Assembly (NCBI GenBank): GCA_016290095.1
Contig: JAEESU010000021.1
Location: 1 to 35,661 of the forward strand
Direction: 5' to 3'
Length of the DNA: 35,661 nt
From: Clostridia bacterium
Lineage (GTDB): Bacteria > Bacillota > Clostridia > TANB77 > CAG-508
The notes under the pieces were generated by a model. That model saw only the letters and a list, made by a program, of their open reading frames with translations. It ran no database searches and had not been told where the DNA came from. Positions within the stretch are counted from its first letter, which is position 1. Each line of letters opens with the position of its first letter. Shown here piece after piece: positions 1 to 35,661 of this stretch. The translations under genes were made by a program, and so were the position numbers.

Positions 1-375
1 ATTTTGTCCTATCCATACATCATTGCCAATTATAGTATCTCCTTTAATTGGTAAGTCATTTTGTGTTGGTGGAGTTTGCTCCCATCCTTCTAAAGTATAA
101 AAAGGAAATGTTGAAACGCTATTTATTTGATGATTAGCTCCATTCATAACAAATTCAACTCCTGAAGCTATCTGACAAAACTTTCCTATAACCAATTTAT
201 CATTATTCCATTCATAATGGTGTGTTACATGACTCTCAAAATCAGAATCTGCAATATATGAAAAGTCTCCTACAATAATATTTTTATTCTTTATTGTTGG
301 CTTAATATATATTTCTTTATCATATCCACTAATTGGATTTATTGTATTTGGATTTGGGATTTTTCCATCTTTCAT
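1..375 (-). CDS. Vat/CatB-like xenobiotic acetyltransferase (3' part outside window)
   Basis: The visible 125 N-terminal residues resemble hexapeptide-repeat (left-handed beta-helix) acyltransferases of the Vat/CatB group, which acetylate streptogramin A or chloramphenicol with acetyl-CoA. Seen directly: an early PNPNT...NPISGY segment, VIGKFCQIASGVEFVMNG, an ANHQ pair (the family's conserved catalytic His region) and IIGNDVWIG, in the family's usual order. The family is about 210 residues, so roughly 40% is missing beyond the left edge. The start is fixed by AAAAGGAG placed 10 bases before ATG. The gene is separated from the metallopeptidase gene upstream by two hairpins, so it probably has its own promoter. 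Substrate cannot be told from sequence: many chromosomal members of this group are not proven resistance genes. Family assignment is fairly sure, function less so. Confidence 0.85.
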   Translation of the reverse strand, partial: MKDGKIPNPNTINPISGYDKEIYIKPTIKNKNIIVGDFSYIADSDFESHVTHHYEWNNDKLVIGKFCQIASGVEFVMNGANHQINSVSTFPFYTLEGWEQTPPTQNDLPIKGDTIIGNDVWIGQN

Positions 376-429
376 ATTCTCAATCTCCTTTTTATACTTG
401 TTCGCATTATTACAATATTCTGCATAATT

Positions 430-458
430 ATTAAATCACATTTTAAATGCATTTTCAA
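430..458 (-). promoter_or_regulatory. Putative promoter of the acetyltransferase gene
   Basis: On the minus strand TTGAAA (453-458) and TTTAAT (430-435) are 17 bases apart, giving a leader of about 50 bases to the start at 375. The -10 hexamer is imperfect, so this is tentative. Confidence 0.4.
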
Positions 459-699
459 TTTCCTTATTTCAACAAATGACTGCAAAATAGAAAATGTTTA
501 ATTACTTTTTATTGCTTTTATTTACTTTATATTATCTCAAAAAGCATTGGTATATCCAGAAATTTGTTTCTATACATGTGTTATATCGATTCTTAGTACT
601 GTTTTTGATGCAAAATATTTTGAAGTCCTTTATATCATTAGTTTACAGGTTTTAATATCAAAAGCAATTCTTTCCGCCTCGACCAGAATCGGAAACGAG

Positions 700-726
700 A
701 AAAAGTTTGAGAAATCAAGCTTTTTT
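700..726 (-). terminator. Hairpin with GAAA loop and U-tail
   Basis: The arms AAAAAGTTTGA and TCAAGCTTTTTT flank a GAAA loop and can end transcription in either direction. The hairpin and the bases beside it closely match the 3' end of the methyltransferase gene at 1881-1930, including a TACATAATGAAAAAAGCTT stretch like that gene's last codons. It may be a leftover of a related gene end. Confidence 0.6.
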
Positions 727-757
727 CATTATGTATTTTTTAAAATTTATTACAAGT

Positions 758-798
758 ATAATAAAACAACGCAAGGAGCACACAAACCTTGCGTCGTT
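758..798 (-). terminator. Rho-independent terminator of the metallopeptidase gene
   Basis: On the minus strand AACGACGCAAGG pairs with CCTTGCGTTGTT (12 pairs, one G-U) around a 10-base loop, followed by TTATTAT. It lies about 45 bases after the stop codon at 843. Confidence 0.8.
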
Positions 799-842
799 AA
801 TTATATTATTCCAGAATTATTGTATTCCGGAAGGATTTCCAT

Positions 843-1682
843 TTAATACAGGGGGTAATCGTCAGGATAATAGTTGAACCAATATACCAATTCTTTAAGG
901 TTGGCCTCGTTGTTCCATTCATTTTCGATATCATCATCCATTATGCTATCCCATATTTCGTAAAACAAATGTATATAATCATTATAGAATTTCGTTGCAT
1001 CTTGCTCATCATAGCCTAATTCCATAACTAAATTTTTAATACCATTCTCATATGCTTGTTCATCATTTCTTAGGAAAAGTATTAACAAATTGAGTGGTAT
1101 CTTTTCATCAAACCATCTCAATATATTCACAACGTTATCATAAGGACATCTGCATTTTTTTATATCACACTTATTCTTGCAAAATTCTTGAGTTAACCAT
1201 TGAACATAGAATTCTTCCTGCTGTTGTGTAATAAAATGCCTGCCATGCCTAACGAAATGTATGATTTCATGGACAAGTACTGTATACATTTGTTCATCAA
1301 TATCTTGTGGAAACTCTGGTGGATTATTTAGACTGATAGCCCTTATATGTTGAAGATGTGTTCCAGCCGGCATTCTGTATCCTTGCCGTTTTTTCATTAA
1401 AAGCACTCGCATTTTGGAATACTTATATTCTGTTGTATCTCCAACATCATTCATGAATTCAATGATCTCTTTTTCAAGATTGTTGGCATATAACTGCCAC
1501 TCACTGTTTAATTCAAGCTCATCCAAACTCCTGTTATACCGCATCATACCCACAAAAACAAATATTACAGATATTATCGACATTACTAGAAATACCAGCA
1601 ATAGACAGTTGCGAATGGTATACATCCATTTAGGTATAGGTCTGTTAAGGAATTCTTTAATTGTTTCAAATTTTCTCTTCAT
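843..1682 (-). CDS. Membrane-anchored HExxH zinc metallopeptidase-like protein
   Basis: The 279-residue product has a basic N-terminus, one strong membrane segment at about residues 25-46, and then a soluble region. HEIIH at residues 138-142 is the classic zinc-binding HExxH motif, and a downstream EEFYVQWL helix (around Glu157) could supply the third ligand, as in gluzincin-type or ImmA/IrrE-like enzymes. A cysteine cluster (CKNKCDIKKCRC, about 168-179) is a further oddity, possibly a structural metal site. I chose ATG at 1682 because AAAGGAG sits eight bases upstream; an in-frame ATG at 1715 has no such site. That site lies inside the last codons of a 38-codon ORF ending two bases upstream, suggesting coupled translation. 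The membrane anchor with the catalytic domain outside or inside cannot be settled here. No precise family is recognised; a regulated-proteolysis role is only a guess. Composition is slightly G+C-richer than the neighbours. Confidence 0.8.
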   Translation of the reverse strand: MKRKFETIKEFLNRPIPKWMYTIRNCLLLVFLVMSIISVIFVFVGMMRYNRSLDELELNSEWQLYANNLEKEIIEFMNDVGDTTEYKYSKMRVLLMKKRQGYRMPAGTHLQHIRAISLNNPPEFPQDIDEQMYTVLVHEIIHFVRHGRHFITQQQEEFYVQWLTQEFCKNKCDIKKCRCPYDNVVNILRWFDEKIPLNLLILFLRNDEQAYENGIKNLVMELGYDEQDATKFYNDYIHLFYEIWDSIMDDDIENEWNNEANLKELVYWFNYYPDDYPLY

Positions 1683-1683
1683 G

Positions 1684-1800
1684 TTAATTCTCCTTTGTAC
1701 AGTCTGTAACACCATTTTTACGAACTACTCTTCTTTTACCTCCTCTATTATTACTGTGTGCTTTTTCTTCAACAGTTATACTACTATTATTATACATCAT
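1684..1800 (-). CDS. Small basic 38-residue ORF coupled to the metallopeptidase
   Basis: Reading from ATG at 1800 (a second ATG follows at 1797) gives a 38-residue basic peptide that includes RGGKRRVVRKNG and ends CTKEN. Its last codons contain the ribosome-binding site of the metallopeptidase gene, and its TAA is followed by C-ATG, a typical arrangement for translational coupling. An AAGG lies about 10 bases before its start, a weak ribosome-binding site. It has no membrane segment and no recognised domain. It could be a real small protein (a substrate, partner or antagonist of the protease) or a leader ORF whose translation opens the downstream start. It could also be chance in this short gap; comparison with related genomes decides. 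Confidence 0.4.
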   Translation of the reverse strand: MMYNNSSITVEEKAHSNNRGGKRRVVRKNGVTDCTKEN

Positions 1801-1880
1801 TTTGGCCTTAATATCAATGTACGTGGCTACTATAAGGACATCCTTGTGTTATACTCGCTTATTAAAAAAGAGTTTTATAC

Positions 1881-1917
1881 AATTAAAAAAAGCTTGAGAA
1901 ATCAAGCTTTTTTAATT
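1881..1917. terminator. Bidirectional terminator overlapping the methyltransferase stop codon
   Basis: The arms AATTAAAAAAAGCTTGA and TCAAGCTTTTTTAATT flank a GAAA loop. The methyltransferase TGA (1902-1904) lies in one arm, so the last codons of the gene also build the terminator. Confidence 0.85.
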
Positions 1918-2636
1918 GTATATTTTTTCTTTAAAATAATGGCAATAAAGTTCAAGTACTCACAAGCACCTGCATCAATTGCTTTTTTATCATTTCTTGA
2001 GTATTCATTATCACATTTTATCCAATCATTCCAACATTCTTCATTGCTTTCCATTTCATGAATTGAGACAATTTCACTGTCTTTAGATTTAGAAACAATG
2101 TTTTTCCAATATTCAATATCGTGAATATAATCTAATTGTTCTGGTGTCCAAGATAACAATAATTCTTTAGGAATATCCTTATGACAGTCTTTTTTCATTC
2201 CTGGCACAACTATATAAATATAACCACCTTTTTTTACAAACGGTAATAATTTTTCATCTAAATATTTTTCATCTCTTCCAAAATAATTATAAGAGTCTGT
2301 GCTAACAACAGCATCAAAAAATTCCTTTTCGTATTTTAAATCTGTTGCATCTGCTTTTACAGGAATAATTTGTTTATCTGTTAATCCCATTTCAGTAAAA
2401 AACTTTTTATTTTCTTCTGGATTACTCCAAAGGTCTGTTGCATATACTTTAAATCCATACTCTTTTACTAAAAAAATTGATGTAATTCCTTGACCACTTC
2501 CTAAGTCCATAACTACACTACCTGTTTTTATGTGATGGTTATCCATAAGTTCTTCTTCCAATTTTAATGGGTTAGGTCCCATAATTTTTTGATTAACTAA
2601 ATCAATATTATATTTTTCTGCTCTTTTATATTCCAT
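1902..2636 (-). CDS. Class I SAM-dependent methyltransferase
   Basis: This 244-residue protein carries the SAM-binding motif I of Rossmann-fold methyltransferases, VVMDLGSGQGIT at residues 41-52, followed by the acidic strand end VYATDLW (64-70), an ADATDL motif (about 95-100) and FDAVVSTDSYNYF (107-119) as motif IV. The layout resembles small-molecule methyltransferases of the UbiE/Methyltransf_11 type rather than rRNA or DNA enzymes. The acceptor is unknown. AAGGAG lies about 12 bases before ATG. It follows the alpha/beta-hydrolase gene by 29 bases on the same strand and shares its promoter, so the two probably work on related small molecules. The C-terminal codons form part of the transcription terminator. 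Fold assignment is sure; substrate is not. Confidence 0.9.
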   Translation of the reverse strand: MEYKRAEKYNIDLVNQKIMGPNPLKLEEELMDNHHIKTGSVVMDLGSGQGITSIFLVKEYGFKVYATDLWSNPEENKKFFTEMGLTDKQIIPVKADATDLKYEKEFFDAVVSTDSYNYFGRDEKYLDEKLLPFVKKGGYIYIVVPGMKKDCHKDIPKELLLSWTPEQLDYIHDIEYWKNIVSKSKDSEIVSIHEMESNEECWNDWIKCDNEYSRNDKKAIDAGACEYLNFIAIILKKKYTIKKA

Positions 2637-2665
2637 TTCTTAATTCTCTCCTTATATACCTCTTT

Positions 2666-3418
2666 TTATGTATTACTATCTGCCACAAGTTCTTCAATAT
2701 ATTTTATATATTGTGTAGGATTATTTATACTAAATTCTCCATGAGAATAATTCGGTATTATTTCTATTCTACTTTCTTTTATTTTTTTATGAATTATATG
2801 GGCTGATTTTTTCATTATTGATTTTTCTCTATCTCCAACAACAATTAAAGTTTTAGCTTTTGTATCTTCTAATGCACTTTTAATTTCATACTTTGAATTA
2901 GCTTCCATAAAATTAATCATATCTTCTTTTTTAATTTCGCAAGTATCTCTATAATAATCTTCAAATAAACTTTTCTTAATTTTTAATGAATTGAATTGCA
3001 TTTTAGAAAACCATTTTTTTGCTATTAGTCCATAACTCATAGAAAAAACAGGTCGAATCATTTTATATGTAGTTTCCATAGGAACAGCTAATGCGCTTTC
3101 AATTATTGCGTAATCGCAAATATCACTCTTTTTTGATAATATCTCTAATAAAACTTGCCCTCCTAAAGATAACCCACCTAACAAACCAATATGTCCATTA
3201 TAATTATCATTTATAAAATCAATAATTTCCTGTGCATTATCTTCAATGCTTGTGAAATTTTTATCACTACCAGCATGTCCATCTAATATTGGAAGAATAA
3301 TGTGATATCTATCTTGCATCCTTTCGGCTTCTTCTTTATAATTCCACCAAGATAAACCTCCACCATGTAATAAAATTATAGTTTTATTATTGAGATTTCC
3401 GTATTCTTTAAAATTCAT
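2666..3418 (-). CDS. Alpha/beta-hydrolase
   Basis: A 250-residue alpha/beta-hydrolase with the expected parts in order: LLHGGG (16-21) for the oxyanion hole region, nucleophile elbow GLSLGG with Ser84, acid residue Asp196 in LIVVGDREKS, and His226 in NYSHGEF. Length matches single-domain esterases and lyases of this fold. No signal peptide, so it is cytoplasmic. The start is set by TAGGAG eight bases before ATG at 3418. It is the first gene of a two-gene operon with the methyltransferase and faces away from the DUF2975 gene, with a promoter at 3439-3468. The substrate (ester, lactone or thioester) cannot be named. Confidence 0.9.
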   Translation of the reverse strand: MNFKEYGNLNNKTIILLHGGGLSWWNYKEEAERMQDRYHIILPILDGHAGSDKNFTSIEDNAQEIIDFINDNYNGHIGLLGGLSLGGQVLLEILSKKSDICDYAIIESALAVPMETTYKMIRPVFSMSYGLIAKKWFSKMQFNSLKIKKSLFEDYYRDTCEIKKEDMINFMEANSKYEIKSALEDTKAKTLIVVGDREKSIMKKSAHIIHKKIKESRIEIIPNYSHGEFSINNPTQYIKYIEELVADSNT

Positions 3419-3438
3419 ATTTATTCTCCTATTTTTTT

Positions 3439-3468
3439 ATTATATCATCCTTTTTAAAAAAAGGCCAA
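3439..3468 (-). promoter_or_regulatory. Promoter of the hydrolase-methyltransferase operon
   Basis: On the minus strand a perfect TATAAT (3439-3444) is preceded after 18 bases by TTGGCC (3463-3468), a weak -35 box. The distance to the start codon at 3418 leaves only a short leader. Confidence 0.6.
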
Positions 3469-3557
3469 ACATATTTATAAAAATTTTTTTAACGATAAAC
3501 GTAAAAAAATACTTGACAAACATTAAAAACATATTTATAATAATTTTAACGATAAAC
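3467..3557 (+). repeat. Two direct repeats across the DUF2975/YozG-like promoter
   Basis: The element AAACATATTTATAA, then an A/T run, then AACGATAAAC appears twice (3467-3500 and 3526-3557), about 60 bases apart. The second copy includes the -10 box and the expected transcription start of the plus-strand promoter. The first lies upstream of its -35 box and next to the divergent hydrolase promoter. Paired sites like these suit an operator, most simply for the HTH protein encoded at 4308-4514. That is inferred from position only. Confidence 0.6.
3513..3541 (+). promoter_or_regulatory. Consensus sigma-A promoter of the DUF2975 operon
   Basis: TTGACA (3513-3518) and TATAAT (3536-3541) are perfect hexamers separated by 17 bases. 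Such a strong promoter would normally need repression, consistent with the repeated AACGATAAAC elements flanking it. Confidence 0.9.
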
Positions 3558-3585
3558 ATTAAATATTTTATTTGGGAGGTTAATT

Positions 3586-4296
3586 ATGGAAAACACAAAT
3601 ATTAAAAAAATAAACACAGCAGGCTTAGTTGGCTATATTCTTTCTGTCATTCTTATTGTTGGTGCAATTGTAGCAATGGTTTGTATTGTTCTATGTACAA
3701 TCGGAGCAATTACTATTTCAGATAATAATATAAACGTTAAAATAGCAACTAATGTTGAAGTTAATTCAACAGGAAATTTTTTAGAAAAGCTAGGTTCTTT
3801 TATTTCAATTGATGGTATTGATAATCTAAATGCATTTACTGAAGATGCTAAAGATGGTATTAAAGTAAATGATGAAGATCTTTCAGAACTTCAAATTCAA
3901 GAAAATGATGGTGGGTTTGTTGTAAATGCTAAAACTAATGAAATAACAATCAGTATGAAAAGAATTATTGTTGCTCTAATTGCTGCTATCGTATTATTAG
4001 TATTCACTATTTATGCATTATTTACAGTAAAAGCATTAATGAAAGCCTTAAAAGATTGTTCAACACCATTTTCTGAAGAAGTAATTAAGAGAATGACAAG
4101 ATTCTCTTATGCTATTATCTGTGTTGTAGTTTTAAATACTCTTCTTAGTGGATGTTGGTCTTCACTAACATCAAAATTTACTTATAAAATAAATATCAAC
4201 TTGGAAAGTGTTTTACTTGTAGCTATTATTTACATACTAACTGTAGTGTTTAAATATGGTGCTAAGCTTCAACAAGAATCAGATGAAACTCTATAA
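3586..4296 (+). CDS. DUF2975 (YoaS-like) membrane protein
   Basis: The 236-residue protein has four likely membrane segments, at about residues 13-42, 124-150, 170-188 and 206-225. The long stretch after the first segment (about 45-120) is polar and acidic. This layout, and the tight linkage to a short YozG-like HTH protein, match DUF2975 (B. subtilis YoaS-like) proteins, whose biochemical role is unknown. A strong GGGAGG precedes ATG by eight bases. The HTH gene begins 11 bases after its stop, so the two form an operon driven by the perfect promoter at 3513-3541. The pair may form a membrane sensor and regulator unit; that is inference from conserved neighbourhood. The assignment rests on topology and context. 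Confidence 0.75.
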   Translation: MENTNIKKINTAGLVGYILSVILIVGAIVAMVCIVLCTIGAITISDNNINVKIATNVEVNSTGNFLEKLGSFISIDGIDNLNAFTEDAKDGIKVNDEDLSELQIQENDGGFVVNAKTNEITISMKRIIVALIAAIVLLVFTIYALFTVKALMKALKDCSTPFSEEVIKRMTRFSYAIICVVVLNTLLSGCWSSLTSKFTYKININLESVLLVAIIYILTVVFKYGAKLQQESDETL

Positions 4297-4307
4297 GGGG
4301 TGATGAT

Positions 4308-4514
4308 ATGGGAAAAATAATATTAAGATTAGATAGAGTAATGGCGGATAGAAAGATGAGCCTAAACGAACTATCAGAAAAAGTTGGCGTGGCAAATGTA
4401 AATCTTTCAAAATTAAAAAATGGTCACGTAAGTGCTATTAGATTTTCAACATTAATTGCACTATGTGAAGCACTAGACTGTCAGCCTGGCGATATAATAG
4501 AATATGAAAAGTAA
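4308..4514 (+). CDS. YozG-like Cro/CI-family HTH regulator
   Basis: A 68-residue single-domain XRE/Cro-type DNA-binding protein. The helix-turn-helix is seen as LSEKVGVANVNLSKLKNGH (about residues 22-40), followed by FSTLIALCEALDCQPGDI, the typical end of this domain in YozG-like regulators. It has no sensor domain, so any signal must come from a partner, plausibly the DUF2975 membrane protein encoded immediately upstream. AAGGGGTGAT precedes ATG. Likely targets are the paired AACGATAAAC repeats at its own operon promoter, giving autoregulation and possibly control of the divergent hydrolase gene. This targeting is not shown by the sequence alone. Confidence 0.9.
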   Translation: MGKIILRLDRVMADRKMSLNELSEKVGVANVNLSKLKNGHVSAIRFSTLIALCEALDCQPGDIIEYEK

Positions 4515-4537
4515 ACTTATATTAGCTCATAAAAACA

Positions 4538-4568
4538 AAAAGCTTGAAACTATTTGTTTCAAGCTTTT
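4538..4568. terminator. Bidirectional terminator between convergent operons
   Basis: AAAAGCTTGAAAC (4538-4550) and GTTTCAAGCTTTT (4556-4568) form a perfect 13-pair stem around TATTT, with T-runs on both sides. It ends the YozG-like operon and the 1790-residue gene on the opposite strand. Confidence 0.9.
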
Positions 4569-4587
4569 ATTTCTTTTTTTGCATAAT

Positions 4588-7500
4588 TTATTTTTCATTT
4601 TCTTCTTCATGATCATCTCCAGCTTCATCACTAACTAATCCAGCATCTGATACTATTCTATCTCTTCTGTCTTGCTCAATTATTTCAGAAAGACTTTCTA
4701 CTCTTTGTCTTAATTTATCTGCATCTAATACAGTTATTATACCTCTATCTGATACTTCAATTTCTCCATTTTCTATTAGTTTATCAAAAGATATAAATTT
4801 TCCTTCTCTTGCAGAATCAATAATTACTTTTTTACCAACTTTGTTTGCACGTTCTATTATCATCAATAATTCTCTTTGATATTCAGCAATAGCCATTTTC
4901 TTATCTATCTTGCTCCTATCATCACTTTCTTCTCTTGATTGATCAATTCCCGAATCGTGTATCATTACTACGTCTTCTCTCTCTTCTGATAGAATAAACC
5001 AGTCTCCATTTTCACTCATAGAAATACCGTAGTCATCTGGATCTGTTATATCTCCATAGTAATCTATTTCATCTATTATATTCTGAATAGAAACTATTTT
5101 TTCTCCAAAAATAGTATCTTCGCTTCTTCCATTTCTCTTTACCATTTCATTTATAATAGCAATTTTATCAGGATCTATTTCTCCACCACGTCTTCTAAAT
5201 ATTTCTCTTATTTTAGTATATCTTATTCCTACATCTTTTACTTCAAATGCAACATGTTTATGATCATCTTTATCAAATTCATCATTATGAGTTATTAATA
5301 TCGTTTCCCTAGAATCAACATATAATCCTTTTTGTGTTGCTCCTTCATAAGTCTTTCCTAATTCTAGTGGTCTAATACTTGCTACTTCTGGATGTTTTCT
5401 TCGTACTCCGCTAGATAGATTTCTTATTAAATCATCACAACCTTTCCCCATAGTAACATCTTTTACAATAAGTTCTCTATATTGTTCTTCTGTAATTTTT
5501 CCTAATTCCAATAATCTCCTTAAGTATCTTCTATCAGTTTCAATAATTCTTTGAGCAGCTCCTTCGTAAACTTCCATTACTTCATCAAATCCGCCTATTC
5601 TAATCATTTCTTCCCTGACAGTAGTTGGTATTTCAACATTATCAAAAACAATTCTATTTCCGTTTCTCCATGTCCAGCTTTGAGCAACTATTCTTATCGG
5701 TTTTCCATCCCCATCTAATTCTTCAACAACAAACAACGCTCCATTTTTTTCAGTCGCAGAATGAATCATAGAGCTTTCTCCCGGATCACTTTCTCCTATT
5801 GTTTGGCAACAGTTTGTTATTTCTCCTATTGCAAAATGAAGCGGATCATCAATTCTAACAATTCTTCCTCTATATCTAGCTCCTCTATATTCCTCAGGTG
5901 GAACTGTAGAATATTCTCTTTTTTGCATTTCTTTAATTAATCTTTTTCCTATATCAAATTGCTCTTGACTTAAGTTTCCTTTTCTCGCAATATAATCCCA
6001 CTCATATAATCCTTCTTCTATTCCATCATATCTTATAGTTTGAACTTCTCTAAGCAAATTAATAACAGTAAATAATCCTTCTTTATACCTTGTTTGAATG
6101 TTTGGATCGCTAATAATAACATCAAATTTCGCATGCATTTTTGTAAAATTACTATAAAAATCAGGTATTTCTATAAATTCATCTTTATGTTCTAAAAAGA
6201 ATCTTCTAAATTCTTCTGAATATGGTGGTACTAATCCAGAAAACATTAATTCAGCCTTGTTAAATGTTAATAGTTTTGCATAACGTCCCTCTCCTAATAC
6301 CGCAAACAACTTCTTTTTATCTTCATCAGATAGTTCTCTTACCCCAACAGTTTCTATCATTTCAGATTCAAATTCAGAATCTTCTCCATATAACATTTGA
6401 TCTAAAGATACTGCTTGTTCATATGTCATCTTTTTTGGATATTCTGATGTTCCTAGAATTTTTCTAATCCAACCTCTTCCTATCTTTGTAGATTCATCTT
6501 TAATGCTATCAACTATTGTTTGATTCATTTCTTTACTTTTTTCTGGATCATTATTTATTTCTTCAGAAAAAGTAACTATTTCTTCTAAATGGTCTCTAAC
6601 ATGTGGAGAATAATGATATTCTCCGTCTTCATTTAATCTTGATAATTCTCTTTCTAAATATTCTCTTACTAGCTTAGGGTCTACTTTTTCTGATTTATTT
6701 AAACTATATTTTAAAGCTTCTCTATATATTTCTTTAATTTTCTTTCTTGTTTTAGCATTTTCTGCAATATTTCCTTCTACTTGTGCAGAAGAAAACTCTC
6801 TTATTTTGCTTAGTTTCATCTCTGTATGCATAGAAATAACTTTACTAGCTAATGCTTCTATCTTCTCTTGATCTTCAGGCATACCATTTTGATTTAATAC
6901 ATATGATAATAGTGCCCTTATATCTCCTTGATATCCTTCTGTCATTGCTTTATTAATAGCTTTATAAATATTTAATGTGTTTTTAGACGTCGTCTTTTCT
7001 GATTCTGGTAAAACACTTGGAATTCCTAATAGTAATGTATATAATACTTTTACATTCCCAGAAAGTTCAAATTTCTTTTCATATAGGTCTTTTATTCTTC
7101 CATCTATCTCATATATTTCATCCACATTTTCCGGACTAATTTCTGGTGGTGCTAGCAGTTTTCTTGCTTCATCATATCCTAAAAATTCATATGCATGTAT
7201 AACTATACGTTCGTGAATATCTCTTCTAAAATCTGGAGATTTTTTTAAAGCACTAATTTCTACTAAACTTCTATAATTTCTAAAATCAATTCTACTTAAT
7301 TCTTCTGGTCCATCTAATATTAGGCCGGGCATTGATATTACATCTCTTCTATATTTGTTTTTAGCATCTTCATAAGCAGTTTTTACTTCTGGATCATTTG
7401 CTAATCTTTCATCAAGTTCTTCTTTAGAAATGTTGAAGCTTTTCATTATGTCTTCCCTTGCAAATTTTTCTGGATATATACTTAATGCTGTTTTAAGTTT

Positions 7501-9960
7501 TTTTGCATTAAGTTCATTTGAAGCATAAATATTTATTGCTTCTAAATCAATCTCAGCCATTTCAATAATATCTTCTATAGAGAAAAGGTTTTCCATTCTG
7601 GCTAAGTCTCTACTTTTACTTATTATTGTTTTACCTTCTAAAAATCTTCTATATTCTGGGTTTACTAAATCACCAATTTCAATTCCACTATACGCAATAT
7701 CTATTCCATATAAAGTTCCAGTTGTATAAAACTTTTGTTGCAATGCAATCGGTGCATCATCATCTAAAAATAATTCTGGATTTCTTTTCTTAGCAAATTC
7801 AGGATATTTTTCCGGGCTATATCCTATTGTACCATTTTTCATGTAACTAACTATTCTGCTTTCTATAGATTCTCTAATACTCTCTTTGGTCACATTACCT
7901 GGCTTTAGCCCTATTGGAGATAATCCTATAGTTGAAATATATTCTGGATCGTATGTAACCATTTCATCTATATATAGCATCTTTTCTTCTTCTGTTAAAC
8001 CTCTGCCTCTTTCAAATACTTTTTCCATTAATCCTTTTTTTAGTTTTTCTGGTAATTCAGAAACAGTATCTACTTCATCAACACTAATTGAACCACGTGC
8101 ATAATTTCCTTTTAGTCCTCCAAAAAAGTCTATATATCTCTTGTTTTCAAGTAAAAACTGTATTCCTTCAACTGACCCTATTTTATTTCCTAACATTATT
8201 GTAATAGGCAATCCATCTGGTGTACGTATTGTAGTAAAGTGTATTCCAAAAGAAAAATCTGTATTTTTAAGTTGTGATATCCATTCTGGATGTTGTACAA
8301 AATCTTCTAATGTAAGCTGTTTATTATAATATTTTTGTTTTAGTTCTTCATCTGCATCTTCAGGTAAGTACATTTTCGAATGCCTTTTTTTAAAACCATC
8401 TGAAAAAACTCTAAAATCTATTTCTCTTTCTTCTCTAGATTGTCTTCTGATCATCCTGATTACCGCTTCTTCAAATTCTTCTTTTGTAAAAGGCCTATCA
8501 TAAGGTTCTCCCTCTTGCATTTTTCTACAATCCATACGAGTTAACATATTAGAATGGTCATAGTGAAGATAGTTTTCAAACAAAGATTTTAATAGATTAT
8601 AATTCTCTCTACTAAATATCTCTCCATTTTCTCTATCAAAATCCATTATTGTTTTCAAACCAAAAAAAGCAAAAGCTTTTAATGATTCACTATTTGATAG
8701 TATTTCTCTTGGAATCCTATATGACTCTATCTCTTCAATGGTAGCATATTTTAGGATTTGATCAAACTTTTGTCTATCATATTCAGAAAGATCCTGCATT
8801 CTATCAGCCAATCCATATATGCTTCTAAGCGAATACACTTCTCTTTCTGATACATAAGGGGATTCGACTATCTTCTTAGCTTCTTCTCTTATAACTGCTG
8901 TATTTTCTTCTTTAGTTTTACTAGGGTCCACTACGATAGCTAATCTATCAAATATATAAGAATCTTCAATTACATTTCTTGAAAGCTCAGGATAGTTATC
9001 TAACATATAAAATATCTTTTCTTCTGTAAATTCTAATTCTTCTGCCCTATTACCAATTCCTGCCATCCTTTTAACAAATTTTTTGCCTCTAAACAATTCT
9101 TGATGCTCTAGAATATCTTCAAATCTTAATTCGTATTGTAGAAATGCCTTTTTTAATTCGTCACTACCTTCTGGAAAATCAATAATATATTCTGGCACAA
9201 GTTCACGTGCTTTCTCAAAACCAATAAATTCATCATAGTTTTCTTCTGAAAGGCACCTTTCTATATAATGTTTTACAGATTCTAAGAGAAGCTGATCATA
9301 GTCTTCTATTGTTTCAATTTGTTTGCCTTTCGTAATTTGTATGAAAGAATAGCTAATTTTTTTATGAAATTCAATGTCCATATGTCTTATAACAGATTCT
9401 GGTAATTTCTCAAAAATATGTCTTTCTTCATAACCATATATTCTGCTTGAATCTACAATATCAAATAGGTTATATTCTATAATATCTACTAATGTTAGTT
9501 TTGACTGATGATACTTATCTCTGATTTCTCTAGGAATTGGTCTATCATCTGATAGTCCCCAAAATTTACTTCTGTTTTCTTGTACAAATTCTTCATCAAA
9601 ACTTTCTTCATCATATGGAATTCCACTATCAAAATCAAAATTAGTTACATTACATCCTTTTACTCTAATAGGATACCCTCTATATTTTGTGGCAATAATT
9701 TTAAAATCTATATTAGCTTTAGTACCACTAAAATCAACACCAATATCATAAAATCCCTCATATTCTTCTGCAGGTATATCACTCAAATCAGATTGGTGTA
9801 ATTCTTCTAGTAATAGTCCCATTTCTTGTTCTAGTTCTTCAGTTTTCTCACCATCTAGTTGCTCTCTTGATTCATCATCTATTTCTTCATTTGCAAATAA
9901 TTCAATTATTTTAAATTTCCCTTTAATCTCTCTAAATCTCTCTAAAGTCATTTTTTCCAT
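4588..9960 (-). CDS. Giant 1790-residue repeat protein with a conserved-looking CCQ domain
   Basis: I do not recognise a family. The protein is soluble, charged and mainly helical, with no signal peptide or membrane segment. Degenerate internal repeats recur at about residues 131-170, 255-298, 525-567 and 725-778, with a fainter copy at 919-966. Each has the pattern of an acidic loop with proline, an EL-KQK-FY helix, LTLEDI/F, and a closing pE...L.gk. A distinct domain lies near the C-terminus (about 1370-1446): GEITNCCQTIG with Cys1384-Cys1385, MIHSATEKNGALFVVEE with His1400, IVAQSWTWR and IVFDNVEIP. The C-terminal 40 residues are very acidic. The start has AGAGG eight bases before ATG. It lies 15 bases after the ALDH-like gene, in an operon ended by the terminator at 4538-4568. 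The CCQ...H...QSW...DN set could be an enzyme or binding site; no function is claimed. Confidence 0.85.
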   Translation of the reverse strand: MEKMTLERFREIKGKFKIIELFANEEIDDESREQLDGEKTEELEQEMGLLLEELHQSDLSDIPAEEYEGFYDIGVDFSGTKANIDFKIIATKYRGYPIRVKGCNVTNFDFDSGIPYDEESFDEEFVQENRSKFWGLSDDRPIPREIRDKYHQSKLTLVDIIEYNLFDIVDSSRIYGYEERHIFEKLPESVIRHMDIEFHKKISYSFIQITKGKQIETIEDYDQLLLESVKHYIERCLSEENYDEFIGFEKARELVPEYIIDFPEGSDELKKAFLQYELRFEDILEHQELFRGKKFVKRMAGIGNRAEELEFTEEKIFYMLDNYPELSRNVIEDSYIFDRLAIVVDPSKTKEENTAVIREEAKKIVESPYVSEREVYSLRSIYGLADRMQDLSEYDRQKFDQILKYATIEEIESYRIPREILSNSESLKAFAFFGLKTIMDFDRENGEIFSRENYNLLKSLFENYLHYDHSNMLTRMDCRKMQEGEPYDRPFTKEEFEEAVIRMIRRQSREEREIDFRVFSDGFKKRHSKMYLPEDADEELKQKYYNKQLTLEDFVQHPEWISQLKNTDFSFGIHFTTIRTPDGLPITIMLGNKIGSVEGIQFLLENKRYIDFFGGLKGNYARGSISVDEVDTVSELPEKLKKGLMEKVFERGRGLTEEEKMLYIDEMVTYDPEYISTIGLSPIGLKPGNVTKESIRESIESRIVSYMKNGTIGYSPEKYPEFAKKRNPELFLDDDAPIALQQKFYTTGTLYGIDIAYSGIEIGDLVNPEYRRFLEGKTIISKSRDLARMENLFSIEDIIEMAEIDLEAINIYASNELNAKKLKTALSIYPEKFAREDIMKSFNISKEELDERLANDPEVKTAYEDAKNKYRRDVISMPGLILDGPEELSRIDFRNYRSLVEISALKKSPDFRRDIHERIVIHAYEFLGYDEARKLLAPPEISPENVDEIYEIDGRIKDLYEKKFELSGNVKVLYTLLLGIPSVLPESEKTTSKNTLNIYKAINKAMTEGYQGDIRALLSYVLNQNGMPEDQEKIEALASKVISMHTEMKLSKIREFSSAQVEGNIAENAKTRKKIKEIYREALKYSLNKSEKVDPKLVREYLERELSRLNEDGEYHYSPHVRDHLEEIVTFSEEINNDPEKSKEMNQTIVDSIKDESTKIGRGWIRKILGTSEYPKKMTYEQAVSLDQMLYGEDSEFESEMIETVGVRELSDEDKKKLFAVLGEGRYAKLLTFNKAELMFSGLVPPYSEEFRRFFLEHKDEFIEIPDFYSNFTKMHAKFDVIISDPNIQTRYKEGLFTVINLLREVQTIRYDGIEEGLYEWDYIARKGNLSQEQFDIGKRLIKEMQKREYSTVPPEEYRGARYRGRIVRIDDPLHFAIGEITNCCQTIGESDPGESSMIHSATEKNGALFVVEELDGDGKPIRIVAQSWTWRNGNRIVFDNVEIPTTVREEMIRIGGFDEVMEVYEGAAQRIIETDRRYLRRLLELGKITEEQYRELIVKDVTMGKGCDDLIRNLSSGVRRKHPEVASIRPLELGKTYEGATQKGLYVDSRETILITHNDEFDKDDHKHVAFEVKDVGIRYTKIREIFRRRGGEIDPDKIAIINEMVKRNGRSEDTIFGEKIVSIQNIIDEIDYYGDITDPDDYGISMSENGDWFILSEEREDVVMIHDSGIDQSREESDDRSKIDKKMAIAEYQRELLMIIERANKVGKKVIIDSAREGKFISFDKLIENGEIEVSDRGIITVLDADKLRQRVESLSEIIEQDRRDRIVSDAGLVSDEAGDDHEEENEK

Positions 9961-9975
9961 ATAAATAACCTCTTA

Positions 9976-11025
9976 CTATTTTTTATTAAAAAATTTTTTT
10001 ATTGCATTTATTATCTTTCTATACCATGTGTTTGAATTTTTAATTGTAAGTCCTAATTCGCTTTCACTTGAATCTTCTTCCTCTTCTATAAAAGAATCAA
10101 TTGTATTTCCGTGTTGTTCTTCTATAATTTTTTCGACATTATTATCATAATTAAGCATTGGGTATATAATCTTTTTCTTTAAATACAAGTCATTTTTTTC
10201 ATTACTAAAGTCTTCTGAATTTAGCAATGTTGTATTAACAAAAACGTTATTTGAATGAATCAAATTAATAAATTTATACCCATTTTCTGAATTATCTGTG
10301 TATATTACTGCTCCTATTGGCTTTATTTTATTTATCTTTTCTATAGTTTCATAGAACTCTCCAGTATAAATTTCAAATTCGTAACCTTTTTCAGATAATT
10401 CTTGTTTTTCTTTTTCAACATCATCTTTAAATGATTCGTTTTCTATATAAATAGCATATTTTGTGGAAAATTCTTTGTCTTCAATTTTTATTTTTCCATC
10501 TTCGTTTATAATTACTTCATCATATTTATCATAAAAGCATTCTTCATATGGAATAATCATTAATAAATTTCTATCTAGTCCAAATTTATTTAATGCTTCG
10601 CAGAAGATTACTAAAATTACTGATTCTATACTAACTTCGTTATATTCTAATTTAGATATTGTGATTGTATTTCTTGTTTTTATTGCATCTACAAAATATT
10701 TAATTATATCTATTACGCTATCTGTTTCTATAACTATATTTCCTTTTGAAGTAGCATATATACCCATAAAATAATTGTCACTTATTTTTCTAAAACTTTT
10801 GGTCTCTTTGTAATGTTCTTCTACTTTTCTTTCTTCTTCAAAAGCATTCCATATATCTGTAAAAGTAATATTTAAATTCAATATTTCAATTAATTGATTT
10901 ATATAATTTCTATTAATTAATAGTCTATCTGCAATATAATTTAGTATTTTATTAGATAAGTTTTCTCTGTCATCTAAATTATAAATTTCATATGCACTAT
11001 TTAGTAATTTGATTTCTTCTTCCAT
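9976..11025 (-). CDS. Degenerate ProA/aldehyde-dehydrogenase-like protein
   Basis: The 349-residue protein resembles gamma-glutamyl phosphate reductase (ProA) in outline. Residues 83-158 follow the cofactor-domain pattern (FMGIYATSKGNIVIET, then AIKTRNTITISKLEYNE, then EALNKFGLDRNLLMIIPYEE). Residues 223-268 follow the ProA pattern EAIEHIN...A.V..D...A..F....SA.V.VN. Where ProA has its catalytic cysteine (a CNAxET-type motif), this protein reads STKYAIYIENE without cysteine, so catalysis is unlikely. The C-terminal tail adds an acidic stretch (EEEEDSSESE) and a basic amphipathic end (WYRKIINAIKKFFNKK) absent from ProA. TGGAGG precedes ATG. It is the first gene of an operon with the giant protein. 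A scaffold or binding role is inferred from lost catalysis; homology to ProA is my reading and should be tested by structure prediction. Confidence 0.6.
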   Translation of the reverse strand: MEEEIKLLNSAYEIYNLDDRENLSNKILNYIADRLLINRNYINQLIEILNLNITFTDIWNAFEEERKVEEHYKETKSFRKISDNYFMGIYATSKGNIVIETDSVIDIIKYFVDAIKTRNTITISKLEYNEVSIESVILVIFCEALNKFGLDRNLLMIIPYEECFYDKYDEVIINEDGKIKIEDKEFSTKYAIYIENESFKDDVEKEKQELSEKGYEFEIYTGEFYETIEKINKIKPIGAVIYTDNSENGYKFINLIHSNNVFVNTTLLNSEDFSNEKNDLYLKKKIIYPMLNYDNNVEKIIEEQHGNTIDSFIEEEEDSSESELGLTIKNSNTWYRKIINAIKKFFNKK

Positions 11026-11058
11026 ATATCCTCCATATGCTCCTAATAAATCAATAAT

Positions 11059-11087
11059 ATTATATGAAATAACTGCTATGCAATCAA
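11059..11087 (-). promoter_or_regulatory. Promoter of the ALDH-like and giant-protein operon
   Basis: On the minus strand TTGATT (11082-11087) and TATAAT (11059-11064) are separated by 17 bases, about 35 bases before the start codon at 11025. Confidence 0.75.
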
Positions 11088-11129
11088 TTCATTTAACGCA
11101 TTTGACATTTAAAAGATATAATTGTAATA

Positions 11130-11164
11130 AAAAAGACTTGAAATAAATATTTTCAAGTCTTTTT
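11130..11164 (-). terminator. Terminator after the YcxB-like gene
   Basis: A 14-pair stem (AAAAAGACTTGAAA with TTTTCAAGTCTTTTT, loop TAAATA) ends in a T-run on the minus strand, directly after the stop at 11168. Confidence 0.9.
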
Positions 11165-11167
11165 CTA

Positions 11168-11635
11168 TTATTTTATTTTATTTTTTATAAATTCTAGAAA
11201 TTCTTCTTTGTTACCGTTAACAAATCCATCTTTAAATACTAAGATTGCTGAACTATTACTTAGCATTAAAACAATAAAGTTTTTAGTCTCTTTTATCTTC
11301 TTTATTTGATTATATTCAAATTCAAGATGTGCTCTTCCTTCGTCCATAACTATATTATTATCAAAATTAACAATTGTTTTTTCAATTTTGCCATTGTTTA
11401 ATCTTTCAGAATTATCAACAAAATTCTTTATCATTATCATAGGTCCAAATGTCATAAATAACACTATTAAAAAACATGCTTCAACTTCCAAATACGATTT
11501 TGTTCCATTCAAAACAAATGTTATTATAGCCATTATAATTAGCAATATTCCAAAAATAAATATTTTTTTACATAGTATTCCTAGCACATATTCTGTGATA
11601 AATTTTTTGTTCATTGTATATTCGTTTTTATACAT
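11168..11635 (-). CDS. YcxB-like small membrane protein
   Basis: The 155-residue protein has two membrane segments (about residues 22-43 and 50-71) and a C-terminal soluble domain with alternating strands: HLEFEYNQIKKIKETKNFIVLML, then ILVFKDGFVNGNKEEFLEFI. That pattern matches the YcxB-like C-terminal domain, a PH-like fold of unknown function attached to two membrane helices. AAAGGAG lies eight bases before ATG. It starts 12 bases after the DUF362 gene and is last in the nitroreductase-DUF362 operon. Whether it is functionally tied to them is unknown. Confidence 0.75.
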   Translation of the reverse strand: MYKNEYTMNKKFITEYVLGILCKKIFIFGILLIIMAIITFVLNGTKSYLEVEACFLIVLFMTFGPMIMIKNFVDNSERLNNGKIEKTIVNFDNNIVMDEGRAHLEFEYNQIKKIKETKNFIVLMLSNSSAILVFKDGFVNGNKEEFLEFIKNKIK

Positions 11636-11647
11636 TTATATACTCCT

Positions 11648-12532
11648 TTAGTCTAATTCAATTAATTCATAATCTCTAGTTCCAAATCCTAAATCTGCTG
11701 CAGCTTCTATCGTATGAACTCCATTTCTTGAATTTACTCTTTCTAAGAAATGTGCTTTCCCTGGATCATCAGATTTATTTACTAAATCTATACAAGCTTG
11801 ATCTATTGCTATTGGATCTAATGATGCTAAAATTCCAATATCTTTCATACATGGATCTTCTGCAACTGCACAGCAATCACAGTCAACACTCATATTACAC
11901 ATTACATTTATAAATGCCATGTTTCCTTTAAAATAATTTACTACTGCAGATGCTGCATCTGCCATACTCTCTAAGAAATCATTTTGTGGTGGTAAGTTAT
12001 TCCAAACCGTATATTGGTCTTTATTTGTTCCTGCTGAATGTATCCACGATTTTCCTTCTGTTGAAGCACATCCAATAGATAATTGTTTTAATGCTCCACC
12101 ATATCCGCCCATAGGATGTCCTTTAAAATGTGATATTACAAGCATTGAGTCATATTTTCCAATATTCTTACCTAAAAAGTCTTCTTTTAAATGTTTTCCA
12201 TTTGGGATTTGTACAGAGATGTCTGGTCCTTCTGCATCCATTAAATCAACATCGAATATTCTGTTCCATCCATGTCTTTCAATTGTTTTTAAATGTTTTT
12301 CTGTTGTATTTCTTTCTCCACCATATGCTGCATTACATTCAACTATCGTTCCATTTACATGTTCAACCATTGGTTTCATAAATTCTGGTCTTAAATAGTT
12401 TTGATTTCCCTCTTCTCCAGAATGTACTTTTACAGCTATTTTTCCTGGAAGCTTTTTTCCTAGTGCTTCGTATACTTTTACGACATTCTCTGGTGTAATT
12501 TTCTTACAAAAATAAACCTTTGCTTTCTCCAT
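11648..12532 (-). CDS. DUF362 family protein
   Basis: A 294-residue DUF362 protein, a family common in anaerobes and often linked to redox enzymes. The visible family marks are IAVKVHSGEEGN near residue 32, PEFMKPMVEHV, DAAYGG-like NAAYGGERN (68-76), VISHFKGHPMGGYGGALKQLSIGC (about 132-155) and a cysteine cluster MCNMSVDCDCCAVAEDPC near residue 211. The ferredoxin-like 4Fe-4S insertion of longer members is absent; the cysteine cluster could still bind a metal centre. Start: AAAGGAAG seven to eight bases before ATG. It lies between the nitroreductase-like and YcxB-like genes. Family is sure; reaction is unknown. Confidence 0.9.
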   Translation of the reverse strand: MEKAKVYFCKKITPENVVKVYEALGKKLPGKIAVKVHSGEEGNQNYLRPEFMKPMVEHVNGTIVECNAAYGGERNTTEKHLKTIERHGWNRIFDVDLMDAEGPDISVQIPNGKHLKEDFLGKNIGKYDSMLVISHFKGHPMGGYGGALKQLSIGCASTEGKSWIHSAGTNKDQYTVWNNLPPQNDFLESMADAASAVVNYFKGNMAFINVMCNMSVDCDCCAVAEDPCMKDIGILASLDPIAIDQACIDLVNKSDDPGKAHFLERVNSRNGVHTIEAAADLGFGTRDYELIELD

Positions 12533-12598
12533 AAACTATCTTCCTTTCTTTTTTATATTTATTATAAAACTTCATATATTTCTCCTAAATGCATACTA

Positions 12599-13354
12599 TC
12601 ACATAAATAAAAATGTTGCAATTAAGTTTCTTTCATCTTCATGATTTTCTTCTACATATACTTTTCTATCATACTTTATATTATTTTTGCCCAAACATAA
12701 TTCAAGAAAACATATAAATATTCCTATATCAATTTGGTTGTAATAAATAACCAAATCTTTTGGCATTATTCCTCTTTTTCCTTCTTTTCTATATCTATAA
12801 ACTTTTAGTTCTTTTTCAGATGCATCTACTATCCATGGTTGAGTATTACAAGCACTTGGAGCAAATCTTACAATATTTGCAATATCTAAATAATTATCTC
12901 CATTCCATATTTCAGATAGTTCTTTTCTTTTGCTTTTATACATATCTTTTCTGAATTTATCCCCAGAATCAACTTTTGCTATTGCTATCATAATCACAAA
13001 ATCTAATCCATCAAGTTGCTTTTCTTCAACTCTTCCTATACCAAACCATAGTGTTCCAATATTTTGGGATACTAAATACAAATCTAATTGTTCACCTAAA
13101 TATCCAATGTTTTGCAGATAATTATCCTTTTTTTCTGAATAAAGTAATATACAATATTCTTGTCCTCTTTTACAACTTGCACCTTCTTTTACTATCTTTA
13201 TTTTTACTTTAATGTCATCCACTAATGGTTCAAATTTTGAAAATTGTTCTTCAATATCCTTTAGTTCTTCTTCTGTAATATGCTCATGTCCTATGTTTCT
13301 AAAAAAATGAAAAGATTTTCTCTTAAAAATCATTTCGTATAAACTATTATCCAT
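12599..13354 (-). CDS. Nitroreductase-family (TM-nitroreductase-like) protein
   Basis: The 251-residue product looks like a nitroreductase with internal duplication typical of the putative TM nitroreductase group: an N-terminal LYEMIFKRKSFHFFRN, then GEQLDLYLVSQNIGTLWFG, then VRFAPSACNTQPW and IDIGIFICFLEL. These segments bind FMN in the family. I place the start at ATG 13354, since TTGGAG lies six bases upstream; a TTG four codons earlier is unlikely. Such enzymes reduce nitro or quinone compounds with NAD(P)H, but the physiological substrate is unknown. It is first in an operon followed by DUF362 and YcxB-like genes, suggesting a redox theme. Confidence 0.8.
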   Translation of the reverse strand: MDNSLYEMIFKRKSFHFFRNIGHEHITEEELKDIEEQFSKFEPLVDDIKVKIKIVKEGASCKRGQEYCILLYSEKKDNYLQNIGYLGEQLDLYLVSQNIGTLWFGIGRVEEKQLDGLDFVIMIAIAKVDSGDKFRKDMYKSKRKELSEIWNGDNYLDIANIVRFAPSACNTQPWIVDASEKELKVYRYRKEGKRGIMPKDLVIYYNQIDIGIFICFLELCLGKNNIKYDRKVYVEENHEDERNLIATFLFM

Positions 13355-13383
13355 ACAACACTCCAATACATGCTATTTGCTTT

Positions 13384-13412
13384 ATTAAATCATAAAAAAA
13401 TATCTAATTCAA
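13384..13412 (-). promoter_or_regulatory. Putative promoter of the nitroreductase-DUF362 operon
   Basis: TTGAAT (13407-13412) and TTTAAT (13384-13389) on the minus strand are 17 bases apart, 30 bases before the start codon. The same gap also contains TATAAT boxes on the plus strand for the penicillin-binding protein gene, without a clear -35. Confidence 0.55.
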
Positions 13413-13484
13413 TAAAAAAACTTTATATTTTTAATTAGATATAATATAATAAAAGCTAATATAGTAATAGTAAAAGGAGAGCTC

Positions 13485-16025
13485 ATGAAAAAGAACAAGA
13501 AGCAAACTAAAAAAGTTGATTTAACTGAAGATGACAAATCTATGATACCTTATGCTAAAAAACGAGTTAGCGTATTAAAAATAGTATTAACCATATTTTT
13601 TATACTCTTCTTATTATTAATTACTGGAGCTGGTATTACTGTAGGATTAATCTACAATGCTATTAGTGATGATCTTATATTAGATAAAAATAGCTTAATA
13701 ATTAAATATGAAAATTCGTCAATATATGATTCTGAAGGTAATTTCTTGGGAACATTAAGTAGTGGTACAAAAAGAAAAAGCATCTCATTATCTGAAATGG
13801 GAGAATATTTACCTCAAGCATATGTTGATATTGAAGATGAAAGATTTTATGAGCATAATGGTGTTGATATAAAAAGAACTGCTTATGCAACCTTTACATA
13901 TATAGTAAATATGGGTAGTTCTAACTTTGGTGGAAGTACAATTACACAACAAGTTGTTAAAAATATTACTCAAGACAAAGAAAATACATCTTTTGCAGGA
14001 ATGCTAAGAAAGATAAAAGAAATGGCAAAAGCAATTCAAGTTGAAGAAGAATTGTCTAAAGACCAAATATTAGAATTATATTTAAATCTAATATTTACAG
14101 CTGGTAATGACATTAATGGTGTTGAATTAGGATCAATTTATTATTTTGATAAAAGCGCAAAAGACCTATCTATAGCAGAAGCAGCATATATGGCAGGAAT
14201 TAATAATTCTCCAAACGCTTATAAACCATTTGAAGATTATGATGGAGATGTCGAGAAAAAGGCTGAAATGGATGAAAAAATAAAAACAAGAACAAAAACT
14301 GTATTGGGCAAAATGCATGAATTAGGACATATTACAGATGAACAATATAATTATGCTGTTGAAGAAGTAAATCGAGGTCTTGCCTTTAAAAATGGTGATG
14401 GTGTTAGAGTTACAACAGATATGTCATATGTAACAGAGGCAGCTCTTAATCAAATAGTTGAACAAATTATGTCCGAAAACGAAGGTATGAGTAAAGATTT
14501 AGCAGAAATAAAACTATATAGTGGTGGTTATAAAATTTATACAACTCAAAAATCTGACATACAATCTATTGTTGAAGAAGAAATAGTAAAAGATAAATAT
14601 ATTACAAGCACAAAATATAAAGAAACAAATAAGGATACTGGTGAAGAAGAAACAATTACTCAATACTCTACTCCAACCATGGTTATAATGAACCATCACA
14701 CAGGGCAGGTCGTTGCTGCAGCTGCGGCGGTTGGTAATAAAGAAGAAAGAACTGCTATCACAAAAAACGGAAACTTTAATTATCCAACTCAATTAAAAAA
14801 GCAAACTGGATCCTCAATGAAACCAATTTCTGTTATTGCTCCTGGTTTAGAAACTGGAACAATTACTGGAGCTACAGTTTATGATGATTGCCCTACAAGC
14901 TGGGGTAGGTGGACCCCAAAAGAATGGTATGCGGGTTGGAAAGGCTTACTTAATATGAGAACAGCTATTGAAGTATCAGCAAATATTCCTCATATAAAAG
15001 CACTTACAGATATAGGATGTGAAGCCTCAGTTGAATTTTGCAAATCTGTTGGTTTACCAGATTTTACTGCAGAAGGATATTCATTAGCATTAGGTGGCTT
15101 ACAAGATGGTGTTTCTCCTTTCTTGATGTGTGCAGCATATTCAGCCATAGCTAATAATGGTGAATACATAACTCCAACATTTTATATAAAAGTAACAGAC
15201 AAAAATGATAATATTATATATGAACCAAATCAAGAAAAAAGACGTGTTATGAGTGAACAAAATGCTTATATAGAACAAAATATATTAACTCAAACTGTTG
15301 TTGGTGGAAGTGGTACTGCTAAATATTGTGCTATTAAAGGTATGGATGTAGCAGCAAAAACAGGTACAACAAATGGTGATTTTGATAGATGGCTTTCAGG
15401 ATTTACTCCTTATTATACCGCTTCAGTTTGGTATGGTTATGATAAGAAAAACGCAGCTGTTGTATATGGCAATGGAAATCCAGCAGGTAGAATATGGTCT
15501 GCTGTAATGTCTACTATTCACGAGCCATTAGAAAACGCAAAATTTGTTGAACCAGAAGGAATTATTAAAAAATCTGTATGTAGATATTGTGGTCTACTTG
15601 CAACAGAAAACTCTGGGAGTTCTTATGTGGAATTATTTACAGCATCAAATGTTCCAACCGAAAAATGTGCTGGTCATTCAGTTATAGCTGTTTGTGTTGA
15701 ATCAGGATATCAATCAGCAGGTGCTTGTCCAGAAGTTAAAGAAGTTACAAATTCTTTACCTCCTCATGAACAAAATACAATATGGAAATCTCAACACTCA
15801 GCAGCTATTGTACCTGAAGGATATTGTCCAATACATGGTGGTGGCGGTGCCGGTCCTGGTGGAGGCGGCCCTACAAGCTATGTAACACCTGTTGACCAAG
15901 CAGGATTTCAAGCTGCTACAGATGCAGCCGCAATGGGATTAACTGGTGCTGAAGCACAAGCATATATTAATGCCGCAAAAGAAAAAGTAGCTAATGGTGG
16001 AGTTTACACACCTGTTACACACTAA
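13485..16025 (+). CDS. Class A penicillin-binding protein (PBP1-type)
   Basis: This 846-residue bifunctional enzyme makes and cross-links peptidoglycan at the outer face of the membrane. It has a cytoplasmic basic N-terminus, one membrane anchor (about residues 30-58), and a GT51 glycosyltransferase domain with Glu117 in EDERFYEHNGVD and GGSTITQQVVKN (149-160). The transpeptidase domain carries Ser443-x-x-Lys446 in TGSSMKP, Ser498-Ala-Asn500, and Lys625-Thr-Gly. After the catalytic domain comes a cysteine-bearing segment (CRYCG at 699-703, and Cys728, 737, 748, 781) and a glycine-rich linker GGGGAGPGGGG, then an Ala-rich tail to residue 846. AAAGGAGAGCTC precedes ATG. It is monocistronic, ending in the terminator at 16071-16105. 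The tail is unusual for the family and may bind wall material or metal. Confidence 0.95.
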   Translation: MKKNKKQTKKVDLTEDDKSMIPYAKKRVSVLKIVLTIFFILFLLLITGAGITVGLIYNAISDDLILDKNSLIIKYENSSIYDSEGNFLGTLSSGTKRKSISLSEMGEYLPQAYVDIEDERFYEHNGVDIKRTAYATFTYIVNMGSSNFGGSTITQQVVKNITQDKENTSFAGMLRKIKEMAKAIQVEEELSKDQILELYLNLIFTAGNDINGVELGSIYYFDKSAKDLSIAEAAYMAGINNSPNAYKPFEDYDGDVEKKAEMDEKIKTRTKTVLGKMHELGHITDEQYNYAVEEVNRGLAFKNGDGVRVTTDMSYVTEAALNQIVEQIMSENEGMSKDLAEIKLYSGGYKIYTTQKSDIQSIVEEEIVKDKYITSTKYKETNKDTGEEETITQYSTPTMVIMNHHTGQVVAAAAAVGNKEERTAITKNGNFNYPTQLKKQTGSSMKPISVIAPGLETGTITGATVYDDCPTSWGRWTPKEWYAGWKGLLNMRTAIEVSANIPHIKALTDIGCEASVEFCKSVGLPDFTAEGYSLALGGLQDGVSPFLMCAAYSAIANNGEYITPTFYIKVTDKNDNIIYEPNQEKRRVMSEQNAYIEQNILTQTVVGGSGTAKYCAIKGMDVAAKTGTTNGDFDRWLSGFTPYYTASVWYGYDKKNAAVVYGNGNPAGRIWSAVMSTIHEPLENAKFVEPEGIIKKSVCRYCGLLATENSGSSYVELFTASNVPTEKCAGHSVIAVCVESGYQSAGACPEVKEVTNSLPPHEQNTIWKSQHSAAIVPEGYCPIHGGGGAGPGGGGPTSYVTPVDQAGFQAATDAAAMGLTGAEAQAYINAAKEKVANGGVYTPVTH

Positions 16026-16070
16026 TTTTTATTTTGCTAACAACTCCAAAATCAGAAACAAAATGTAATT

Positions 16071-16105
16071 AAAAAACTCCTGTATTATTCGCACAGGAGT
16101 TTTTT
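16071..16105. terminator. Bidirectional terminator
   Basis: AAAAAACTCCTGT and ACAGGAGTTTTTT form a 13-pair stem with T-runs both ways, shared by the penicillin-binding protein gene and the convergent GNAT/YoaP operon. Confidence 0.9.
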
Positions 16106-16135
16106 ATTATACATATTATTCATAATCTACTAAAG

Positions 16136-16879
16136 TTAATTAAGTAACTTTTCTAAAGCGTTTGCATTTAATATTGTGTTAGATATAAATTCTCCTTTAT
16201 AAAAGTTAGCCCAATTATTAAATATGCAAGGTGCATTTTTAGCTTTTTCTAATGAGTCAATCTTTATAAAGTTTAGTTTTATATTCTTTTCTTTAGCATA
16301 ATCAGAAAGTTCTTTAACTTCATATTCAACATAAGGGCATTCATTACTATAGTAAATTGTAAAATCTTTATTATCGATTTTCATAGTTCTTGCATTATCA
16401 TTAAATTTTGGAGTTTCTGTATTTTCAAATGGCAATGCTAATAGTTCATAATCTGCTATGCTATCAACAACTTTGAAACCGAAATGTTCAAAGAATTTCT
16501 TTTCTCCTAAAAATGGTTTTTTCTTTTTTGAAACTAATGTACAAATACCACTCTTTCCTCTTTTTTTAGCGTCATTTATTGCATATTCTAATAATTCTTT
16601 TCCAATTCCTTTTGATTTAAAGCTTCCAGCAACCCATAAGCAATAAATATATTCATAATTTTTGCCACTTATAGGTACCCATGATGTTTCTAGTGGTTCA
16701 TATTCAATAAAAATTTTCCCTCTAGCATTTAATTTTCTAAACACATGTCCATCTTTTAATTTATTTTTTATCCATTCCTTTTTACAATCAACTCCAGCTT
16801 GATGTTTTGGATCTCCTATTGCACAACAAATATGTTCTTCATCAATGTTATCAGCTGTTAAATTAATATATTCATTCAT
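16136..16879 (-). CDS. GNAT acetyltransferase with C-terminal YoaP-like domain
   Basis: The 247-residue protein begins with a GNAT domain. The acetyl-CoA pocket is visible as LWVAGSFKSKGIGKELLEYAINDAKKRG (about 81-108, with the GxGxGxxL-like KSKGIGKELL). The C-terminal third (about 166-247) starts FTIYYSNECPYV and continues with ISNTILNANALEKLL, matching the YoaP domain, which resembles thioredoxin around the CP motif. Such fusions occur in B. subtilis YoaP-like proteins; their acceptor is unknown. AAAGGAG lies about nine bases before ATG. It follows the flavodoxin-family gene by 17 bases and is last in the operon. Confidence 0.85.
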   Translation of the reverse strand: MNEYINLTADNIDEEHICCAIGDPKHQAGVDCKKEWIKNKLKDGHVFRKLNARGKIFIEYEPLETSWVPISGKNYEYIYCLWVAGSFKSKGIGKELLEYAINDAKKRGKSGICTLVSKKKKPFLGEKKFFEHFGFKVVDSIADYELLALPFENTETPKFNDNARTMKIDNKDFTIYYSNECPYVEYEVKELSDYAKEKNIKLNFIKIDSLEKAKNAPCIFNNWANFYKGEFISNTILNANALEKLLN

Positions 16880-16896
16880 TTTAATCTCTCCTTTAC

Positions 16897-17532
16897 TTAT
16901 CTTATAAAATTAGTATATGTTGTTTGTTCTTTTTTTGGAAGTTCAATTCCTTTTTCTTTTCCTGCTTCTATACATTTTAGATAATAAGCCATGTTTCTTC
17001 CTAATATTCTCATTGTTTGCATTCCTTCTTCATCTTTTCTTACATCTTCTGGAGTGTATCCATGCACCATATTCCAGTATCTTGAAGAAATAATAGGCAT
17101 TTGATTTATTCCAAAATATTTATTAAGTTGATCATAAGTTGCAGTTGTTCCTGCTCTTCTTGCTGAAACAACCATTGCAGCAGGTTTAAACATGTAATAA
17201 TCGCTATGTCCTGAACGAGCAGTAGAATAAAAAACTCTATCCATGAATGATGTCATATTTCCTGTAGCTCCCGCATAATGAACTGGTGTACCAAATACAA
17301 AGCCATCTGCTTCTTTCATTTTTTCTGCAAAGCTATTTACAACATCATCAAATACGCATTTACCAATTTCACTACATCTTAAACAAGCAATACATCCTCC
17401 TATTGGCTTATTCTCTATCCAGAATATCTCTGTTTCAATTCCCTCATTATTTAATTCATTCGCAACTTCTGTTAAAGCTGTATAAGTACATCCATTTTCG
17501 TGAGGGCTCCCATTTACCAGTAATACTTTCAT
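16897..17532 (-). CDS. Flavodoxin-family NAD(P)H-dependent oxidoreductase
   Basis: A 211-residue flavoprotein of the NADPH-dependent FMN reductase/iron-sulfur flavoprotein group. It shows VLLVNGSPHENGCTYTAL (3-20) as the FMN phosphate loop, CIACLRCSEIGKCVFDD (about 47-63) with the compact cysteine group found in iron-sulfur flavoproteins, and GTPVHYAGATGNMTSFMDR (80-98) for the flavin ring. AAAGGAG precedes ATG at 17532. It probably transfers electrons to small molecules in an anaerobic cytoplasm. Three or four cysteines are suitably spaced for a 4Fe-4S cluster, but this cannot be confirmed. Confidence 0.9.
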   Translation of the reverse strand: MKVLLVNGSPHENGCTYTALTEVANELNNEGIETEIFWIENKPIGGCIACLRCSEIGKCVFDDVVNSFAEKMKEADGFVFGTPVHYAGATGNMTSFMDRVFYSTARSGHSDYYMFKPAAMVVSARRAGTTATYDQLNKYFGINQMPIISSRYWNMVHGYTPEDVRKDEEGMQTMRILGRNMAYYLKCIEAGKEKGIELPKKEQTTYTNFIR

Positions 17533-17584
17533 TTTTCTCTCCTTTCTCTCTTACATTTTTATACTTATAAATAATATTAAAATC

Positions 17585-18070
17585 TTACAATACAAATTGT
17601 ATAATAACTCCTGCTAATGTACAAATAACTAATGCCAATGCTTCTCCTATGAAAAAACCTTTTATATGAAACCAGTAATTATGATATTCTTTTACCATAT
17701 CTTCTGTTCCCTTGAATACAAAGTGTTTATCATGGCAAAACCACAAAACATCTAAAACTATTGCATCATATAAATTAACTACCGTCCATAATAAAAATCC
17801 ACATTTAAAGCTTTCTAGAAAAGTGGTATATCCATTTATATATCTTAATACAATACATATAATTATCAAAAACAAAATTGAAGCAATTATTTTAGCTGCT
17901 ATTTTGTTTTCTTGTGTTGGAATTTCATCTTTGTATTCATCTAAAGCCTTCACTCTTTCTTGTATTTTGGGTGGGTAATTATATAATGTTTTTATAGGCT
18001 CTCTTGACATTAAATAAACCATTAAAGTAAATATAACACATAAAACTATACTCTCTATTAATAATACCAT
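17585..18070 (-). CDS. Four-helix integral membrane protein of unknown function
   Basis: I do not recognise this 161-residue protein. It has likely membrane segments at about residues 3-21, 58-80, 85-110 and 134-158, with charged loops between them (KIQERVKALDEYKDE; CHDKHFVFKGTEDMVKEYHNYW). The second loop is rich in His, Tyr and Trp and may lie at the membrane surface. AGGAGAAG precedes ATG. It starts 15 bases after the ICMT-like gene and belongs to the same operon. Confidence 0.8.
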   Translation of the reverse strand: MVLLIESIVLCVIFTLMVYLMSREPIKTLYNYPPKIQERVKALDEYKDEIPTQENKIAAKIIASILFLIIICIVLRYINGYTTFLESFKCGFLLWTVVNLYDAIVLDVLWFCHDKHFVFKGTEDMVKEYHNYWFHIKGFFIGEALALVICTLAGVIIQFVL

Positions 18071-18085
18071 ACTCTTCTCCTATTC

Positions 18086-18757
18086 TTACCATATAAACGG
18101 TATCATTCTATATCTAACTTTCTTCTTATATTCTGAATATCCTTCTAATTCTTTTTCTAATACTTCTTCTTCATTTTTAATTCTTAAAGAAATTATTATT
18201 GGATAAATTAAAAAGATTAGAAAGGAAATGATAGAACCTAGTATCAAAGGCATACTTAAGAATAATAAAATTGTTACCGCATACATAGGATGCCTTACAA
18301 TTCCATATAAGCCTGTATCAATTACTTTTTGATCTTCTTGAACTTCAATTGTACGAGATAAATACGTGTTTTCTTTTAATACTTCTGCATATAAAATATA
18401 TGATATTATAAATAAAACTGATGAAATAATAACCACAACATTTGGAAGTATTATCCACTGATGTTTATAATTTAATCCAGCAATAATAAAGCCTGCCAAA
18501 AACATTATTCCGCTTAATAGCACTACTAATTTTTGAGTATCTTGCTTTTCTTTTGCATTTAGTCTTTTTCTTAATAAATCTGGATTTTTTACCATAAGGA
18601 TAATTCCTGCAATAAACATTGGAACAAAAAGTAATCCCATAAATAGCCATCCATTCCAAAACTCTAATGAACTTGCAGGCACAAATATTAATATTCCAAC
18701 AATTATAGCTCCTAGCAAGAATTTTATAATAGCTTGAAAAAATAGTTTTATATCCAT
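18086..18757 (-). CDS. Isoprenylcysteine carboxyl methyltransferase (ICMT)-family protein
   Basis: The 223-residue polytopic membrane protein has about five or six hydrophobic helices and ends with the ICMT/PEMT signature: TGLYGIVRHPMYAVTILLFL (148-167), then RIKNEEEVLEKELEGYSEYKKKVRYRMIPF (192-221). These two blocks bind S-adenosylmethionine and close the active site in the family. Bacterial members methylate lipids or unknown small acceptors, since protein prenylation is not known here. GAGGAT lies nine bases before ATG. It is the first gene of a four-gene operon reaching 16136. Confidence 0.88.
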   Translation of the reverse strand: MDIKLFFQAIIKFLLGAIIVGILIFVPASSLEFWNGWLFMGLLFVPMFIAGIILMVKNPDLLRKRLNAKEKQDTQKLVVLLSGIMFLAGFIIAGLNYKHQWIILPNVVVIISSVLFIISYILYAEVLKENTYLSRTIEVQEDQKVIDTGLYGIVRHPMYAVTILLFLSMPLILGSIISFLIFLIYPIIISLRIKNEEEVLEKELEGYSEYKKKVRYRMIPFIW

Positions 18758-18827
18758 ATTTTTATCCTCAACTTCAATTTAATTTCTAAAAAAATAATGA
18801 CACAAAGCTCATTTGTAATACCTAGAA

Positions 18828-18856
18828 TTGAAATAATGGTCAAAATGTAGTACAAT
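18828..18856 (+). promoter_or_regulatory. Promoter of the small orphan cassette
   Basis: TTGAAA (18828-18833) and TACAAT (18851-18856) are 17 bases apart. The leader of about 30 bases ends in AAAGGGAGG. The same -35 hexamer and spacing occur in the three secreted-protein cassettes, but their leader hairpin is missing here. Confidence 0.8.
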
Positions 18857-18891
18857 ATATTTATCAAAATACAAAGGGAGGCTACATCAAC

Positions 18892-19113
18892 ATGAAAAAC
18901 AAAAATCCTATTCCCCATCGCGTGCTCAAGTGGATATTCATGCAAAAGATGAGAGGCTTGTCCGTCAGGACTCAAGAAAGCATCATCAACTACATGAATA
19001 CCTACAAAGGAGATATCCACAAGTATGAGTACGGTCACGTTCCTGGACACCGGATTTATCGGATTGTTCTGAAGAATGGCAATGTCAAGGACTGGGATTT
19101 GATTCGGCAATAA
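18892..19113 (+). CDS. Orphan 73-residue basic protein, G+C-rich cassette
   Basis: I do not recognise this small basic protein. It is rich in Lys, Arg, His and Tyr and has no signal peptide or membrane helix; a helical N-terminal part (HRVLKWIFMQKMRGLSVRTQ) is followed by a likely beta-strand part (YEYGHVPGHRIYRIVLKNGN). It is strongly supported as a gene: promoter TTGAAA-N17-TACAAT, AAAGGGAGG nine bases before ATG, and a two-hairpin terminator. Its codons (CTC, GTC, CGG, ATC) contrast with the AT-rich genes around it and resemble the cassettes at 24.3 and 30-31 kb, suggesting transfer. A nucleic-acid-binding role would fit the charge but is not shown. Confidence 0.8.
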   Translation: MKNKNPIPHRVLKWIFMQKMRGLSVRTQESIINYMNTYKGDIHKYEYGHVPGHRIYRIVLKNGNVKDWDLIRQ

Positions 19114-19129
19114 CTTACTGTCTCCGTTT

Positions 19130-19176
19130 GGTTGGACTAACTGTCCAACCAGCCCTTCGGGGCTTTTTTATTTTTT
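19130..19176 (+). terminator. Double-hairpin terminator with TTCG loop
   Basis: GGTTGGAC/GTCCAACC forms a first stem, followed at once by AGCCC-TTCG-GGGCT and a long T-run. The T-run overlaps the stop codon of the convergent gene at 19168. Confidence 0.9.
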
Positions 19177-19596
19177 CTTTTTGTTGATAAATTTTATTAC
19201 TTTATCAACACCTTCATTATATTCTGCTAAAAATGTCTGTATACTTCCATTATCTATTTTATATTTTATATATAAAAATACCTTTACAGTACTAGTTAAT
19301 GTGTAGAAATTTCCTGATAAAAATCCAGGTGATTCTAAAACTCCTTGTGTAAGTATCTTCTTATTCATTGCATCTTTAATTCCGTATTTTGTATTTTCAA
19401 TTTTTCCATATGATTCTATACTATCATAATTTATTGATTCTTCTCCATTTTCATATTCAAGAATTATAGAATCTTCTTTAAAATTTATGTTGCATCTTTG
19501 ACTCATGTATTTGTTTAAAGTGCATACACATCTTATTCCTTCTCTTCTTAATTTTATATTTCCATCTTCTTCCTTCTTTTTTGCAAAACCAAACAT
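19168..19596 (-). CDS. Small cytosolic protein, possibly PH-like
   Basis: An unrecognised 142-residue protein with no membrane segment. Alternating hydrophobic and polar residues from about 28 to 120 (CNINFKEDSIILEYENGEE; SIESYGKIENTKYG; FYTLTSTVKVFLYIKYKI) suggest a beta-sheet domain, followed by a C-terminal helix (EYNEGVDKVIKFINKKKK). This resembles small PH-like or bPH proteins of Bacillota, but I cannot assign it. AAGGAG lies nine bases before ATG and a good promoter precedes it. Its stop is inside the T-run of the opposite terminator. Confidence 0.75.
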   Translation of the reverse strand: MFGFAKKKEEDGNIKLRREGIRCVCTLNKYMSQRCNINFKEDSIILEYENGEESINYDSIESYGKIENTKYGIKDAMNKKILTQGVLESPGFLSGNFYTLTSTVKVFLYIKYKIDNGSIQTFLAEYNEGVDKVIKFINKKKK

Positions 19597-19626
19597 AAAT
19601 TAATCTCCTTAATATAATCTATAGTA

Positions 19627-19655
19627 ATTGTATATTTTATGTTTAATATTTTCAA
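19627..19655 (-). promoter_or_regulatory. Promoter of the 142-residue gene
   Basis: TTGAAA (19650-19655) and TACAAT (19627-19632) on the minus strand are 17 bases apart, about 30 bases before ATG. Confidence 0.8.
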
Positions 19656-19660
19656 GTAAA

Positions 19661-19684
19661 AAAGTGGCAATTTCTTGCCACTTT
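19661..19684. terminator. Terminator of the HerA-like operon
   Basis: AAAGTGGCAA and TTGCCACTTT pair perfectly around TTTC. On the minus strand a T-run follows, right after the stop at 19689. Confidence 0.9.
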
Positions 19685-19688
19685 AATT

Positions 19689-21254
19689 TTATTTTCCAAA
19701 TAAAGATTTGATTATTTGATTTCCTATTTTTCTTCCAACTGAGTTTAATGCTGAATTCGCTGTGCGTTCTGCGGCTTTTCCAACTTTATATTGAATAGAA
19801 TTCTTCCTTGCTTTTTCTGCTTCTTTTTCTAGTTCTTTCTTTTCTCTTTCTTCTTGTTTTTTTAATTTTTCAGCTTCTTTAGCGGCTCTTTCTTCTGCTT
19901 TCTTTTCTTCAGCAAGTCTTTTTTCTTCCTCTTTTGCTTGAATTTCAGCTTCCTTGGCAGCTTTAGCTTCTTCCATTTCTTTTGAAAGGATTTCAAATGC
20001 TGATTCTCTATCTACAATAGTATCATATTTACCTTGATAAACACTTCTACTAATAACCATTAATCTCATGCTATCATCTAATGCTCCCATCTGGCTTTGT
20101 GGTGGAAGAACTGTACATTTTTCAACTATATTTGGTTCACCTTTTTCATTTAAGAAAGATATTACTGCTTCACCTGTTCCAAGTTCTAATATTGCTTTTT
20201 CTGTATCAAACTCTGGATTTGCTCTAAATGATTGTGATACCGCTTTTACTACTTTTTGTTCTGCTGGAGTATATGCTCTTAATGTATGTTGTACTTTATT
20301 TCCTAGTTGAGCTAATATTTCATTTGGAATATCGTTTGGTGATTGAGAAATAAAGTATAGTCCTATTCCTTTTGAACGAATTAGTTTTACTATTTGAGTT
20401 ACATTTGTAAGCATATAATCTGGAAGTTCATTAAATAATAAGTGTGCTTCATCAAAGAAAAATACCATTTTAGGTTTATCCATATCTCCTACTTCTGGCA
20501 TTCCTGTATTTAGTGCTGATAAAAGCCACAATAAAAAACAAGCATATAAATTTGGTTTATTATATAATTCTACTGCATGCAAAATATTAATGTTTCCTAA
20601 TCCATTCTCGTTTGTTTTAATGAAGTCATTAATATCTATATCAGGCTCTCCAAAGAAAAAGTCTCCGCCTTGTTCTTCAAGCATAAGTAAGCTTCTTTGT
20701 ATCGTTCCTACGCTTTGTGCTGCAATATTTCCATAATTAATTGTATATTCTTTACTATTTTCTGCAACATATTGAAGCAATAATCTTAAATCTTTTAAAT
20801 CTACTAAATCATATCCATTTTCTCTTGCAATTTTAAAAATAATTGCTAAAACTCCTTCTTGTGTATCATTTAGTCCAAGCATTTTTGCTAAAATTGTTGA
20901 CCCAACATTTTGAAGAGTTGTTCTTATTGGATGCCCATTTTTTGCAAATACATCCCAAAAAACAACTGGAAATCCTTTATAATTAAAATCCGTTATTCCA
21001 AGCTTGTTTAATCTTTCTTCTAATTTTAGTGATGTTTCTCCAGGTAAGCAAGTTCCTGCTAAATCTCCTTTAATATCCGCTAAAAATACAGGTACCCCCA
21101 TTGATGAAAAGCTTTCTGCCATAACTTTTAATGTAATTGTCTTTCCACTTCCAGAAGCACCTGTAATTAAACCATGGCGGTTTGCCATTTCTGGAACTAT
21201 GTACAATTCTTTTTCATCATTTTTTCCAATAAGAATCTTATTGTCTTTTAACAT
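19689..21254 (-). CDS. HerA-like ATPase, DUF853 (YjgR-like)
   Basis: The 521-residue protein is a FtsK/HerA-superfamily ATPase of the DUF853 type. Walker A is GASGSGKT (32-39), and Walker B is MVFFFDEAHLLF with Asp268-Glu269. ISQSPNDIP (302-310) gives the sensor region and LRAYTPAEQKVVKAVSQSF (325-343) is the family's arginine-containing block. After about residue 415 comes a long Lys/Glu/Ala-rich coiled coil, ending in VGRKIGNQIIKSLFGK, which is characteristic of the family. DUF853 proteins are widespread but of uncertain function; DNA translocation or pumping is presumed from HerA. AAAGGAGGAG precedes ATG. Its start overlaps the end of the upstream membrane gene by seven bases, so the two are likely coupled. 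Confidence 0.93.
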   Translation of the reverse strand: MLKDNKILIGKNDEKELYIVPEMANRHGLITGASGSGKTITLKVMAESFSSMGVPVFLADIKGDLAGTCLPGETSLKLEERLNKLGITDFNYKGFPVVFWDVFAKNGHPIRTTLQNVGSTILAKMLGLNDTQEGVLAIIFKIARENGYDLVDLKDLRLLLQYVAENSKEYTINYGNIAAQSVGTIQRSLLMLEEQGGDFFFGEPDIDINDFIKTNENGLGNINILHAVELYNKPNLYACFLLWLLSALNTGMPEVGDMDKPKMVFFFDEAHLLFNELPDYMLTNVTQIVKLIRSKGIGLYFISQSPNDIPNEILAQLGNKVQHTLRAYTPAEQKVVKAVSQSFRANPEFDTEKAILELGTGEAVISFLNEKGEPNIVEKCTVLPPQSQMGALDDSMRLMVISRSVYQGKYDTIVDRESAFEILSKEMEEAKAAKEAEIQAKEEEKRLAEEKKAEERAAKEAEKLKKQEEREKKELEKEAEKARKNSIQYKVGKAAERTANSALNSVGRKIGNQIIKSLFGK

Positions 21255-21925
21255 CTTTTCTCCTCCTTTTTATTTTTTATAATCTCTATACTTTCTTTTA
21301 ATAATACAATCTCACCAAATATTGTTATAGGTGTAAAAACTATCCCCATTATTCCTAAAAATATTGCAAGTATTAAGTTTTCTAATGGTCCGCCAGTAAG
21401 AATTGATATTAGAAAATACATTCCACCGAATAACATTGCGCCAGAAAACACTGTAAAAACAGGCATCAACATTATAAATGAAAGCATAAATGCTAATTTT
21501 TGTCCACCTATTTTCTCCCCAATAATACTTATCACAACAATTATTAAGAAATACGCAACTATAATAATGTTTGTTACGTTATTATTATTACTTTCGATTA
21601 ATTCTGTTGGATTGTCTTTATTGTAGTATCTTATATATTCTGTACCAACTTTAGGAATACCACTTGTTTTTTCTTCCTTAAAAAAATAGGTTTCACCGTC
21701 AATATCATATTTGTATACTAGCAGACTTTTGCTATCTTCTTGATCAGTTTTCTCAATATGATCAAATACTATTCTTGTCTCATTGTATTTGCTAGGATCA
21801 ATTTTATTATAAGAATTTGATAGCACTGCAGAAATAATTGATGATATTAAAAATATAAGCCAAAAAAACGTTATAATATGCTCATCACTCTTTTTCTCAC
21901 CAAGACTTGCTTTTTTCTTTAACAT
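21248..21925 (-). CDS. Membrane protein with DUF3592-like external domain
   Basis: The protein has one membrane segment near its N-terminus, a beta-rich external part (RIVFDHIEKT, LLVYKYDIDGETYFF, VGTEYIRYYNKDNPTE) and three or four C-terminal membrane segments. The 'VG.....YYNPxNP.E' pattern is that of DUF3592-type domains. The start is uncertain: I prefer ATG 21925, with TTAGGAG five bases upstream. ATG 21952 and TTG 21973 are also in frame but lie close to a putative TAAAAT -10 box and lack a good ribosome-binding site. The gene overlaps the HerA-like ATPase gene by seven bases. The protein could anchor or regulate the ATPase; that is inference from coupling. Confidence 0.75.
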   Translation of the reverse strand: MLKKKASLGEKKSDEHIITFFWLIFLISSIISAVLSNSYNKIDPSKYNETRIVFDHIEKTDQEDSKSLLVYKYDIDGETYFFKEEKTSGIPKVGTEYIRYYNKDNPTELIESNNNNVTNIIIVAYFLIIVVISIIGEKIGGQKLAFMLSFIMLMPVFTVFSGAMLFGGMYFLISILTGGPLENLILAIFLGIMGIVFTPITIFGEIVLLKESIEIIKNKKEEKRC

Positions 21926-22078
21926 CTCTTCTCCTAATTTATCTCCTATCATCTGCTGAATATTCCGTTTCAATGTTTTAATTTTATCCTTTTTGATTCA
22001 GCAAATTCAACTATGTATGTATATTAATTACATTTTCACGAGAATCATATCATATTTTTCTGCAATTTACAATATAAA

Positions 22079-22099
22079 AGCTACACCTCAAGTGTAGCT
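22079..22099 (-). terminator. Terminator of aspS
   Basis: AGCTACAC and GTGTAGCT form an eight-pair stem around a five-base loop. On the minus strand it is followed by TTTTATATT, just after the aspS stop at 22105. Confidence 0.85.
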
Positions 22100-22104
22100 A
22101 CTTT

Positions 22105-23853
22105 TTATACTTTTAAAATCGTTAATTTTAATTCTGCCAGTTGTTCTTTCGATGGAATACTTGGTGCTTTCATCATTAAATCTTCTGCTTTTCCACTTAA
22201 CGGAAATGCAATTACTTCTCTTATTGTCTCACTTTCTGTAAGAAGCATTAGCATTCTATCAATACCTGGAGCTATTCCAGCATGAGGTGGTGCTCCATAT
22301 TGAAATGCTTCAAACATAGCACCAAATTTTTCTACGATGTATTCCTTTGTGTACCCAACTTTTTCAAAAACTTTGACCATCAAATCTGGATCATTGTTTC
22401 TTACTGCGCCAGATGCTAATTCTATTCCATTACAAACTAAATCATATTGATATGCCATAATTGATAATGGATCACTAACATCTATGCTACCTTTTGGCAT
22501 TGAAAATGGGTTATGACAAAACGTTAATTTATGCCTTTCATCATATTCATACATAGGAAAATCTGTAATCCAACAAAACTCTAATTTATTTTCATCAATT
22601 AACTCTAGTCTTCTTCCTAATTCTGTTCTTACACTTCCAGCTAATTTATCTACTACTCCTGCATAATCTGCAATAAAAAATAAACAATCTCCTTCTTTAG
22701 ATTTGGTCCTTTTTATCATCTCCATTTTTTCTTTTTCTGGTATAAATTTTGCAATTGGTCCTTGAAGGCTTAGATCATCCATTATTCTAAGCCATGCTAA
22801 TCCTTTTGCCTTTAATTCTTTTACTGCATATTCTGTCATTCCTTCAAAAAAACTACGAGGTTTATCTTTTACATCGTGTGTAGATATTATTCTAACAAAT
22901 TGGCCTGCAAATGCTTTTAGTGGAATATTTTTAAAAAGATCTGTCACATCTATAATTTCTAAAGGATTTCTCAAATCTGGTTTATCTGACCCATATTTTT
23001 CCATAGAATCACTATATTTTATTCTTCTAAATGGATATTTTTTAATTTTTTTACAAGAAAACTTTGAAAATGTCTCATAAATTACTTTTTCCATAATCTC
23101 AAAAACATCTTCTTGTGTTGCATATGCCATTTCAATATCAAGTTGATAAAACTCTCCTGGCACCCTATCTGCTCTAGAATCTTCATCTCTAAAACAAGGT
23201 GCTATTTGAAAATACTTGTCTATTCCGGAAACCATTAATAATTGTTTAAATTGTTGTGGTGCCTGTGGCAAAGCATAAAACTTTCCTTTGTGCAGTCTAC
23301 TTGGTACTAAATAATCTCTAGCACCTTCTGGTGAAGATGCTGTTAAAATAGGTGTTTGAACTTCCAAAAAATCTTTTTTTATCATCTTCTCACGCAAGAA
23401 CTGAATAATTCTTGCTCTTAGTTTTAAGTTCTCCCTTAATTTATCTGATCTTAAATCTAAGTATCTGTATTTGAGTCTTAATTCTTCTCTTATTTTTGTA
23501 GTTCCATTAATCTCAAATGGTAAATCTTTTGTTCTTTTACTTAAAACACTTATTTCCTCAATATATATTTCGACTTCACCTGTTTTAAGTTTTAAGTTAA
23601 TAGTGTCTTCAGACCTTTTTCTAACTAATCCATAAACTGTAACAACAGATTGAATCGGAATATGTGAAACAACATCTACATCTCTACTATCAGCTGATGT
23701 AACAACTTGAGTTATTCCATACATATCTCTAATATCAAGAAAAACTAAACCTCCAAAATCTCTAATAGTTTCTACGAATCCTGCTATTCGTACTTTTTTG
23801 CCAACATCATCAAGCGTAATTGAGTCACAATAATGTGTTCTGTACTCTTCCAT
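22105..23853 (-). CDS. aspS: Aspartyl-tRNA synthetase
   Basis: A 582-residue class II aminoacyl-tRNA synthetase of the bacterial AspRS type. It has an N-terminal anticodon-binding OB fold (about 1-110), the class II core with QAPQQFKQLLM (about 198-208), motif 2 as FRDEDSRADR (about 221-230), a GAD-like insertion, and motif 3 as GIAPGIDRMLMLLT near residue 540. It loads Asp onto tRNA-Asp; in bacteria lacking AsnRS such enzymes also charge tRNA-Asn for GatCAB, which cannot be decided here. AGGAGG lies five bases before ATG. It is monocistronic with a T-box leader and its own promoter. In many Bacillota aspS follows hisS, but hisS is not adjacent here. Confidence 0.97.
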   Translation of the reverse strand: MEEYRTHYCDSITLDDVGKKVRIAGFVETIRDFGGLVFLDIRDMYGITQVVTSADSRDVDVVSHIPIQSVVTVYGLVRKRSEDTINLKLKTGEVEIYIEEISVLSKRTKDLPFEINGTTKIREELRLKYRYLDLRSDKLRENLKLRARIIQFLREKMIKKDFLEVQTPILTASSPEGARDYLVPSRLHKGKFYALPQAPQQFKQLLMVSGIDKYFQIAPCFRDEDSRADRVPGEFYQLDIEMAYATQEDVFEIMEKVIYETFSKFSCKKIKKYPFRRIKYSDSMEKYGSDKPDLRNPLEIIDVTDLFKNIPLKAFAGQFVRIISTHDVKDKPRSFFEGMTEYAVKELKAKGLAWLRIMDDLSLQGPIAKFIPEKEKMEMIKRTKSKEGDCLFFIADYAGVVDKLAGSVRTELGRRLELIDENKLEFCWITDFPMYEYDERHKLTFCHNPFSMPKGSIDVSDPLSIMAYQYDLVCNGIELASGAVRNNDPDLMVKVFEKVGYTKEYIVEKFGAMFEAFQYGAPPHAGIAPGIDRMLMLLTESETIREVIAFPLSGKAEDLMMKAPSIPSKEQLAELKLTILKV

Positions 23854-23890
23854 ACCTTCCTCCTATTCTTGCAGAAGGCAATTTTAGCGT

Positions 23891-24172
23891 CAAAAAATCG
23901 CCCACTGCAAACAAAAATGCAGGGACGAATATAATCCGCGGTACCACCCATATTGAAAGAACTCTTCTTTCCACTCTTTGAAAATTATTTTACTCCAATG
24001 TGTTTCGGTTATGTACGTTTTCTACAAAGGGCTTTCAGCCGGTGACCCTCATTCTCTACTAGAAACCTTTACAGCCTTTCATCTTCATCATAAAATAATT
24101 TTCTAAATTCATCAAAAATTATTATTGCCACTATTGTCTGAATTTTCCATAGTAACCACCTTTCTCGTAATT
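23891..24172 (-). promoter_or_regulatory. T-box leader of aspS
   Basis: The T-box core GGTGGTACCGCGGA is at 23936-23949 on the minus strand. A 13-pair stem I base joins 24091-24103 and 23980-23992. A terminator hairpin CGTCCCTGCA/TGCAGTGGGCG (23899-23927) with ATTTTTT follows and overlaps the T-box sequence, as expected for tRNA-controlled antitermination. The presumed specifier loop reads CCGAAACACATTGGAG (23993-24008). By the usual position the codon is CAC, with AAC overlapping it; GAC or GAT does not appear there. Confidence 0.93.
24112..24150 (-). CDS. Possible Asn-rich 12-codon leader ORF upstream of the T-box
   Basis: At the start of the aspS leader, AAAGGTGG lies five bases before an ATG. 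The following 12 codons read MENSDNSGNNNF and end in TGA just before stem I. Five Asn and one Asp among 12 residues would suit a sensor of Asn or Asp supply, acting together with the T-box. AT-rich DNA favours AAT codons, so chance cannot be excluded. Confidence 0.35.
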   Translation of the reverse strand: MENSDNSGNNNF

Positions 24173-24178
24173 GTTTTT

Positions 24179-24207
24179 ATTATAGCATCTTTAATATCTT
24201 TAGTCAA
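24179..24207 (-). promoter_or_regulatory. Promoter of aspS
   Basis: TTGACT (24202-24207) and TATAAT (24179-24184) on the minus strand are 17 bases apart, giving an mRNA leader of about 320 bases. Confidence 0.9.
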
Positions 24208-24225
24208 TTAGAAGCCCCTTAAAAT

Positions 24226-24254
24226 TTGAAAAAAAAGCTTTTTTATGGTATAAT
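24226..24254 (+). promoter_or_regulatory. Promoter of secreted-protein cassette 1
   Basis: TTGAAA (24226-24231), 17 bases, TATAAT (24249-24254) followed by TATA. The same arrangement, including TATAATTATA, precedes cassettes 2 and 3. Confidence 0.9.
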
Positions 24255-24262
24255 TATAAGTT

Positions 24263-24333
24263 AAGGGAGAGTTTCCCTTGTCGTTTTCGCCAACCAATCT
24301 AACTACAAAGGAGGTTCACAACAATGGCGAAAA
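24263..24333 (+). promoter_or_regulatory. Structured leader of cassette 1
   Basis: A hairpin AAGGGA-GAGTT-TCCCTT (24263-24279) sits a few bases after the expected transcription start. It is followed by TTTTCGCCA (24284-24292), the exact complement of TGGCGAAAA (24325-24333), which overlaps the start codon. AAAGGAGG lies in the loop between. Pairing could mask the start while leaving the Shine-Dalgarno exposed. The same order of elements is seen at 29987 and 30854. Confidence 0.7.
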
Positions 24334-25061
24334 AGTTCATGGAATTCATGGCACTGGTGATGACGGTGGTTCTCGTAACTACGTTCACTGTCACACCCGC
24401 TCTTGCTCTTCCTCGAGAGCAAATCACTTTTGTCCTCATCGGAGGCGATGGCGATTCACCCGGAAACTTCAATAATCTCTTCAGTCAGACATCTATGGGT
24501 GACCATCTAGATGACCTGTGTACCACCAGATTCGTCGAATCCATTTCTGGAGACTACTCAAATAGCACTGCCCAACAGCAAGCAAGACTCGCCGAAAGGT
24601 ATCTGTCTAATGCTACAGGGTATCGTTTTCTGGCGGCTTACAGTCACGGTGGCCAATCTGCATATTTCGTTAATCTGGAAAATGTTAATGAAATCTTTCT
24701 TTTGGACGCTTGTGCAAAGATTCAAGGAATATGCAACAATCCTGACACATGTGGTGACGTCTGGTCTAAGTGGGTAATTTCAGCAGCCGCTTCTGGGGTT
24801 ACGGTACATATCTTTGCCACAGATGGTAAACGTGATATCTCCAGAGCTTCCGTAAATGCAGTCAACCTGATTTACAGATATTCCAATAGTGGATATCACA
24901 AAAAAGGCATTTCTATCATTAATGTTGGGAATGGTAATTATCAGGTTCTTGTAAACGGAATGAGTGCTGGAAATATTGAAGCAGTTTGCATCGGCGGAGA
25001 TCATGGACAAGCATGTATCAACTCAGCAAACTACGTATTCGACGCAATCCATCGATTCTGA
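24324..25061 (+). CDS. Secreted alpha/beta-hydrolase-like protein (cassette 1)
   Basis: A 245-residue exported protein. The signal peptide (basic MAKK, hydrophobic core, ALA before LPREQ at 29-30) is clear. The mature part has a Ser-nucleophile-like elbow AAYSHGGQSAY (Ser107), EIFLLDAC (Asp128, Cys130), VHIFATDGKRDIS (Asp167/Asp171) and CIGGDHG (His227) near the C-terminus, in the order and spacing of an alpha/beta-hydrolase triad. A His108/Cys130 dyad of caspase-like type was considered but is less likely. The region from residue 100 resembles the proteins at 30042 and 30909. AAAGGAGG precedes ATG. Codons are G+C-rich (CTC, GTC, GCC), unlike aspS and sortase next to it. No family name is recognised; an extracellular esterase-like role is inference. 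Confidence 0.85.
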   Translation: MAKKFMEFMALVMTVVLVTTFTVTPALALPREQITFVLIGGDGDSPGNFNNLFSQTSMGDHLDDLCTTRFVESISGDYSNSTAQQQARLAERYLSNATGYRFLAAYSHGGQSAYFVNLENVNEIFLLDACAKIQGICNNPDTCGDVWSKWVISAAASGVTVHIFATDGKRDISRASVNAVNLIYRYSNSGYHKKGISIINVGNGNYQVLVNGMSAGNIEAVCIGGDHGQACINSANYVFDAIHRF

Positions 25062-25067
25062 GGACAA

Positions 25068-25099
25068 GGCCCGCAGCAATGCGGGCCGTTTTATTTATT
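25068..25099 (+). terminator. Terminator of cassette 1
   Basis: GGCCCGCA and TGCGGGCC pair perfectly around GCAA, followed by GTTTTATTTATT, seven bases after the stop codon. Confidence 0.92.
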
Positions 25100-25141
25100 G
25101 ATTTTTTCTATTTATAGTTATAATATATATAGGTGAATTTT

Positions 25142-25255
25142 ATGGAAGAATCTTTTAATAAAAAATAACTATTTAAGATATTCATTTTATTATTTGTTCC
25201 AGTTGTCATTTTTAAACTAATACAAAATGTTAATTATAATATTTACTATAAATAA
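25142..25255 (+). pseudogene. Decayed small membrane-protein ORF before the sortase gene
   Basis: From an ATG with AGGTGA upstream, the frame reads MEESFNKK, meets TAA (25166-25168), and continues in the same frame for 28 codons as LFKIFILLFVPVVIFKLIQ and so on to a second TAA at 25253-25255. The continuation is a clear membrane anchor following a basic N-terminus, like the start of the sortase gene that follows. It looks like the remnant of a truncated sortase-like or anchor gene broken by a nonsense change. A short real peptide starting downstream is less likely. Confidence 0.45.
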
Positions 25256-25303
25256 CAACTAGACATCTGTTTAAAAAAAATTTATAATTATTATGGTGAT
25301 ATA

Positions 25304-26119
25304 ATGAAAGAAAAAAAAGAAAATGGAAAATTAAAATTATTTATTTTAATATTTAGAATAATATCTCTTATAATTATTGCTATATGTGTTTATATTTTAT
25401 ACTTGTGGCATTTAGATAATTCTCAAAATAAATCTATACAAGAAAATCTTGAAAATAAATATATTAAAGTTACTATAAACCATGAACAAAATAGTGATGA
25501 GTTTTCCCCAATTTATACAGAATCTGTTGATGAAAATGGATTAAGCTTAGAGCAATTTCAAGTTGATTTTGATGCTCTTATAGAACAAAATTCGGATACA
25601 GTAGCTTGGGTAAGAGTACCTGATACTAATATTAGTTATCCTATTGTACAATCTAGTGATAATAGTTTTTATTTAAACAAAAATTTCGATAAACAAAAAA
25701 ATGGAGCTGGTTGGATTTTTGCAGATTATAGAAATAATTTTGAAAAACTTGATAAAAACACAATTATCTATGGGCATAATCGAAGAAATGGCACTATGTT
25801 CAGTAATCTAAGATATTATTTAGATGAAGAGTTTTGTGCTGATATTAATCATAAATTTATTAACTTTAATACGAAAAATAGTGCATATTTAGCAGAAATT
25901 TTTTCTGTTTATAAAATATCTTCAAATAATGTGGATTTACCAAATAATTTTACAACAATTACTCAGCTAGAAGATAAACTAAATGAATGGAAATCAAATA
26001 GTATATATGATTTCCAAACTGATGTAACTACTAGTGATAATTTATTATCTTTATATACATGTGACAATAATACTACATACAGAATACTAATTCATGCAAA
26101 ACTAATTCCTTTAGATTAA
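25304..26119 (+). CDS. srtB: Class B sortase
   Basis: A 271-residue membrane-anchored transpeptidase that attaches surface proteins to the cell wall. One N-terminal anchor (about residues 11-35) precedes a sortase fold with AWVRVPDTNISYPIVQ (101-116), catalytic His158 in IIYGHN, Cys253 in LLSLYTC and Arg260 in TTYRILIHA. The order and the helix-rich insertion between His and Cys fit class B. GGTGATATA precedes ATG. It lies directly before the cysteine-repeat surface protein, but that protein shows no sorting signal I can recognise, so its substrate may be encoded elsewhere. It ends with the terminator at 26132-26163 and is monocistronic. Confidence 0.92.
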   Translation: MKEKKENGKLKLFILIFRIISLIIIAICVYILYLWHLDNSQNKSIQENLENKYIKVTINHEQNSDEFSPIYTESVDENGLSLEQFQVDFDALIEQNSDTVAWVRVPDTNISYPIVQSSDNSFYLNKNFDKQKNGAGWIFADYRNNFEKLDKNTIIYGHNRRNGTMFSNLRYYLDEEFCADINHKFINFNTKNSAYLAEIFSVYKISSNNVDLPNNFTTITQLEDKLNEWKSNSIYDFQTDVTTSDNLLSLYTCDNNTTYRILIHAKLIPLD

Positions 26120-26131
26120 TATACTTTGTAG

Positions 26132-26163
26132 AAAATAATCCTTATATAAGGATTATTTTTTTG
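26132..26163 (+). terminator. Terminator of the sortase gene
   Basis: AAATAATCCTTA and TAAGGATTATTT form an almost perfect palindromic stem followed by a T-run, 13 bases after the stop codon. Confidence 0.85.
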
Positions 26164-26181
26164 TTCATATATTAAATTATG

Positions 26182-26211
26182 TTGATTTATTATGTAAATT
26201 TGTGGTATAAT
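26182..26211 (+). promoter_or_regulatory. Promoter of the cysteine-repeat surface protein
   Basis: TTGATT (26182-26187), 18 bases, TATAAT (26206-26211), about 50 bases before ATG. Confidence 0.75.
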
Positions 26212-26261
26212 ATAAGTGATGGCACAAATTTTCTACTGTATTATTATAGGAGGAAATAGTT

Positions 26262-28094
26262 ATGAAAAAAATCGTATATAAACAATTGTTTATATTCATC
26301 TTTATGTTAGGATTTATTATCCTATCAACTCATGAAGTTCAAGCCAAAATTACAATTAAATCTATTACTTATGACACAAAAACAGTATGTTCTCATTCAT
26401 GGGTTAAAACAAGAGTTACAAAAAACCCTACATGTACTTCAACTGGAACAGCATTATACACATGTTCTAGATGTAGAAAAACAAAAACACAATCTTTACC
26501 AAGTTTAGGTCATAATTATCAAACAAAATCTTCTACTGCCTCAACTTGCACAACATATGGATACAGACTATTACGTTGTTCTAGATGTGGTTCTCAAAAA
26601 ACAGAATCTTTATCTTTAAAAAATCACAACTACACTGCTCAAAAAGCAGAATCTAAATATCTTAAATCTATAGCAACTTGCAACTCTCCAGCTGTATATT
26701 ATAAGAGTTGTACTATGTGTGGTAAAAAAGGCAGTTCAACTTTTACTTATGGTCAAAAGCTATCACATGTCTACAAAATATCTCAATCCCAAATTATAGC
26801 GCAAGCAACCTGTCATTCTAAAGGTTGCCGATTAAATACATGTATATTATGTGGTAAAAAAGTATCAGAAGAAATCGCTATGCTTTCACATAAATATACT
26901 CGAACTGCTAAAAACGAATATTTGAAGTCTATTGCAACATGTTCTTCTCCTGCTATTTACTATACAAGTTGTAGTTTATGTGGTAAAAAGGGTACTTCAA
27001 CTTTTACTTATGGTGATGCATTAGGTCATAATTATCAAACAAAATCTTCAAGAAATTCAACTTGCACACAAAATGGATATAAAATAATAGTATGTTCAAA
27101 TTGTGGTTTGATAAAAAGTGAAGCTTTACCATTAAGTGAACATGCGTATTCTCAAAAAGTAGATCCTATATACTTAGTGTCTGAAGCAAGCTGTACCTCT
27201 CCAGCCATATATTATGAAAGCTGTACTATGTGTGGTGAAATAGGAGATTCAACTTTCACTTATGGAGATACAATTGAGCATAATTATATAGATGAAACCA
27301 AGATTTCAGCAACATTAACTAAAGATGGAAGGGTTATAAGAACCTGTTTAAACTGTGGAGACACGATAGTAGAAACTCTTAATTCTTTTGCAAATTATTT
27401 AAAAAGTAAAAATATTCCTATAAACATATCTGGTGGTTATAGTACTTCAAGTGCATTTAATTCATATTCTAATGGTTTTTATATTGCATTTAGTAATGGT
27501 GGAGCTAGTTTAAAGGATGCAGGAAGTCTTACTTCAAGAAGAGGTAATTTAATTCTCGTTGATGCAATTCCATATGTAGGAAACCTTTCAGCATCTGAAA
27601 CAAGTAAATATTATTCTGATGTTCCGCCTAATCAAACTGCTGAAAATAATGGTAAAGTAAGAACTGCAAGCCAAGCTGCTAGTTCTACACAATACCTTTT
27701 AACAGAAGTTGGTAGCAAAAAAGATTATATAATGGTAGCAACTACAGATACTAGTCAATCTACAATAAGTATTACTGGCCAATTCTTCCAACAAAGTATA
27801 GAATATTTTGCATCAGGCGAAGGTTCAATACAAGATGTAGGAAGTAATCTAGTAAGCATAGAAGTAACAGGATCATCTATTATTCCAGGTAACGCAAACG
27901 CAACAAGTACATTCTATACTGTTACTTATGATAACGGACATCAGCTTCTATTAGAAATTGTTTCTTTAGATGGAGTTCGACATGATCAAATGAGAGGATC
28001 ATTAGGCGTTAATGGTGAAAACAATTATTCTGGATTTATTGAGGATAGAATAGAATCATTTGGTGACTTTAATAATTCTAATGAACCGTCTTAA
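26262..28094 (+). CDS. Secreted protein with eight Cys-pair repeats and a unique C-terminal domain
   Basis: A 610-residue exported protein. Signal peptide residues 1-28 end VQA before KITIK. Residues 45-372 hold about eight repeats in which a TC...GY/YY...C..CG unit (four cysteines) ends in H-N/K/A-Y. Short units (about 45-85, 86-121, 169-209, 256-293) alternate with longer ones ending STFTYG (122-168, 210-255, 294-339). Such Cys-pair repeats occur in surface proteins of gut Bacillota and look like zinc-ribbon or disulfide modules. Residues 380-610 form a separate Ser/Gly/Asn-rich beta-type domain that I do not recognise. No LPxTG-like signal or membrane anchor follows. AGGAGG lies nine bases before ATG. 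Its position behind the class B sortase suggests a surface role. Confidence 0.9.
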   Translation: MKKIVYKQLFIFIFMLGFIILSTHEVQAKITIKSITYDTKTVCSHSWVKTRVTKNPTCTSTGTALYTCSRCRKTKTQSLPSLGHNYQTKSSTASTCTTYGYRLLRCSRCGSQKTESLSLKNHNYTAQKAESKYLKSIATCNSPAVYYKSCTMCGKKGSSTFTYGQKLSHVYKISQSQIIAQATCHSKGCRLNTCILCGKKVSEEIAMLSHKYTRTAKNEYLKSIATCSSPAIYYTSCSLCGKKGTSTFTYGDALGHNYQTKSSRNSTCTQNGYKIIVCSNCGLIKSEALPLSEHAYSQKVDPIYLVSEASCTSPAIYYESCTMCGEIGDSTFTYGDTIEHNYIDETKISATLTKDGRVIRTCLNCGDTIVETLNSFANYLKSKNIPINISGGYSTSSAFNSYSNGFYIAFSNGGASLKDAGSLTSRRGNLILVDAIPYVGNLSASETSKYYSDVPPNQTAENNGKVRTASQAASSTQYLLTEVGSKKDYIMVATTDTSQSTISITGQFFQQSIEYFASGEGSIQDVGSNLVSIEVTGSSIIPGNANATSTFYTVTYDNGHQLLLEIVSLDGVRHDQMRGSLGVNGENNYSGFIEDRIESFGDFNNSNEPS

Positions 28095-28100
28095 ATAACA

Positions 28101-28132
28101 AAACAACCCGCAAACATGCGGGTTTGTTTTTA
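28101..28132. terminator. Bidirectional terminator
   Basis: AACCCGC (28105-28111) and GCGGGTT (28118-28124) pair, extended by AAACA/TGTTT, with T-runs both ways. It separates the surface-protein gene from the convergent ligase gene. Confidence 0.88.
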
Positions 28133-29842
28133 TTCTTTAGTTATTCTTTTGATTTCTTCATGTCTTTTAATCTTTGCTGTAGTCGTTTTTATAAATTCTT
28201 CTTTGGTTAATATTAGGTTTTTAATATATTTATATATTGGTAATGACTGATTTATTTCTTTTATTTTTTCCCAAACCATTTTCTCTATTTCCTGTTCATC
28301 TACATTTGGATAATTTTCTTTAACATATTCTTCATCATATTGAACTTTAACAGATAATAATAAATCATCATCTTTTGGAAGACCAAATACCATACAATCT
28401 TTTACAATATCTAGTTTATTTATTAAGAATTCTAATTCTTCTGGATAAATATTTTTACCATTTTTTAGAACTATTACATTCTTTTTTCTTCCTGTTATAA
28501 ATACAAATCCATCTTTATCAATATAAGCTAAATCTCCTGTGTAAAGCCATCCATCTTTTAATGTATTTGATGTTGAAATATCATCTTCATAATATCCCAT
28601 CATTACATTTGGCCCTTTTGCAATTAACTCTCCTATACCCTCTTCATTTTTGTCAATTATCTTTACTTCAACACTCGGCATTGGAAAACCTATTGATCCA
28701 TAATTTCTATATTTGTAATTCTCTGCAATAAGAACTGGAGATGCTTCTGTTAATCCATATCCTTGAACTGTTAAAATTCCAAGTTCATTAAATCCTTTTT
28801 CAACTTCTTTATCTAGCGCTGCTGCACCACTTATTACAAAACGAAGTCCACCTAATTGATCAATTATTGATTTATAAACTTTTCTTCTTACATCAATATG
28901 AAGTTTTAACAAAAAATTTGTAAATACTTTTGCAACTTTTACAATTTTTGTTTTTCCTTGTCTTTCTATTTCTTGATTTAATTTCTTATAAATATTTTCA
29001 ATTAGTAATGGTACACCAACAAAAAATGTTACACCATACTCTTTTAAGTTTTGAGCTATATATCTTAAACCATCAGGAAATGCCGTTGCTAAACCGGAAC
29101 TAAGCATTATTAATTGACCAGTAGATCCAAATGTGTGATGTAGTGGCAAAAATGCTAAATTCACATCTGTTTCTCTAAAATCTTCTACTAATTGCATATC
29201 ACTAATATTTCTTGCTAAATTATATTGTGAAAGCATTACAACTTTTGATTCTGCAGTTGTTCCTGATGTAAAAACAAGCTCAGCAAGTTCTTTATCTTTT
29301 ATTTCAGCATTCAAATACCTCTGATTTCCACTTTCAAATATCTTTTTACCGTTTTCTTTAATTTTCAATAACTCTTTGAATTCTTCTGAAGAATCCATAG
29401 AAATATATTCTCTTAAATTTGTTTTCCCATTTGCTCTTATTTCTTTTAATTGTTCTTCATATTTTGTATCGAAAATAATTGCATCTGCTTTACTTCTTAT
29501 TAATGATTTTTCAAATTCATCAAATTTTAAATCCTTGTCTAATGGAACTGCTACTATTCCTCCTAGAAGTAATGCTATAAAACTTAGCACCCACTCATAT
29601 CTATTCTTAGAAATAATAGCAACTCTTTTTCCTTGTAATCCTAAATTAAACAAACCTGTTCCCAGATAATTTACTTCATCTAAAAACTCTTTATAAGTAA
29701 TGTCTTGATATGTTACTTCTTCTCCATTTTTATGTTTTAATTTAAAAGCAACATTATTAGGATATTGATTTACGGAATAATAAATAACCTCTCTAATGTT
29801 ATCAAATGTAGGATATTCAAAAAAAGTCTCATCTTTTTTCAT
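28130..29842 (-). CDS. AMP-forming acyl-CoA synthetase-like protein
   Basis: A member of the ANL (AMP-binding) superfamily, most like long-chain fatty acid CoA ligases; 570 residues from the start I choose. Seen: the P-loop FTSGTTAESKVVMLSQYNL, LPLHHTFGSTGQL, GYGLTEASPVL, WLYTGDLAYIDKDGFVFITG and a hinge with GRKKNVIVLKNGKNIYPEEL. The P-loop has Ala where Gly is usual (TTA for TTG), which occurs in some members. The start must be ATG 29842, with GAGGTGA eight bases upstream: the in-frame ATG at 29878 lies inside the -10 box of the promoter at 29877-29905. It would activate fatty acids for lipid synthesis; no acyl-carrier gene is nearby. It is monocistronic. Confidence 0.9.
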   Translation of the reverse strand: MKKDETFFEYPTFDNIREVIYYSVNQYPNNVAFKLKHKNGEEVTYQDITYKEFLDEVNYLGTGLFNLGLQGKRVAIISKNRYEWVLSFIALLLGGIVAVPLDKDLKFDEFEKSLIRSKADAIIFDTKYEEQLKEIRANGKTNLREYISMDSSEEFKELLKIKENGKKIFESGNQRYLNAEIKDKELAELVFTSGTTAESKVVMLSQYNLARNISDMQLVEDFRETDVNLAFLPLHHTFGSTGQLIMLSSGLATAFPDGLRYIAQNLKEYGVTFFVGVPLLIENIYKKLNQEIERQGKTKIVKVAKVFTNFLLKLHIDVRRKVYKSIIDQLGGLRFVISGAAALDKEVEKGFNELGILTVQGYGLTEASPVLIAENYKYRNYGSIGFPMPSVEVKIIDKNEEGIGELIAKGPNVMMGYYEDDISTSNTLKDGWLYTGDLAYIDKDGFVFITGRKKNVIVLKNGKNIYPEELEFLINKLDIVKDCMVFGLPKDDDLLLSVKVQYDEEYVKENYPNVDEQEIEKMVWEKIKEINQSLPIYKYIKNLILTKEEFIKTTTAKIKRHEEIKRITKE

Positions 29843-29876
29843 GTTTTTAGTCACCTCATATCTAGTTTTCAAAAAC

Positions 29877-29905
29877 ATTTTACAACACTTTCATTTTAAA
29901 GTCAA
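29877..29905 (-). promoter_or_regulatory. Promoter of the acyl-CoA synthetase-like gene
   Basis: TTGACT (29900-29905) and TAAAAT (29877-29882) on the minus strand are 17 bases apart. Because the -10 box overlaps the upstream in-frame ATG, it decides for the start at 29842. Confidence 0.85.
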
Positions 29906-29949
29906 TGTTAAGCAAGAAGCAAAAAGCATGTCACGCCATACTTAAAAAC

Positions 29950-29978
29950 TTGAAAATAAAACAAAAATCTGGTATAAT
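29950..29978 (+). promoter_or_regulatory. Promoter of secreted-protein cassette 2
   Basis: TTGAAA (29950-29955), 17 bases, TATAAT (29973-29978), followed by TATA as in cassettes 1 and 3. Confidence 0.9.
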
Positions 29979-29986
29979 TATATGTT

Positions 29987-30057
29987 AAGGGAAGAGTTTC
30001 CCTTGTTGTTTTCGCCAACCAATACATAAGGAGGTAACATTATGAATATGGCGAAAA
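29987..30057 (+). promoter_or_regulatory. Structured leader of cassette 2
   Basis: The 5' hairpin is AAGGGAA-GAGT-TTCCCTT (29987-30004). TTTTCGCCA (30009-30017) is the complement of TGGCGAAAA (30049-30057), here seven bases inside the coding region. AAGGAGG (30028-30034) lies between. The CGCCAACCAAT stretch is identical to that of cassette 1. Confidence 0.72.
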
Positions 30058-30680
30058 ACGTAGCTAAGAGATTTGTATCTCTGCTTCTGGTGCTTTGCAC
30101 CCTCATGCTCTGCACCTCGTACGCGTTTGCTGAACAGTCTAAAACTGAAAATTCAGCGCACTTCCTCAATGTCTCAATTTATGGTCTCAATTACTCTAAG
30201 CGCGCATATGCTTACAAATTTATTAGCAGACATGCGCCCGATACAATCTTTGATTCTGAGAATATTTATGGACTGGAATGTACTGAAAACTGGATTATGC
30301 TGTTTAACTCCGAACCTGGAGACTCATTTGTTTCAGATGAAACTCCTGATGTATTCTTCTCTGTTGACTCATGTGTTGGACCATATACAATGTCCGAAAG
30401 TACATGGGCTGCTTATCTTTTAAAACTCGCATCAAAAGGTTGTGCCGTATACGTAGTCTACTCTGACGAAGATACAGTGGCTGCAAAAATGAACCGAAAA
30501 GCCGCAATCAAGTTAGAAGAATATGCAGAAATGAATGAGAACGTAAAAAAAGACCACAATATTTATCGAGTTGAAGGCGATGGTACTGTAGGTTCTATTA
30601 CTATCTTCCATTTAACTTCAGAAGAAGAATGCTACAAAAAGTCTCTGTCACAAGCTGTAAGTCTCCTCTGGGCTAAGTAA
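30042..30680 (+). CDS. Secreted paralog of cassette family (cassette 2)
   Basis: A 212-residue exported protein with a signal peptide ending AFA before EQS (residue 30). From residue 82 it parallels the protein at 30909: ENWIMLFNSEPGDSF (Ser90 at the nucleophile position of the protein at 24324), VFFSVDSC (Cys111), TWAAYLLKLASKG, VYVVYSDEDTV (Asp142/Asp144), KMNRKAAIKLEEYAE and ITIFHLTSEEE (His190). A residual Ser-Asp-His set is thus possible, but the elbow is altered (NSEPG). AAGGAGG lies seven bases before the first ATG; a second ATG six bases later is less well placed. Codons are G+C-rich compared with the ligase gene. Function is unknown; an extracellular binding or enzymatic role is inferred from export only. 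Confidence 0.85.
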   Translation: MNMAKNVAKRFVSLLLVLCTLMLCTSYAFAEQSKTENSAHFLNVSIYGLNYSKRAYAYKFISRHAPDTIFDSENIYGLECTENWIMLFNSEPGDSFVSDETPDVFFSVDSCVGPYTMSESTWAAYLLKLASKGCAVYVVYSDEDTVAAKMNRKAAIKLEEYAEMNENVKKDHNIYRVEGDGTVGSITIFHLTSEEECYKKSLSQAVSLLWAK

Positions 30681-30687
30681 ACGCAAC

Positions 30688-30730
30688 ATGTGCGCTCATC
30701 AAACTGGTGAGCGCACATTTATTTATTACT
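30688..30730 (+). terminator. Terminator of cassette 2
   Basis: ATGTGCGCTCA and TGAGCGCACAT form a perfect 11-pair stem with a nine-base loop, followed by TTATTTATT. Confidence 0.92.
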
Positions 30731-30816
30731 AATATTATTCTTCTTAAACTATATTTTTTTCTTCAATTCAACTTAATACGCTTATACCCTCCATAGTATA
30801 TCATTTTCCTCAAAAC

Positions 30817-30845
30817 TTGAAAAAATGCCATATTTTTGATATAAT
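30817..30845 (+). promoter_or_regulatory. Promoter of secreted-protein cassette 3
   Basis: TTGAAA (30817-30822), 17 bases, TATAAT (30840-30845), followed by TATA. Hexamers and spacing are identical to cassettes 1 and 2. Confidence 0.9.
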
Positions 30846-30853
30846 TATAATCT

Positions 30854-30923
30854 AAGGAATGTTTTTCCTTGTTGCTTTCGCCAATAAAATGCAAAAGGAG
30901 GCATCACAATGAAAAAGGCGAAA
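30854..30923 (+). promoter_or_regulatory. Structured leader of cassette 3
   Basis: The 5' hairpin is AAGGAA-TGTTT-TTCCTT (30854-30870). TTTCGCC (30876-30882) is complementary to GGCGAAA (30917-30923), shorter by two pairs than in cassettes 1 and 2. AAAAGGAGG lies between them. The hairpin keeps its pairing while its sequence differs from the other two copies. Confidence 0.65.
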
Positions 30924-31418
30924 AATTTTTCTTGGAGATTGGTATCTCTGATCATGGTGCTGAACATACTCCTGCTTGGTGCTACTCCCGCGTTTGCTGA
31001 AGAAGTTAATGATTCCTTCAAAAAAGGCATGGAAAACTGGTTGGTCATTTGTAATTGCGGACCAGGGACTGAATTATCTTTAGAAACAGAGCCTGAACTA
31101 TACTGCTTTATTGATGCATGTTTAGGTCCTGCCGATACATCTGGTCATTCATGGGCTGAGCAACTTGTAAGCCTAGCAGCTACTGGCAAGCCTGTGTATG
31201 TTTTTTATTCAGATGCCGACACAGTTCCTGCAAAGCTGAATCGAATAGCAGCTATTTGGCTAGAAAAAATGGCCGAAGACTCATCCGATATTACAAAATC
31301 CCTCAATGTTTACTTTGTTATTATTGATGGGAAAATTGGAACAATTAATCTTTTCCACCTGCCTTCTCAGGAAGAAGCTCTTCAAAAAGCTGCTGAGGAA
31401 CTTGCAAACATTCTGTAA
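30909..31418 (+). CDS. Secreted paralog of cassette family, short form (cassette 3)
   Basis: A 169-residue exported protein. The signal peptide ends AFA before EEV (residue 30), so the mature part is only about 139 residues and begins near the family's first shared strand. It reads ENWLVICNCGPGTEL (Cys50 at the nucleophile position), YCFIDACLGP (Asp69, Cys71), SWAEQLVSLAATGKPVYVFY, SDADTVPAKLNRIAA (Asp102/Asp104) and INLFHLPSQEE (His150). It is clearly a paralog of the 30042 product and probably arose by tandem duplication, with loss of most N-terminal residues between signal and core. AAAGGAGG precedes ATG by about seven bases. An unpaired alpha/beta-hydrolase half-fold could not work alone, so partner binding or a different fold is possible. 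Confidence 0.85.
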   Translation: MKKAKNFSWRLVSLIMVLNILLLGATPAFAEEVNDSFKKGMENWLVICNCGPGTELSLETEPELYCFIDACLGPADTSGHSWAEQLVSLAATGKPVYVFYSDADTVPAKLNRIAAIWLEKMAEDSSDITKSLNVYFVIIDGKIGTINLFHLPSQEEALQKAAEELANIL

Positions 31419-31438
31419 GCTATTCTGCAAACGCAAAA

Positions 31439-31470
31439 GCGCTCACCGTAATACGTGAGCGCCTTTTTAT
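31439..31470 (+). terminator. Terminator of cassette 3
   Basis: GCGCTCAC and GTGAGCGC pair around an eight-base loop, followed by CTTTTTATTTT. It may also help end rpoC transcription, although the T-run on that side is short. Confidence 0.88.
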
Positions 31471-31477
31471 TTTAAAC

Positions 31478-34400
31478 TTATTGTTCTTCTACAGTTTCAA
31501 CATTATCTGCTACTGTATTTTCTTTTTCAGTATTTATTCTAATCTGTTGATAACGTTTTAACCCTGTTCCTGTTGGAATCAATTTACCAATAATAACGTT
31601 TTCTTTTAATCCTATTAAGCTATCTGTTTTACCTTTAATTGCTGCTTCTGTTAATACTTTTGTTGTCTCCTGGAATGAAGCTGCTGATAAAAAGCTTTCT
31701 GTAGCAAGAGAAGCTTTTGTAATACCAAGAAGTGCTCTCTTATATGTTGCTGGTTTCTTTCCTTCTGCTACTAATTCTTCATTTCTCTTTTCAACTTCAA
31801 GTAAATCAACTAATGATGCTGTATAAAATTCTGAATCACCTGGATTATCAATTCTAACCTTTTTAAGCATTTGTCTTGTAATAACTTCAATGTGTTTATC
31901 GTTTATATCAACACCTTGATTTCTATAAACTTTTTGAACTTCAGAAATGATATATGTGTAAACACCTTCTACACCTTTAACTGCTAATAAGTCTGATGGA
32001 TTTACAGATCCTTCTGTAACTTGTTCACCAGCTTTTATTTCATCTCCATCTTTTACTCTTAATTTAGATCCGAAGCTTATTACATATGTCTTAGAATTTT
32101 CTTGATTTGTAACAATTACTTCTTTTCTCTTCTTCTCATCATTAATTCTAACTATACCATCAATTTCAGATATTATAGCCATTCCTTTAGGAGTTCTAGC
32201 TTCAAATAATTCTTCAACTCTAGGAAGACCTTGTGTGATATCTCCTCCAGCAACACCACCTGTATGGAATGTTCTCATTGTAAGCTGTGTACCAGGTTCA
32301 CCAATTGATTGTGCTGCGATAATACCAACAGATTCTCCTTCGCTAACTCTTTCACGTCTAGCTAATCCCATACCATAACATTTGCTACATGCACCATGTC
32401 TTGTTCTACATTCTAGAACTGAACGAACTGCAACTTGAGTATATCCTGCATTTACAATTTGTTTAGCAATAGCATCTGTAATCATTGTATCTTTATCAAC
32501 AATTAGTTTCTTTGTTTTTGGATCTTTAATATCTTCTAATGGATATCTACCAACTAATCTTTCTTGTAATGGTTCAATTATTTGATTTCCATCTTTAATA
32601 TCCTCAACTATAATTCCTCTTGTTGATCCACAATCTGCTTCTCTAATAATGATATCTTGTGAAACATCAACTAATCTTCTTGTTAAATATCCAGAGTCTG
32701 CTGTTCTTAAAGCTGTATCTGTTAAACCTTTTCTAGCACCATGTGCTGAAATGAAATATTCTAGTGAATCAAGTCCTTCACGGAAGCAAGATTTAACTGG
32801 AATTTCAACTGCTTTACCAGATGTATTGGCCATAAGTCCACGCATACCTGCGATTTGTCTTAACTGGTTCATGTTACCACGGGCTCCAGATTGTGCCATC
32901 ATGTAAATTGGGTTTAACTCATCGAAATTGTTTTTCATAGCTTCTGTAACATCATCTGTTGCTTTTTCCCAAATTTTAATGATTGCATTATATCTTTCAT
33001 CGTTAGTAATCATACCTCTTTGATATTGTCTAAATACATTAGAAACATCTTCATCAGCTTGTGCTAAAATATCTTTTTTAGCTTCTGGTACTTTAACATC
33101 ATCAACAGATACTGTTATAGCACCTTTTGTAGAATATTTATAACCTGTAGCTTTAATATAATCTAATACTTCAGCTGATTCAGATAATCCATGTACATTA
33201 ATACAATTTGCAACTATTTTTCCTAAATTCTTTTTGATAACAGGAAAATCAATTTCTAAATCGAATTCTTTTTCTGGATCTGTTCTATCAACAAAACCTA
33301 AATCTTGAGGAATTCCTTGATTGTATATTAATCTTCCAACTGTTGTTTCTATTGTTTTACTTCTTACTGTTCCATCTTCATCTGTTTTAAATCTTCTTAC
33401 TTTTACTTTGCAATGTAATCCAACATCACCATTTTGATATGCAAGCATAGCTTCGTCTTCATCTTGGAAGTACATGCCTTCACCTTTTTCACCATCTATT
33501 TGAACTGTTAAATAGTAAGCACCAAGAATCATATCCTGTGTAGGAACTGTAACTGGTTTACCATCTTGAGGTTTTAATAAGTTATTTGTAGAAAGCATTA
33601 AATATCTTGCTTCTGAAATAGCTTCTGGTGTTAAAGGAACGTGAACAGCCATCTGATCACCATCGAAGTCAGCGTTGAATGCTGTACAAACTAATGGATG
33701 AAGTTTAATAGCTCTACCTTCAACTAATATTGGTTGGAATGCTTGAATACCTAATCTATGAAGTGTAGGAGCACGGTTAAGCATAACTGGGTGATCTTGA
33801 ATAACCTCTTCTAATATATCCCATACTTCTGGTCTTAATCTTTCAACCATTCTTTTTGCATTTTTAATATTATGTGCAATTCCACGGCCCACTAATTCTT
33901 TCATAACAAATGGTTTGAAAAGCTCAACTGCCATTTCTTTTGGAAGACCGCATTGATAAATTTTAAGTTCTGGACCAACAACGATAACTGAACGTCCAGA
34001 GTAGTCAACTCTTTTTCCTAAAAGGTTTTGACGGAAACGTCCTTGTTTTCCTTTTAGCATATCTGATAATGATTTTAATGGTCTGTTTCCAGCACCTGTA
34101 ACAGGTCTACCACGTCTACCATTATCTATTAAAGCATCTACAGATTCTTGTAGCATTCTTTTTTCATTTCTAACAATGATTTCTGGTGCTCCAAGTTCTA
34201 ATAATCTTTTTAATCTGTTATTTCTATTAATAACTCTTCTATATAAGTCATTTAAGTCTGATGTAGCAAATCTACCACCATCTAATTGAACCATTGGTCT
34301 TAATTCTGGTGGAATAACTGGAATAACACTCATAACCATATATTCTGGTTTGTTTCCAGATACTCTAAAAGATTCTACAGTGTCCAATCTTTTAATTAAT

Positions 34401-35017
34401 TTTGCTCTTTTTTGCTCACTAGCTTTTGCAAGTTCTTTCTTTAAGTTTGCTGCTAATTTATTGATGTCTATTTCAGCTAAAAGTTTTCTTATAGCTTCAG
34501 CTCCCATTTCAGCTTTGAAAGAACCTCTGCCATATTTTTCTTCAGCTTCAACATATTCTTTTTCTGTTAATACTTGGCATTTTAAAAGCCCTGATGTTCC
34601 TTTATCTGTAACAATGTAAGATGCAAAGTAAATAACTTTCTCTAAACTTCTTGGAGATATATCTAAAAGTAAACCAATTCTACTTGGAATTCCTTTAAAA
34701 TACCAAATGTGTGCAACTGGAGCTGCAAGCTCTATGTGACCCATTCTTTCTCTTCTTACTTTAGCTGTAGTAACTTCAACACCACATCTATCACAAACTA
34801 TCCCTTTATATCTTACTCTTTTATATTTACCACAATGACATTCCCAGTCTTTTGTTGGACCAAATATTTTTTCACAGAATAAACCATCTTTTTCTGGTTT
34901 TAATGTTCTATAGTTAATTGTTTCTGGTTTTTTAACTTCTCCATGAGACCATTCTCTTATTTTCTCATCAGAAGCTAATTGTATTTTAATTTTATTAAAT
35001 ACTTCAAATTCTTCCAC
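31478..35017 (-). CDS. rpoC: RNA polymerase beta' subunit
   Basis: The 1179-residue beta' subunit of the core RNA polymerase. The first zinc site is Cys60, Cys62, Cys75 and Cys78; the active-site loop NADFDGDQM begins at residue 448 with Asp450, Asp452 and Asp454 binding catalytic magnesium. The second zinc cluster reads ADCGSTRG and later [14 protein letters not shown]. The trigger-loop region [16 protein letters not shown] follows. Length and N-terminus ([28 protein letters not shown], in two pieces) match Bacillota RpoC. The start codon is GTG at 35017, with AAGGGGG about 11 bases upstream. It follows rpoB by about 137 bases with a large inverted repeat between. Confidence 0.98.
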
Positions 35018-35061
35018 TTTAAAAGTAGCCCCCTTAATATTTTATATATACATGTGGTAGC

Positions 35062-35121
35062 AAAATTTGTTTTAAATTTGCTTCGCTGAACACTCATAAT
35101 ATGTTATTTAAAACAAATTTT
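35062..35121. repeat. Large inverted repeat between rpoB and rpoC
   Basis: AAAATTTGTTTTAAAT (35062-35077) and ATTTAAAACAAATTTT (35106-35121) are exact inverted copies, 16 pairs, around a 28-base loop. Flanking GC pairs extend it. In rpoBC mRNA it would form a long intercistronic hairpin; an alternative smaller hairpin (AGCAAATTT with AAATTTTGCT) can form instead. Confidence 0.85.
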
Positions 35122-35154
35122 AGCAACCTATAAATATTATTAAATTAATTTTTC

Positions 35155-35661
<507 letters not shown>

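Follow-up and report, generated by a model that had tools for sequence, protein, structure and literature searches.

We analysed a 35.7 kb stretch of DNA (the window) in which three copies of a promoter-leader unit begin at positions 24226, 29950 and 30817. The three leaders share one order of elements, namely TTGAAA-N17-TATAAT-TATA, a 5′ hairpin, TTTCGCCA, the Shine-Dalgarno sequence AGGAGG and GGCGAAA. The initial annotation had described this series at three sites, and each element was located where it had been placed. The units and their genes, here termed g1, g2 and g3, comprise the following features.

24226..24254, + strand, copy 1 promoter TTGAAA-N17-TATAAT (11/12, TG before the −10)
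24262..24280, + strand, copy 1 5′ hairpin (fold, pair count, pattern scan)
24285..24292, + strand, copy 1 TTTCGCCA (sequence)
24309..24314, + strand, copy 1 Shine-Dalgarno AGGAGG (sequence)
24324..25061, + strand, g1 (P0001, 245 aa), exported as judged by its N-terminus, perhaps alpha/beta-hydrolase-like
24326..24332, + strand, copy 1 GGCGAAA, complement of TTTCGCC (sequence)
25068..25087, + strand, g1 terminator-like site (pattern scan)
29950..29978, + strand, copy 2 promoter (sequence)
29986..30005, + strand, copy 2 5′ hairpin (fold, pair count, pattern scan)
30010..30017, + strand, copy 2 TTTCGCCA (sequence)
30029..30034, + strand, copy 2 Shine-Dalgarno AGGAGG (sequence)
30042..30680, + strand, g2 (P0002, 212 aa), exported as judged by its N-terminus
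30050..30056, + strand, copy 2 GGCGAAA (sequence)
30688..30718, + strand, g2 terminator-like site (pattern scan)
30817..30845, + strand, copy 3 promoter (sequence)
30853..30871, + strand, copy 3 5′ hairpin with one compensatory pair (fold, pair count)
30876..30883, + strand, copy 3 TTTCGCCA (sequence)
30896..30901, + strand, copy 3 Shine-Dalgarno AGGAGG (sequence)
30909..31418, + strand, g3 (P0003, 169 aa), paralogue of g2, putatively exported
30917..30923, + strand, copy 3 GGCGAAA (sequence)
31439..31462, + strand, g3 terminator-like site (pattern scan)

AGGAGG, a ribosome site predicted by sequence, is thus present in all three leaders. Inspection by eye for a small leader peptide revealed no start-to-stop frame common to the three. 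A T-box adjoins copy 1 and scores below its own Rfam gathering score. Rfam 15 gave no match in the window at the gathering score, which is a weak test in that this T-box is also sub-gathering; at a lax threshold, all matches to copies 1 and 2 were far under the gathering score.

The genes behind the leaders are related (BLASTP E values: 7e-39 for g2-g3, 2e-6 for g1-g3 and 0.006 for g1-g2). g1 carries the motif AYSHGG, which we take to be perhaps alpha/beta-hydrolase-like, and had no Pfam match at cut-off. By their homology, the three genes are one paralogous family and not the targets of a dispersed leader. We therefore dropped the initial reading of dispersed copies; a mobile or dispersed leader element was rejected on the ground that the leaders precede homologous genes (the g1-g2 pair alone reaching only E 0.006). 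A model built from the three leaders (R1) scored them at 98.9, 94.1 and 93.0 bits, with the next match in the window at 15.2 and the next in the own genome at 27.3 bits; that only the three leaders exceed 27.3 bits in the genome was likewise counted against a dispersed leader. The earlier proposal of exported proteins behind a conserved promoter, a 5′ hairpin and a strong Shine-Dalgarno sequence was supported. The GC3 values of g1, g2 and g3 are 0.40, 0.36 and 0.33, compared with 0.11-0.16 in ten other genes of the window. Judging by this codon usage, g1-g3 appear foreign and were probably acquired from another microbe.

Between the hairpin and TTTCGCCAA, 25 of 32 gap-free columns are kept in all three copies, as against 6 of 17 in the −35/−10 spacer (Fisher p 0.004, for block borders picked after viewing the alignment). 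At identical residues of the mature parts, the same codon is used in 15/36 (g1-g2), 17/37 (g1-g3) and 21/54 (g2-g3) cases, as raw counts; this degree of codon sharing indicates that the coding divergence is large. From the alignments, the leader looks to be under constraint, and it was probably retained for its help to expression. The gapped identities of the 72-base promoter-leader are 0.86, 0.75 and 0.73 (g1-g2, g1-g3, g2-g3), and those of the 120 upstream bases, in gap-rich alignments, are 0.59, 0.73 and 0.67. The upstream identity is not far under that of the promoter-leader, which counts against the explanation favoured below. Moreover, copies 1 and 2 share one 53-base block that is 94% identical, for which short gene conversion could be an alternative source. 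The three leaders share descent and are therefore not three independent observations.

In all three copies, the first base of the 5′ hairpin is the eighth after TATAAT, approximately where the mRNA is expected to begin, and seven pairs were counted in each hairpin. Its pairing had been said to persist in copy 3 despite base changes, and a G-C to A-U double change, the single compensatory pair, bears this out. With three sequences and one such pair, the compensatory signal was equalled in 163 of 500 column shuffles. In isolated 5′ ends, the hairpin was the best fold of every copy and was equalled by 22, 20 and 8 of 200 shuffles (copies 1, 2 and 3); in a longer fold of copy 3 it was broken by a competing structure. 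In the pattern scan, two of the hairpins (copies 1 and 2) were flagged as resembling terminators.

TTTCGCC can form Watson-Crick runs of nine, nine and seven pairs with the start region (copies 1, 2 and 3), as the initial annotation had counted. Within the window, TTTCGCC occurs on the + strand only at the three leader sites and on the − strand only at the three start sites. Nine pairs were reached in 15 of 2000 shuffled leaders of copy 1 (p 0.0075) and in 5 of 2000 of copy 2 (p 0.0025), and the chance test gave p 0.40 for copy 3; with G-U pairs allowed, the values were 0.08, 0.11 and 0.82. Copies 1 and 2 both include the clamp in their best fold. In copy 3, it has a probability of 0.06-0.08 and is 1.6 kcal/mol less stable than the best fold. 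Of the proposed masked start, the complementarity holds in all three copies, but start-codon bases (U and G) enter the clamp in copy 1 alone; the AUG of copies 2 and 3 sits within the clamp loop, four and five bases ahead of the 3′ arm. Predicted folds cover different parts of the initiation region, namely two Shine-Dalgarno bases and the U and G of the AUG in copy 1, the AUG in copy 2, where a short helix forms within the loop, and the Shine-Dalgarno sequence by a different fold in copy 3. No covariation of the clamp helix was seen when the alignments of the three sequences were judged by eye; the seven core pairs are invariant, and copy 3 lacks the two outer pairs of the nine, with no compensating change.

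We searched relatives with R1. Nothing above 36.3 bits was found outside the own genome among 53 genus genomes (50 with a match at E ≤1, own included). Of 195 family genomes, seven had a match at E ≤0.01, own included, and the best of the others (L144, 41.6 bits) comprised a promoter and a hairpin with no TTTCGCC. Among 291 class genomes, only the own genome matched at 0.001. The ten best alignments from 19 genus loci were promoter matches, some with unlike hairpins. When copy 2 served as a DNA query, 21 of 145 family genomes gave a match, the own genome among them, and every match listed outside the own genome was a piece of 24-49 bases. These searches of relatives covered samples under stricter filters, which weak leader copies could escape. 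The loose pattern TTTCGCCA-N-AGGAGG was tried as a leader marker and rejected: it occurred in 122 of 391 class genomes, the reversed control was similar by eye, and the pattern is therefore uninformative. Over genome contigs, a leader pattern gave eight stretches (about nine expected by chance, by a hand estimate), none with a promoter and AGGAGG by eye. Viral contigs yielded no match, and a shorter pattern gave six there, none showing the layout by eye; one contig stops at the match, leaving its downstream part unseen. The 95-base leader of copy 1 had no plasmid or phage match. Running the leader model on relatives, as the initial annotation had suggested, thus returned neither covariation nor further copies in these samples, largely the outcome it had named as speaking against a new RNA.

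The gene family showed a similar distribution. P0002 was found in one of 53 genus genomes, and A2 in one of 291 class and one of 398 phylum genomes, the own genome in each case. No member was detected in viral contigs by a search tuned to close relatives, P0001, P0002 and P0003 had no match in plasmids, and P0001 and P0002 had none in phages. The absence of the leader from the sampled relatives coincides with the absence of the gene family there.

The hairpin sequence could equally be a DNA operator as an RNA stem. The inverted repeat AAGGRA-N5-6-TYCCTT would then bind a dimeric regulator of a small three-gene regulon, and the RNA hairpin would be incidental. It is a near-perfect dyad just after the −10, and repressors often bind at dyads in such a promoter position. 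Both dyad forms (loops 3-6) are confined within the window to the three promoters, and the paired change that copy 3 shows in the two arms suits a dyad as well as a stem. However, an operator leaves the conserved TTTCGCC unexplained, outside the own genome the promoter with dyad arms is about as frequent in the genus as the reversed control, and no regulator gene was noticed among nine proteins scanned; we consider this explanation unlikely. Plain ancestry or local gene conversion, with 5′ parts that passed by copying from one of the three genes to another and serve only as an ordinary promoter and ribosome-binding site, strikes us as fairly unlikely. The codon is kept at 12 of 15 identical signal-peptide residues of g2 and g3, compared with 21 of 54 in the mature part (p 0.005), a contrast that would fit a more recent origin of the 5′ part; g2 and g3 adjoin, and the 53-base block of copies 1 and 2 points the same way. 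Against this, the flanking blocks are kept around a diverged −35/−10 spacer, which argues against one copied tract over the whole unit.

It is distinctly doubtful that TTTCGCC and GGCGAAA hold the initiation region shut pending its opening by a factor, by temperature or by the ribosome. Such a switch would account for the intact core pairs in all three copies, the absence of the 7-mer and its complement elsewhere in the window, the best folds of copies 1 and 2 and the partly covered initiation region in every copy. The start-codon switch of the initial annotation is nevertheless not established, given the lack of covariation, the loss of two of nine pairs and the low clamp probability in copy 3, and covering helices that differ among the copies. 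In addition, the duplex at a further gene start (21973, − strand, TTG according to the ORF list) is just as strong (−13.6 kcal/mol), with an 8-pair run, and GGCGAAA doubles as Ala-Lys codons of the signal peptide. We regard as highly improbable a new cis-acting RNA element of an orphan exported family, in which a 5′ stabilizing hairpin and a clamp between leader and signal-peptide codons would place the Shine-Dalgarno sequence in a loop and tie initiation to the signal-peptide sequence.

The explanation that we favour, and to which we give about an even chance, is a strong promoter, an aprE-like 5′ hairpin and a strong Shine-Dalgarno sequence forming the ancestral unit of a paralogous family. 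The homology, the codon bias and the kept blocks next to a diverged promoter spacer are direct observations. Each paralogue would have retained the family's ancestral expression unit, consisting of a strong sigma-A-type promoter, a short 5′ UTR and a strong Shine-Dalgarno sequence. The hairpin near the expected mRNA 5′ end may shield against 5′-dependent decay, as in the Bacillus subtilis aprE leader, and such shielding would give long-lived mRNAs. TTTCGCC and GGCGAAA may form a weak clamp closing the loop that holds the Shine-Dalgarno sequence, presumably as a by-product or mild tuner of initiation and not as a switch. The leader seems to have outlasted strong divergence of its genes, which look acquired; if the clamp is true, translation start would be linked to signal-peptide codons. 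At present, we mostly see ordinary expression signals kept within a small orphan gene family.

RNA thermometers and other start-masking leaders carry bases complementary to the start region. The leaders described here differ from thermometers by showing no covariation, an AUG clamped only in copy 1 and no match at the Rfam gathering score. The Vsp and Vpma families of Mycoplasma consist of paralogues that are alike in their upstream parts and signal sequences and divergent in the rest of the gene; g1-g3 resemble them in these respects and differ in that each gene owns a promoter. The stem-loops of Escherichia coli ompA and papA precede exported proteins, and the decay machinery of E. coli differs (RNase E). 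The likeness to ompA and papA would lie in a 5′-terminal stem-loop that prolongs mRNA life, and no common sequence is claimed. In the available parts of two papers, the B. subtilis aprE leader, which precedes an extracellular protease gene, is described as having a 5′ stem-loop and a Shine-Dalgarno sequence important for stability (PMC11805744, PMC3997798). By analogy, the present leaders may resemble it in a stem-loop close to the predicted start of the mRNA and in a Shine-Dalgarno sequence, here ahead of exported-protein genes. A clamp like TTTCGCC:GGCGAAA, possible in the present leaders, is not mentioned for aprE in those parts of the papers (PMC11805744, PMC3997798), and the likeness concerns layout. 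The initial statement that no RNA with this layout has been described was thus too strong, and the aprE leader, as far as these excerpts portray it, is a precedent (PMC11805744, PMC3997798).

Three promoter and leader units, copies 1 to 3, stand ahead of three genes for exported proteins, g1, g2 and g3. The order given in the initial annotation (TTGAAA-N17-TATAAT, 5' hairpin, TTTCGCC-bearing block, AGGAGG as Shine–Dalgarno sequence [SD], and GGCGAAA in the start region) fits all three sites. The window is the whole of contig C26, which belongs to a 1.5-Mb assembly of 30 contigs that is 90% complete. Its relevant features are:

757-805, a pair of TATAAT boxes, one on each strand, face to face across an imperfect dyad
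22105-23853, aspartyl-tRNA-synthetase-like gene behind a T-box leader
23918-24097, minus strand, T-box leader (64.2 bits, E 7.7e-14)
24207-24179, minus strand, promoter-like site, back to back with copy 1 (gap 18 bases)
24226, start of leader copy 1
24324-25061, g1, downstream of copy 1
25304-28094, class B sortase (TIGR03064, 173 bits), then a 610-aa protein
29950, start of leader copy 2
30042-30680, g2, downstream of copy 2
30817, start of leader copy 3
30909-31418, g3, downstream of copy 3

The T-box leader falls below the Rfam gathering score of 93 and is missed by a default scan. The 610-aa protein shows repeated Cys motifs by eye and had no Pfam match at cut-off. A pattern scan placed a terminator-like site after each of g1, g2 and g3.

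We trained a model on the three copies themselves, covering promoter, hairpin and TTTCGCCA; the copies scored 98.9, 94.1 and 93.0 bits, partly by construction. The runner-up reached at most 15.2 bits in the window and 27.3 bits in the genome. TTTCGCC and its complement occur at six sites in the window, all within the three units. The initial annotation had proposed searching related genomes with such a model; no additional copy was found in the genus, family and class samples. The best non-self match (41.6 bits) came from another genus of the same family, in L144, a stretch of a relative's genome:

L144:1501-1590 (genome G065), promoter, hairpin directly after it and SD-like stretch, upstream of a flavoprotein-like gene

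A sequence motif makes this gene look like one for a flavoprotein. Promoter and hairpin lie at about the same place as in the three leaders, without TTTCGCC. L144 may be an independent 5' hairpin leader, and its layout points to hairpins close to the promoter outside the g1/g2/g3 family as well. In two other relatives' stretches, L072 and L073, promoter-like sites near 1501-1576 are followed a few bases on by hairpins and T-runs that look terminator-like. In a further genus of that family, L014:1522-2178 encodes a protein whose start resembles a signal peptide and whose SD stretch is nearly equal to that of copy 2, probably by chance. No description of this leader was found in the literature searched, and our claim that leader and gene family are undescribed extends to that literature.

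Judging from their sequences, the three downstream genes are relatives, a point overlooked initially. Pairwise protein alignments gave E values of 7e-39 (g2-g3), 2e-6 (g1-g3) and 0.006 (g1-g2). Because the profile comparison of g2/g3 with g1 was weak (probability 6%, E 0.006), the membership of g1 depends mostly on its match to g3. GC at third codon positions was 0.40, 0.36 and 0.33 in g1, g2 and g3, compared with 0.11-0.16 in ten other window genes. The family's own genome was the sole match in the genus (1/53), class (1/291) and phylum (1/398) samples, and the viral, plasmid and phage collections searched held no member. We also compared stretches of five relatives with 15 window proteins. 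A neighbour pair was kept only in genome G001, where the acyl-CoA-ligase-like gene (82% identity) directly adjoins the sortase (60%); its 18 kb yielded no counterpart of g1, g2, g3 or the 610-aa gene. The remaining four stretches held only the ligase-like gene. The pattern fits acquisition of the family by this lineage; alternatively, the relatives may have lost it.

From the hairpin through TTTCGCCAA, 25 of 32 gap-free columns are identical in the three copies (one gapped column omitted), compared with 6 of 17 in the -35/-10 spacer (Fisher p 0.004, with borders set after viewing the alignment). Coding divergence appears large, because identical mature-protein residues share a codon at 15/36 (g1-g2), 17/37 (g1-g3) and 21/54 (g2-g3) positions. 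Within the limits of three sequences, the leader is probably under constraint. Since the kept blocks adjoin a diverged spacer, selection on the blocks is favoured over one recent copying event. Two observations count against this. The 120 upstream bases are still 0.59-0.73 identical in gap-rich alignments, not far below the 0.73-0.86 of the 72-base unit. In the signal peptides of g2 and g3, 12 of 15 identical residues share a codon (p 0.005 versus the mature part); gene conversion may have acted locally there, or the first codons may themselves be constrained.

When the 5' end is folded alone, the hairpin is its best structure in all copies; 22, 20 and 8 of 200 shuffles folded equally well (copies 1, 2 and 3). 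Its first base is the eighth after TATAAT, about at the mRNA 5' end that we infer. Six of its seven pairs are invariant and one is altered on both sides. The two-sided change bears out the proposed retention of pairing despite base changes, but covariation was not established (163/500 shuffles were as good). The pattern scan marks the hairpins of copies 1 and 2 as terminator-like. The inverted repeat would also suit a DNA-binding protein well as a dyad; RNA hairpin, DNA dyad and terminator-like site are all compatible with this sequence.

Pairing of TTTCGCC with GGCGAAA, proposed to mask the start, is possible in all three copies. The Watson-Crick run gave p values of 0.0075, 0.0025 and 0.40 against shuffles in copies 1, 2 and 3, and 0.08, 0.11 and 0.82 with G-U allowed. 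The minimum-energy folds of copies 1 and 2 contain it. In copy 3 the fold with hairpin and this pairing lies 1.6 kcal/mol above the best, the outer pairs are missing without compensation, and the best leader:start-region duplex is a different one. Among 24 gene starts hand-picked from 41 ORFs, the energy of the leader:start-region duplex put copy 1 at the top, copy 2 in a tie for second and copy 3 in a tie for fourth place. AUG bases lie inside the pairing in copy 1 only; other predicted helices cover the AUG in copy 2 and the SD in copy 3, so that parts of SD or AUG are covered in the predicted folds. On this evidence we keep the predicted pairing as no more than possible.

A review states that long downstream stretches can be stabilised in B. 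subtilis by a hairpin, a ribosome binding site or a bound protein close to the 5' end (PMC3997798). According to the discussion in PMC11805744, removal of the 5' stem-loop of the B. subtilis aprE leader lowered mRNA stability from >25 to about 5 minutes, and the SD of that leader also matters. By layout, the aprE leader is the best precedent for the three described here, which by analogy would stabilise their mRNAs as the aprE 5' stem-loop does.
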